DNA of 64,000 nt from Xylaria sp. FL1777. Lineage: Eukaryota > Ascomycota > Sordariomycetes > Xylariales > Xylariaceae. This document shows, in pieces, positions 1 to 64,000 of the stretch. The notes beneath the pieces are model-generated. The model saw only the letters and a list, made by a program, of their open reading frames with translations. It did no database searches and was not told the DNA's origin. Position 1 is the stretch's first letter, and the number at the start of each line of letters is the position of its first letter. Position numbers and translations under genes: made by a program. The DNA lies in contig MU400512.1 in NCBI GenBank assembly GCA_022578965.1, positions 620,001 to 684,000 of the forward strand, in the 5' to 3' direction.

Positions 1-91
1 GCTCCCAATTGAATCAAATAGAGCTTCCAAGTGCTATATGTTTGTCGTAATAGCGGAAGACATGTAACTGGAGCATTTCTTCGTCTCTATT

Positions 92-1178
92 TTACCTTCC
101 CTTAAATACTGGTTTCCTCTTCTCCTTGAAAGCCTCGAGAGCTTCATCCCGATCCTCACTCTTTACCACTCGTTCGTACATGGCATTTTCAACCTCCTCT
201 CGCGCCCAGCTCACGGCCTGTAAGCCGGCCCTTATAGCTATCGGGCCACCCTCGCATATCTCGCCCGCAAGCCTAACGGACTCGGACAGCGCTGCTCTTC
301 GTGCCCTCGTGAGTATTCCTTCTTCGCCCTTTGATCCAGATCCCTGCTCCTGCTCCTCCTCCTCCGGTAGCACCTCGACAAGTCGGTCGGCGATGCCGAG
401 GAAGTATGCCTCCGGCGCCGAAACCCGACGGCCGGTCAGCACGAGGTCTCTCGCGCGCGGGAGTCCGATCAGGGCAGGTAGCCGATACGTGCCACCTGCG
501 CCTGGTATGATGCCAAGCCGAGTCTCGGGCAGACCAACGATGGCGGTCGAGGCCAGCACGCGGAAATGAGTGCACAAGGCCAGCTCTAAACCACCGCCGA
601 GTGCTACCGACGAGATGGCGGATATGGTTGGGATCGGCAGGGAGGAGAGCGAGGAGAATGTGCCGCGGAGGTTGGCCAGGAATTGGGCGGTTCTAGGAGA
701 CAGGAAGCATTAGCCAGCCAGTCAGCCAGCCAGACAGACAGACAGATAGTCTTATGAGGCATGCCATCCATCTAAACGGCATACAATGCACTCACTGCTC
801 TTGTGTGAAGCCTCGTCTCTCTTTCAGGTCCGCGCCGGCGCAGAAACTCGCATCGACGGCGCTCGCCAGGATCAACGCCCTCGTCGGGCCCTTCTCGACC
901 GCTCCGGGCACGTCCCCAGGGCCTGGCGGTATCGGCCTCTCATTGCCCTCCGGCGTGTACTGCAGATGGATGTCGTCGATCTCGGCTTGTAGCGAGTCGA
1001 GCAGAGCTGTGGAGATGGCGTTGCGCGCGGCCGGGCGGTTGAGCTCGAGCACACGGATATGACCCGAGTTTGGCGCTGGCAGGTTCACGACGTTGATTAA
1101 AGGGCCGGCATCGCTTGAATATGGCCGCACCAGGCGGAATGCTGGCGCAATTAATCGAAGCGTTGGTCGAAGTGGCAT
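92..1178 (-). CDS. Enoyl-CoA hydratase/isomerase, AUH-like (mitochondrial)
   Basis: Two exons, 1178-796 and 692-92, joined across a 103-base intron with a GTGAGT donor and a CTAG acceptor; the frame closes to 326 residues. The first 25 residues are Arg-rich with almost no acidic residues (MPLRPTLRLIAPAFRLVRP), as in a mitochondrial presequence. The crotonase fold is clear: the oxyanion-hole segment SFCAGADLKER is followed after the intron by ALGGGLELALC and then LPETRLGIIPGAGGTYRLP. GADLKER plus LPETRLGIIPG is the pattern of AUH-type 3-methylglutaconyl-CoA hydratases of leucine breakdown, so that is my best guess, but other mitochondrial enoyl-CoA hydratases look alike. An acidic low-complexity insert (EEEEQEQGSGSKGEE) near residue 240 is unusual and probably a surface loop. 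Confidence 0.88.
713..748. repeat. CAGC/CAGA tetranucleotide-like repeat inside the AUH intron
   Basis: Imperfect run of gcca and gaca units within the single intron of the hydratase gene. It is simple sequence with no coding effect. Confidence 0.8.
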
Positions 1179-3253
1179 GACGAAATAGTCTCACAATTGT
1201 AAGTTAAACGATGATGTTCATGTTCATGTATGATGGCTTGAGGTAGATACTGTGTACCTCGGGTGTTGTGGCAGCTCACGCTTCAAAGCGGCTATCCACG
1301 GGGCTGAGGAAACCTACCCTGTAGGCTGTATATAATATAATTCAGTAGGGTACTCGAGAGGGGACTAGACTGACTTTCAAGCTGGAAGGGATGAGTATTA
1401 CTGCGTAAGTTCTATGATCACTTCTCTATTATAAGATAATCAATGAATCCAGAGCAAATACTATTCTTCTCTTTAGTTAATTTTCTAGCGACAAAACGCT
1501 TTGCATTTCCGCAGTGCAGTAAGGGAGCCATAAAAAACCGAATGATAATGCCGACTACATCACTCTCTTCACGCTCTCTCGTCATGAAAAAAACCAAGTG
1601 TATGAGGAAGAAACATCATTTTCATAGGAACCAGCACTAATATGTAATTGCATTGCGCATAGCTATACGCATACCTATCCTAACTCAACATGGCTCACCT
1701 CGCTAGATGAGATAATATTATTTAGAGTTATCTACGTAGGTAGTTTGCTACGCATACGGATAATGGCGCTAGGTGAGGGTAAAAAGAGATGTTTACGGAA
1801 ACGTTGCTAACCCGTCTGCCCGCTAGTTTGACAAACGACAAGGGAGATACACCGGCGTGTCGACGTTCTCGAAACCCGGTGTCGTAGATAGTAATATGGC
1901 TATCTTTAGCTGATGCTCGCAGCGTATCACAGACACCCAGTGGTCATGAAGCCACTAGTGAACACAGCGCTGAGCCAAATCATCTGTGTGTTGAGAGACT
2001 GAGTCCGATTACGAGTGTCGTCTTCAAGGCGGAGGCTGCGCCGGGGAGGGGTGAGACGCCAAAGACTTAGATTCCTGGGGCACCTAGTAATGAATCGAAT
2101 GAGAGAAAGTCGCATGTGGCTTAACGACCAGACGAATATCTGAGCTGTAAATCTTGCCTCAAACAACCTGTTCTATTAATGTGACTATAAGTCTATTTTC
2201 TCTTAGCAGAGCCAGCTCACTCCTTGGAATGTCTTTTTTTAATGCCGGGAATATTACGAAGGTTCCAGGAAGTTATACAGCAGCAGATCCATTTTTTACC
2301 AAGATACTAAAGTGGTAACGGTAGTCAAAGTATAGCCTAATCTGGTTCTTATAGCTTTTGGAGTAGGGATTGGCATATAGGTTATAGAGCTTTTGGCTCA
2401 AGGTAGTACGGAAGATATCTGAGTTGAACTTGAGCTTGCGACCAAATCTGGACTATTGCGTGGTAGTGTCCATGGACAGCGATATATGTCCATTTTTTCT
2501 TAAGAGGAAAAAAAGAGAGAAAGATTAGACGAGCAGGGACCTTCTGTTGATGAATCAGTATAGCTATACTCTTGACAACGTAAAGATATGAGCATCATTA
2601 GAAGCATACTAGATAGGCAACCCATCCAGACAGAACCGCAAGATTTGAAATCACAAAATGCTTCCTACAAGAATTACGTATGTTCGAACATAACTGTTCT
2701 CGACCCCTCACGCGAAGACTAGACTTCATTCTCCGCACATCGCCCAGCCCCAAAGGCCCTGGTAATTTTCAATGCGATTGCCTGTTGCGGCAGGTAGAGG
2801 TGATAGTGAGCAGCTTGGCATGGCTGGGCTTGCCTCTTGTATGTCCGCGCCGGGTATGAACGACTATCACTCCTTGCACGAACTGGGCAGCTCTTAACAA
2901 ATAATTGGCGCGATAGACTCCTCTCATTATCTCTGATTGGATGGTCAATCATATACATCTCTAATTATGAGATACCTTACAGAATTGACATCGATATCAT
3001 TGGTATCAGCTGTGAGAATGGGTCATCAAATTGCATACACGATATGCTTTCCTCAACCCCTCGGATTGGAGTCGACCTAACGTAGTACATTGTGGTCAAT
3101 GTTACCTAGGATGGGACTAAAAGCTTAAATTTCCGGTGATATGGGTAATGAGACGTTCTCACTCTACTCATTCCCACAAGTTGTGCCTCGTTTGTGAGCT
3201 GCCGGGGTGATTCTTCAAGAGATAATTCCGCCGCCAGCGCTCAATTGAGGAAA
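1179..3253. other. Intergenic region, no supported gene
   Basis: About 2 kb between the divergently placed hydratase and M6 peptidase genes, so it holds both promoters. Short reading frames here (for example 1927-2166 minus and 2837-3085 plus) show no recognisable domain and no convincing splice partners. The stretch 1900-2170 is less AT-rich than its surroundings and could be an old relic, but nothing identifies it. Confidence 0.6.
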
Positions 3254-5358
3254 ATGGGCTTGACTGGCGCCTATAGCATGCGCCATAGGACTATGGCCGT
3301 TCTGGCCGGGTCAATGTCGACTAGTTATGTGACCGCGGCGCCGTATCCTTCACTAAACGACCCTTTCGCGGTTCTCGACCCGCAGAACATCGTCCTGCCG
3401 GATAACATGACCTGGGCCGATTACCTCGCCCCTCCTGGTACCACCTGGGCAGATTCTAGCAGAAAGGGGTCCGAAAGGAACTTCAACATCGCGCTCGTTG
3501 TTGTTGACTATCCTGACATGCCCTTCGTCATAACTCAGGAACCGGGAGCGACACCCTTCAAGAACCCGCAGCCTGCTGTGTCGGGTCTTAGTCGCGACGA
3601 GGTGCCTACGTTCTACCGTGATTTTCTAAATAAGCCTAGTGAGCTCAATCATAACCATACTCTACACGAGTACTGGATGGAAGATTCTGGTGGCCGATAT
3701 GGTACGTGTGCCTTCTACTTTTCCCCGTCTGTGCCTAAACGGACCACGAATCGACTAATCATGATGTAGGCGTGGACTTAACAGCATTCGGCGCTTATGA
3801 AATGCCTAGTCTCGCATACCAGTATGGCATCGACGATGAAAGTGGTGGCTTCAACCCCGATGGTTGTCCGGCAGTTGGGCCTTGCTCGGTAGATCTTCGT
3901 ACCGATGCGTTCGCAGCCTGGCGTGCCGATATAGGTAATGAGACGGCCGACGCGTTTGAGCTGGCCTTTATCCTTTCCGCTGGCCAAGACGAGTCCTCGA
4001 CATGGCAGGAATTCGGCGAGATGCTATTCCAGACACCCGAGGACGTTACTGCTGAATTTGGCCCTCCAGATGCCTCGATCCCGAACTGGGCACATACTCG
4101 ATATGTCAACTGGACATCGTGGGCTTCGGCTTCTGCCATTTGGCCGAATGCTGGCGGAGGCTCCTCGACCCAGGCCGAGAGCTCAGGCATGAGCACATAC
4201 GCACACGAGCTAAGTCACTTGCTCGGAATAGGCGACAACTATAATAATCCTTATTCAAATCCAGCACGTCGGGACTACAGTGGTCCGTTCTCCATGTTAG
4301 CGCGAGGCACCTTCAACGGACCGGGGGGTCCTCACACGCGATGGCAGATCCCAGCACAACAAGGCAGTTCGCTAGGCTCGCCGCACACGATGGGCGACAA
4401 GCTACGCATCGACCTCGTTGATCCAAGTAGAGTGCTCATGATCTCGCGGGCTGCGCTCCCCGCCTCAGGACTGGTAGCCGCCGAGCTCACGGCGCGTGTC
4501 GTAAGCCCGAGCGCCACGCAGTTGATGGGCCTGCATATCTTGATCGGCACGGACCTTTCACCGGCCTGCAATACCCGGACAGATCCGTACTGCGACGGCG
4601 GCGGCTACCACAACTATGATCTCGAAGTCATCGACCGCATGGGCGCTGATTCGTTCCAATCCGATCACGGCGTCCTGATCAGCAAGACAAAGAACAGCAC
4701 AAACAGCGCACCCTTCCAATGGGTCATCGACGCGAACCCGCAGGACATCGACGTCGTGGATTTCTACCGCCCCGACGGGACCCCTTCCATGCTCACGATC
4801 GGCGACTACCGACAGCTTGCCGATGCCCTATTCCACGCGGGCACGCGGTCGGGCTCCGAGTTCGAGTTCGTCGACGAGCCTAACCGGCTGCATTTCTACG
4901 TGCTGAACACCCGCCGCGACGACGTCGGCGTGCTACACTACACGGTCGCCGTGCGCTCGCTAGACGGAAGCGGCGCGAGCAAGCACGGCGTCAAGCTCGG
5001 AGCCGGCGCCGTCGCCAGGGACAGGACGGCCAAGGCCACGGACAAGGGCGTGACGTGCACGTTCCAGCTGACGAACTCGGGCAAGTACGTCGACGGCAAG
5101 GCGACGCACCCGCAGGACCTGTCTGCCTACCTGACGTCCGACGTCTATCGGCTGAGCGCCACGGTCGACGGCCAGGGCTGGCGCGTCGAGCTGCCTAATG
5201 CGCTGGCTGCTGCGCAGTACGGGAAGGGCGCCGTCGTCAATGTCGCGGTCGGCGCCGCGGCGGATGCTAAGAGCAGCGCTGTCGTCACGCTCACTGCTAC
5301 GTCCGAGTCTGACCCGAAGGCTTCTGCCACTGCTAAGTGCCAGGTGAGGAAAAGCTGA
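3254..5358 (+). CDS. Secreted M6 family metalloprotease (immune inhibitor A-like)
   Basis: Two exons, 3254-3701 and 3770-5358, around a 68-base intron (GTACGT donor, CTAAT branch, GTAG acceptor) give 678 residues. The first in-frame ATG is used; later Met codons at 3278 and 3293 could also serve. The N-terminus is mildly hydrophobic and ends near TAAPYPS, consistent with a secretion signal. The zinc site HELSHLLGIGDN (H295, E296, H299, third ligand about D305) is the HExxHxxGxxD signature of M6 peptidases, preceded by the family-typical GGRYGVDLTAFGAYEMP that spans the splice junction. Residues beyond about 450 form a beta-rich extension whose DNA becomes very GC-rich after 4900. It probably degrades extracellular protein. 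The next gene, 334 bases away tail to tail, encodes a secreted carboxypeptidase that could finish the products. Confidence 0.9.
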
Positions 5359-5692
5359 CGGCGATACCCGCACGTGCCCGTAGTTTTAAACTATGCCTAT
5401 TTAGCGCCGTGACTAATCTTCGATAATAATAATATCTATCTATTTATCTCGCCTGATTCAGAGACGTGTGACATTGGTGTTAATAAAAGCGCACATTAAT
5501 GGTGCTATTGCTTTCCAGAGAGAAGCCGAGTAGGAGGTAGCTGAGTCGAGAAAACTTGGCGTTTTGTTAGATTCCCAGGCATGCAAAGTATAAGCGAAGA
5601 TAAGTAAGTCATTGAACCAAGGGCTGAAAATTAGCCGATGGTGCTGCCACCTAAGTTACATGTTTATTAGACTACCTAGATACATCGAAAGT
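5359..5692. other. Convergent intergenic spacer
   Basis: Shared 3' flank of the M6 and S28 peptidase genes. It is AT-rich, with runs such as gataataataatatctatctattt near 5420 that suit 3' end formation. No gene seen. Confidence 0.6.
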
Positions 5693-7609
5693 CTATTTCT
5701 TCTGCGTATAGAACTCCGACACCCACTCCTTCACCTGGGCGGTCTGCGCCTCGGCGATAGCGTTAGCATCCGCGTTGGCGGCCCAGTTCTGCCCGTATAA
5801 GTCAGAGCAGTGGGTGCCATGCTTCAGGTAGAAGACAGGGAGCTGTTCGGTGCTCTGCAGGGGGCCGCCGGGGCGGAAGATGGAGCTGTACGTCGAGTCG
5901 CGCCACGGGTCCCATTGGCTGTTGGTCATCGTCAGACGGGTCGTGTTGGTCGCGAGCCATCCGCCGGTGTACTTGTTGACGCTCTCGGCCGACTTGCCCT
6001 TGGCATCACCACTGTAATCCTCGAGTCAGCAATTCACTGTTTCGAGCGCGATGTGTGTCTTTAAGACGTAGTTTTGGCAATATACACCCTTCAGGTGGCC
6101 ACAACGGGGGCTAAATGACTCGCAGAATCAATCACTTACAACTTGAGGCCCGGGAACCAGAGAGGGCACTGGGCGCGCCAGTAGGCCTTGTTCACAAGGC
6201 GGGAGACAAGAGTAGTCTGGCCGAGGGGGGCACCATCCTGCCAGTACTCAAAGCTGGTTGATTGCGTCAGTTAGATGAATCGCATCCGGGAGCCTACAGG
6301 TACTTACGCCTCGTTGCAGAGCATCCAGTTCCACTGTCGGTTGCCCGAATTACCCGGGGTAAGGTCCTTGTAGATGGGGTTGGATGCGTTCAGTCCTTGG
6401 AAGCAGGCCGTGTTCAGTTCGCCTTCGAAGTAGCCGTAGCTCTCGCAGTAACCAGGCAGCAACGTTTCGGTGAACCACTTGGCATACCCATCAAGAGCCT
6501 TGATCAAGCCGACTCCGCCAGCACCGGGCACCTTGTTCGTTGAGTTTGGCCATACGTTCTGATTCAAGGTCAGTATAAACTAGCTCAGGTGGGATACAGA
6601 AGAAAATAATCGAAAAGTGCTCACCTCAACGTAATCGCAGAATCGGTAGAATGGTGTGTAGCCCAGCGAACCGGCAGTGTAAAACTGCCCTGATTGCCAC
6701 GTCCACGGGCCGTTCTCGATGGCACTAAAAGCTACATCAGTCATATCCCTCCTATTACATATAAGGAGGAACTTACGAGGCAAAGTCAGCGTCCTGTACG
6801 TCGGCAAGCCCAAATTTGGCCTTGAGCTTAGTTTTCTCCTTGGGACTACCGAATGACAGCACAGCATCAACATAGTTAATGACGGCATTTACGTCGGAAG
6901 AGCAGTTCTTGGGCGTCGCCTCCAGAACGGGGACGAAGTATTGCCAAAAGTCTCCTATGGCTTGTACAACACCGCTAGTGCCGTAGTACGCCCAGAATGT
7001 GCCTGGATCCTTGTTGGCGATCCACCCAGCCAGAGCTCCGGGGTACGACCCGCCGGTAAAGACCCAAGGAGCATCCTTGGCGCTACTCTTTCCGGTGGCG
7101 TCGAAAGGTGCGTCAAAGTTTCTGGCGAAGTACGTGTTGTCTTTGATCGCATTCTCGAGCGTGAGGTACTTGAGATGGTCTATCGTCAACTCCTCGAAGG
7201 GCGACGATTCACCCCAGTAGCGATGTTCCATGATGACAACGGCACCGCCCATCTCCTGAGCAAACTTGCCGGTCAAACGCGCCGACGTGGGGTAGGTGAC
7301 ATTGAAATTCTCAGCAGACTGCTCGCCGGGGTTGACGAAGATGATGGGCGAGGTAGGACCTTTCCAGTATTGTGTATTATACCAATATCTTTGCTTAAAG
7401 GTGCCGAGTGAAGGATTGGAGTGATCGAGCAGCTGGTCGAAGGTGCCCCAGCCAGCAACGGTGGCATTGCTAGCAGTGCTGGCGGCAATTTTGGAGAGCG
7501 TGAAGTCATCAATCGGCCCAACTTGCATGCCACCGTAGCGAGCTCGCTCAAAACTGGCAGACACGCCAGCAGCCAACACAAGCTGGCTGATCGCTGTGAA
7601 GGACTTCAT
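5693..7609 (-). CDS. Secreted S28 serine carboxypeptidase (Pro-X type)
   Basis: Five exons: 7609-6777, 6724-6625, 6558-6308, 6253-6140 and 6011-5693. All four introns (52, 66, 54 and 128 bases) have GT/AG borders and keep frame, giving 538 residues. The start at 7609 begins a classic signal peptide (MKSFTAISQLVLAAGVSA); an in-frame ATG 39 bases upstream would spoil it. The nucleophile elbow is FTGGSYPG with S188. Asp467 in NSQWDPW and His500 in KHGTHCSDL complete the S28 triad. S28 enzymes cleave C-terminal residues or dipeptides next to proline, usually at acid pH outside the cell or in the vacuole. Several N-glycosylation sequons (NAT, NVT, NCS, NTT) support secretion. It lies tail to tail with the M6 metalloprotease. 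Confidence 0.93.
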
Positions 7610-8918
7610 CTTGTCAAGGCGTGACCGGGGTTTTGGCGACGGTTCCAAACACCTGCACAGGAAACACGGTGAGACCCTGGAGGTCTGCCGACCGTGTGGA
7701 CGGATGGCTTCTTATACATGTATCTCACAAGCATTTGGTCCCGCAAGGATTAAGATTGCTCATAGGTAGTAGGTATCTCTCTATCTATCCAGCTTATCTC
7801 CCCTTCCGGTAGGTAGCTAGACAAAAGCACGCACGCGATCGCGCGGCTCACGACACACAGTACATCCGGACTGATTATCATGCTTACCTTCCGTATTCCG
7901 CTGGGGTGTGCTGGGGTAGCTCATAGGCTTAACATGACCTTCTGTTTTGAGCCAAGCGTATAGCAGCCGACACATTCAGGTCTTTACGATGCGTCCAATT
8001 GTCCCCGCGGCTTCGATGCTGGAACTAGTGTATACGGTACGAGGCCACTGAAAATTGGAGTCTCAGAGTGGCAAGCCAAGATCTGGGGTCTCAGATTCCA
8101 CCGCACCTCTGACCGCACCTAACCTAGCGTGCTCTTTGGCAGCTCGTTCACCGTAACGGAAATAACGATGTCTTTGTGGGCTGAGCCTATTGCAGGTTTA
8201 GGGTAGGTATTTCAACCGTTCTAGAACATCGAGGAGACGGTGGTATCTGGCTTTGATCTGCTTGATAAGGATGACACGGAATGGCTGAACCCCTTCGAGA
8301 ACCAATGTCTACTGTACGCAGTAGGCCAATTCGCTCCCCGGCTATACCCTCCACTTTTACATGCCATCGCAAGGACGAGGAGAGGAGGCACGATAGAAGC
8401 TTGTTGGTGTACACAGCCCACTGTGCAGTGGCATCCCGCATCCCACCTGTTCCCGTTCTGTTGGTAAATCACAAGGCAAGGACCAACCACCTCGTTCGGC
8501 CTGTACGAAGTACATGTATGGTAGAATCGAGAATCCACTTGACAAATAAGTCTACAGAGGGGCGACCTACGCAGTAAGTGTACATGTACAGTAGGTGTCG
8601 GCTTCTCGGATACGGAGATTTCTTGGTTGTCGCCAAGGCCCTGCCAAGCCATTCTTAAACTAGGGTCAACTATACTCTAGGTACCTATCTACTTGCTAGG
8701 TGGCGAGAGACAAGATATCAATAAAATGAGTGTGAAAAGAATGCTGAGTATGCTCATATATTACTTTAAGGTATCGTTCTGATTAATCATCTTTCATCAT
8801 CCTTCATCAAGCGCCTTCAATCTACCCAATTCATCCCCCAATATTATAGCTATTAACCGCCTCTTCCACTCTAACAGGTATCCTCTCCTAAGTGCTAAAT
8901 AGGTACCCCCAATCTCAC
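7610..8918. other. Intergenic region upstream of the S28 peptidase
   Basis: Holds the S28 promoter and the 3' flank of the wall-protein gene. Overlapping short frames on both strands around 8190-8650 lack domains and contradict each other. A CTAGGTACCTA palindrome occurs near 8677, one of many in this window. Confidence 0.55.
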
Positions 8919-10198
8919 TCACAATAGAGCAATAGCAAATGCACCAATCCCCATAGCAACCTCATTCAACCCGAGGCGGGCTGCCGCTGCTGTTGGGATG
9001 GTACTGTAGCCACTGTTCGACGTTGTCGGCCCTGCAACACCTTTGGATGTGGCGAGCACACTGGTAGCATTGAGTGCACTGCTAGGAGTAAAAACTGGAT
9101 ATGAGGATGGAGGGTAAACGGGGTACACAGTCTCGGTCAAGGGGATCGTTTCTGTCGTAAGGTACGGCGATGAAGTTGCGGGGCAATTGGTCACGCTTGG
9201 TGCGCAAGACGTCACCGTGTACACGGTTGTCGAGTAGACCGTGGACGTAGTCAAGCTCCAGTAACTGTTGCTGCTGCTACTTTCTGTCGACTGCGCCGCT
9301 GTTGTGGAGCTGGAAGCGCCGCTTGAAGGCGGCGTAGAAGCTGATCCTGTCGGGTAGCCTTGGGTGACGGAACTGCTAGCTGGATAACTGCCCACTGGGT
9401 AACTGCTAGCTGGGGAGCTGCTTGCAGGAGAGCTGCTGGCAGGATAACTACTGACAGGATAACTACTGACAGGATAGCTGCTGACCGGAGAGCTGCTGAC
9501 CGGAGAGCTGCTAGCGGGGCTGCTGGTCGAATAACTGCTTGCTGGGTGAGTGCTAGTTGGAGAACTGCTCTCCGAGGTGGTAACGCTGCTGGTAGACCCA
9601 ACCGAAGAAGTAGAAGGAGAGCTGACTGGTTGACTAGGTGTTGTCGATGGTGTTGTCGATGGTGTTGTCAATGGCGTTGTTGATGGCGTTGTCAATGGCG
9701 TTGTCGATGGCGTTGTTGATGGTGTTGTTGATGGTGTTGTTGATGGTGTCGTGAGTTGAGTGGGCGTAGTGGTAACAGGGATAGATGAGGTAGGTGTAAT
9801 CTCAGGCGTAGTCGTTGTCATGGTATGCGTAAATGTATATGTAATACAAGAACAAGCCGAACTAACAGCATGGATATCGTTGTCGCAATTCTATCCCTTC
9901 GGTTAGTTCCTGATAGGAGATACTTTGCCTCGCGAGGCTCATTTATATCTGAAAGGAGCAGAGATAGGTTTATGTAAGAGCCAATGCTTACCTGGAACGG
10001 AGTTGGGATAACAGAAGCGTCAGTGGTAGTAGATGCGAGGAATTCAAGACAGAAGGATGGAGCAAGATCCTTGTACTGTTGATTGAGAAAAGCGCGGTAG
10101 CAGTTATCTTCCTCACAGTCGGGATATGTCCAACGCCTCACTGAAGCATTTGCTATGCCAATAAGGGCAAACGCACTGCCCAAGAAGAGAACGCGCAT
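8919..10198 (-). CDS. GPI-anchored Ser/Thr/Pro-repeat cell-surface protein
   Basis: Two exons, 10198-9992 and 9890-8919, with a 101-base intron (GTAAGC donor, ATAG acceptor) joining in phase to 392 residues. A signal peptide (MRVLFLGSAFALIGIANA) is followed by a Cys-containing module, DCEEDNCYRAFL to SACSC, that crosses the intron. Residues about 95-290 are Ser/Thr/Pro repeats: TTPS units first, then SSYPV/SSSPA units. Such tracts are normally heavily O-mannosylated and extended. The last 20 residues (NEVAMGIGAFAIALL) form a short hydrophobic tail ending at the stop, as in a GPI-attachment signal. It probably sits in the plasma membrane or wall. An alternative start at 10213 adds five residues. 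A related N-terminal module occurs in the protein at 25866-27267. Confidence 0.82.
9365..9545 (-). repeat. 15-base coding repeat (SSYPV/SSSPA units)
   Basis: About a dozen imperfect 15-base units, each encoding five residues such as SSYPV or SSSPA, within the second exon of the GPI protein. Adjacent units near-identical at the DNA level suggest recent slippage or unequal exchange. Confidence 0.8.
9637..9744 (-). repeat. 12-base coding minisatellite (TTPS/TTPL units)
   Basis: Nine consecutive 12-base units of the form ggYgttgtYRat on the plus strand, each encoding STTP or LTTP in the GPI-protein gene on the minus strand. Variation is mostly at third codon positions. Confidence 0.88.
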
Positions 10199-12683
10199 GT
10201 TGGTAAATATCAAATAAACGAGTGACTAGATGAACGAGCGAATATGTGTCAGTGTAAAATATCAGAACAAATTTTATGATCCAATGGCTATTTATGTATA
10301 GTCGTAAATACGATGGGAACCTTTGTGTGTAGGTAGATGGCTATGTTAGAAAACGTGACCGCAAGATGAAATAATCTCATAAGACAAAGAGAATAATCAT
10401 CGCCACCCCCCAAGGCGATATGGACATTCTTATTGCAATCTCGGGGTCCGAGAAAAGGGGGCAGCATGACAAAAATTTTGGTGGCCGTCACCGAGGTTCG
10501 GAAGGCTAGACATTCATCTTTGATCATAGTGGATCATTGTGCCGGCACATCCATGAATACCCAACGCGATCACTTTGTCTACTCGGCGCAGATTAATGAT
10601 GATAGACGGTGTACAGAATTAGGATGGCACCGAGAATAAAGGACCAGACAAAATGTAACGGGCCTGCAAGCCAGTAAACGTGAAGGGACCTCCAATCTAG
10701 ACTATTCCGTGAAGCGAAATAGACGATACTACCCTAGAGAAGCCTCGTATACCGGCATTCAAGAGTATGATAGCTTTCATCATGCACCTCGTTTAGGCGC
10801 TGTGGCTTAAAGCGGTGAGCCAACCAGCTAGCCGACTCGCACTCGAGCTGAGCTCAGACATCCCCGCGTATCTCGTGATGCATATTCATCAACACATGTG
10901 AGTTGTACACCATTAATTTCTAAGCTATATAACATGGTGTATGGCATGTACTGGAATAAAAAAATTTTATTTTCATATTTGCTGTGTTAACTACCAGCAT
11001 ACTCTTGTATGTTGTCTAATAATAATAAATGCATTAATTAAGTCTTTTGAGTCTGAAAAGTGCTAGGGATTTTCAGTAATCTAACAAAGTACAATTAAGA
11101 TGCAAAGGGAGACAAAAGCTTGAGGGAGAAAAAAGCAAAAAGTTATAGCACAACAAACCTGGCGGTAAGACTTTCGGTTGGGCTTTTGGCGCATAGGCGT
11201 AACGCGTTGTCTTAAGCCCACTCAAACAGTAGCCGTTCTACCTCATTTGTATGTACCCATCGGCACCTCTATTTTTAGGTCGACATGAGGCCGGCAAATT
11301 CATGACGCATACTTCTCGTTCCGTACACGAGTCTCAGAGCTTTCTTCTAAATATATATCACGGGCATCACCTTCAACTCTTAAGGCAACTGTGCATCATT
11401 CATTTGTCGGACCACCCGACGAACATGCCCACTCTCGACCAAACGTGGGCTGATCAAATCAATCGACAGGACTCCCTACCTAATATTGAATTTGGTAGCT
11501 GAATTGACCCGCCTTTCTGCATGAGTTAAAGCTGCAACTCTTGTTGAGCGAAAACAAGATGACTAGGAAATCCGATGATGAACCAATAAGCTTGAAAACC
11601 GCCGAACGGACATTATGGGACGTTGAGAATACGACCCCATAACGACACTAGAAATATAACAGATCATCTAAAGTGGCTTGCTGGCGCCTCATGTTCACGG
11701 CAAGGTGCTGGTTTATACAGTTCGGACAATATCTTATTTTCAAAGTCTTGACACGCTGGTTGAGATGCTAGGTACTTTACTGAAAGTTCGGCAGAGCTGT
11801 AATTTTCGTTTTCATCAACGCTCTAGCTTACCTTGCTTAGATCCTAACGTAGAAAACGTTAGCATGGCCTGATCTAGCAGCAACAAGCTCATTTAGGACA
11901 TTTGAGGAGAGATGATTTTCGGATAGCGGATTGCGGCTCAGGTGCGCTGGCACCTTGCACGGGATACAACCTCACTGCCTCATCAATTAGCGAGACATAC
12001 AAGGAATTTCGGCTCTCAGATACCAGGACCAGAGCGCCGACATCTGAATTGTCGGACCCAAGACTATGGCCACCGGTCTTGGCTCGTCTACATTGAGTGT
12101 AAGGTATTAGCTTCATTGTCACGTAATGAATACCCGTGAGTCGACGAGTCGCTGATCAGACTGAGAAGGTAGTTTCTGATTGGGAGCATTTAGTGATTGA
12201 TGAATGTCTTAAATCCATACAGTCATTTATGATTACTGTAGAGGAGACGGTGAGGCACAAGCACCTGAAACTACATGTCCTATGTTAGGGTGGATAAGAA
12301 GGGCTACTGAGTAGGGCAGCTCAGTGATATTGGTGGGACAGTGTTCGTCAAGAGCGGGTTGCCGTGTTCGGAACAGGAATGAATTTAAGTCCGTATGTGG
12401 TAAATAAGAGTAAGGGAAAATGAGAACTACGTAGTAGTTCAACTGATGATATACGTTGAGATTTGTTTGTAAGGTAATACAGGCATCATGTGACGTCATC
12501 CAACTCGGATATATGAAACACTCTTTGAAGCCCAAACCTAAAGATGATATCTACTAAGTAGATAAGTACTTAGTAGCTATGATAAGCGGACCACCCTCTC
12601 AATGACAACTACCTTCTCGCATCCATGGTATCGAAAGACGTTTGTCAATACGGTCTCGCTTTGTTCAATCAATAACCCTAAAC
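10199..12683. other. Intergenic region, no supported gene
   Basis: About 2.5 kb between the divergent GPI-protein and DUF2237 genes. It contains AT-rich segments near 10900-11100. Short frames (for example 11251-11502 plus and 12233-12535 minus) have no domain, splice or codon support. Confidence 0.55.
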
Positions 12684-13181
12684 ATGGCATCCGGTAGCCT
12701 CAACGGTAAGTAAACAAACATATCACAATCTAGCACGCCCGACTAGACGCTAACGAGCCTTTATCGCGTACCGATATTAGTATTCAAACAGCCTCTCAAG
12801 CTGTTCTCCCAGCAGCCGATGACGGGCTACTTCCGGGACGGATACTGCCGGACGGAAGGGGACCGTGACCCGGGCAACCACGCCGTCGCAGGCGTTGTGA
12901 CGGACGAGTTCCTGGACTTCTCGGCCTCGCGTGGCAACGACCTACGTACCATCGGCCTCAAGGGCGGCTGCCGCTGGTGTCTCTGCACGGCGCGCTGGCT
13001 CGAGGCCTACCAGGCCTACCGCAGTGGCAAGGTCACCAATCTGGGCGTGCCGCGCGTCGACCTCGATGCCACCGAGGACTCGGCGCTGGCTATGGTCGAT
13101 CTGAATGTCTTCCGCCAGTTCGCCGTGCAGCATCCCGGACAGAATCAGGCGAATGCAGGCGCTGGGAGTAATAGCTCGTGA
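12684..13181 (+). CDS. DUF2237 family protein
   Basis: A 22-base first exon (12684-12705, MASGSLN) joins 12781-13181 across a 75-base intron with a GTAAGT donor, GCTAAC branch and TTAG acceptor. The result is 140 residues, the usual size of the family. Conserved features are NVFKQPLKLFSQQPMTGYFRDGYC at the start (compare the bacterial NVLGGPL...TGFYRDG pattern), AVVTDEFLDFSASRGNDL in the middle, and the Cys cluster KGGCRWCLCTARW. DUF2237 proteins are small, widely shared between bacteria and fungi, and of unknown biochemical role; the clustered Cys suggest metal or redox chemistry (inference). The short first exon means an ORF search alone would miss the true start. Confidence 0.9.
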
Positions 13182-16100
13182 GGGAGACCGGGGTGATGTT
13201 ATACGTTTGTTTGCTATGGATGTGCAACGTCTTATGGCGAAATTCTTGGGTTTCGCTAAGATGCGCAAAATGAATTTAGTGACGACTGCATATCTGGTGT
13301 TCACCTCCGCTATGAGCGAGTCGCGACACTAGATCCCATTTAGGGAAACAAAACAAGAGAAAAAAAGAAAATCTTGCTATATCGAATGGATAATCTACAC
13401 GTGGTCTTCGCACTCGTTACTTAGAAGGTCAGAAACATCGGCTTCCGCCGAATCATCTTTCGTATCGACAAGTAGGGTAAGAGGACGGTTGGTGAGGTGG
13501 CCGTTAAGCGGCAGCGTTTCCGATCTGGAGTCATCAAGCAATCCGCATGATCCGAGATATCGTTTGCTTATGTATACCTACATGTGTGATAACTTGATCA
13601 TCACTGGATCTGGGGTAGCCGTGATCGCTGTGCCCCTGATTTTCGCAGATCGGAGCGTATAATTGGTGTAATAGTACGACGTACAATCTATTTGAAGGCA
13701 GCTAAAATCCTTCTTTCCCTTTGTTGTCAAGATGCAACTGTTATTGTAATACGACTTTTACTTGGCTATGCATGCACATGACTCATAAATCGAGGTGATA
13801 GACTCTTACTAACTAATACTGAAGTTACCCATCTTAAGGTGCATACATGTATGTCAATGTTATGGAAGAGGAGTGACAGATCCGTCTGGTTTGGTCACGT
13901 CGCCGAGATCTTCGCGAAAGGCTGAGACATTCGGTTTCGTAATTACCGACCGGTGTATTGCCAACCTACAGAAAACCGCACTCAGCGAGGCACAAGACAC
14001 TTGATCATCACTTGATCATTTACTGCGGTGTCACTTGTTAGTGAAACAACGAACAACGGCTATACCCTTGGACCGATAGATCCGAAACATACTATGCACA
14101 GTCGCAGGCGCTTGAAGACTGTTTGGGCAACGAATGCTGCAGCTGATTGGCGGAATTCCAAGTAAGACATTGATGGCTCGACAACGGCAGTAATTCGCCA
14201 CGAATGAAGAAGCGTCGGCAAATCGAGTGCTGAAGATCCTGTGGACTGTTGCTCTATGCTATCTACATCTCGCATAAATAGAGGCGATAACGAGCGATGT
14301 TTCCTATGTATACACTCTTGGTACGATTGCGTAGTGTCTGGGGTAAGGAAGAGTGTAACGCCATTCATGATCGTTAGCAGAGTATTGGGCTAAGACCCGG
14401 CTTGACTTTGTGGCTTCGGCAATCTAAACCTCAGGAATGACAGGAATGACTTTCGTAAACCAACCGTAACGGTTATGCAGCTGTCACAGACTACTTAACC
14501 CTACATACCTAATTACGTACTTCCTATCTAGTGGTTTAGAAGAAGCCGAGTTCTACACGTGTATAACACATCACCACAAACAATCCTACAGAAAGCACGG
14601 ACTCAACAAACGAAACTTGATGTTTATCCAATAGGTATTCTGGCCGCTGTTTGACTGGTGCTGCAGGCTGTTTGATATGATGGCACATCATGTACAAGTT
14701 GATTTGCCATCTGCTCATTCGCCGCGGGCGCCACCGCACTGACCTGCCTACATACTCACGAGGTGCCCGAGGTAGTAGACAGTCGGGTTTCTCGTTGCGT
14801 GGTACGGTGATGTATGTGTGTGTGTATGTATGTATGTAAGTGATCAGATGCCCATCGGTCGGTATCGATTCTGGAGCTTCGATTGGTGGGGTGGAGGTAT
14901 CTTTCGTTTGTATGTACCGATATAGAAGAGATGCCCGGATGGATCACTTGTGCAGGCTGCCGCGTGTCGTTGTCCAGACGAACGCCTCATCCCTTCCCTA
15001 TACACTACATACTGCGTACATATACGCATACGCTACTTACACAGGGTTACTTAGGCGCTACCGAGGGAGAGGGAGTTCACGAAGCGAAGAGGCGAATATT
15101 ACTGCACTATATCTAGTTGCGGTAACATGCCCGGATTTAAAGATGCCCATCTCATAGTGTATACTGCGTAGGTAGTGTGGGAACAGGGATCAGAATAGGA
15201 GTCCAGGCCAATGGAGCACGCCAAGCTTTTAGGGGTAAAAATACCTAACCTACTGCGTACTGCGTATTTGTAGATAGGTACTATGTAAACAGAGTTTCTG
15301 TTCAGTACCTAGGGAGGGAGGTAACATCTTGCTTGCCTTAGGATCTTCCATCGACAAATACTACATACGTAGTATGCGTATGTATGTGGAGGCAGATACC
15401 GGAGTCACCTGAGGTCTGTTAAGTTTCTAGAATGATACTTACGTAGGTCTTTGAGGGACTATACCGGGTTCTACTAAACATCGGCGTTCCTCCATGCATG
15501 AACAACAAACAATGACGCCCAAGAGCAACCAACTTCCCTGAATTACCCATGGCTTTGACAAGTAAAAGCGGTGAAGCGGTGAGATGTTTTGTTTTGTATT
15601 CTCTCAACCCATCCTTTTTTATACGCCTTATTTATACGCCGATGCGTTGGACTCGAGCATCGTGCATGTTTTTGCTGGCAGGATTGACGTCTACCGTACA
15701 TGCCATTGGCTCCAAGAGCGCAAAACCACCTCTTGGTAAGGGTATTATAAAAATCTTTATATAGTATCGACTGATATCCTACGACGTACCGAGATAGTGC
15801 AAAACTCTCTGATTGGAACGAGAAGGATAGATATATGCAGCCGTAAGTATGCTGTAATCATCGCTCCATCCCTCCATTTTATTGCTCACATCAATGCTCA
15901 AGTGTAATATAAATTAATATATCTCTACAGGTAGGTATGTAGGTATTCGGGGAACTGTAGGTACGGTATCAGACGGTACTTGCTACCTACCTAGGTACTA
16001 TCTACACGTGTAGTAGGCTGAACATGTGGGGTTAGCTACTTAGGTATGGAGCCAAATGAGAACCCCCCACCCATCTCGGAGGCTTTTCCCCTTCGTAGCA

Positions 16101-17631
16101 TAGGTAGAGAACCAGCACGCGCTCGACGCGTTCCAAGGTTCCATTTGCTGCCATATTCGGAAACTCTTTAATGGCAGACTCAGGTACACTGAACGATGTC
16201 ACCACTACATTGCGGTTATTCCCATCCCGATCCAGCCACTTACATGTACACGTGAAGAATGGAGCTTTATATGTACACACTATGATGCCCCCAAGTAGGT
16301 ACCTACAAAGGGGCCAGGTATGATGTTCAAAAGATATATGCACTATGCAAATCACTCAGTTTTGCTTAGACTTCAATGTTGCTGGCTTGTGTGGTGCCAA
16401 GAAGTGCTATGTTGCGCTGGCTGTTCCTGATTACCAAGGAGCTAAACCTAAACCGGTAGGTTCTTCGTTGAAGATACGTACTACTAAGTGGCAAGTATGC
16501 TATCTACTGAGTAAAAGGCAAAAAACCGGGTAGGGTAGGTACGCTAGTTGCAGAAGCGCTAGTGTAGTGTACTGGTGGACTGGTGGACTGAAGCAAACAT
16601 GGGGTTCGTAGGAGCTCGGGCCCAGGGGTATTTCCTGGCTGGCTTGGATGGAGACACCCAGGTAAGTAAGTAGGTACCTGCAGTATCGTGACTTATTGAC
16701 CGGGACCTGGACTCGTTGTTTGTTGGACGGGCTTGGGACCCTTTTTTCTCCCTCCCCCTTGTTCGGGATTTTCCTTGCGGCCAGGATAGGATAGGAGGAC
16801 AGGAGGCCAGGAGGACCGAAGACCTCTCTTTCTTCGTCGGAGTCGCATTGACAGGCCTCATCTCGTTATCTCGTTTGCTGTCGGATCGATGTGACCGGTG
16901 TGCGTAAACTCTGTCAAGACGCTCTTCTTTCTATATGTATTGTAGTTAGTTGGTAGTAGCTTTTGCTTCACCTCGCCTCACTTCACCTCGCGTTGCTTTT
17001 ACTTCCCATTACTCCTTTTCCGTACGCGCCCGTTCCCGTCTGCCTCGGACCTTGGGCGCATCACCTCATCACCCGCCCGCATACGCATACGCAGTAGTGT
17101 GTATGCTCTGCAGCCAACCCTGGTCCGACTTCTCGCGGCGATACCCTCAACATTCATGATCCTTGCAACCATTGCAGCCCTCGCCTGCTCGATGCTGGTC
17201 TGGTAGCGAGAGAATCGTGTGCATGTCAGGAGCCACGGCATCTATACTGCGACGTACGGGATACCTACAGCACTCCTGGGCAGAGTCGACCACCCAGGCC
17301 GCAAGAGCCGTGTTTCGACCGTCTTTGGCAGTTCTGGCACGAGCCAGACACGACGCCAGGTAGTATACATACCTATACATTCCTACGTAGGAGCACACTC
17401 ACGCAGCCGCTCATCCATCCCGTCGACTTCGCGCGCATACACAGTCGGATCCTTCTTCTCTGTGACTTCGCCGTCGCAGCGCCGAACCCTGCTTGTCACT
17501 GCGCCGTGCCTCCCATGGCACTCCTCTCCTGACCCTCCTGTGACCTGCCGTCCTACGCTGACCGTGCAACGCCGAGCCGCCCATCCACCAGCCCGCCAGC
17601 CCGTCAGCCCGCCAATCCCCATCAATCAGCC
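13182..17631. other. Long intergenic region upstream of the Sec7 gene
   Basis: About 4.4 kb with no supported gene. The 14.8-16.7 kb part is dotted with CCTAGGTA/TACCTAC words. From about 16,900 to 17,631 the plus strand becomes rich in CT and CCGCC tracts, a likely promoter and long 5' leader for the Sec7 gene; a 155-codon frame at 17219-17686 overlaps its start and is not supported as a protein. A minus-strand frame at 16032-16355 was considered and left out. Confidence 0.55.
14811..14838. repeat. TG/TATG microsatellite
   Basis: Run of tgtatgtgtg followed by tgtatgtatg units. Simple sequence. Confidence 0.85.
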
Positions 17632-20600
17632 ATGCATCATCCCCCAGAGCAGGCCCGAAGGCCCCAGAAGCAGCGCCCCGAGCTGAACCTGAATATCTCC
17701 GCTGCCGCCGACAGATCGCGCGATGCAGCTGCCGAGCCGCTCCCCTCGAGAAAACCCTCCTATCCTGCCAAGGGCAAACCGCCTGTTTCCAACCGTGGTC
17801 TCAGGCTGCCGGCGTCTGCTCCCGCTGCTAACTCGAAACGTAATTCCGAGGAATCTTTCCTCGACAATGATTCCCCTGTTGATACTGAAAGAGTCGAGCT
17901 CGACTACCGTCACTTTCGTCCGCCCAGGGACTCCCACGACTTGTCTCTACCCTCCCAGAAATTCACCCGGGACTCTCTTCTCGGAAATATGCTCAACTCT
18001 CTCGACCAATTCTCCCTAAGCCAGATTAATACGCCAATTGCTCCTACCTTTGAAGAAGACGGCGATCCCTACGGTGTGCCTCGAGGTGACACGTTCACGA
18101 GGTCCATGACAGGCACCTCTCGCCCACCAGCGAGTATCTATAACTCCGGAAATCCCCACGGACACGGGTACAGCTATAGTTCAGATTTTGAAGGGTTTGA
18201 CGACGCTGCGAGCAGGATATCTAGCCAAGTATCGCGGGGACGTCGTAGTGACAGCAGCTCGGGCTTTCAATCTGGCCTGCCGAGGATCAACAGCATGCGC
18301 GAACGAAGTCATCCAGGCACGCCGGGCAAGCAAACCCTGCACTCGAGAGGCGGCAAGGCGAGTAAAAGTAGCAGCCTCAATAGCTTTGACGTGGGTGGCG
18401 GAGGTTATACCCAGGCTCTGTCTTCGCAGCGATGGGGCCATGAAGTCGGTGGTAGGTCATCAAGTTTCGACTACGGTCAGCGACCGTCGCTCAATTCGCC
18501 AGGTCCTTGGAAGGCCGAATTCTCAAATGTTGGCTTGGTTGACGATTACGAAGCAGCCCCTAATCCTACCGTTCCTGGTGGCCCTCGCCGCCCGCTGGTG
18601 CCGTCCTTCCCAGCTGCAAGTCCATCGGCCCCTCCATCGGAGTATGAGCCTAAGACCCCCGACCGGAAAAGGGATGCGAGATCTCGGAGTGGCACAAATA
18701 AGACGATACAGTCTAAGTTTGCCACTACGCGTGACGTAGCACCTCCCTTGCCTCTGCCTGATGTCGGCTCAGCTCCGGCCCCTCTTGTTGGTTATGGGAA
18801 ATCCAAAGAGCCTCAGCAACCCGCGCCAGCTCCTGCTCCGCCAGTGAAAGAAAAGCAAGGCTTTTTCAGCAGATTGTTCTGGTCTTCTCGATCGAGTGCG
18901 AGTACTGCTGTTGAACCTTCTACTGTTCCAGCCCCTTCCGTGGCTCCTGAGCCGTCCCAAGGCAGTTCAAATAAGATAGACCATATCGCGTCTCAGATGA
19001 AACCTCTGTCTGCTCCACCGACGCGTGACTCGGAGTCATCTCGCCAGATGCCACATGTGATTCAGAAGAAGTCGTCATTCTTCAGGAGGAGGAAAAAGTC
19101 AATTGCCGAACCTCCGGTACCACCCCTCCCTGTTCCGCAACAAATTGATATAAGTAAAACAATGGACGCCTCAATTCCTGTGGCCGAATCAAGTCCCGTT
19201 AGTAGTCTACGTCAAGTGATGAGTCCATACTTAAAAGGCAGCACTCCCGCTACACCTCGAGATTTGTTGACTTCACGGCGAGACAGCACAATGCACACCC
19301 TTGAAACCGAGGCTCGTAGCGAGAATAATCGGAAGGTCAGAGGATTCTCTCCCGAATACGAGCCCTCTCCAAGCGCCACCATCCGAACTGTGAAATCAAC
19401 ATCGGCTCTTAAGAATCATGAATCACGGTGGCGAAGTCAGCTGGAAAGCCCAATACGTAACCCGCCGGACCTGCCTACTAAATTAACAAATAATTCCGAG
19501 TCGACGACATTTTTCCACGATAGTAGCGATGAAGGCGAACGAGGACCGGCCTCGGGACACAAGCAACGACAGCGAGGGCAGACGGGAAAGCCTACCTCAA
19601 CAGGAGCGACTAGCATGTTAGAAATGGCACCAGCGTCATTGGGACAACAAGACCCTGCAGAACTCGACTTATCCAAGCCCCAGCCCTCACCAAATCTGCT
19701 GCTCCAGCAAACTACCGGCGAAAATGACCAGACTCCAGCTAGCCTAGAGGTTCCTATAGGAAGCACTAAGAATTCACCTCGCCCTACGTTGAGCAGATCA
19801 GTTAGTAATGTGCCCAGCGTTACTGTTGATAGCTCACAGGCGAGTCCTCAGGTGCCTAGTGGGCCTTTAGATGAGCCCGAAGTGACTGTGGGAGAGCCGA
19901 CTGAAGACGACCGCCAAAAAGCCCAGGGCATCTTTGACGGTGATGAGGACTTTATCCAGAAGGAGAAAGCGGCTGCCTGGATGGGAGAGGAAGGACCGGT
20001 GAGACAGCGAACCTTGCGAGCATATATGGATCTGTATGATTTCGAGAGTGAAAGCATACTTGCCGCTCTGAGGCAGGTTTGCTCCCGGCTTGTGTTTCGA
20101 GCAGAGACACAGCAAGTCGACCGCATTTTGATAGCGTTTTCGAAGCGCTGGTGTGAATGCAATCCAAATCATGGTTTTAAGACAAGAGGTGAGCACTATT
20201 AGCGCTTGCAATGAACGCTTCTAACTTTAGCATCACAGATGTCGTCCATACGCTGTGTTACTCGATCATGCTCTTGAACACAGACCTTCACATAGCAGAC
20301 ATTGAACAAAAGATGACTCGAAGCCAATTTGTCAAGAACACCATGTCGACCGTAACTCGAACTGTAGTTGGTTCGGTTCCTGAGGCATTGAACCGGTCGA
20401 GCATTCTCCCTTCTAAGAACTCTTTGCTCAGTCCTGCTGATTCGGAAACCCCCACACTCACCGATGGCGACCAGGAAAAGCCGAGTTGGAGAGCATCATT
20501 CAAACCACTGCCCCGCTCCGAATCGTCACTAGGCTTTCATGCTGACTCAGGTGCGTTCAGTACGGACACGTGCGGACCTCTGGTGAAGGCTCCATTCGAC

Positions 20601-22220
20601 GGTTCTATCCGAGCCTGGGAGGGCCAAGTAGAGATTGTGCTTAAAGACATCTATATGTCTATTCGTGATGAGAGACTACCTCTCTTTGGCGCTGATCCAA
20701 GCTACCAACAACCACAATCACACGGAGGTCTGGCTGTGATCAGTAGACTCAAACGCACTCCCAGTGTGCTTAGCAAGGCACCATCGGAAAGTCAAGCTTC
20801 GCTCCGTGGGCGGATCAACGAGTCTGCCCGTGCCCAAGCAGGCCGATGGAGTTCTAAGAGTAGGTCACGCCCGCGTCTTGGTAATGGATTCTCTTCAAGC
20901 CGGACAAGTTTCGAAGATGAGAACTCGATCTGGAGTCCCGCAACTTCCTCTGCTACTTGGAGCCGGCACTCGCTTGGTCGAACACAGACAACAATGTCTA
21001 TAGATTCGTTTGCGTCAGGATATCCCAATGGCGATTATCAGCAGTCAATCGGATTTGCCAATGCACTTAGCCAAGCTATCATCCGGGATGACTACCCCGT
21101 TGGGAATAGTTCTCAGTCCATCATGAGTGATGATTTTCAGGGTACCCAGCTCCTTGAGGATGAATCACTTGAACTGCTCGGGCCACCATGGGTCAAGGAG
21201 GGTATCGTCACCCATAAGCACCATCTCGATGGTTTTGATAAGAAGGCTAAGGACCGCAATTGGGTCGAGGTGTTTGCTGTTGTCCAAAAGGGAACAATGA
21301 GTCTTTTCTCGTTCTCGACCAAATCGATGCGCCAAAAAGCTCGCGCTGGCCGTAAGCCTGCTGCTGGTGCCGTGGTGGGTGGCGGTAATTGGCAAGAGAA
21401 TGCTACTAGTTTGGGATCCTTTTCGCTGAAGCAGACTCTTGCTTCTGCACTTCCACCACCAGGTTATTCACGGACTCGCCCAAATGTCTGGGCGCTAAGT
21501 CTTCCGTCCGGTGCTGTACACCTTTTCCAAGTCGGCACACCTGAAATAAGCAAGGAATTTGTTGTGACAGTCAATTATTGGAGTGCACGACTTAGCACAC
21601 ATCCACTTATTGGTGGCATCAGCAATATAGAATACGGTTGGAGTGATGCTGTGATCAACAATGCTCTGATCGTACCTATAGAGGATCCGGCTATACCTCA
21701 ACGCCCGGGCAGCGCCGCTGCCGGCCGGACTAGCACACATAGCCGGCAAGGAAGTCGCCAAAGCAGCTTACGTTCATCCTTTGACGTTGGCGGCAATATC
21801 CGCACCAAGCTACCAGGCGATCGAATACATATCGCCGAGTGGGCACCACCATCCCAATCCTTGAGACCTAGCCAATGCTCTGAGTCCGAGCAGCTCGAGA
21901 CTTTGGTGACCTATGTGAAGGCTGTTGAAGATGAGTTGCAGCAACACAATCAATTAAGGTCACCTATGCTCCTAGCGTTCACGCCCCGCGGCCATAACGC
22001 GACCAAGGCCATGGCGAACTGGGAACGGAAGAGCAATTATCTACTACGAGAGATCATCAAGTTTAGAACCTATGTCGACAGTCTCCAACATGCTAGCGAG
22101 CGGCGTACCGAGATTTATGCAGAACGTGAGAATGCGAGGCGCGCAGCCAGGGGAGAGGACATCGACGACTCAGCGAGCGCGAATAGCGATGAAGCTGATG
22201 TAACGCTGAAAGTGGAGTAG
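17632..22220 (+). CDS. Sec7-PH domain Arf guanine nucleotide exchange factor (Syt1-like)
   Basis: Two exons, 17632-20188 and 20239-22220. The 50-base intron has a GTGAGC donor, a perfect TTCTAAC branch and a CACAG acceptor, giving 1512 residues. Residues 1-750 are Ser/Pro-rich and probably disordered, with basic patches such as FFRRRKKS. The Sec7 domain covers about 762-930: GDEDFIQKEKAAAWMGE leads in, the catalytic glutamic finger is E825 in VFRAETQQVDRI, and after the splice comes VVHTLCYSIMLLNTDLH, the helix that grips Arf. A PH domain follows from about residue 1168 (PPWVKEGIVTHKHHLDG, then RNWVEVFAVVQKGTMSLFSF). A basic helical segment lies near 1450-1490. This order matches yeast Syt1-type exchange factors, which load GTP on Arf/Arl proteins at Golgi or endosomal membranes. 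Function is assigned by family. Confidence 0.93.
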
Positions 22221-23064
22221 AGAGAGCTCTTTGCTTAATGGGACGTAATCAGGGCTATGGTTTATTGAAGCTGAGGCTGCCCAGCAACGTACGATTATGC
22301 GTATATTTTCATGACTACCCATTTGGGATTGTTGACGATAACGACCATTGATACCCGATAGATCGATTGGCTTTTGCAATTCTATTGCGTTTGTAATATA
22401 TATCTTCATGTATATTAATTCGTTAATTAGGATTCTGATGAGGCAACCAAAGCCTGTTGTATATACACAGACGGGCCAAAAACTAAAAGAAAAAAAGTAT
22501 GAGTGGAAAAGGAGAGAATAAATAATTTCATTTGTGTCAGTACCACCTTCACTTGCCTAGCAGTTTAAAAAACCTGTGCGGATTTACAGGTCATGGTGAA
22601 GACAGCTTTAATAAGGACACCTAAACTTTAGCTTCCTAGTGATATAATCCACCCATTTTGCAGGACAAATGCCCACCTCTTTCTTAATGATGGTCATAGC
22701 CGTAACATTAGCGAAAACAAAGCACACGTATATGTCACTAGTGCAACAATGCCTTGGTTTTACCTTCTTCCTTCATCGTCCATCCACTCTTTGTTTTCCT
22801 TCAACCCCTAGCATATCTGTACAAAAACCCCCTAGCTTACTGTCCTCACATATCCGCCCTGTATGACTTATACCAAGCAAGGTTCGTATTCTCTCGAAAA
22901 CTAGCAGCATACTTACAGTCATAGATCCATATTCCGAGAGTTAAAGCAGGCTTTTTCGACTCGCTACTATTTCCAGGGTACCTATAAGCGTCTTTTCATC
23001 TATAAGTATACGCCTTCTATACACCCAAAAGCAGTGTTGAGCTTGTTCCTCAACCGGTATCAAA

Positions 23065-23406
23065 ATGAGTCACATCCTTAACCATTTCCCTTATCTAATC
23101 TCCTACCTCATGCTCCCAAACTCCCTGCCAAGGACCATACTTTCTTTCTATTCACTCACCTCGCACTTATTCGCCTGTTTTATCCTAAGCATCGTTCCAC
23201 GCTTCGATTCAAGATTAAGTCGAAACCCAACATTCCTCCTCCACACCCCCCTTACAATATTTTCCGAAATGGGTATTTCTTTGATGATACATACCTGGAC
23301 AATTTTCTTCCGCTATCCTGCATATCTCGCTCTTGTCGCTTTTGGTTCGGCTATGGAGCCTTTCGCGCCTGATGCTGCAGATTTGTATCTCTGTGTTGGG
23401 CTCTGA
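23065..23406 (+). CDS. Hypothetical small hydrophobic protein (weak candidate)
   Basis: A 113-codon single-exon frame opens with ATG in the context caaaATGag, close to the fungal start consensus, after a pyrimidine-rich leader. The product is strongly hydrophobic (for example FACFILSIV and AYLALVAFG) and could span a membrane two or three times. I recognise no family. AT-rich fungal spacers often produce hydrophobic frames by chance, so this may not be a gene. Confidence 0.22.
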   Translation: MSHILNHFPYLISYLMLPNSLPRTILSFYSLTSHLFACFILSIVPRFDSRLSRNPTFLLHTPLTIFSEMGISLMIHTWTIFFRYPAYLALVAFGSAMEPFAPDAADLYLCVGL

Positions 23407-25064
23407 GGGTGGAGATTTGGTTGGGCATAGCCCAATCTGCAGTTCGGAAACGCCAGGTAATGCGGAGAGAAATAAATAAAAGAAAAATAAATAAAATCAA
23501 ACGGTAAGGTGCAAGCACATGTTAGGTAGTCGGGTAGGTAGCTTAGGACGCAACCACGGTAAGGAGCTTTTTTTTGTTTTTATGTTTATTTTCGAGAGCT
23601 GCGCAAGCTAGAGTATTAAAGCTAATAAGACATCGATATATCGAAAAATGGGATCCAGTGCCGAGGTCCATGTGACGTGCTTTATTTCGTCGTGCTCGTC
23701 GACTGGTTCATAAATCCTTCTTGAAACGTAGCATCCTTTACGTTGTTTATATCTAGCGTAATATCCAGAGTCACCGGAGTCACAAAACAACAACGCAACA
23801 TAGCCATGTATAACGTTGCGGCTATATTTTCAAAAGGAGCCACCATATGGAATGCTGCAATCATTATAAGGGCAGCCGTATCTGGTTCCATTTCCCTTTC
23901 CCAGGATCTACTAAGACGTCTCGGAAAGCTACTAAGCAACATTTTTCAATGTTCGAAAGGAGTTAGGACTTTGCTTATCTTGTGAAGTTAGTCGTACCGT
24001 TTTTGTTACGTTGCTCTACTAACAGATATTTACCGCCACATAGATGTTCTCCTATCTTAGGAAAGAAAAGGGGGGAATAATATCTTAATTATAACAGCTG
24101 GCCTTCGCGTAAAGACTTCGAGGGCAGGGAATAAGACAAGAGGTCTGAGAAGACTATGCATACGCAGGCAAGGATTTTATTGCTCAGTCTAGATACTTAC
24201 GTTTCTGATGTACAAATAAATCTTAATGGTCTGCTAGTTGCAGTATAATGAGTTGAGATTGTATATTCAAATCTTAGCTACGGGGGTTTCGTTTGATATC
24301 TTTTACACCTTTATATTGCTCCTATAATCGCAGCCTTATGACTCTTAACCATCCCTTGAATCCTTACATGCCTCCGCGACGGAGGGTAGGCGCGGGTAGC
24401 TTTTATGGCTATTGTGTAATAACTAGAATAGCTAATACAACCACATGGCGTGATAGTTACCTTTCGGCGATAGTATCGTCTAACACAATCCCCCAACTTG
24501 GCGAGTAGGTATACCATCAAAGATGACGAAGGGGGCCTACGGGACTGCTATGTTAGTCTTTTTTTATGCGCATAACCTACGTTCCACGCCAAGATGATGA
24601 ACGGTCTGATCCGTGGGTAAAACATTACCGATGAACAAGACAAGTAACTGTCACCACCCAGAGTAACAAGCATTTGGTTTCGCTCTTGAAGACATGAATG
24701 GGTTTTCCCGGGCAGAACAGTAACAAGGTGTCACCAGAAGGGGGAAGGTTCAAAGGGTAGTCTTGTCGACCTGCTGCAACGTTATCATTGATGTATTCTC
24801 CTCTTTTCTCAACGATGTAGCTGCCATCAGCTATCATACACTCTATTCTCTATACCCTAGATAATACAATCCTTCGAATAATGCTGACATACTAGCTCCA
24901 ATGACTCGTTTAGTTGTATTACTACAGAGGACAAAGGAATACTACCTACTCTACTGAGCCTCAGCCAATACATCATATCGGCCTCGTGTTTAAGGCTGAC
25001 ATACATGACCGCCACCCTGACAAACGCTACGGACGTCATACGTGGGATTGCTTCTACATCACAG

Positions 25065-25508
25065 CTATGATGCGGGACACTCAGATGGAAAGGAAGTCGG
25101 TCTTATTTGCATGAAGGATATGCAATACACCGTCTCGGTCGGCTTCAGCCCATCTATGCGAATCTGAATTAAGGTGTATAACCCCGGGCTGACGTCTAAG
25201 TTGCTAAATATGTCGTGCCAATAGGAATCTACGTCGTATTCTGTTTCCTGCCTAGGAATATTGGCCGAGAGACCCCCAACATTCACCGCTAGACAGCCCA
25301 CTGGATATAACTGTCTGAGCAGTCTATCGATTTGTGCAGTTTCATGATTCTGCCTTTCCAGATGGCGAGGAGGACGGGGGTAGCGAAAGCGCTCATGTGC
25401 CCTCCCGTTGATAATTCTAGCAAGCAACTTGCTCCTGAGGGCGCTATATTGGTAATGAGCTGAATGAATGTAGCATGCTGTGATTATAGGGTTGTTGGGT
25501 CTATTCAT
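25065..25508 (-). CDS. Hypothetical protein (weak candidate)
   Basis: A 147-codon frame with mixed composition, including YDVDSYWHDIFSNLDVSPG and an Arg/Pro-rich stretch ERFRYPRPPRHLERQ. It is unlike the AT-biased frames around it. No domain recognised and no splice partner found. It lies about 360 bases upstream of the surface-protein gene on the other strand. Confidence 0.22.
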   Translation of the reverse strand: MNRPNNPIITACYIHSAHYQYSALRSKLLARIINGRAHERFRYPRPPRHLERQNHETAQIDRLLRQLYPVGCLAVNVGGLSANIPRQETEYDVDSYWHDIFSNLDVSPGLYTLIQIRIDGLKPTETVYCISFMQIRPTSFPSECPAS

Positions 25509-25865
25509 GTAACACTTACTTGCTGATGCTGCTTACTTTGCAGTGGGGGCGCTCTTGACTTCAGTTTGGACTTGCTATAGACTCTGTTTTTAAACCAGGT
25601 CCAAATGGCTACAAAGTTCGGGTACAAGTTGCCTAGAACTCCTAGGATGCTTCAAAGTGGTGTTAAGAACCCCTTCGTGACGGTACTCACCTTACTGTTG
25701 GGGCAGCACCACAGGGCTAAAACGTCAACACTAGCACACCACCAGTGAGCCGATCGAGAGTCTAAGCACATTATGCATTACCGGAATGTCCTCCCTTAGG
25801 TTCGGAAGGTTTTGGTAGAAGTAGTTTCGGCCCTCATAACTCAGTTGACACCCGTGAGAGACGAG

Positions 25866-27267
25866 ATGGAGTCCCCCACTACGACGGCTTTGATGAACAA
25901 CATTGTCTTCTCCCTAGGGCAGCGAAAGCCTGTTCTTTTGAGGGCACCATACTGTAATGCTGACAAGTGAGTCTATCAATTGAGCGATATCGTAATGTTT
26001 GAATGTCCGTACTGACCATCAGACAGCTGTTATCGGGCTTTATTCCCTTGTCCATCCCCCTCGGCCGTGACAGAGGCAGTTCGTTACTGCGCTACTGTCT
26101 CAGATGACTCGGCAACAAACTACCCAACAAAAGCAATAGCAGCGTGTGGCACCAGCAGAGATCTGTATATATCAGCATGTTCTTGCCCTGCCACGAACTG
26201 TCTAGTAGGGTCGGTGTCTGAAACAACAACGTCGCAACGTACGGCACTATTGGTGGTCACGACAACAATTGTAGAAGAAGGCTCTTCACAGTATGACCTG
26301 GTTACAATAATAACACAGATTCAAGATCCTGCGACTGCAGCGAATACCAGAGCATCAGCGTCAACTCAGACTAGCAATGACGGCGCCGGCGGGTCAGATC
26401 GAAACCCTACTACAGTAAGATCAGCAAACGAGATCATAACGACAGAACTGACGGTAACAAAACATATCTCGTCATATTATGTAAGTTTTTTCAAGAGCGA
26501 CTTAGAAAAGAAACTAATCAGTAGACTTGAAGGTTCCGTCGACTCAGTCGACTCAGTCGGCTCAAGGCCAGGCAATTAATCAAGGGAAATCTGCTACCAA
26601 GTCCAAATCAGCATCATCATCACACCCTTTACTATCACAGCCACCCCTTATGCCACTAGAGCAATCATCAAAGCAGACATCATCGTTGATGTCATCTTTG
26701 CTATCAGAAGTAGAATATAAAAGTAGATCAGCGACGTCGTCTAGGATATCACCGTCAACGAAAACCTCCTTATCCGTGCCAGTAAGCCCAAGCACCCTGA
26801 ACAAAGGAGAGCCTGAAGGATCTGAAGGACTCGCCACCGGCCTGGTAGCAGCAATAGCTGTCGGCGCGATACTCGGCGTGCTACTGCTGCTAGGCGCTGC
26901 AGTATACTGCTGTCTAAAACGACGAATAGCGCGCCGAGGTACTCGACTCCGGGCGTCGACTCTATCGGGGAAGGACACGCCATCTAGGGAACCAGGTGCA
27001 TCTTCAGAGTGGAAGCCGCCCGTTGAACTTCCGCATCAGAACGTGACGGCATCGCAGGCCGAACTTGAAAACTCTCTTATATTCCACCCCCACCCTAATC
27101 ATTCAGCTCTCCAGAGTGCCCCGGCTACCCCAAGTAGCCTCTCTGCCTATTCGTCTTTCGCACTGCGAGATGGGGCCGAGATGCAGGGTAGCTCGCCTTG
27201 TGTTTCGCCTGCCGAATTGTTCGTTATGCCTGCTGAATTGCCGGGCGTGTATAAAAGCCACGACTGA
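25866..27267 (+). CDS. Single-pass Ser/Thr-rich surface protein (sensor-like)
   Basis: Three exons, 25866-25966, 26027-26480 and 26533-27267, give 429 residues. The first junction restores the codon run YCNADNCYRALFPCPS. The second uses donor GTAAGT and a GAAG acceptor 14 bases past a CTAATC branch; nearer CAG and TAG sites break the frame. An N-terminal Cys module (NCYRALF ... YCATV ... AACGTS ... ISACSC) is followed by a Ser/Thr-rich stalk, a transmembrane helix (GLVAAIAVGAILGVLLLLGAAVYCCL) and a basic-start cytoplasmic tail (KRRIARRGTR). That order resembles wall-stress sensors of the Mid2 or WSC kind, although no such domain is proven. The start is uncertain: the predicted first residues are not a good signal peptide, so an upstream exon may be missing. 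Confidence 0.7.
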
Positions 27268-28322
27268 ATGAGTTCAAGATCATGGGTGCCTGGATTGGCT
27301 TTTGTTTGGTAATATTACATGTTGCTAAGAGAGGAAAAGGGCGGTTTACCGGACTGTGGCTGTGCTTTACATCAAGCTTCATATGGGTTCTATGATGAAT
27401 ATAGAGGAACGGTATAGTGATTATACAAACTTGCGTTCATTTCATTCTTTCATACTGTCAATTAGACAACTTCGCTCTTCTGTATTTGACGCATTTACAT
27501 GGGATAGTTGAGAATACGCATGAACGGGCTAAGATAGTTAGAAGGGCTCTACTAGGAAACTTCAACTTCTTAATCTCTTTTATTGCTACCCCATTCATCT
27601 TATATAAGTACTTGTATGGTTAGTTAATAGATATCTTATACTCCTTGAGTTCCTACACTGCCACATACCTAGCCCCAACATATCGCAGTGGGGTTTTCAT
27701 AGCCTCCTTAATAGCAACGCTTGAAGTCGGTCTTATAACGAGTGAATTTATCTAACAGTAAGGAACTATAACAGTTAACATTTAAGTGTGTCTTTTGCTT
27801 TCTGCCTTGCTCTTGGTTTAGCGAAATTATTTAAGCGCCGACGACTACCTATAATACGTAATTTTCTTACACTGCCTCTCCCCACTCGAATTAGGTACTC
27901 ACTGTCTCAGCCGAGTGAGGGAGCCCTCCCTCTTTACAGGATGGAAAGCATGAGATGTGAGACCGTGAAATTAGAACTAAAAAACAAACCATTAAAAAGC
28001 TATAATTCAAAGAGGCTTATTGGCTGAATTGGTGGCTACCTAACTGTCACGCTGTTTACAGCTGAGCGCCACAGCATTAGGCAGTTATTTATCCTTATGC
28101 GACCTGAGAACTTAAATATGGTAGAACCATCCGCGAAACTTTTGGGAGCTTGCCATTGCAACCATCTACAATCCAGAACTAAGCGGTTTATCGAAGGCAG
28201 ATATACATCAAAGCTCTAAGTGTCTTGTCATCAACTGAATTCAAATCGAGGGCTCTTAGGGACAGGGCACAGGTCTTAACTGGGATTCTCTTGACTTTCA
28301 GATTTGATTCTAGGAGGTAACT
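27268..28322. other. Intergenic region, no supported gene
   Basis: About 1 kb between the surface-protein and F-box genes on the same strand. AT-rich, with only short frames such as 27788-28027 that lack support. Confidence 0.55.
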
Positions 28323-29399
28323 ATGGCGATGGAAGTGTACGGACGGCCAGTTTCAGAGCAGCTAATCGCCAAACTAACACGCTCCCCCGAAATTGAACTT
28401 TGGGGTATGGTTAAACGATGCCCCGGCACGGAGCCGCGGAAACTAAATCGAGAACCTACGCATTCATCGCTCGGTCTACTCGGCATACTGCCCACCGAGC
28501 TGTTATTCAATGTCCTTGAATTCCTCGACTTTCCCTCCTTGTTCCGCTTGATGCGTGTTTCACTGAGCTGGAAGATAGTCGTTGAGGCCCTTCCTGCCTA
28601 TGCGGCCCTAAGAAAGCACGTACCATGGGAACTGAATACGCTGGGATATACTGGTGTGATTAAATATTACACCGTCTCCGCCCTCTACGGTGTCCTTCTG
28701 TCGCAGAAATGCGTTTCATGCTTCGAATTCGGTGGCTTCCTCTTTCTACCCACCTGCGAGAGGATCTGTTTTGCGTGTCTATTACACAACCAGGCTTATT
28801 GGATGTTTACTATCGAAATGGCTCAGGAGTGCTTTTTATTGACCGATAAACATGCGCACACACTGCCAACCTTGCGCGTCATTCCCGGCGCGTATTTCGT
28901 CGGGGAGCAACATACACAACGCTGGCCGATTTCCCTGGTGAGTGTAAAACAGGCGAAACAGCTGGCCAATAAGGTGCACGGGTCTTCTCAAATGACTGCG
29001 ATCAAGTATATCGAGAGAAAGCCCCCCATACGATCGCCCACGTACCAGCTGATGCATCACATATCTCTGAATCCTCCAGGTTGCGATCTGTCTCGCGTTC
29101 GTTTGAAGTCGCTTCCGGTACGTGACGGCTACTGCGGCACCGCAGCCATCCGCTTTCCACATGTCAGGGCGGGCCAGATCGACAAAGGACACTTGTGTCG
29201 AGGGTGCGAGTATATAAGTCGAAACTTCGATTCTTTGCCGGATCGCATCAAGGCGCAAATTGTACCGCGGGGGATCGACAAAAGCATACCGCTACGTGCG
29301 ATGACTACTCGATTGCGATCAAGACGCGGGTTTATTGACCATATTGCAAGCTGTTACGGGGTCAAGTGCTTGCTAGCTGAAGAGGTGCTTAGGTCATGA
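28323..29399 (+). CDS. F-box domain protein
   Basis: Intronless frame of 358 residues. Residues about 50-95 (LGILPTELLFNVLEFLDFPSLFRLMRVSLSWKIVV) match the F-box: LP...ELL..VL.FLD...L..L..VS..W. F-box proteins bind Skp1 and bring substrates to SCF ubiquitin ligases. The rest is typical of the large fungal F-box family: CxxC pairs (KCVSCFEF, ERICFACLL and later LCRGCEY) suggest a bound zinc, and no LRR or WD repeat is visible. The substrate cannot be inferred. A second Met two codons downstream could be the start. Confidence 0.85.
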   Translation: MAMEVYGRPVSEQLIAKLTRSPEIELWGMVKRCPGTEPRKLNREPTHSSLGLLGILPTELLFNVLEFLDFPSLFRLMRVSLSWKIVVEALPAYAALRKHVPWELNTLGYTGVIKYYTVSALYGVLLSQKCVSCFEFGGFLFLPTCERICFACLLHNQAYWMFTIEMAQECFLLTDKHAHTLPTLRVIPGAYFVGEQHTQRWPISLVSVKQAKQLANKVHGSSQMTAIKYIERKPPIRSPTYQLMHHISLNPPGCDLSRVRLKSLPVRDGYCGTAAIRFPHVRAGQIDKGHLCRGCEYISRNFDSLPDRIKAQIVPRGIDKSIPLRAMTTRLRSRRGFIDHIASCYGVKCLLAEEVLRS

Positions 29400-29771
29400 C
29401 TTATTGTTCATATTGGATCCTGAGGTAGCGGACGCAAATTTCAGTCTGATGGAGCTCTGTTGATGTAATGATCAATACCGCGTATGTGCCGGTGCGAAAG
29501 CGGGTGTTATGCAAAGTAGCTGTTGAAACCAAAAAAACAGACTCGGTGCAAGATCAAATGCTCTTAGTCATAGCCTGACATTCCGGGTTCATTTAGAAAG
29601 GCGACCAAATGGAACCGATTTCACCATTATATACTTTCATGTGCTAGAGACTGGTTCTAGTAGATAATCTCATGATTTGCCGTCCTCGAGTGTTGAGGGC
29701 GACTGGGTATTTACAAACTTACTGTGTACAGATATTAGGCAATATACATATTAATCGTCACACCCACCCAT
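29400..29771. other. Convergent intergenic spacer
   Basis: 3' flanks of the F-box and SGNH hydrolase genes, which converge here. No gene seen. Confidence 0.6.
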
Positions 29772-31259
29772 TCAGCTCATATGACCTCGCCGTAACCGTC
29801 GAGCATGAGTGGCCGTCTTCGTTACATCCGCCGGTTTCTCCGTCTGAGGCTTCTTCCCCACCTCCTTCGTCTTGTTCGCCTCCTCGAGATCCCGCTCGGC
29901 ATCGCCATCAGGCATAATGCCATTTTCGACTGGCGCGACAATCCAGCCTTTAGCGTCAGCCTCAAGGATATCCTGCTTGTAAATCTCGCCCATCATTTCC
30001 CAGCCTTGGAAAGTGGGATGCATCTTGTCCGGCTTGATGAACTCCGCAGTAATGCGGCCGGGGAGGTCCTGGTCGTAGTGCTGCTCGGATAGAACCAGAT
30101 GCTTCCCCTCGCGTGTCATGTCGGCAGCGACTTGTCGGATCTGCGCATTAAGGCTCTTAATACAGCGCTCGAACTTGGGGTTCGTGCTCGTCACTAGCGT
30201 CGACAGGATCACGGTCGTGCGCGGGGACGCCTCGAATAAGAAGTCGACCAGATTCCGCGTGTAGTCGAACCCGTGGGCCGATCCCCAGCTCTCTTCTTGG
30301 AAGCAGTCGCTCGAACCGGCGTTGACGATAACCAGGTTCGGCTGCATCTTCGGCACGGCCGCCAGGGCCTTCTCGTGCAGGATATGAATCGGGGTCGCGG
30401 GGAATGCTTGGACGTCGTTGTCTTTGAACTTGCCGAAGCGGTTCTGTCACGGGAGCGATGTGTTAGTCCCAGTTACTGGTGTTCAATGCCTTGACTGCCA
30501 CCGCTCGAGATTTGCGACCGAACGTACCGTTCCGACGCAGTTGACTGGATTCCCTAGCGACACAAGCCATTCGCGAAGCTGCATGCGGTAGGCCGACTGT
30601 GGCGAATCTCCCAGTGTTATGGATGCGCCTATAAACATCACACGTATGGGAGCACCACCGGCTATGGACCCCAGGTACGGCTTTGCGGATTCGGTGCTGG
30701 CTGGCTTGATGTCAGCTGTCGATGTGACGCTCTGCTCTTGGGAGTTTCCCGATCCGGTCTTGGTCGGGTTAACGCTGGTCGATGATGTGGCATCGTGCTT
30801 AGATGGTTTTTCTGATTCGATTTTAATGGGCTCAGCGCTAGTCGACGCGGTGGGAGTTTGCTTCCCCGGTACGAATTCGCTTGTGCTCTCGGTTTTGGTC
30901 GGCTGCTTATTATCTACCCCCTCTATGACGTTGTCAGGAATTCGGTCGTTCTGATCGTTCGGTACGCCGTCTATGATAGGTGTATCAATCTTTTCTTGTG
31001 GTATCGGCTCATCTCGATGATATTCAGACGTGCCCGTAAATTGATTGCGCACGTAGTCGACATCAACTGTCCCTGTCCCCCATAGGACGGCTGCGGTCGC
31101 GTGAGTAAATGTTCATCCTAGCTGTCTGGATGAGAGAGGGACTGGGCGTCTCATACCGAGTAAAAAGAAGACGGCGGCAGATACGATGATGATTTTGCCT
31201 AGCTTTGACAGCTGCCTCCATCGCGCGCCGAGGCCGCCTAATCGTGAATGTATCAACAT
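29772..31259 (-). CDS. Membrane-tethered SGNH/GDSL-type hydrolase
   Basis: Three exons, 31259-31157, 31090-30528 and 30443-29772, joined in frame to 445 residues. Exon 1 encodes a basic segment and one hydrophobic helix (KIIIVSAAVFFLL), so the protein is probably a type II membrane protein or is secreted with an uncleaved anchor. Residues 60-175 are a low-complexity Ser/Thr/Lys/Pro linker. The catalytic domain starts at IRVMFIGASITLGDS with S191 as nucleophile in GAS rather than the commoner GDS. Block III reads NAGSSDCF, and D361 and H364 sit in the terminal DKMHP motif. The family hydrolyses esters, often acetyl groups on polysaccharides or lipids; the substrate is unknown here. The C-terminal tail (about residues 400-445) is Lys/Arg/Glu-rich. 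Confidence 0.85.
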
Positions 31260-31978
31260 GATTTATTCAAGATTTTTGCTTCCTTCATTGTTGAAACTGT
31301 CAGAATTAGTTAATCAGAGCCCCAGAAAATATGCTCTTCAGGGGTGTAGGAAGGAAGATGCCAAGATGCCAAGGCGTATAGACCCTTGCTAAAATACCTA
31401 TATGTAGAGCGCGGGCGCCAGCCAATATCCTACGGTCTCAATCTCCAAGTGGCAAGAGAGCAGAACTAGAAGAGGCACGGATGAAATCTAATTCATTTAG
31501 ACTTAAAAAGATCTGATAAGCGCCGCGGGATAAGTTCGAACGGTACTATAACGTAAGTTATGTCCAGAGCGACAACTCGGCCTTGTAAAGAGGGGAGGGG
31601 CCAAACTTGATGTAGTCCTTTGTGTTTTGCTTTAGTTTTCGTTTCAGCCCGCTAGACCAAGCTTTAGGCAGAATTCATATGCCCATTCTTAACTGCAATT
31701 TATTTACAACCCGTTTATCAAAGGACTTCCTTAGAAGCGTAAGTATCCTAGCACTCCCTACTCAATCCTGCCAAAAGGATCTATTACGCTATGTAGAAAC
31801 TCTTCAAAAGCGTCCTGCTACGCACGGGATCCAGGTATAAGTGACAACTATCCTAAGATTAACATGACTCTTTAGTCTAACCGAGAGTCATGACTTAAGT
31901 TTCGTGATATATATATGCGTATTGAAGTAATTGACCTTCGTCAATTCTCCTTTTCGTCTATTCCCACATCTTGTATTA
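31260..31978. other. Intergenic region, no supported gene
   Basis: About 0.7 kb upstream of the SGNH hydrolase and downstream of the orphan multi-exon gene. Frames at 31186-31392 and 31622-31840 lack support. Confidence 0.5.
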
Positions 31979-34900
31979 TCACTGAAAGACAAGGTTTCTG
32001 TTTTCATCCCAGGCCATCGCTGAGAATTCATTGAGTCTGAAACGACCAAAGTGTTCATCGTATGTTGGAATCTTGAAGGGCCAGTTTGACGCCCAGCGAA
32101 CTTGATGCGAGTTTGGAGTCCGTGCCTGGATTGCTTCCCGATCTGCAACAAGTGCATGGTAGGCTGCAACAATCGCACCGACCCAATTGAAGTATGCAGG
32201 AGCATATCTTGCGATCTCAGTTACTACAGATACGGCCAATTCCAGATAGTCGAATTGCGTGAAGCCGTCCTCCATCCGACCAGTATCAAGGATCTGATTG
32301 TAGAACACACTTGGAGGGCAACTATCTATTTCCGTTTTTCCATTCATCCCTAGACAAATGGTGCCCCTGTGGCCACCGGCCGATGCGCGTCGACTGGGAT
32401 ATGTTGAATACGACCAACTTGAGTGAGTAGTCCTCCTCTTCAATTCTGTTAATCTAATAGGAGTTGCTGCCATCATGAGCAATCCTAACATCTCATCCTT
32501 AGCAACTCTAATGGCCCACGGCTCTCGTATTTAAAAGCAAAGAAAGAACAGGGATAGTATCTGAAGAATACTGGAACTTCGCGTACCGATACAGTGGAAT
32601 ATCCACGACGGGGTTAGGTCACTGTCGTTTTGTGGCATATAACCAAGGAAGACATTCTGGTCTGCCCCCCAATTGACGATGTTAGCTAGTCGTGTTGCTA
32701 TCCTAGCGCACTTGATCTCATCCCTTTCGGCAAACGCGTTCGCAAAGTTATTTATATTAATAACATAAGGTACGCGGGACCACTGTGATATGTAGAATTA
32801 GCTATTACAAAACAGAATATGGTAGAATAGGGCTACGCCCGGGTCGACTAGAGACATCAGGGCATACCGGCGATGCTTTCCACTATAGTAGGTTTGTTAA
32901 TAATATGATGTCAAGCGTTTATTGGAGGTAAGTATCTAAGAAATGGCACCAAACAAGCACTTCCGTCGCGGTTGGACAGCTAACAAAGAGTCTTCGGCCC
33001 TGTCAAGGACCTGGTATAGCAGTAATAATACCTCACTTACCTTAAACTTTTCAAACTCATACCATCCTCCTCGAAAGTCTTTCCATAATGCCTTTCTCTC
33101 ATTCCAGGTTCGTACTACCATCTTGTCGGTCTCGGAGATGGTGGAGAAGGCTCCCAACGCGTCTGGGTCAACCTGTACCTCTCCCCACTGTAGAGCATGG
33201 AGTTAGCTAGTTTGACTTAATGACTATACTGTTCAGAACTAGAGCGAGGAGGACCATGAATAGTGAAGCCGACGTACATATCTAGGGCGATCCCCTACGT
33301 TAACACTGGAATTGGTGAATGTAAATGGTCTATGGAAATAATTTGCACTCTTCTGTGGTATGTTTACGTCTTTCCAGAATGCCTCAGATAACAACTTTGA
33401 AGTCCACGATGCTGGCGTGAAGCAGCCCCTGATTATAGCGCCCACGTTTTGCCAATCTCCTGGAATCCCGTTGTACTCTTTACGTAATACGTTGGGTATC
33501 TCGTGTGAAATAAACGCAAGACTAATACTAGCCTCTATTGCTATACGAAGGATTAGAAAAGTTGCTGAGAACGCCCTCAACGCAGACGGGGGGGTTGAGA
33601 CTTACGAAGATATGACAGCGAGCCGCCAAAGAAACGATGCTCCATGTTATGGCCAAGTTCGGTAATACCTTCACAATCTACGTACTAAAATAACGTTATT
33701 AGTACCGTATAAGTAAACGTACTGCTATGTAGACTAACTGGCTCTGTCGGTTTTGGCCTGTTAACTTGCCCTCTATATACTCGGGGAGGAAGATAGTTCT
33801 GAAAGCGCCTAGAGAAGATTGCATGGCAAAGTTCGTGTAGAATCTAAGTGATTGTAAGCACGAAGCGCTCAGTGACTAACACGAAGCATACCCACTCACC
33901 GATACTGAGACATTGACTTGCGCCGCGCAACGTTCCGCTATCGTTAATTGGGTATTCATGAGAGTATCTAGTCTTGAACAAGTGAGAAGAGTAATTGATG
34001 TAAAGTTGTAACCTGTGGGACATATATCCCTGGCTTCGGATCCCGAGTGGTCATCGATAAAACCCTTTGACTGATTAGTCGCCAATATACCTCATTATAG
34101 AGCCGTACTACTCAAAAAGAGCTGTGAGCGACGCGTAGAGAAAAGCAATACGATGTTCTAGTTTTTGAAAGCAAGGCTATATGCTTTCTAGGTTGTTAAC
34201 TAGAAAGAAGAGAAAAATGGTTGAGATCGTACCCACAAGTGTGTTGCGAGAATTTCACTCAGCCTTTGTCTCCATTGGCTCCGACTCAATTGAGGGATAT
34301 GGTCGTACTCGCAAGGTTTACCGTTAATTTGCGCTATGCGCTGCTCCATGCGGTAGCTAAGGATAACTAGAGCATGACGAAACGGTCGCTCGCCAAGAAT
34401 AGGGGGAACTACCTCGCCCCAGGGAGCTATTCGGCCGAATAGGAGCATTTCGAGCTATACAGGTGCCATAGTTCCATCAGTATTAAAGAGCAGGAGCGGC
34501 GGGGTTTCCAGGGAAAGACCCAAGATTTGAACGCAGACTGATGAGGTATCGATATTTAACTCACTGCGAGCGTGTTAGAGTCGAACTTGTGAAGTCATTC
34601 CAGACACAAGCGATCTCCTATACTTCGGAGAAGGACCTTTCGCTTACCGGCTTCGTTTTTATCCTCAATAAGTGCTTTGAGCATACGATCCACTAATTCT
34701 AAGCATATGCTTAATTCTCTCCAGACCCTCGGGTTATCCACACTCCAAGTTCTTCCTTGATTCTTTCCAGGTGGCGCAGTTTCAATCCAGTCGTACCACC
34801 TGCGTTTCTGCATGAAGCGGAACCAGCGTGACTCATCTACCCGGATCTTGTTTAAGTCATATGCATTTGCCAGTGCCTCAGCAACTTCGCCAACATCGCC

Positions 34901-35434
34901 TGGTAGATGCCCCCCAGACATGGGTCCAATCTGACCTGGAGAAAAGTTGACCCAACGGTGTAAAGACGTAGCTTGCCACGTTAGCATACCAAGAAGTTTT
35001 TCTGATTGGTAAGACTCGGTACGAAAAAGAATGTCCAGTTCCTCATTGCTCGGTCGGGGCTGAAGAGAGATAAGTAAGTTCGTTAGAGAGTATGTATCGA
35101 GATATTGGACCGGATCGTCAATTCGGGGGAACTCAGGTGCAAGTCCAGTATGGATTGTATTCTCCCAGATGAAAACCGGATTATCTCGACTCTCCCAACG
35201 CGCCGTCCAAGGCGAATATAGAGGCGGTTCTTGGATCTCGCCTGGTTCGTCATCTGGCGGCGGGTTTGGTGGAGTACCCGGTGGTGGATTCTCTGGCGAG
35301 GGAATTGGTGAATTATCTAGTAGATTAAGTGGAGGGTTTGGTGAAAAACCTAGTAGTAGATCCTCTGGTGAGGGAAAAACTGATGAATTATCTAATAGAT
35401 TAAGCGGCGGGTTTGGTAGGCTTTGCCCGGCCAT
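31979..35434 (-). CDS. Unresolved multi-exon orphan gene, possibly decaying
   Basis: The best-supported part is exon 1, 35434-34648 (262 codons, GTAAGC donor). It opens with a Pro-rich stretch containing the direct repeat NPPLNLLDNS, then a folded-looking segment (SLTNLLISLQPRPSNEELD, WVNFSPGQIGPMSGGHLPGD). Downstream pieces on the same strand read as one protein with introns: VCVQILGLSLETPPLLLF near 34530, FGRIAPWGEVVPPILG near 34440, YQRVLSMTTRDPKPGIYVPQ near 34060, GAFSTISETDKMVVRTWNE near 33150, and a C-terminal block at 32290-31979 (FTQFDYLELAVSVVTEIARY to a stop). One TAG near 34455 falls between two good coding stretches, and some junctions need weak or very short introns. I could not close the whole frame. 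I do not recognise the family. It is either a real large gene or a recent pseudogene. Confidence 0.42.
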
Positions 35435-36612
35435 GACGGAATAAAATAAGGTGATATTTCAAGCCGCCGACTGCTCAACAAACGCGGTGAGGTTGGGATG
35501 GCAGAGCAACAAACTCCCTAGAGAGTCAGGTGTAGGAGCATACATGGTCGTAAATGCAGCGAAAGGGCGCGATCGCATTCGTCACGTAGCCTCGAACAAA
35601 GCAAGGACTGCTAATAGTTATGGAGTTTGAATACTTCAAAACAACAAAGCAATGTATACACGGGCGAGCGCCCATATGGCGATAGGCACATTTCATTTCA
35701 GACAAAGCGGCTTGTCGTATTTGAGGTAGCTATGTAGGTGCGAAATAAACATCGCTGGCGAGCGAAATAAAACCCATCAAACTAACTGGACACTTTCGTG
35801 GTATGGTCAAATATTTTATAACTAGATTGCTTACATACCTCATATATATTCGGATGATTTGCTTATCAGCCTTTTCCCAGATATTGTTTCCAATCTCACA
35901 AGCCATTGCTTCTATATAAGGCAAACCATAGATGCAAATAGGGCCCATCGGTCGAGGTCACAGCTGGTGCTGATAGAATGAGGAGCAAATATCTCACATA
36001 GCGAAATATTTAGTGCGGTGGTTTCCACGCTGACCACGTCAAAGTGACGATTTCCCGCTCTTTCAGGTCTCCTTTATTGCTCATCTGTCATCTAGCTTCA
36101 CGAGATCTTATGAATTCGGTGAATATGATTGTTGAGCGCTGATTTACATATCTGATTTTCGGCGAAGAATGACAAGAAGAAACATCTTATAAAAAAGATA
36201 AAAAAAATTGCAGAAGGGAGAGATCGTCAAGTTTCATTATGAGCAGGAGAAAGTGAGAAAATGAAAGTGAGGCTATGCTTGGGGGGGGCTACATAAGACA
36301 CTGTGTGAGCTAAGGTCACGTGATAAATATCCCTAAATAGTACGCGTGACCGTGCTATAATTTACTGCATGTATCACTGAATGCAATACTGAGTAGGAAC
36401 CTGCCTAGGTACCTAGTATATAGAAGTGAGGTTATAGAAGGCTACGTACTAAAAACCACCTTCTGTAAAGTTTCGAAGATCGGAATGGGAAACCAGAAAG
36501 CTTCCTCTAGTCGGCGCTCTTCTTATTTGACATGTTCCCTGTCTCTTCCGCTGCTGTCCACTTTATCCTTCGATGACATCACCTCCAACAACTTTCTATT
36601 TGCCGCGATAGG
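35435..36612. other. Intergenic region with one orphan exon-like segment
   Basis: Contains a minus-strand segment 35948-35839 (ending in a GTATGT donor) that reads GLPYIEAMACEIGNNIWEKAD, protein-like and possibly an upstream exon of the orphan gene or a fragment of a related copy. The rest is AT-rich; 36200-36600 is the promoter side of the sugar transporter and has a CCTAGGTACCTAG palindrome near 36404. Confidence 0.4.
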
Positions 36613-38803
36613 ATGAAGAACCTCATTAAGCAGACTACCCCTATCCGGCCACCGCCGTCGGCTACACTCGAATACAGCGCTGTATCGACGCAGGAAGGAT
36701 ATGGGGGTGATTCACTACCACAATCTCGCCCGCCGAATATGGCCTATGTGTATGGGCTCACCTGCTTCGTATCCTTAGGCGGGTTTTTGTTCGGCTGGGA
36801 TCAGGGCGTCATGGCCATGATCATCGCGGATGAGCGCTGGTTAGAGCTGATGAAGCCGGCTAATGACTGTGAGTTGTTTTCTTCGCTGAACTCGGCTATT
36901 TCTCGTGACTGGCTCATATGAATACATATGCTCGCCGATCGGTTGCTTTACCCCAGATATTTAGAGCCCCAGGAGTACCTAGATGGCTGAGCTAGAGTAA
37001 GAGCACTCTAGCCTAGCACTGCATTTCCAACGTGTTGTCACAACATGGCTGATTCGAGCATTCGTATGTGTCTCTTATACAGGGAGTGTTGGCTTCGTTA
37101 TTAGTATCTACAACATCGGCTGCGTAATTGGAGCTCTGACGATTGGCCTATTTGCGGATTCATGCGGACGCGAGCGTACCATCTCCCTTGCTAGCACTGT
37201 CTTTATTATCGGCGCGCTGCTACAGGCTGCGTCATATACTATTGCTCAGATCGTATGTGTGATCCATTTGGTTTTTTATTTACTTCATTCTCGCTTTACT
37301 CTACGATCTCCTGCTCATGTATGAGATACATCTCTAAGAGAGCTGGCTTCTCTATGTAAGCAATGAGCTGATACAGTCCTTTATTAGAGCGTCGGTCGCT
37401 TCATTTTGGGTATCGGCGTCGGTGCTTATTCTGCTGGCGTCCCATTGTATATATCCGAGATCGCGCCGGCGCAGCTGCGTGGCCGAATTGTCGGGATCCT
37501 GATGATGATTTTGTGTTTCGCGGAGATGGTCGTTTTCTTCGTCGACTACGCTTTTTTCTTCCTTAACTCTAACGATTGGTGGCGCATGCCTCTTGCTATT
37601 CAAGTCGTGCCCGCGCTTGTTCTCGCTATCGGCTGTTGGGTTTGGGTACCACCATCTCCACGTTGGCTTGTGTCCCAAGAGCGTTATGAGTGCGCACTCG
37701 AGGTTTTGACGCGCTTGCACGGCTCTGCGGCTGCAGAAGAGGAGATTCGCGCTATTCGCGAGACTGTCGAAGGAGAGACCAGTCTTATAGAACATACTGG
37801 TACTACCTGGGCCGATATGTTTCGTGGACCTGTCCTCCGCGTTACACTTCTTGGTACTGGGGTCCAGATGTTCCAGCAGACTACGGGAACGAATGGGATC
37901 TTTTACTACGCGCCCAAGCTTTTCAAAAAGGGCGGCATTACTGACCCAAAATTTGCGAACTTGGCTACTGGCGGTATCGGCGTGACGCTCTTCCTCAGCG
38001 CGTGGATTCCAGTCTTTTATTTCGATCGCTTTGGTCGCAAGACCTGGTTCCAAGTTGGACTTGTGGGTATGATTATTGCTCTTACGGGGATTTGTATCTT
38101 CCAGCAGCATGCAGCGGATTATCCGCACAGCCCAGCCAATTATGCTATCGTGATATTTCCCTACCTATTCTTTACATTTTTCAATATGAGCTGGAGTGCT
38201 GGTTCATGGACCTACGCCGCGGAGATTTTCCCTCTTTCACTTCGTGTAAGTTAAAACCTTATCATTGTTGGCTCGTCTCGTGGCATCCCCTTCTACGGTG
38301 GCCAATTGAAAACCCACCTCACCAGTCTGGTATTTGCGCTGATCACGGTCCATTCCATTTCGATATAGGCGAAGGGGAATGCCCTATGCACAGCTTCTCT
38401 ATGGATATCGAACTTTGTTGTCGCTCAAGTTTCGCCGCCAATTGAGAGCGCAACAGGGTATGGCCTCTATATATTGTTCATTATTATTTGCATTTTTGCA
38501 TTCTTCTTCGTTCGGTTCGCTCTCGGTAAGTTTCTAACCCTTTAACTTTGGAGATCTTTAAGAGGACAATTTAGATTGATTAAGTATTTAGTTGAAACGA
38601 AGGGCCGGTCTTTAGAGGAGATGGCAGAGGTGTTCGGAATTGACAAAGCTGATGTTAAAGGAGAAGAAGAGAGAAGTACGGTTAGACAAGGTAATGTTGG
38701 ACTATTTACTTTCAAGCGATTGGTCAAGATATATATCACTGACAAATAATCTGTAGCTCTGCTTCGGACAACATCCGGAGATGAGGATTTTGTAGACGAT
38801 TGA
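36613..38803 (+). CDS. MFS sugar (hexose-type) transporter
   Basis: Six exons: 36613-36868, 37083-37252, 37388-38245, 38369-38525, 38592-38690 and 38757-38803, in frame to 528 residues. Sugar-porter hallmarks are present: GGFLFGWDQGVMAMII in helix 1, DSCGRERT between helices 2 and 3, GRFILGIGVGAYSAGVPLYISE in helix 4, and QLRGRIVG. After the central loop come QQTTGTNGIFYYAP in helix 7, FDRFGRK, and VETKGRSLEEM after helix 12. The intron after LSLR leads into AKGNALCTASLW, as in many fungal sugar porters. It should move hexoses or small oligosaccharides across the plasma membrane. A GH49 dextranase lies 1.3 kb downstream on the other strand, which hints at glucan use; the actual substrate is unknown. 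Confidence 0.93.
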
Positions 38804-39345
38804 AAGAATTCTATAGAGCCCTGAAAACTCTTAGGGAAAGCAGAACACCTGTTGATTAACAAACGAAGTTCAACATAAATATACAACATCAATACATACA
38901 CGGGGTTGAATTGGATAAAGTGGCGGTGGTACTTTATAATATCTATTCGTAGACTTGACGCCTAGCGCTGTACGCATTCACATACGATGAGAAGAAAACT
39001 CTATTTCATATCCCTTTTAACGAATTGGTAATCATCTGACCTGGAATACCGAGATATGGGGTGTGCAACACCGGCATACACAGTGTCGCCTTCGCCGATC
39101 GGAGTTGCTGTGCAGACTGCGACGTTGGAAGTCCATGAGCCCTCAATGGAGGTTGCCGGCTATGTTGAATATTGAGCTCATCTTATTGCCAAATAACTCA
39201 AGCCTATATTTCATTTCATTGCTACTAAATGGCCTTAAAGCTCACCGATGCGAAAGAAGACAGAGCAATGGTAGAAATCGCTTCAGACAATTTCACACTG
39301 ACCTGAGACGGCAGTGTCAGGAGTAAAGAGGCTCAGGACAATAGA

Positions 39346-39697
39346 CTAGCATCCCTGGCTTCTTCCCCAAAAGTCCTCGTACTTGGTCAGGTCGAATGCA
39401 TCGGCGGCATTGACTCAGGCCAATGAATACGCGTGGACTGCTGGCATGTGATATATGTCGGCGCCCCCGCGCTAGCTGTAGGTGAAGTTCGATTTTGGAT
39501 TCCTGAGCAGAGCTATATCTTTGTGGGAGAGAGTTTTTTTTTTTTTTTTTTTTTTGAATCTTATCATTAGTCGTTATCATCAGAGCGCTGCGTAACGGTA
39601 GGTTTGTGCCAATGGGCTGTGTGTCATCGCGACGCTCAACAGGCGCCCCAAGAGCCATAGCGGTCACGAGGGAGGCGAAGCTGGGTCTGCTCAGCAT
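39346..39697 (-). pseudogene. Decayed small secreted-protein gene
   Basis: Starts with a good signal-like sequence and dibasic site (MLSRPSFASLVTAMALGAPVE then RR), runs about 46 codons to a 22-base A tract, and is then readable in another frame as NFTYS, RGGADIYHMPAVHAYSLA and VNAADAFDLTKYEDFWG, separated by TAG and TGA stops and ending at TAG. Both stops can arise from one transition in Gln/Arg or Trp/Arg codons. The pattern suggests a former secreted protein of about 110 residues; a small intron around the A tract cannot be excluded. No family name is assigned. Confidence 0.42.
39534..39555. repeat. 22-base T homopolymer
   Basis: Uninterrupted T run on the plus strand within the broken secreted-protein gene; it is Lys/Phe-coding or frame-disrupting there. 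Confidence 0.95.
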
Positions 39698-40135
39698 CTT
39701 CTCGTGATGCCATTTGCACCCACATAGCAGCAGATTGACTGAGTATGAGGACGATGAGTTCAGAAGAGTAACTGATCAGTCGATTGCTTATACAAGATAG
39801 AGGGATTAGCACATGTAGCTATTGTCTCCATTTGAGAGTCGTTTTACCTAGGTACTTAATTCAATTGGAAAGGCGGGCTGGTAAGGGAGACAGGCGGGTG
39901 CCTTCAGCCCCTAGCAGCTCGCTAGCTATTAGCTCGTACTGCGTATGATGTGGTAAGACCGAAGCCAAGATGAAATTCATGGATATGGTGTTCGCGCTCC
40001 GCCGTAAAAGCATCAATCAATATGTTAATACGAGAATGTAATAACTCTTTCACTAAGTTTTATTAATTCTCGTGTTATATTGGTATTTTGACATCCGTTA
40101 GAAAATCGCTATTTGCTATCGGTTGTTTTCTTTTC

Positions 40136-42182
40136 TCAGATGATCGTGACACTCCCGTCTGCCAAGTACACCGGTGCGATGTTAAGCCCGCCAGCATCAT
40201 CAGGACCATAATTATTCCCAGCTTGCGTAATTTTCACTCCACCAACTGTGAAGTTGCTGATTACAAACCCATTCATACTGATGGACTGACCACTTCCATC
40301 CGTCCAAATAGGCAACTGGCTCTCGTAGATGCCAGTTGTGCGAACACTGAACTGGTCCAGACTGACGTTCTCGATCAGCAAATTCTCGTAGTTCGTCAAA
40401 GGCACGATGCGCATCAAGTTTCCTCCGATGCCCTCAGCGCGGATATTCCGGAATGTCGCGTTGCGGACAGTCCGTGACAGGTCCGCCGTGTTCGTCTCCG
40501 TCTCAGCTTGCCCGTACACCTGGTTCGCGCCGATGATGCTTGGATGAGACCCGTTGCTGCTGTAGTGCATGTGGATCACGTCGATACCATCCACGAGCAC
40601 GTTTTCCATGTTGCGTGCTGCCCAACCGTATTGAATGATTGGTGCCGTTTTTGTCTTCCACACAACTGGAGTATAACTGGTTAGTAGTTACCTTGTGAGG
40701 GGGGTTTTTAGGAATAAACAGAGTTCGTAAGGTGGTGTTCAACAGCATAGAAGGAGAAAAGTGCCCTCGATGTTACTTACCAACGTCTCGAACTGTGATA
40801 CCTGATCCGTAAACCTTGATTGTGTCGTCACCTGAGTGGTAGAACACGTCATGGATACCCGACCCGGAATACAGCGTCGTGCCGTCTGTCTGGCCGAAGA
40901 ACGCGCCAACTTGCTTATAGTCCCACTGAGATATCGAGATCGTGTCCAGGTCGCCCGTGAAGTCAATACTATTGAATGGCGGTGCGTTAGTCGTTACGCC
41001 CGTCAGCGTGAATGTCTGCTGCTTGCCGGACGTGCTGTATCCGCTCCAGATGCGCAGCGAGTCGGCGTTCGATTTAGAGTTCGTGTAGCCCTCGGCAGTG
41101 TTCGCTTGATATACATATTTCTCGCCAGAGAGGACGCCGAATCCAGTTGCTTTGATTGTGCTTGATGTCGTAGTAAATTGGATTGCGCCCTTAACGTAGG
41201 CCCCGGGCGCTAAATACACCCAGTTCACCGAGTTCGACAGCGTGAGATGCTCCGTAGCTGTCATCTCGTGAACACCTGGCATGAAATAAACGTTTGTATT
41301 AGTTGCTGATGCAAGGTCTGAGATTGGCACGTCTCCAGGATACACCACATAGGTTTCGGGTGCTGACATGTCAGGCACGAGCCCGGCGGTCGAGGACGGA
41401 GGCGGACTTGCGAAGATTAGTAGAGCATCATGAGGTTCGATTCCCATAACGGCGTTTTCGTCAGTGAGTTCGGAAACGTAGAATGGCCCGTCAGCGACCC
41501 AATTTTGGACGAAGTCGCATTGTGGCGTGTTGCAGCTATCCCTGTATGAATACAAGTTATCCTGGAATTCAACAGAAAAGCGAACTCCTGCGTCGCTGTA
41601 AGGAACAAAGAGATAGATGTTGTTTTCGCCGTCGTCTGTCACCTCAACGCCGAGGTTACTTGGCCGAATTGTGACATCGGCTGCGGTTATGTTCGCGATG
41701 TTGCCCAGACGGGAGATCTTGACCCAGGCATCTGCAGTATATAAAATCTGTGTCCAGGCCATAGTGATCCAGACCGCCGCCTCTATCGTCACGCCGTCGT
41801 CGGCAGTAGTGACCGATGAAGGATCCCCCGGTGTGACGATATTACCTTGGCCATTACGAGGAATCGTCTCATATACGAACGAGTTGTAACTTGGTCACAA
41901 AAGCGTCAGTTCCGTCAAATACCGTTCTCTCTCAGGTGGTGGCGGCACATACTAAGTTTCACTTGAATCTGCAGTTGATTTTACCCAGGCCGAGTAAACG
42001 TGTGATTGACGCACATTTCCATACTCTACGGGTGTCTCATAATTGATTTCGCCCGTATTGTGCCACCAAGTCGTCAGGCTGTCTATATTGGCGGTTTCGT
42101 TACCTGATGCTGTAACGTCTGCTGCGACGATACTCATCAACGACGAAGCGGCGATGAGCAGAGCTAAATATGGCATCAGCAT
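40136..42182 (-). CDS. GH49 dextranase (secreted endo-dextran hydrolase)
   Basis: Three exons, 42182-41953, 41889-40781 and 40665-40136, with introns of 63 and 115 bases, give 622 residues, normal for the family. A signal peptide (MLMPYLALLIAASSLMSIVAA) precedes the family start TWWHNTGEINYETPVEYGNVRQSHVYS. An N-terminal beta-sandwich is followed by a right-handed beta-helix. The core contains FFGQTDGTTLYSGSG and FYHSGDDTIKVYG; D412, D431 and D432 have the same 19-plus-1 spacing as the three acidic residues I recall for the Penicillium dextranase active site. GH49 enzymes cut alpha-1,6 links in dextran by inversion (isopullulanase is the other activity in the family, so specificity is not certain). 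The first intron has an AAG acceptor. The sugar transporter next door may import the products. Confidence 0.92.
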
Positions 42183-43760
42183 AGTGAGCGATAACGGTTC
42201 CGTGAGAAATGAAGCAGTGACTCAGGTCACCAATGACTTCTCTGTTGGACCTATCGACTGGTCGCTTTGCCCGTCCATATACGCTCACGAAAGTAAGCAT
42301 AAAAGGCCATTCCCGGGGGCCAAAGAGATATGGCCGAGCATGAAATTCAATCAGCCATTGTAGAGTTTCAGGGTGATTAAGTGCCTATCTTCGAGGACCT
42401 AGTCTATGATTTACCGGCGATTCTCTCGGAGTATATGTAGAGAATCACGTCCACAAGCATTAGGTATCAGCAGCTAGTCAGATGCTTGGTACCCCCCAAG
42501 ACTTCCTAGGTTCCAGGATGACCAATTGATCATCACCATCTTGGCAACTAGCTTCAATAAGGCAACTAGCGGAGTTTTAACAATAGATAAATTGTAGAAT
42601 AGTCAATACAGTCTGAATTACGGTCAATATAGCTCTTGGGGACCTCTGATTATTCCTGTAGGTTGCCTAGTGAGTACTACAGTAGATAAGTTAGCACTTA
42701 TTCGAAATTTTTAGTAAGGAAGCTCTAGTTTAGGTTAGTAACCTAGATTTAGTTCTTAAAAATGTCAATTGATCTAGTACCACAGCTTATTGAGATGGTT
42801 AGATGCGACACCACACCGTAAATATGCCTTGCATTTTCATATTATTTCATCAATGCTTCCACCAGCAGATAATCATGCCCATATGTAATATTAAGGACCT
42901 ACGCAGTACAGTAGCCCGAATCTGAGAGTTAGACACTGCAAGGGGTATCCTAGCTGTTTGTCCCACTTCGTTCAGATCCCCGCATCCCCGTGTGTCATTC
43001 CATTCTGCGTATCCTGAGCTGCTATTTTGGTAAGCGTTTCGAACCTATTTGAGATGGGTGTTTCAATTCACACTAAGTAGGGTTGTAGCGTTAGATTTAG
43101 CGATAGGGCAATACCGGTAAGCAGGGTTAAAGCGAGCTGTTGGGGTATATAGCTAGAACAAGTGGCTTAAGGTATATAAAATTGAGGTCATAACACCCTG
43201 CCTTCCTCCATCCTTGGTTCACTCCTCAGTTTCTCCGGACTGATCTCCACAAGCTCTCTCTCGTTCCAGTTTCATGCGAACTAAATCCAGAAAAGATTCC
43301 TCCTTTCGAACCGTTGTCTTCTTACCAAGATGATGATATCGCCCTCTTCCGCCTTCACATTTTGCTTTAAAGACTCTAAAATAACACTGTTGAGTTTTAA
43401 GAGCCCGTGTTATTGATAACGCGCCCTCTGCAAATCATAATTCTGATTAACTCGCTGAGTGAATCTTTCGGGGTGTCATAAAACATCATCCTGGCTCGAA
43501 GATACCCAAATAAGGAGCTTGGGAAGGCAAGTTCGTATGAAGCTGCAAAGCAAACGCGTCATAAATTGATGAACCAGAACCCCCTTTTCATATTTAGTTA
43601 AAATCGCTTTTGTGTGGCTACACCAAGATGAGAAGAGGCGAATATCTCTTTCGTAAACGAATCTCTTATGCGGGTATGAAAACAGTAAGAACAGTAGCAT
43701 ATCTAGCGATGACATTAGCTAAGTATCATGACACTTTCTACTGCTGAGGGATCGTTGTTC
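42183..43760. other. Intergenic region, AT-rich, with a promoter-like stretch
   Basis: About 1.6 kb without a supported gene between the dextranase start and the DUF6594 gene end. AT content is high at 42550-42800. A TATA-and-CT-leader stretch near 43171-43340 is listed separately. Confidence 0.5.
43171..43340 (+). promoter_or_regulatory. Orphan promoter-like stretch
   Basis: A TATA-like ggtatataaaattg is followed by about 150 bases of CT-rich sequence (ccttcctccatcc, ctccacaagctctctctcg) and then accaagATGATG at 43330. This is the layout of a strong fungal promoter and leader, but the frame that follows stops after 28 codons. It may be the surviving 5' end of a lost gene, or the first exon of a gene I could not trace. 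Confidence 0.3.
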
Positions 43761-44902
43761 TTACGTTGCTCCAGCAATAAATAAGTCAGCCAACTTTGCT
43801 GGCGTCAAACTGGACAGAAGTAGAATGAATGTTGCTATAGAGAAAATGGTGGTTATGATCCGCAACGATGGGCTGGAGATGAAAGTACAGATGAGTAGTG
43901 GTACCGATACTGCTAGAACGACAAGGATGATGGCAACGAATTTCTGGACTTGAGCCATCGAGTGTGTTGAGAATATGTGGACATCCCGGTCTCTAGAGGC
44001 GTTTCGTTCGGGCTGCCCTAACATTAGCTTAGAACCACATAGGGGGCAACTAAGAAAAGAGAAGAAAGCACAGACATCCCGAAGTCTTTCGAAGAATCGG
44101 ACCAGAATACCTTCTATGCAGGATTCTATTGGACTTGAAGCGTGAGCATCAACTGGCGTTACGCTGAGAAGATCGTTACATCGAGTGAGATACTCGGTCT
44201 CTTCCCAACTCAGGCATGCATTGTTATTTACCCAGTTCAACAGGCTTTGTACGTCTCTCCGGCTGGCTGAAGGGAAGTTCAGTATTTGCTGGTTCCTAAG
44301 CAAGAAATTATCTGACTGGTGTTTAGCAACTCAGATCCAGGACCATCATGGATTGTCTTTTCTGAATCGTCTTACCGTAATCTGTCAGAGCCGTATCTAG
44401 CTCTGCAAGAACATCCCGTCTGTCAGCATTCAAGTCTTCGCGACTGCTTCCTAGAAACAATGGGGCACGCTCTCCGGCATCTATTTCTTCTAATTGTCCC
44501 TCCAATCTACACACCCTATCTTGTTTCAAGAGGAGTAGTCTGGCACGGACATTGGAAAAGCGACGACTTATATGTAGCGACTTGTGCGCGCCAATGAGGG
44601 CGGAATAACGTGGATATCCAGATCGATAGTCTTCGACTGCAAAAAGTTTAGTTGAGTACTTAATACGCACATGCTAAGTTTGATCTGAAGTGCGACATAC
44701 TCTGCTTGTGCTGACAATAATTTTCACAACAATCATAAATTGACGGTCGGAATTGCTTTGCACACAATGCAGCAACACTCATTAGTTTAGCTAGGAGCAC
44801 ATTGAAAATTAGGAGTGAGCGAGAACCCTGTGTTGCCGCTAAGGTGTCCTGGTTCAAAGTGCTGGTCATTGAAGGATAGCCTGACTGTAATGGCATGAAC
44901 AT
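43761..44902 (-). CDS. DUF6594 family membrane protein
   Basis: Three exons, 44902-44701, 44636-44376 and 44311-43761, with two 64-base introns, give 337 residues. The DUF6594 core begins at the second exon (IEDYRSGYPRYSALIGAHKSL), continues HISRRFSNVRARLLLLKQDRV with the acidic EEIDAGE and PLFLGSSRED, and after the second splice has NFLLRNQQILNFPSASRRDVQSLLNWVN. The last 75 residues hold two or three hydrophobic helices (FVAIILVVLAVSVPLLICTF, IITTIFSIATFILLL) and end LADLFIAGAT, the usual family end. The N-terminal 67 residues are variable; Met at 44869 is another possible start. Members are abundant fungal proteins of unknown function, often seen near HET and NLR-type genes (general impression). 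It sits at one edge of the protease island. Confidence 0.85.
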
Positions 44903-45356
44903 GCAGTTCAGTAAATTTGTTCTACTAGCCTACTAGATGAGGTCCGAGGTCAATTGGGATTGCTTGTCGAAATGTTTATGGTCAAAGGTGGGGAAATGAA
45001 TATATGTTGATTGAAAATTGAAAATTTATTCACACAAATATGATTTTTTTTCTATAGTACTTAGTTATATGTGGCCGTCGAGGTGGACCGGCAAAGTCGG
45101 CAGTGCTGCAAGTCGGCCGCAGATCTTACTCAGTCCTCATACCAATGAGAAGCCAAATGTACACTCATACATTTTGTGTATGACCTGTTCGAATAGAGAT
45201 AAATACCTGCACAATCCTGTTGGATCGGCCGCTTTAGCTGACCCCCTTTCCCCCTGTTTTACTCGTATTAAGCGGCCAACCCCGCCTTCGAAAGCAAGTC
45301 TCGTCTGTTTTCACTTACATCGCCACTCCGGAAAATATTTCATTCCTGGTTAGACC
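44903..45356. other. Divergent intergenic spacer
   Basis: Promoter space for the DUF6594 gene (-) and the 90-residue protein gene (+). AT-rich from 45000 to 45060, then mixed with a CT-rich stretch just before the ATG at 45357. No gene seen. Confidence 0.55.
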
Positions 45357-45758
45357 ATGGCTGATGAGGAACGCAGAGACCGGTGAGTCGTGTCCTGGAC
45401 TAACTGTCAAACCGCTATCATTGACACCTGTACCTAAGATCTGAAAGCCCGGAATTCGAATTCACCGATGACAAGGGAAGACCCTTGGTCGCTAAGAGTG
45501 GCGTGGTGAGTGGCTTATGTACATAGTAGTATTTACATATGCTATGGCTAGTACGAAGGACTAAATGAAGCATTACAGGTATACAAGTTTCGCCCTGGAC
45601 AGGCCGTGTATTTGCAAGTTCCCGGTGCAAGCCAGCTTGAAGGACCTTACAAGATTGAGTCTTCAAGAGGTCCCGGAATGTACACGTTGTGCCATTCTAA
45701 TGGCCAAACAGCTCGAGGAGGCACAGAAATCAATGAAGCGAACTTGACGGCAGCTTAG
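45357..45758 (+). CDS. Small three-exon hypothetical protein (90 aa)
   Basis: Exons 45357-45382, 45439-45505 and 45579-45758 are too short to stand out as frames but splice cleanly: GTGAGT donors, GGACTAACTG and GGACTAAAT branches, AAG and CAG acceptors, and phases that close to 90 residues. The product starts MADEERRDRSESPEF and then has a compact domain: VYKFRPGQAVYLQVP, EGPYKIESSRGPGMYTLCHSNG and GGTEINEANL. The pattern of a GQ-V-YL strand, a GPY-I strand and a GMYTLC strand looks like a small SH3/KOW-like beta barrel (inference). I recall similar uncharacterised fungal proteins but no named family. It lies between DUF6594 and the first caspase gene, all within 3 kb. Confidence 0.72.
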
Positions 45759-46578
45759 TCACTATGTTTACGGCGCTGTTCAAACGATCAATAAAATTGA
45801 TGTGATATTTATGTCTTAATCTTGGAATTATTTCCTCTTTTTTTCCAGCTGTCACCTATGTGACCGTATCATCATCGCAATCAGAACTACTCACTAGCCA
45901 ATTAGACCCTTCGTTTTCAACTAGCTATATCGCTTCACTGCATAGAGTTCAACTGGCTTTGTAACTTACGTATATCTTTCGACCACACAAGATAGATCTA
46001 TTTAAAGATACTAAATAAGCTAGTTTTAAATCCGTTTCAGAATCATAGGATCGATTCAAAGTCCCTATTGAAGCACATGTGGCGTTGTGATGAAAGAGGC
46101 GATGGTGCCAAGCACAGTCAGCTTGTAGTAGTTGCTGGCTATAGCGGGGTAATTAGTGATACGCTGGAATAAGTTTTCCATACTCATCTACCTCTATTGT
46201 TTGGCATTTCTAGCAACAAGATCATAATCATCATCATCATCATCACCATAGCGCTGACATAGTAGGCAGCAGCGCGGGAATAAATCATAAATTTACTTAC
46301 CTGCCACGTCAGCCCTGCACATTCGGGTGTTGAGCTTGGCAGTGCACGTAGCACTATATGCATGGTAGAGAATCGCGAGACGGCTAGAGGCCAGATTTAT
46401 AGAGTGTTAGTTTCCGGCAGTGCTCAAAACTTCCGGCTATCCCCTCTCTTTTATGTCGAAGCGACGAGGTGAATCCCATTGAAACATATAGAAAAGGGGA
46501 ATCGGCAATACCTTCGGGATCCTGAACCCTGACAGTTTACCGAACAGTCGATACACCTAGCAGCTACTTTTTTCAGTG
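45759..46578. other. Intergenic region upstream of caspase-like gene 1
   Basis: About 0.8 kb, including a short ATC repeat. The sequence ctacttttttcag immediately before the caspase ATG looks like a 3' splice site, so a 5'-UTR intron or an extra upstream exon may start in this stretch. Confidence 0.5.
46221..46249. repeat. ATC trinucleotide microsatellite
   Basis: Near-perfect (atc) repeat of about nine units, non-coding, upstream of caspase-like gene 1. Confidence 0.9.
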
Positions 46579-48582
46579 ATGGACGGTGCTGCGAGTTATT
46601 TTGCGGTCTTGATCGGCGTGAACTTCTACCCGGAGAAGTACTCATCATTGCACGGATGTGTGAGCGACATCGAACAGATCGCTAAATTTCTGGCCAACTC
46701 AACAACCAGGCTGAATATACGGAAACTTACTGCAAGCTCGTCCACTGAGGCACATTCTCGACATCCTCCTGAGAATCCAAAGTCCTGGCCAACCTACCAG
46801 CGTGTGATCGCAAACTTGGAAGAAGTGTATTCCCATGGCGTGGCCGGAGACTTCGTCTACATACATTATTCTGGCCACGGCACAACCACTAAATCAATCG
46901 ATGACAACTCAAACTCCCCTTCCGAACATTTGGCGCTTGTTCTACTAGAAGAAGAAGAGAGTGATGTCGGGATTCGGTACCTTCGTGGGCCGGATCTAGC
47001 AATCTCACTTAAACGATTAGTTGATAAAGGCCTAATAGTCACCCTCGTTCTAGACTGCTGTTTTTCCGGTGGAGTTATGCGTGATAGTGCATCGGTTCGT
47101 TATCTCCCTTATGACCCTGCCGTAGACAAAGCCTATCCAGCAGGCCCTGCGCCACCCGACCGGAACGCCTCGTTGCGTCTCAACTGGCTAGTCAACCCAG
47201 ATGGATATTCCATCCTCACAGCGTGCGGGCCTACTGAAACAGCCCGTGAGCTCGTTGTAAAAGGCGGACGGAGGCAGGGTGCACTATCCTATTTTCTACT
47301 AAGAACCTTCAGCAAATTAGGTGGAGTTTGTGGCAAGCAAGAACTCATCTACCATCACGTATGCGCTAGGTTCCGAAGTTCTACTGGGTTTGTGCAGACA
47401 CCTATGTTTTACGGGAATAAGAACCTCTGTTTCTTTGGACACAGCGATCAGCGAATCGAGCGGGCGCCCATTCCAATTGTTGAAACACCAAATGGTGCTC
47501 TTCAGCTGCAAGCCGGTCGGGCACACGGGGTCACAGATGGAGACGAATTCCTTGTCTACCCATTATCGGATGCAAATTCCAGCTCTAGACGACAGAAGGA
47601 GCAGGCTGTTGCGAGGGTCATTAACACCAGAAGTTTGACCTCTGAATTGAAACTAGATGGTCCCTCCTTAGCCAGGATTGAAACAGGTTGGATGGCTGCA
47701 GCGCTTACGTGCTTAAGGCTGCGCAGGTATCTAATACAACTCGACGATAGACTGATGTCGACTTATCCGTGGGCGACAACTGTCGATAAGCGACGATCGC
47801 TGAATATTCGTGAACCTGGTACCAAAGACAACGAGCAACCGGTCTCATTCTTCACTATTTCTACTCAGAAAGGATACGAGATCCAGAACCAGTTCCATGA
47901 AATAATCTTGAACAGATCTATTTCGCATCTTGACTACGGCATGGCAAGTCAGTTGTTAGACGAGCTTGAACATATTGTGAAGTTTACTCTGGTGAAAGAG
48001 TTGGCCAACGAAGTATCGCCAGACAAAGGAGATTCACTGAGAAATTACTTCAACATCCGAGTAGTTAATGGGCTCGGGCAGAGTTTTGGTGCTGGCTGTT
48101 TACATCACGGATCGTACCACATGTCATGTTCACACCCAGAATGTGTGATTGAGGTAAAGGATGACGACAAGTTGCAGTTAATTGTGCAGAACAGGCTTCC
48201 AGAAGGTCAAATACTTTATATGCATATTTTTAATCTAAGCTCATCTTATGAGGTGGAAAACATCCTCCATGGGGACTATCTGGTTGTTCCGCCTTGCGTC
48301 AGAGATCGAAGTGCAGAAGTCCACTTAGACTCTCCGGGAATATGTAAGTTGAAACTTCACATGGAGCTATCCATTGAAGTCAAGGAACAAGGATATGACA
48401 AGTGTGAGGATATAGTCAAAGTGCTTCTAACCAGCCAGCCAGCCTCCTTCTTATCGCTGGAATTGCCAAAGCTAGGGGAGAAGCGAGAGCCAACTATTCC
48501 CGTGGCGCCTAGACTCCCAGAACCAAGTCAGGTGCTAGATGATTGGGCAGCAGTGAACTTTCGTATTCAGATTAGACGCTAA
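46579..48582 (+). CDS. Caspase-like (C14/metacaspase-type) protease 1
   Basis: Single long frame of 667 residues from ATG 46579 (a GTG codon lies just before). The caspase fold spans about 1-290: strand 1 YFAVLIGVNFYP, GCVSDIEQI, catalytic His100 in FVYIHYSGHG, and catalytic Cys161 in VTLVLDCCFSGG. The p10-like part contains GYSILTACGPTETA. These motifs place it with fungal peptidase C14 proteins, which usually prefer Arg/Lys or Asp substrates and take part in cell death or stress. Residues 300-667 form a second half with LQAGRAHGVTDGDEFLVYP and a late beta-sandwich-like region (LQLIVQNRLPEGQILYMHIF), shared with the protease at 53339-55318. It ends 220 bases from the converging TPR-CHAT gene. 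A splice-acceptor-like ttttttcag just before the ATG leaves a longer N-terminus possible. Confidence 0.9.
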   Translation: MDGAASYFAVLIGVNFYPEKYSSLHGCVSDIEQIAKFLANSTTRLNIRKLTASSSTEAHSRHPPENPKSWPTYQRVIANLEEVYSHGVAGDFVYIHYSGHGTTTKSIDDNSNSPSEHLALVLLEEEESDVGIRYLRGPDLAISLKRLVDKGLIVTLVLDCCFSGGVMRDSASVRYLPYDPAVDKAYPAGPAPPDRNASLRLNWLVNPDGYSILTACGPTETARELVVKGGRRQGALSYFLLRTFSKLGGVCGKQELIYHHVCARFRSSTGFVQTPMFYGNKNLCFFGHSDQRIERAPIPIVETPNGALQLQAGRAHGVTDGDEFLVYPLSDANSSSRRQKEQAVARVINTRSLTSELKLDGPSLARIETGWMAAALTCLRLRRYLIQLDDRLMSTYPWATTVDKRRSLNIREPGTKDNEQPVSFFTISTQKGYEIQNQFHEIILNRSISHLDYGMASQLLDELEHIVKFTLVKELANEVSPDKGDSLRNYFNIRVVNGLGQSFGAGCLHHGSYHMSCSHPECVIEVKDDDKLQLIVQNRLPEGQILYMHIFNLSSSYEVENILHGDYLVVPPCVRDRSAEVHLDSPGICKLKLHMELSIEVKEQGYDKCEDIVKVLLTSQPASFLSLELPKLGEKREPTIPVAPRLPEPSQVLDDWAAVNFRIQIRR

Positions 48583-48802
48583 TAAGAACTATAATGGCCA
48601 GCCATCTTCATCATAAGAACAAACATACAGTAAACTCTAATATCTATAGCATGGGTTGAGAACACGTGCTTTAGAGTAGGCATTGATATAGCTAATCATC
48701 GACGGACTGGATAATATGTTAGACTTGTACGAAAAGATGGAATCTACATGAACCCGAATGGCCTTGAAGATGTGTTAGACCAGCCCCCTTACTCCAATAG
48801 GA

Positions 48803-51800
48803 TCAAACCCCGAAATGAACATAAGGAGACCAATGCAATTGCATTGACAAGATGCCATTATTCTCATCTTCCGAGTCACAGAGGATAGTCTTCCTTGGTC
48901 CTCTATCGTCGTCTGCCTCACCCCGGTTCCCATCTCTCAGCTTGGTGTAAGCCGCACGGGTAGTTCCCGAGGATCGGAGCCAGCGATCTCGAAGTTCTCT
49001 TGTTGCTTTATGAAGGCCCTTGCACACTGATTCATCAGTCATTCCCCCACGAACAAGTTCACGGTACGTAATCCTGGCCACATCTACGCAGAGCTCATCG
49101 CTGACCTCCCACAGCGTGCCGATAACATGACGAAACCCCGCCAATTGGCATGCACCGATGAGGTGGAAGTTCTCGTCTGCGAGATTTTCCTCCCTGTTCT
49201 GCCCGGTCTCGCATGCTGATAGATATGCGAGGAATGGAGAGTTCTCACGAAGATTCATATCAAACAGAGAACTTACTGTTAGCGGGTCATCCTTCCAATC
49301 ATTGAGAAGTAGATAGCTCAAAGCAGGATCCTCTCTATCCGCATGCCCGTGACCAGCAAAATGAAAGATTTCGCAATTCTTAAGGCACGAGACGACGTGT
49401 TCCTTCGTCCGTTCGGGCTCAGAGTATTCGATAGACATAGCTTTGCAAATATCTCGGACTATATCGACCTCTCGGGTTGCGAAAGGTAGAATGCCATGGC
49501 CGGGTGTTCTATGCATATTTACGAGAACTGCCCGCGCTGAGAACTGGGCCGAGGGCCGAACTTGATGTCTTGGTCGACGTCGGCCGTGTATAAGTGCTTT
49601 CACGGAAGACACGTAAGATGACATGACTCGATCCAGAACCGTTTCGCTGGACCCTGGATAATACCGCCCTGCCACGTGGATGGGAAAGTTGACGAGTGCA
49701 CCCGTGAGAACCCACCAGAGACGGGGCCAAGGTCCCGAGGATGGGGTTTTGGTATACCCAAGTGCATCAAGAACACTGTAGGCGACCGTATCCCAAAGCC
49801 AGGCTAGCGTATTCAGGTTTCCCACATTTCCTCTTCGCGCCCTTTTCTCGATATCCTTATTTTTGAGTTTGGGGAGAGGTAGAATGCTTATGCTAGTTTG
49901 GTTGATGAGTATCGCGTCGCACCGATCATCACAGGCATTGATGACAACTACTGGACCGTCCCTGGCGGCTGCTTTCATCTCGTCCTCATTTGGTATCCCG
50001 AAGAAATCCTCAAACCCAGGCTTTTGCCGAATCTCCACAATGAGCTTATCGAGATCCTCATTCGTTTCGTAGAGTCGATTCCCCTGGGGTTGGTGGGAGG
50101 AACCGACAGCTCGTTTCAAGAGCGTGGTCTCATTGTCCACATGGGGCTGAAGTTTGTCTCGAAGTTCATCAAATTGCTTCGCCAACTCTGGGTATTTTTT
50201 CTTAAGATCTAGGACATCGCCTCGCATATCTTCCAAAGAGGCTGCCACAATATTACGCCCCTGCTCCAATAGCGCAAGCACGGAGAATGGTGTTGCTTTC
50301 GCTTCCAGTGCTGCGGCAGCTGCTGAGGAGGCTAAACCTGGGTACTGGCTCAGCGACCACTGCTTATCTGATGTCTTGAGTGATCTTGGCGTAAGTTTGG
50401 GGATTAATGGCACGACAACACTTCCAGCATTCCAGGCGGCCTCCCAATTTGAGGCCAGTCCGTGATATCCAACAGCTAGCATACCAGCACGTATTCGTTC
50501 TACGATGGGCGAGTTTAGTTGCCTGAGGGCTTCGTCACAGTAGGCCGCAGCTTCTTTCATGTCGTCGACATCCAAAGTTGTTATGCATTTGTCTCCAAGT
50601 CGGAGGCCTAAATTGGTCAAGAATATCGCTCGTGAAGGATGATTGTCCGGAGTCATTTCGACCACCCGCCTGGCAATTGTGATGGATTCTTCGATATAAT
50701 CTAAGTTATTCGTCAATGTGTATTTCTTGCTCAGAGCTATGGCAAGAACATTCAAGCTTAAAACATAGTCTGGATCGTCTAGCGGGGTCATCTTAACAGC
50801 TTCCTTTATGGTAAGGATAGATTCTTCTAAATCTTTAGGATTGCTAGACTTTTCAAATCTCTCTAGAAGTCCATGAGCCAAGTTATTCAAGAGGACTGGG
50901 TATGCCGGGTCATCCCTTGGTGCAATACGAACGGCTGTCTGAGTAGCTTGAATAGAATTATCGAGATCGGATGTGCCGGTTGACCTCAAATATTTGCTGT
51001 AAAGCTGATTTCCAAGATTGTCTAACCATGCGGGCAGATCAGGGTGATCCTGTGGAGTCATCTGAATAGCTGCCCTGGCATTTTGGATAGCTTCATCAAG
51101 GTCTTCCATAGCTCCTACTATTAAATACCTATTGCTAAGCCATAAACTAAGTGTGTTATGGTAGGATGCTAGATTCGGAGAACCAACGGGGCAGAGATGA
51201 AGAGCCTCACGTCTAGCATGTATAGCTTCTTCAAGATCATGCATCGAGCCTGTTCGTGCGTGTCGGTAGGCAAACAAGTCCCCGATATGGCCCAATAATG
51301 AAGCCCGATCGTCATAATTGCTTCGTGGAATACTCATGGCTTCTTGTGCAAGTTGAAGTGCTTCATGGAGATCATCTAGAGATCCTAGCCGGATGAAGCG
51401 ATTTTCGAGTTTGAAACTCAGGGATTGTAGTCTCCCATCCCGATGAGGATCGCCGTGCGGTGTAGCACTTAGGACTCTGCGACTCACTTGAATAGCATCT
51501 TCAAGGTCAGAAATAGTCCCTTTCCTTAGAAATTGTTCACCAAAACGCCGTCCAAGGATTTCCTGGTATAGTAGGCTGTCCACATGAGACTCGGCTGTAG
51601 TTTCACTAGCTTCTTTAGCAAGCTGGGTGCTCTCGTCAAGATGTGCCCTGTTCCCTGTTCGCTTAAATTCATCCATAAGTGTAGTTCCGAGATTAGTCGC
51701 TCGTGCTGCACGATCTGGGTCGTCTTTGGGTGTTCTGCTCACAGCTTCCCGTCCAACTCGAATGGACTCTTCTAAGTCTTCCAATGAGCCGACTAACTGG

Positions 51801-52327
51801 TATCGTTGCCTTAGTTGAGCCCCGAGGTTACTCAAATACTTTCCCAGGTCTAGATCACTGTCCGTACTCGTGTCCACACATTCTCTGAAGGTCTTGATGC
51901 TTTGATCCAAGGTTTCTATCTGTCCATCTGTGTCGTACTTATGGCTAAGAGCAACAGCAATATTGTTCAATCGCGCTGGCCTTTCCGAAGAGGTTTTAGG
52001 AGTTAGGTGAACGGCCTCCTCGGCGAGTTTGATAGCCTCTTCTATGTCTCTCCTGTCTCGCATGTGAAGGTATTTTCTATCTAAAAGGCAGCTCAGATTG
52101 CTTAGGCACGTCGCCATTGAATCAGGGCTTAAAGTTGCAGCGAGAGACTGGCGTCCGACTTGTATAGCTTCCTCAAGGACTTCTGCATTTGCTGTCCTCT
52201 CGTAGCTATAAGCTAGCTCGACGCCAAGATTATTCAGCCATAATATACGAAAGGGGTGGTCTTCTGGCAAATCCGCAAGAGCTAGTCTAGCCTCCTGGAT
52301 TAGATCATCGGAACCCGCCATTAGCAT
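48803..52327 (-). CDS. TPR-CHAT domain protein (separase/caspase-clan protease)
   Basis: Intronless frame of 1174 residues. Residues 1 to about 640 are tandem TPR-like repeats of roughly 43 residues (for example LEDLEESIRVGREAVSRTP, DLDEAIQNARAAIQMTP), about 13 to 15 in a row, which form a superhelix for protein binding. A linker of 100 to 150 residues leads to a C-terminal CHAT domain: REVDIVRDICKAM, His993 in IFHFAGHGHA, LLLNDW, Cys1039 in LAYLSACETG, then GACQLAGFRHVIGTLWEVSD, ending HWSPYVHFGV. Both dyad residues are intact, so an active Cys protease is predicted. TPR-CHAT proteins act in bacterial defence (for example with gRAMP in type III-E CRISPR), while most fungal members are unstudied. 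The gene starts about 1 kb from the divergent caspase-like gene 2. An upstream first exon cannot be ruled out. Confidence 0.92.
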   Translation of the reverse strand: MLMAGSDDLIQEARLALADLPEDHPFRILWLNNLGVELAYSYERTANAEVLEEAIQVGRQSLAATLSPDSMATCLSNLSCLLDRKYLHMRDRRDIEEAIKLAEEAVHLTPKTSSERPARLNNIAVALSHKYDTDGQIETLDQSIKTFRECVDTSTDSDLDLGKYLSNLGAQLRQRYQLVGSLEDLEESIRVGREAVSRTPKDDPDRAARATNLGTTLMDEFKRTGNRAHLDESTQLAKEASETTAESHVDSLLYQEILGRRFGEQFLRKGTISDLEDAIQVSRRVLSATPHGDPHRDGRLQSLSFKLENRFIRLGSLDDLHEALQLAQEAMSIPRSNYDDRASLLGHIGDLFAYRHARTGSMHDLEEAIHARREALHLCPVGSPNLASYHNTLSLWLSNRYLIVGAMEDLDEAIQNARAAIQMTPQDHPDLPAWLDNLGNQLYSKYLRSTGTSDLDNSIQATQTAVRIAPRDDPAYPVLLNNLAHGLLERFEKSSNPKDLEESILTIKEAVKMTPLDDPDYVLSLNVLAIALSKKYTLTNNLDYIEESITIARRVVEMTPDNHPSRAIFLTNLGLRLGDKCITTLDVDDMKEAAAYCDEALRQLNSPIVERIRAGMLAVGYHGLASNWEAAWNAGSVVVPLIPKLTPRSLKTSDKQWSLSQYPGLASSAAAAALEAKATPFSVLALLEQGRNIVAASLEDMRGDVLDLKKKYPELAKQFDELRDKLQPHVDNETTLLKRAVGSSHQPQGNRLYETNEDLDKLIVEIRQKPGFEDFFGIPNEDEMKAAARDGPVVVINACDDRCDAILINQTSISILPLPKLKNKDIEKRARRGNVGNLNTLAWLWDTVAYSVLDALGYTKTPSSGPWPRLWWVLTGALVNFPIHVAGRYYPGSSETVLDRVMSSYVSSVKALIHGRRRPRHQVRPSAQFSARAVLVNMHRTPGHGILPFATREVDIVRDICKAMSIEYSEPERTKEHVVSCLKNCEIFHFAGHGHADREDPALSYLLLNDWKDDPLTVSSLFDMNLRENSPFLAYLSACETGQNREENLADENFHLIGACQLAGFRHVIGTLWEVSDELCVDVARITYRELVRGGMTDESVCKGLHKATRELRDRWLRSSGTTRAAYTKLRDGNRGEADDDRGPRKTILCDSEDENNGILSMQLHWSPYVHFGV

Positions 52328-53338
52328 CTACCTTGGGGTTTGATCTCTTCAATACTGGCGACAATGCCTCTGCAACATATGGAATGAGTGTCAGTATTTA
52401 GATTCACAGCCAAGACGGTGCTAGGCTAGCACACGGTTTCGCGGAGAATGAGCAAATAGATCGTGGGTGTTGAATGTAACGAGCGGCGATCAATACATAG
52501 CTTGGGTAAGGCTAAAGGGTGACAAGGAAACGGCAATAAATATTGTCAATGGATGGACGACAAGTGTACAATGCATATGCACTTGCAGGGTGTCTTTTAG
52601 GCTTACGGTATCCCGACACGTCAGTGAGGCCGTCGCTCAACCAATTTCATTGGTCGTTACACGTTACTACATTAATCGGGCGAGGGTAAGATGACCGGCA
52701 TCTATTCTAAGTTAATACAGGTGGTATTGCTTAAATCTCACCCTATTTCTGCCTTATCTGTCACCCTATTGAATATTGCTTATCACTAACAGGGGTAGAA
52801 TTGTTCACAAGTTATGACCAGCTTATTGGCCATTGTTTCAACTGCTGAGGTAGCCAACCCAAATTGAAAGCAGGCTCTCATTAGCATCATACCTTAGTCT
52901 TCATACTTCTCCTAACCGAGGTGGACACCTCTATACTATTGTTAGATACTATCCAGATACTTAACGTCGGGAACACCACACAACAGCAAGGCCTACAGCT
53001 TCCCTAAACCTATTCAGGTAGACTCCCCGTCCTACCCTTTCCTACCTAATAGATATCCTTTGCTGCCTTGCGTACGGTCGCCTGCTTCCAGATGGAACGA
53101 GGGGTTGCAGCTACCTATATAGTAATTATAATTAGGCAACAGCTTATATAAGATTATGGTGGGATACGTAGTATATCAAGAATGGTTGGGAACATGGGGT
53201 TGCGTATTTAGGGGCGCTTAAAACGTACGCCATGATAATTCATTCGCTTTACCTGGTTACTCCAAGTTGTTCCTTACTCCCTAAAAACCCAACGCAATTA
53301 GGCTATCGAGAATAGCCCACCTGCCTGTATCGCTCATA
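52328..53338. promoter_or_regulatory. Shared divergent promoter region of TPR-CHAT and caspase 2
   Basis: A 1011-base spacer between two genes transcribed outwards. A pyrimidine-rich area (ctacagcttccctaaacc, ccccgtcctaccctttcc) lies near 53000. A CCAAT-box-like ctcaaccaatttcattgg occurs near 52635. No reading frame with support. Co-regulation is inferred from the arrangement only. Confidence 0.45.
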
Positions 53339-55318
53339 ATGAATAATCAATCCTCTCCGAGGCGATTTGCCCTGCTGGTTGGGGTTGACCTATATCAGAA
53401 TAATGGCTCGAGAAGCTCTAAAAATAATAATATTGCATTTTTGAAAAATCTTCAAGGATGTGTTAACGATGTGAGGCTCATCAAAGAATTGCTGCGCAAT
53501 CAGTTCAAGCCAGATGAAGAAAGAGTCCTTACGTCTTCGCCATCTTTGTCCAACCCCATGGTCCCCGAAGGACCAGCAAGTAGCTGGCCTACTTTTGATA
53601 ATATTAAGAGGGGGTTCGAGAATGTGATTGCCCGTGCCCGGTCTGGAGACATCTTCTTTTTCCACTTTTCGGGCCATGGTGCACTCCTCCCAAGGGTTAG
53701 GGCGTCGCCTATCGGACGCGACCAAGATCCCTCTCTAATGACCATGGATTACTGCTGCGGAGGGCGGCCTATACGCGGATGGGAATTAAACAAGTGGCTG
53801 AAAAAGCTCTATAGACGAAAAGTCCAGGTTATCGTTACGCTGGACAGCTGTTATTCGGCCGGCTCATGGAGAGATGAGGGCAATATCCGAACGCCGGAGG
53901 ACTGGTCACCTTGTAATCTCCCAAGCGATGAAGACCGGGACGAAGACGAAAGCGAAGATGAAAGCGCGATTGAGGGTGAGATTGAGGACAATGGCGAAGG
54001 AGCGGTTCAGGACATGCGCAAACCTGAGCTTCCAAAATCGTGGGGTATAAACCCGGAAGGCTTTACGTTAATGGCCGCTTGTCCGAGCAATAAATCCGCG
54101 ATAGAAAGTGTTGTACGTGGTCAGGTGACTGGTATCTTCACCTCCGCACTCTCGACATACTTTAAGAATCAGCCAAACGCGGCCACTTCAACATATAGGG
54201 CCATTAGGGACCATATAGCAGAAAAGATCAGGCCGCAGGAACCTGAAGTTTTTGGTCAAGATAGGCTATCGTTCTTCAGAAGCAAGGAACTTTTCTCATC
54301 CTCCCCCGTGTGGGCCGAAGTCTGTGGTAATACCGTTACCCTCCCTCTTGGGAAAATACACGGTATTAAAGTAGGAGCGGAATTCACAACTCGCGCAATT
54401 ACACCCGATATTACTTTCTCTATCTCCACGGTGGACGATTTCGAAAGCATAGCAACGATATCGCAAGGTCTCTCCGCTAACGGAACTCAGAGTATTGAGG
54501 TTCTGCCATGTCGTTGGAGCGAAAATAAGCCGATTCGAATAGTTGTAGGGCCAGGATTCTCCAACACATTTCGAAAGAAATTGTTTAAAGCCTTAAAAAA
54601 GAGAGTTTCAGGGGATCAGATACAAATCACCCATGGTTTCGCAGCTGAAGGGTTCAGAGTGAACCTGCGGCAAGACTGCGGTATCGAAATCCTCGCGCCC
54701 ATTTCCCTCTCTAGATATGACGGCCCTATACGTGGATTAAGCATGGGTAGTTTTAAGCCCAGTCAATCCAGTCAATCTGCGATTGACTGCGCCGGTTACC
54801 TGGCTCATCTCTTACGGTTCGAACAGATACGGGACATTCGCAACGAATATTACCTGGACTTCGAGGTGAGTTTCACTCCCGAGTGCAACGAAATCAGTGA
54901 AGGCCCTCTTCCGGACAAACAAAAAGTGGTGTATACATTTAGAAATAACGAGGAAAATGAACTGCATTTTGCTGTCATAGGCCTAGGCGCTGGATTCGAT
55001 GTAACACAACTTTTCCCGACAAACGATTCTATGATCAAGGTCCCTAAAGGCTCTCCTTGTTCGTTTTCTTTCTTGACCGTAGTATCAGAGGAGCTCAAAG
55101 GCGATGAACAGGACGAAGAAGACCGAATTCATCGCGACATCATTCGTACGGTGGTTACAGAAGGAAAGCCGATCTCACTCAAGAGCCTGGAATTGCCTGA
55201 TATATGGAATACTAATCAGTTGGAAAATATGGGTCAGGACGGCCCAGAGAGGAAGACTATCGTAGTGAATACGGCTGGCTGGTGTATCCGTGACTACGAA
55301 ATAGTTTATAAATCTTAA
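53339..55318 (+). CDS. Caspase-like (C14/metacaspase-type) protease 2
   Basis: Intronless frame of 659 residues. The caspase core runs from RRFALLVGVDLYQ through GCVNDVRLIKELL to His113 in FFFHFSGHG and Cys171 in VIVTLDSCYSAG, with the p10-like GFTLMAACPSNKSAIE after about residue 240. Between them, residues about 195-225 are an acidic low-complexity loop (EDRDEDESEDESAIEGE), where caspase-type enzymes are often processed. The C-terminal half parallels caspase 1: LPLGKIHGIKVGAEF aligns with LQAGRAHGVTDGDEF, the late segment KVVYTFRNNEENELHFAVI has the same place, and the tail SLKSLELPDIW matches SFLSLELPKLG. The two are diverged paralogs flanking the CHAT gene. A cell-death or immune-type role is inferred from family and context. 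Confidence 0.92.
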   Translation: MNNQSSPRRFALLVGVDLYQNNGSRSSKNNNIAFLKNLQGCVNDVRLIKELLRNQFKPDEERVLTSSPSLSNPMVPEGPASSWPTFDNIKRGFENVIARARSGDIFFFHFSGHGALLPRVRASPIGRDQDPSLMTMDYCCGGRPIRGWELNKWLKKLYRRKVQVIVTLDSCYSAGSWRDEGNIRTPEDWSPCNLPSDEDRDEDESEDESAIEGEIEDNGEGAVQDMRKPELPKSWGINPEGFTLMAACPSNKSAIESVVRGQVTGIFTSALSTYFKNQPNAATSTYRAIRDHIAEKIRPQEPEVFGQDRLSFFRSKELFSSSPVWAEVCGNTVTLPLGKIHGIKVGAEFTTRAITPDITFSISTVDDFESIATISQGLSANGTQSIEVLPCRWSENKPIRIVVGPGFSNTFRKKLFKALKKRVSGDQIQITHGFAAEGFRVNLRQDCGIEILAPISLSRYDGPIRGLSMGSFKPSQSSQSAIDCAGYLAHLLRFEQIRDIRNEYYLDFEVSFTPECNEISEGPLPDKQKVVYTFRNNEENELHFAVIGLGAGFDVTQLFPTNDSMIKVPKGSPCSFSFLTVVSEELKGDEQDEEDRIHRDIIRTVVTEGKPISLKSLELPDIWNTNQLENMGQDGPERKTIVVNTAGWCIRDYEIVYKS

Positions 55319-55770
55319 AGATTAAGGTTGCAATAATGGCATGATCTTAACCATGTTACAAAACTAAACAAAAATAATGATTCGTACATAATATTTTATT
55401 TTAGTGTAATTTTTAATGGGTTCGAGACATAATACCTAAGATTGAGATTTTATAATAGGCTTGTAGAAATTTTAACAGTATATATCTGGTAATATCGTAT
55501 CACTCTTAGTCTGTTTCTCAGTTATCTCTCGAGTGCCGAACCAGGGAACAGTTAAAAATCCTGGAAATAGCTACTACACCTAGGAAAGCTCTACTATATA
55601 AAGATTTATACTAATGGACTAAGCAAGCAGCAATGTTAGGAAGCAACTGCTAGCTTGAGAATTAAACCCCTTTTAGTTGAGCTAATTATTAATACTGCAA
55701 GATCTGAACTCATAAACTATCGGTTACTACAGTTGTTTATTACTAGGTGTCCGAAACCTTATGCTTTGTA
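55319..55770. other. Convergent intergenic spacer
   Basis: 3' flanks of caspase-like gene 2 and the P450 gene. Strongly AT-rich; no gene seen. Confidence 0.55.
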
Positions 55771-58227
55771 TTAAGCAGCCTCAATAAGGCAACGATGATT
55801 ATGGGGGCTTGAAATGAAATGCATGGCTTGTTTCATGTCATTGTTGCTCATACCCTCAAGCCCAGACACGCGTGACTTGGGGAAAGCCCGGAAGAAGTAG
55901 GCAAGTCCCATACGAAGCTCAATGTATGCAAGGTGCATACCAATGCACGCTGAAAGGAGAAGTTTAGTAGTCGAATAGATGAGAATAGAGATGAATGTGG
56001 GAGACGAACCTCTTGAACCACCGCCGAATGCCATCATGGAATCCTTCATCCCCTTCGTGGGAGTTTCCCACCTTGCAGGATTATACTAGATATTTAAAGT
56101 TAGTAATTGTTGATAATCATAAGTGGTATCAAGAGAATCGGAAACTCCCAAGAGTAATTATAGTAGGCCGAACTCCTCTGATTTAGCACCAATACCACTG
56201 AGACATATCAAATGGCATATGAGACTCTACCTTACTGACCTCATCTGGATTGGGAAACACTTCCGGGTTTCTATGAAGGGTCCACGCCTGAGTGGTGACG
56301 GTAATGCCACTAGGAAGCCAATATCCTGCAATGTCGGCGCCTTCCTTCGGAACATATCGTGGAAGGCCACCGGGGACCACGGGAAAGAGACGTAGACATT
56401 CTGTGATACACTGGTTTAAGAAAGGCAGATATTTCAGGTCGTCTGCAGTGAAGTCTGCCGGCAATTTTTCTAGTTCTTTAACTAGCTGATCTCTGAGCTC
56501 CGGTTGCTTACATAAAGCCCAAGTCAAGTATGTAAGGGTGTTAGATGAGGTGCTAAGTGTCAGTCAGCAAGAGACCTGAAGAAATATCGGCATCCTGTAC
56601 CGAAAACCATAATAATATAGAATATATAAAAGAAGACTGTAAAAACGGACTCGCTGCCTGCTATGATGTAAATTTCGGCGTCTAGAAGGAAGGCAGTTAA
56701 CAATGGTGTTTTGTAAATAAAAGGGCGGTCTTTTGAAGCCAAAGCCCATAATCATCACAGAGGCTGTCAATCACCCGGGGGGGGGGGGGGGGGGGGGGGC
56801 GCAAAAAAATAAAAATTTATATATAATTTTAGGTTAATACGACTTAATTCGAAACAATCAACAACATATATAAAATAAAGAATATAAAAATTTANNNNNN
56901 NNNNGCCCGCCCCCCCCCCCCCCCCCCGCCCATACCATTCCTTATTTCAGTATCTGTTAGGGATTCTCCGTCTATAGTCGTTCCTTGCACCAGCTTACTG
57001 AAAAGTACTATATTCAGAATGTTAGCTGTACTGAAGTTGCTTCAGTGTTTTAAAACAAACTGACACGGCCTTCCTTCATCTTTACTTTCTATTTCGTCCC
57101 TCAGCTTCTGTAATTTCGTACTCGCGTAGCTCGTTAGCCGTTTTGCAATCGTTTTCAAGGAGTCGCTAAAGCCTGGGAGCGGAAACGGAACACTGTAAGA
57201 CTTCATTAAAATCCATAGCCTACGCCAATCTTTTGAGGCTTTTCTGGTATTTCTGTATTCATTTTTCTTCTTTTTCTTTTGAGTATAATGGGCCTATGTA
57301 CTGAGAATTGGGACATAGAATTTCCTCTGAATAGGGAATAAAACATGGGAAAATATGACTTACTGGTATAAGATTGGCATCAGGAATGTCAGCTGGGATG
57401 CAATAGTGATGATGAATCCCACAGACCGAAGATCCTTGATATAAGTATCGATTTGCTTCTTTTGATTAGTATATAACGCCCCAGTAGACGAGTTTCCTTA
57501 CTTTGCCGTTTTCAAGCGCATGAAAAGACTCTCCAAAGGTCAACTGGCCAATAATGTCTGTGGTCATGAACATCCACCATTTGTAGACATCTACAGCCTT
57601 TCTGGTTCTCATTTCCTGTCCCATTCTTTCAACAGTGAAGCGGACTTTCTCTTCGATCTGCGGTTCCATTGCCTTCAAGCTATTCTCGGATAATGGCTGA
57701 GATAGCAATTTTCGATGCCGGCGATGAAAGTTTATATCCTGGGTATTGAGTATATTCTCCTTCTTATAAGCAATCCCCAAGTAGAAATCTGTCTTTATGA
57801 AATCGGCTTTGACGCGATGGATTTTTTTCGTAGCCTCGATATCAGCTACGTCGACCTCATCCGGCCCTAGTCGTACCACCGAACCTGCAGCAGTTTTAAC
57901 CCTAAGGACTGTAGTTTAAACAAAACATTACTATTTTTCCTTACCATACTTGTCATGTAGTTGATCAACATAGATAGGGCCCTCCCCCCTAATAGTCTTC
58001 ATTTTCACCACGACGTTCGTCCACTTAGTGTACCATGGGCCAGGAATGTTGGCTAGGGGTGCGAAGAGCAGGCGGCGAATGATGACCTATGGATCGTAAG
58101 TTATTAAGTAAAGTAGACGTACAGGGTGTAAAGGTAAAAGTACCGCAAGGATAACCGCTATAAGTGAAATACCAGCAGTTTGGCGCAACCCAATGCTACG
58201 GAGGTCATGAGACTCTAGAGCATTCAT
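55771..58227 (-). CDS. Cytochrome P450 monooxygenase
   Basis: Ten exons: 58227-58144, 58086-57945, 57884-57502, 57455-57364, 57219-57067, 56997-56936, 56681-56651, 56552-56240, 56085-56010 and 55949-55771; all phases close to 504 residues. An N-terminal membrane anchor (TAGISLIAVILAVIIRR) precedes the proline-rich hinge LANIPGPWYTKW. The oxygen-binding I-helix AGSDTSSNTLTY (313-324), the K-helix E367-x-x-R370 (ECLRLFP) and the heme loop FGGGSRACIG with Cys447 are all present, so the enzyme should be active, with an ER-bound reductase partner. Closest in feel are the fungal benzoate/trichothecene-type P450s; the substrate is unknown. Intron 6 contains the assembly gap. Intron 7 needs a weak GTCC donor. 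Exon 5's GTGTCA and exon 8's GTCAGT donors are also non-standard. Confidence 0.88.
56777..56927. other. Assembly gap between G23 and C18 homopolymers in a P450 intron
   Basis: A run of 23 G at 56777-56799, an AT-rich stretch, 10 N at 56895-56904, then gcccg and 18 C at 56910-56927. Everything lies within the P450 intron 56682-56935. It could be a real low-complexity intron the assembler failed on, or an artefact of homopolymer sequencing. Confidence 0.95.
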
Positions 58228-59588
58228 AATGGCGGCGAAGTGTCTCTCAGCTTTCTACTAGTAAGTTGATTGTTGCTAAGCTATGGGTTCACCTTATTTC
58301 CTTCATAACTCACAGGAAGTCGAATTTTTATAGAATCTCGAATTCTAGGGATGTGAATAATCAACAAAACCCTCGGCTTATGTGTATCGCGGTCGACATG
58401 TATATGCCTGGTATCATGACTAGGCTCCAACGTGTTGCCCGCATTTAAGATTACTGATACAAAGAAACAGCTACTCTCGGACAATAGATCTTTACAGGTT
58501 CCCGTGGCTTAAGTTGCACCTTTCTCCGCTCCTACTAATCAGTGTGAGAGGGTTTTAGTAGGGCTGCATCATCTTCGTTTAAACTACCATGGAGTCGGCC
58601 GGATTCCTATGCCGGGTCAGCTGAATTTCCAGACTATTATATACTCTTTCCCTCTCTTGAACCTTCATCGTCAACTCATCTGCTTGGCATATTACGGCAT
58701 AATGATCTAGCTTTATAGTTCTCAGTCTCATGAACTATTCGACGCATTCAGACAGCGGCTCGTCACTTTGTTCAGTATCTGATACATATAGATGCACTTA
58801 CAATCACATCGTTATTTGGTGTGGACATACGAAGTTATAGCCAATGCCCTGCAGCTATTATAATGACTATTGAGAGTAATATATGGTAATATAGTAATTG
58901 ATGTTGTATGTAGCTAGAGGTACAACCAACGTGTAGTGCCCAGTGATGCGATATGATGCATGCAAAGTGCGCCGGCGTGATATATACCTATGTAATTTAT
59001 AGTTGCTTTTAAAATCTAAATTTATTTTTAATCCTGGGATGTGGCGAATAATAAGAGTACTGGTGGCTGTTCTTTTTATCTCTAAGCTCATCATTATTAT
59101 CAGGCCACTAACCCCAACAGATTGCGACAACTTGTTAGTATGGTATAATTGATTCCATGATACGCTCGCAGAAATGAACAAGTAACCTGTATATGCTAGG
59201 ATAAGTTATTAAGAGTTAGCTGTCAAGGATTTTAGAGCCCCTTGCGCAATATCAGTAATCGTAACGCGGTGAGAAGGTCAGAAGAATTTCTCGGCAGGGA
59301 TATAACCTCCCTAGGTACCTAAACAGTTGACTAAAGCGTAGTCTTGTAATTAGCGAGTTTTTCAATTTATTGCATATACATGCTGAGGAACCCCTGATAG
59401 GTGTTTTCAGTTCCCTGACCAATAAACAGAGGAGCATGTTTCCTTTCTTCATTTACTCCTAACCTCGGACAATGATGCTCTGTATATGGCTTCGGTAAAC
59501 GAGCTACTAACTGAGCTACAAACACTTTCATTAGGAAACAGCTGGGTACCTAGGTACCTGTGATTAGGCCCCTATTCGTTAGTTGAAT
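58228..59588. other. Divergent intergenic region, AT-rich
   Basis: Promoter space for the P450 (-) and HET (+) genes. The only frames are short and AT-biased (58266-58448, 58867-59181). CTAGGTACCT words lie at 59311 and 59547. Confidence 0.55.
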
Positions 59589-61470
59589 ATGCGCTTAATA
59601 AACACGTCAACATTCAATATCCACGAGTTCCCTGGCGACAGCATTGAGGACTATGCCATCTTGTCCCATACTTGGGGGGAGGAAGAATGTTCTCTCCAGG
59701 ATATGTCAAGCGCGGACGTTGAAACACGGAAAGGCTACGTTAAGATCAAATTCTGTTGTCAGCAGGCCCTAATTGATGGTCTTAATTGGGCCTGGGTTGA
59801 TACGTGAGTGTGCAATGGCAGCTTACTGTGGATAGCTGAACTGAACATCATGAAGTTGTTGCATAGACAAAACAAGCACTGCGGAACTATCGGAGGCCAT
59901 CAATTCCATGTTCAGGTGGTATAGCAACGCAAAAGTATGCTATGCGTATCTAGCCGACGTCACACACCAAGACGGGCTTGCTTCCAGTCGATGGTTTAGC
60001 AGAGGCTGGACTCTGCAAGAGCTGATAGCACCTAAGGTCGTTCGATTCTACTCAGTCGACTGGATGTCTTTGGGCCTAAAGTCTGAGCTAAGTGTTACAC
60101 TCCAGGAAATTACTGGTATCGATGCGTTTGTCCTCTCGACTGGAAACTTAAGTCGGGCGTGCGTAGCGATGAAGATGTCTTGGGCGGCGAGTCGTAATAC
60201 TACTCGGATTGAAGACCAGGCATATTCGCTTATGGGGATATTTGACGTTAATATGCCCTTGATCTATGGTGAAGGCAGAAAAGCCTTTTTGCGTCTCCAG
60301 CAAGAGATCCTGCGGGTATCTGACGATCAGTCGCTTTTTGCCTGGGGCGCACCGGAAGTATTTCCCGACATGCACAACTTTCTCAAATCTTGGATGCCTG
60401 AGGCGCATTCGCATGGACTCTTCGCAGATTCTCCAGCGGACTTCTTCACCAATCACGAAATGTTACAAACTAGTTACAAAGAGGACAGGCCTCCCCCTAC
60501 CATACATGGCAATGGCGTACGGGTCCAATATCCAGTTTGCACGAAAGGCGTCTACGAGTTTATTATACTGGCCTGCACCACTCGTAAGACAGCGCGAGCT
60601 TACATCGGCATCCCAATAGAGAACTGTGACGGTTTATTCTACGTGCGATGCGGCCCTCTGATCCTTATCTTTCCAGGAGATTGGACCAAAGCGTACGCTA
60701 AGGTGTTAGTTGTGAAAGAGCCCCCTGTCGGGCTCGTGACATCTCCACCAATAGCTTTCCAAATTATACGGACGCCGAATAGGACAAGAAAGAGGAAACA
60801 AGATCCTTTTTTGCTAGATGATGTGTTTTGTCTATCTCATGCTAGATACCATCCCGTTGAACACTCCATTGTTGTTTCGCCCGAACATAGGGGACCACAT
60901 GCGGTATTGTTCTTTGCCTCCAGCACCGCTTTTGACGAAAAGAGACTATCAATAGATGGCGCATTTCCTATACGATCCTTCGCCATTATTCTGGGTACCT
61001 CGAGATATCCATGGGCAACATTTATCCCTATTCTACGTGATGCGCACGCCGATGCAGACTTCCATGAGATACTGCGAAAGACCCCCAGAATGGCTCGGTA
61101 CTGCATGACAAAAGATCAGTTGAAAGAGAGACTTCTCCGATATGATGTGGCTGAGTTCCCCTCTAGGAATATTAGGTTAGATGAGCTCCTATCAGTATGG
61201 CCCATCTCACCGTCTGTTTACCGAAATCTGGAGGTCTCTGTCGACCTGACTATAGAACAAATCAATCTGGTAGATGAAGCTGTTTTTGTCTCAATCGACG
61301 TCTACGAGGTCAGAGTGAATCACGAGGCGTCAACACCAGTGTTTATACACTCCAAGGATGTGGTTAACATCGAAAGACCAATCCAAGAGCGTGAGAAATA
61401 CTACCCGAACTGGTTGACAATTGACGAGTTAGAATGGTTTATAGATAGAATACCCTGGGAGCAACGATGA
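59589..61470 (+). CDS. HET-domain protein
   Basis: Two exons, 59589-59803 and 59856-61470, with a 52-base intron (GTGAGT donor, ATGAAG acceptor) whose joining rebuilds the family motif WVDTCCIDKTSTAELSEAINSMF; 609 residues. HET landmarks: start MRLINT, YAILSHTWGEEE at 22-33, the DTCCID motif, YAYLADV, and WFSRGWTLQELIAP. After the domain come SRNTTRIEDQAYSLMGIFDVNMPLIYGEGRKAF and QSLFAWG, typical of fungal HET proteins, then a C-terminal region of about 350 residues with no recognised repeats. HET proteins trigger cell death in vegetative incompatibility and other non-self responses; the effector trigger here is unknown. It lies 4.3 kb from the caspase-CHAT-caspase block, with the P450 gene between. 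Confidence 0.92.
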
Positions 61471-61850
61471 CGCACATGCTCACTCTCCTTGACTATAATC
61501 TTAGACGCTCAGTTCGGAGCCACTGCTGACTCGTTATGGCAGTTCAGTCAGCACCAAAAAATGAAACTATATAGGTGAATAGGGGTTAATCTGTGGCCAA
61601 CCCCCCCTCTCCATCACGACCTCTGAGCCCGAAATATTTGCTCAACTTACTACTAATAATTAATTTGAAGAGTCTTTTTAGTAATTCTATTTGTATTAAA
61701 GTGTGAACAGGACATTTGAGTGTATATAGTTGGTCTATGATGGATTCTAGTACAAGCTGCTCAACAACTCTATTTCACTCTTAGTTACACCTCTTACCCC
61801 TAAAAATGCGGCCATGATGAAGGAAATGGACTTTCATATAGGAGTGGTCC
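61471..61850. other. Convergent intergenic spacer
   Basis: 3' flanks of the HET gene and the MFS exporter gene. AT-rich, no gene seen. Confidence 0.6.
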
Positions 61851-63562
61851 CTAAGTGCTACTGGCGGCACAATAAGGACTACGAGTCCGAAGATTTTCAC
61901 CGAAGAACCACAAGGTGAATACAACAGCGGATCCGAGGACCGCGAATGCAGCAGCGAGTACCGTAGCACCAAGCCCGAAACCTAAGGCATCGAACAAATA
62001 GGGCGCGAATAAAGGGAAAAAGGCAGCAGTTAAGCTCCGTGCTACCAGGTTGGTGGAAATAGCTGATGCCGCATATCGGCTATATGCGTCAATAGTGTAA
62101 ACCGACACACATCCGGAACAAACGTAGACGCCTGTACCCAGTATAAAGCTCCCAATATTCGGTAGGATCCAATGAAGTTTCCGTTGTCCTGTCCATCCCC
62201 ACCATAAAAGACCTATCGGGACGAGTGCGGTCCCTATAATCATGGGGGGGACACGGAACTCGGGGCGGGCAATCCCATGATTGCGAGCTTTGAGTTTGAG
62301 ATAGATATAATCGTTGAGATGGCCGGCAATGTTGACGCCGAGAATAAGACCGGCAGCAAACGATATGTAATTTAAGCTCCCAATGCTGACACTCTCGCCG
62401 TACTTCTCGGTCCAGAGAAGAGGATACTCAAACAAGAACAGAAACATAGTTCCGTATAAAAGCGCCATATATGAGGCCAGAAGTTGGATAATAACCTGCG
62501 TGGCCAACATACGGAAGGGTCGCTGCAGGTTTGTTCTCATGAGCTCGAAGAAAACCTTTGCGCTTTGGGGTGAGATGGTTGATTTAGACGAGGTGCCTTT
62601 AGCTGCGCGCCTTCGCAGTTGCTCCAGTCTGGGTTCGTATGTCTCGTGCAGACAAGTAATGGCAATAGCTATCACGACAGCCGACGCAATAGATGTGACC
62701 CAAAATATCCACCGCCAGTTGGTGCCCTCCGAAATAAAGGCGCCTAGGATAGGGCCTAAGGCAGGTCCTAAAAGGGGGGCCGCCATGTAGAAGGCAAAAG
62801 CTCTCCCTCTCTCCTCAGCGCTCCAAAGGTCGCTCATGAGCCCTCCAGCAAGTGCATCTGCCACGCTGGCCCCAAACCCCGACAGGAGTCGAAAAGCCAA
62901 TATTCTACCAATACCCAGGGTCAGCAATCGTTTTTGAGAATAACACGTATGTACTTGGAAAAGCTTATAGATCATGAACTTAGCCTAAAGGGGAGCACTC
63001 GTACTCTACAAGTCGCTAGAAAGAGGAGAAGATGACTTTGAGAATCACTTACTGGCCGAGAGTGGAGGACGCTCCACAAGCCACATTCCAGATGACGAAG
63101 ATCGTGCTGGCAACGATGAGGACAGGTTTGCGACCGTACACTTCAGATAGGGGCGCTAGCAGCAATGGAGACAACCCAACCCCGACTAGAATCAACGAAT
63201 TCACCAGCAGCCACTGGTACGCCTGTGTGATATGTAGATCTTCCGAGATCTTCTTCTCAGCTGGCGCCAGCATCGTCTCGGATAGGGGCTGCAGGAACGA
63301 GAAGGCCGACATGATCATTGTTGCTGTCCATTTTCTCAGGCGAGGCCAATACAGGGGACGCTGGGGATCGTCGGCTGCTCTCCAGACACTCTAGACCATC
63401 AGTCAGCTTCGACAACAGTCAAGAAGTTACGATTTCGAGTATAAGTGAATAGTAACGTACTTGGTCTGTCGGTGATGCATTCGTATCCAAGCATTCTGCC
63501 CCTGCTGATATCGAACCCTTTTCGAGGCTTGTGTGATCAGTTTCCGCCTGTGTCGTTTCCAT
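61851..63562 (-). CDS. MFS drug/polyamine exporter-type transporter (DHA1)
   Basis: Three exons, 63562-63461, 63390-63053 and 62904-61851, joined in phase to 497 residues. A 45-residue polar N-terminus is followed by WPRLRKWTATMIMSAFSFL, the usual entry to helix 1. Family motifs include LAPLSEVYGRKPV between helices 2 and 3, RLLSGFGASVADALAGGLMSD in helix 4, EERGRAFAFY, and GPALGPILGAFISEGTNWRWIFW in helix 5, which is motif C of the drug:H+ antiporter-1 group. LHETYEPRLEQLRRR starts the central loop. The second half has six hydrophobic segments, ending in a short polar tail (RSPYCAASST). The likely role is proton-driven export of small toxic compounds or polyamines. With the P450 at 55.8-58.2 kb it could form part of a detoxification set, but HET lies between them. 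Confidence 0.92.
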
Positions 63563-64000
63563 GTTGTCTTCGCATTAGAGAATGACCAGAGAGCCTTGGA
63601 CTACCTAATCGTGAGCCTTGAGCTTTGAGCTTGGCGTGCAAAAGAGGGGTGAACAGGGCAATGTGAACAAAGTGACGGGGGACATACGGTACACAGAACA
63701 AAGAGGGCAAGTTTTAGAGCCTGGTGCCCTGTGCTCCAGTGCTCCAGTGCTCCTATACTCCTGTGCTCCCTTGCTTCCTACCTGACCTACCGGCGTCTAG
63801 GTAGGTACCTCCTTCTCCCTTCTCGTCAACATGTAGGTACTGCATATAGGCATCCGAAATAGTGATACATATTACTTGTGATACCTGACGAGCCCTACTA
63901 AAAGATGGCGCACCCACTAAGGTATGGTACCATTTATGCATGGTACTCGGGTGAGACTTATGCGGCTCTGGTTGGATGATCTACACCCCTCCTCCTCCTC
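63563..64000. other. Promoter side of the MFS exporter gene
   Basis: No supported gene. Contains an imperfect repeat of gctccagtgctcc-like units near 63730-63770 and a TCTAGGTAGGTACCTCC word near 63796. Confidence 0.55.

What the first reader, a model, noticed from the sequence alone, without database searches (positions are those of the whole stretch)
46579..55318. Caspase - TPR-CHAT - caspase gene trio
Three predicted Cys proteases of the caspase/separase clan lie side by side: two C14-type proteins and one TPR-CHAT protein, each with intact His/Cys (H100/C161, H993/C1039, H113/C171). Order and strand (+ - +) put the CHAT gene between its potential partners. In bacteria TPR-CHAT proteases are activated by sensors and switch on downstream effectors, including caspase-like proteins. 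A fungal locus with this make-up suggests a proteolytic relay in which CHAT, sensing through its TPR array, processes the caspases, or the reverse. I know of no described fungal system with this exact trio; that is a memory-based statement.
Basis: partly seen in the sequence, partly recalled or inferred. Interest (0 to 1): 0.88.

Follow-up and report, generated by a model that had tools for sequence, protein, structure and literature searches.

The report
Fungal caspase–CHAT–caspase protease cluster
A fungus carries, side by side, a repeat-armed sensor-type protease and two different caspase-like proteases, an arrangement that could be a self-contained protease chain for cell death or defence, although nothing yet shows that the three act together.

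Summary
Two caspase-domain (C14) genes flank a TPR-CHAT gene; each is one long open frame and keeps the stated His/Cys pair. The TPR-CHAT model is confident (mean pLDDT 88); its nearest protease folds are CRISPR Csx29/Craspase and separase. C14-A and C14-B are not a recent tandem pair: C14-A is closer to a gene on another contig (37.5% over 709 aa) than to C14-B (27% over 355). Scans found 3 CHAT and 7 C14 loci in the genome; under uniform placement two C14 beside one CHAT has probability about 2e-6, a generous null, as accessory genes cluster.

Against: the other CHAT genes lie on contigs without a C14 match. In 21 actinobacterial genomes 3 of 57 C14 matches have a CHAT within 10 kb (5 pairs, 0.92 expected), equivocal support. 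No other fungal genome could be searched, so conservation, the decisive test, is untested.

Best reading: a sensor protease with two caspase-type partners in a cell-death module; cleavage of C14 by CHAT is inferred. Fungal CHAT–gasdermin pairs are published; I did not find this trio described.

The parts
46579..48582 (+). C14-A: caspase-domain protease, 667 aa, dyad H100/C161, caspase domain about 8-279 followed by about 390 aa without a Pfam family above cut-off
   Evidence: PADLOC 'caspase' E 3.5e-17
48803..52327 (-). TPR-CHAT protease, 1174 aa: 13 TPR-like repeats at 44-46 aa spacing (residues 31-614), linker, CHAT domain 840-1171 with H993/C1039
   Evidence: model pLDDT 88.2; fold matches Csx29/Craspase and separase
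52328..53338 (.). 1011-bp interval between the divergent TPR-CHAT and C14-B genes, possible shared promoter (inferred)
   Evidence: gap size; no frame of 90 aa or more inside it
53339..55318 (+). C14-B: caspase-domain protease, 659 aa, dyad H113/C171, with an acidic insert between the two halves of the caspase domain
   Evidence: PADLOC 'caspase' E 5.9e-18
43764..44673 (-). neighbouring DUF6594 gene in two frames, with C-terminal hydrophobic segments; candidate membrane partner, membership unproven
   Evidence: Pfam PF20237 8.2e-23 and 4.2e-17; one of 7 loci in the genome; hydropathy
59583..61467 (+). neighbouring HET-like gene in two frames (59583-59804 and 59854-61467); context only
   Evidence: PF06985 profile positions 1-53 (E 0.032) and 55-94 (E 4.2e-4) in consecutive frames, each below the cut-off alone; not among the 135 matches

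Best explanation
The three genes form a small protease module of the cell-death/defence type. The TPR-CHAT protein is the sensor and initiator: its TPR superhelix holds or recognises a trigger and keeps the CHAT protease off until bound. The two C14 proteins are its local partners, most likely downstream proteases that are switched on by a cut in the loop between the two halves of their caspase domain. Shown: the genes, the intact dyads, the predicted CHAT fold, and that the two C14 genes come from different branches. Inferred: that they act together, the order CHAT then C14, the cut in the loop, and cell death as the outcome.
Against: One fungal genome only. The other two CHAT genes lie on contigs (189, 4) without any C14 match, and the other five C14 loci have no CHAT near. 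C14-A is convergent to CHAT, so the trio has no common promoter. The 5 bacterial pairs come from 3 C14 loci because CHAT genes cluster; counting loci, 3 or more has P 0.067. None of the 30 actinobacterial TPR-CHAT loci picked for similarity has a C14 match within 10 kb. CHAT cleavage specificity is unknown; the Arg rests on four sequences of one genome.
Confidence: 0.4

Rival explanations
1. Defence-island co-location without a relay: the three proteases are separate accessory immune or stress genes that gather in the same variable region, together with HET-like, DUF6594, P450 and transporter genes, and each has its own trigger and substrate.
For: HET-like and DUF6594 genes nearby; 135 HET matches in the genome; GH49, P450 and MFS genes around; CHAT and C14 unlinked elsewhere in this genome and mostly in Actinobacteria (3 of 57). 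PMC10197012 section 15 (read in full) proposes such islands in fungi.
Against: Two members of a 7-locus family touching one member of a 3-locus family, with no sizeable frame between them, is tighter than loose clustering would give: HET has 135 matches, yet one HET-like gene lies within 10 kb.
Confidence: 0.35
2. The CHAT protease serves a substrate elsewhere, for example a gasdermin or an unidentified pore-former as in the published fungal pairs, and the C14 neighbours are incidental or act in parallel.
For: 19% of fungal gasdermin genes lie within 10 kb of CHAT genes (PMC10197012 section 15) and a TPR-CHAT activates its gasdermin in Podospora (passage of PMC12881547).
Against: No gasdermin-like gene was recognised: of 10 larger frames scanned on either side 9 match other families, 5 shorter frames within 10 kb and one at 11 kb match none, and Pfam's gasdermin model finds nothing in the genome. 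These tests are insensitive: no fungal gasdermin model was available, and not every frame was scanned.
Confidence: 0.2
3. Chance neighbourhood without functional meaning.
For: Pattern picked after the fact from a 64-kb window; single genome.
Against: Placement frequency about 2e-6 leaves room for a large look-elsewhere factor; all three reading frames are intact.
Confidence: 0.05

Closest known systems
Fungal TPR-CHAT / gasdermin two-gene clusters (Podospora anserina; Clavé et al. 2022 as cited in PMC12881547 and PMC10197012, the primary paper not seen)
   Same: Fungal TPR-bearing CHAT protease in a small gene cluster with its partner
   Different: Here the immediate neighbours are two C14 proteases; no gasdermin recognised nearby (test insensitive)
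hetB of Aspergillus fumigatus (PMC11138114, passages)
   Same: Large fungal CHAT-domain protein; incompatibility locus
   Different: No C14 partner mentioned in the passages seen; polymorphism cannot be tested here
Craspase Csx29 (type III-E CRISPR TPR-CHAT)
   Same: TPR array plus CHAT protease; top fold match in the PDB
   Different: About 12% identity; far below the NCBIfam cut-off for Csx29 (23.9 against 300 bits)
SAVED-CHAT and prokaryotic caspase cascade of type III-B CRISPR (recalled; not found as a paper; only a mention of SAVED-CHAT seen)
   Same: A CHAT protease that, as recalled, cuts and activates a C14 caspase encoded with it
   Different: Bacterial, cyclic-nucleotide triggered through SAVED (recalled); here TPR repeats and no SAVED match
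Actinobacterial TPR-CHAT proteins (for example loci L158, L130, L051, L147)
   Same: Same architecture, 31-34% identity over 970-1161 aa, as close as the in-genome paralog (31%, 424 bits)
   Different: No C14 match within 10 kb of the 30 loci checked
Fungal metacaspases (three other C14 loci of this genome; label recalled)
   Same: Caspase domain, SGHG and DxC motifs, GCxxD
   Different: C14-A/B lack the Gly/Pro-rich N-terminus of the contig-330 protein and carry about 350-390 extra C-terminal residues

Membership tests
CHAT peptidases (PF12770) | CHAT domain above the curated cut-off | tested here: met
   115 bits against 24
CHAT peptidases (PF12770) | His/Cys dyad | tested here: met
   H993 and C1039 present, in columns at least 90% conserved in 41 aligned proteins
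CHAT peptidases (PF12770) | proteolytic activity | not testable with these tools
   needs protein
Type III-E Csx29 (Craspase) | NCBIfam NF041237 cut-off | tested here: not met
   23.9 bits against 300
Type III-E Csx29 (Craspase) | TPR plus CHAT fold | tested here: met
Fungal CHAT-gasdermin pair | gasdermin gene within 10 kb | tested here: inconclusive
   none recognised but no fungal gasdermin model was available and not every frame was scanned
Peptidase C14 | caspase domain above cut-off with His/Cys dyad | tested here: met
   C14-A 44.8 bits, C14-B 54.5 bits, cut-off 21.4; dyads
Type I metacaspase (features recalled) | Pro/Gly-rich N-terminal prodomain and no long C-terminal extension | tested here: not met
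   caspase match starts at residue 8 in both; about 390 and 355 residues follow it
CHAT-to-caspase cascade as in bacterial type III-B (features recalled) | CHAT and C14 genes adjacent | tested here: met
   220 bp and 1011 bp gaps
CHAT-to-caspase cascade as in bacterial type III-B (features recalled) | SAVED sensor domain | tested here: not met
   no SAVED family in the Pfam scan at E up to 1; TPR repeats instead
CHAT-to-caspase cascade as in bacterial type III-B (features recalled) | CHAT cuts and activates the caspase | not testable with these tools
   needs protein
Allorecognition (het) locus | balanced polymorphism or idiomorphs between strains | not testable with these tools
   one genome

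The most novel reading that the evidence does not exclude
The first eukaryotic CHAT-to-caspase cascade: a TPR-CHAT sensor that, when triggered, cuts the inter-subunit loop of two different C14 proteases encoded on either side, which then carry out regulated cell death, a protease counterpart of the published fungal CHAT-gasdermin pairs.
Probability: 0.25. Interest if true: 0.8.

Novelty: new variant of a known kind. Interest (0 to 1): 0.5.

Why it matters
Fungi lack true caspases (so stated in a passage of PMC13304501), and what acts downstream of their CHAT proteases is known in few cases. If a CHAT sensor works on two caspase-type proteases, fungi have a multi-step protease cascade for cell death, which would tie bacterial CRISPR-type protease cascades to eukaryotic cell death and give a compact locus on which initiator and executioner roles can be tested by gene deletion.

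Tried and rejected
Tandem duplication as the source of the two C14 genes: rejected as a recent event, C14-A is closer to the contig-18 gene. A hypervariable repeat sensor (near-identical repeats, recalled from fungal NLRs): not supported, the 13 TPR repeats average 21% pairwise identity, maximum 44%. An ancient CHAT-C14 operon shared with Actinobacteria: not supported: one weak C14 match (E 0.0043) with my own five-sequence profile in 117 pattern-found loci; 3 of 57 PF00656 matches within 10 kb of one of the 150 listed CHAT matches (155 counted; 5 not listed). By pairs (5 against 0.92) the Poisson P is 0.003, by C14 loci (3) 0.067; CHAT genes cluster, so I give the locus count more weight and treat this as equivocal. 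DUF6594 linked to HET in general: 7 loci, one other (contig 89) has a HET match about 2 kb away; not tested further. C-terminal half of the C14 proteins: only sub-threshold matches (FlgT_C 0.018 and 0.035; DUF4384 0.039 and 0.011 in the contig-71 relative; PSF2_N 0.015 and 0.002 in the contig-18 relative), no family claimed. AlphaFold of C14-A with a two-row alignment failed (pLDDT 31) and was not searched, so the C14 folds rest on sequence alone. Scan of viral contigs with the CHAT protein found no relative; with the C14 pair one weak relative (L172). First scan of genome contigs with the two-row CHAT alignment found nothing. The bacterial promoter scan of the CHAT/C14-B interval does not apply to fungi and was not used. 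The 287-aa frame at 34598-35458 has no Pfam match and no significant PDB match. A 303-aa frame beside the contig-189 CHAT, suspected as a gasdermin, looks like an FAD monooxygenase. The CHAT protein has no PDB match by sequence at E up to 0.1; its structural link comes from the model.
Full report
What is there. The window is part of contig 7 (620001-684000) of an unnamed 58.7-Mb genome in 588 contigs. Genes broken into frames by introns and 135 HET-domain matches (a lower bound, 150 of 156 candidates scored) fit a filamentous ascomycete, but the species was not identified. At 46579-55318 lie three long open frames: C14-A (+, 667 aa), TPR-CHAT (-, 1174 aa) and C14-B (+, 659 aa). Pfam gives Peptidase_C14 for the two outer proteins (E 1.6e-11 and 1.8e-14) and CHAT (E 5.8e-33) with TPR_10 (E 4.9e-18) for the middle one. 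C14-A and CHAT are convergent with 220 bp between them; CHAT and C14-B are divergent with 1011 bp between starts. No frame of 90 aa or more lies in either gap.

The C14 proteins. The scan gives 9 C14 matches at 7 loci. Three (contigs 330, 92 and contig 7 near 233 kb) look like metacaspases; the contig-330 protein has a Gly/Pro-rich N-terminus. Four form a second group: C14-A, C14-B, contig 18 and contig 71, with about 350 or more residues after the caspase domain. C14-A and the contig-18 protein share 37.5% over 709 residues, C14-A and C14-B 27% over 355, C14-B and contig 71 23% over 711. So the two genes beside CHAT come from different branches of the group. All four keep the SGHG, D-x-C and GCxxD motifs. 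PADLOC's 'caspase' model matches both (E 3.5e-17 and 5.9e-18), and the nearest solved structures by sequence are metacaspases. From recalled metacaspase structures, the Asp of D-x-C and of GCxxD line an S1 pocket for Arg or Lys. The loop between the two halves of the caspase domain varies in length and in C14-B is strongly acidic, yet has an Arg near its end in all four (R195, R227). That makes it a candidate cut site; four sequences from one genome cannot show it. A model of C14-A failed (pLDDT 31).

Is the neighbourhood more than chance. Uniform placement gives about 2e-6 for two of seven C14 genes within 5 kb of one of three CHAT genes, and 0.0036 for one. The null is generous, since accessory genes cluster, and the pattern was picked by eye. 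The different branches of the two C14 genes remove the easiest explanation. Against that, the CHAT genes on contigs 189 and 4 have no C14 match on their contigs, and the other five C14 loci have no CHAT near. Beside the contig-189 CHAT lie a von Willebrand A protein and an FAD monooxygenase; beside the contig-4 CHAT an amino-acid transporter.

Bacterial comparison. A profile built from five C14 proteins of this genome found one weak match among their ORFs (E 0.0043, L105). PF00656 in 30 of these genomes gives 57 matches in 21 genomes; none lies within 10 kb of the 30 CHAT loci, contig lengths being checked where positions coincided. Against the 150 listed of 155 CHAT matches in those 21 genomes, 3 of 57 C14 matches have a CHAT within 10 kb, giving 5 pairs; one C14 sits between two CHAT matches within 4.1 kb (G022 contig 40). 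Expected pairs 0.92. Counted as pairs, P is 0.003; counted as C14 loci, 0.067. CHAT genes cluster, so the second is the fairer figure. CHAT next to C14 exists in bacteria but is not a rule, and gene order there gives at best weak support.

Surroundings. Left: a GH49 gene, then a DUF6594 gene (43764-44673) with hydrophobic C-terminal segments, one of 7 such loci (14 matches). Right: a P450 gene, a HET-like gene (59583-61467) and an MFS transporter. The HET-like gene matches PF06985 in two consecutive frames (profile 1-53 and 55-94), each below the cut-off alone, and the genome scan does not list it. No gasdermin was recognised: 9 of 10 larger frames scanned match other families, 6 shorter or farther frames match none, and Pfam's gasdermin model finds nothing in the genome. 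No fungal gasdermin model was available and not every frame was scanned, so this is inconclusive. No paper in the library mentions DUF6594.

Literature. PMC12881547 and PMC10197012 (passages; section 15 of the latter read in full) state that about 80% of fungal gasdermin genes are clustered with protease genes, that 19% are within 10 kb of CHAT genes (PMC10197012), and that a TPR-bearing CHAT activates its gasdermin in P. anserina (PMC12881547). PMC11138114 (passages) identifies a CHAT gene as hetB of A. fumigatus. The primary paper, Clavé et al. 2022, is not held. A CHAT protease that cuts a prokaryotic caspase in a type III-B CRISPR system is recalled; searches did not find it, and PMC11417357 (passages) only names SAVED-CHAT as a protease. 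Searches listed no paper describing a fungal C14-CHAT-C14 cluster; of the papers listed I saw passages of PMC12881547, PMC10197012, PMC11138114, PMC13304501 and PMC5640708 (which names both domains in black yeasts without linking them), and only the listing of the others.

Verdict. A functional module is the most likely reading (0.4), with CHAT as sensor and the C14s as partners; unlinked defence-island genes are nearly as likely (0.35). The direct relay is a testable proposal without direct evidence. New variant of a known kind; interest 0.5.

Noticed in passing
L029:3083-4957 (G000 contig 189): The paralogous single-frame TPR-CHAT gene on contig 189 has a von Willebrand A domain protein 0.9 kb upstream on the same strand, possibly a different partner type.
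   Followed up: partly
window 43764-44673: DUF6594 gene with C-terminal hydrophobic segments beside C14-A; the family has no paper in the library and one other copy (contig 89) lies about 2 kb from a HET match.
   Followed up: partly
G022 contig 40, 39019-43144 (genome of L099): Actinobacterial C14 match between two CHAT matches within 4.1 kb, a mirror of the fungal trio (CHAT-C14-CHAT).
   Followed up: no
L172:4541-4999 (IMG/VR contig): A viral-collection contig encodes a weak relative of the C14 proteins (22% identity, E 5e-6).
   Followed up: no
window 46579-55318; L029:5842-9429: All three trio genes and the contig-189 CHAT are single long frames, while the contig-18 C14 relative is split over two frames; close CHAT relatives are common in Actinobacteria, so an old transfer is worth testing.
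   Followed up: partly
window 34598-35458 -: A 287-aa open frame with no Pfam match and no significant PDB match.
   Followed up: partly
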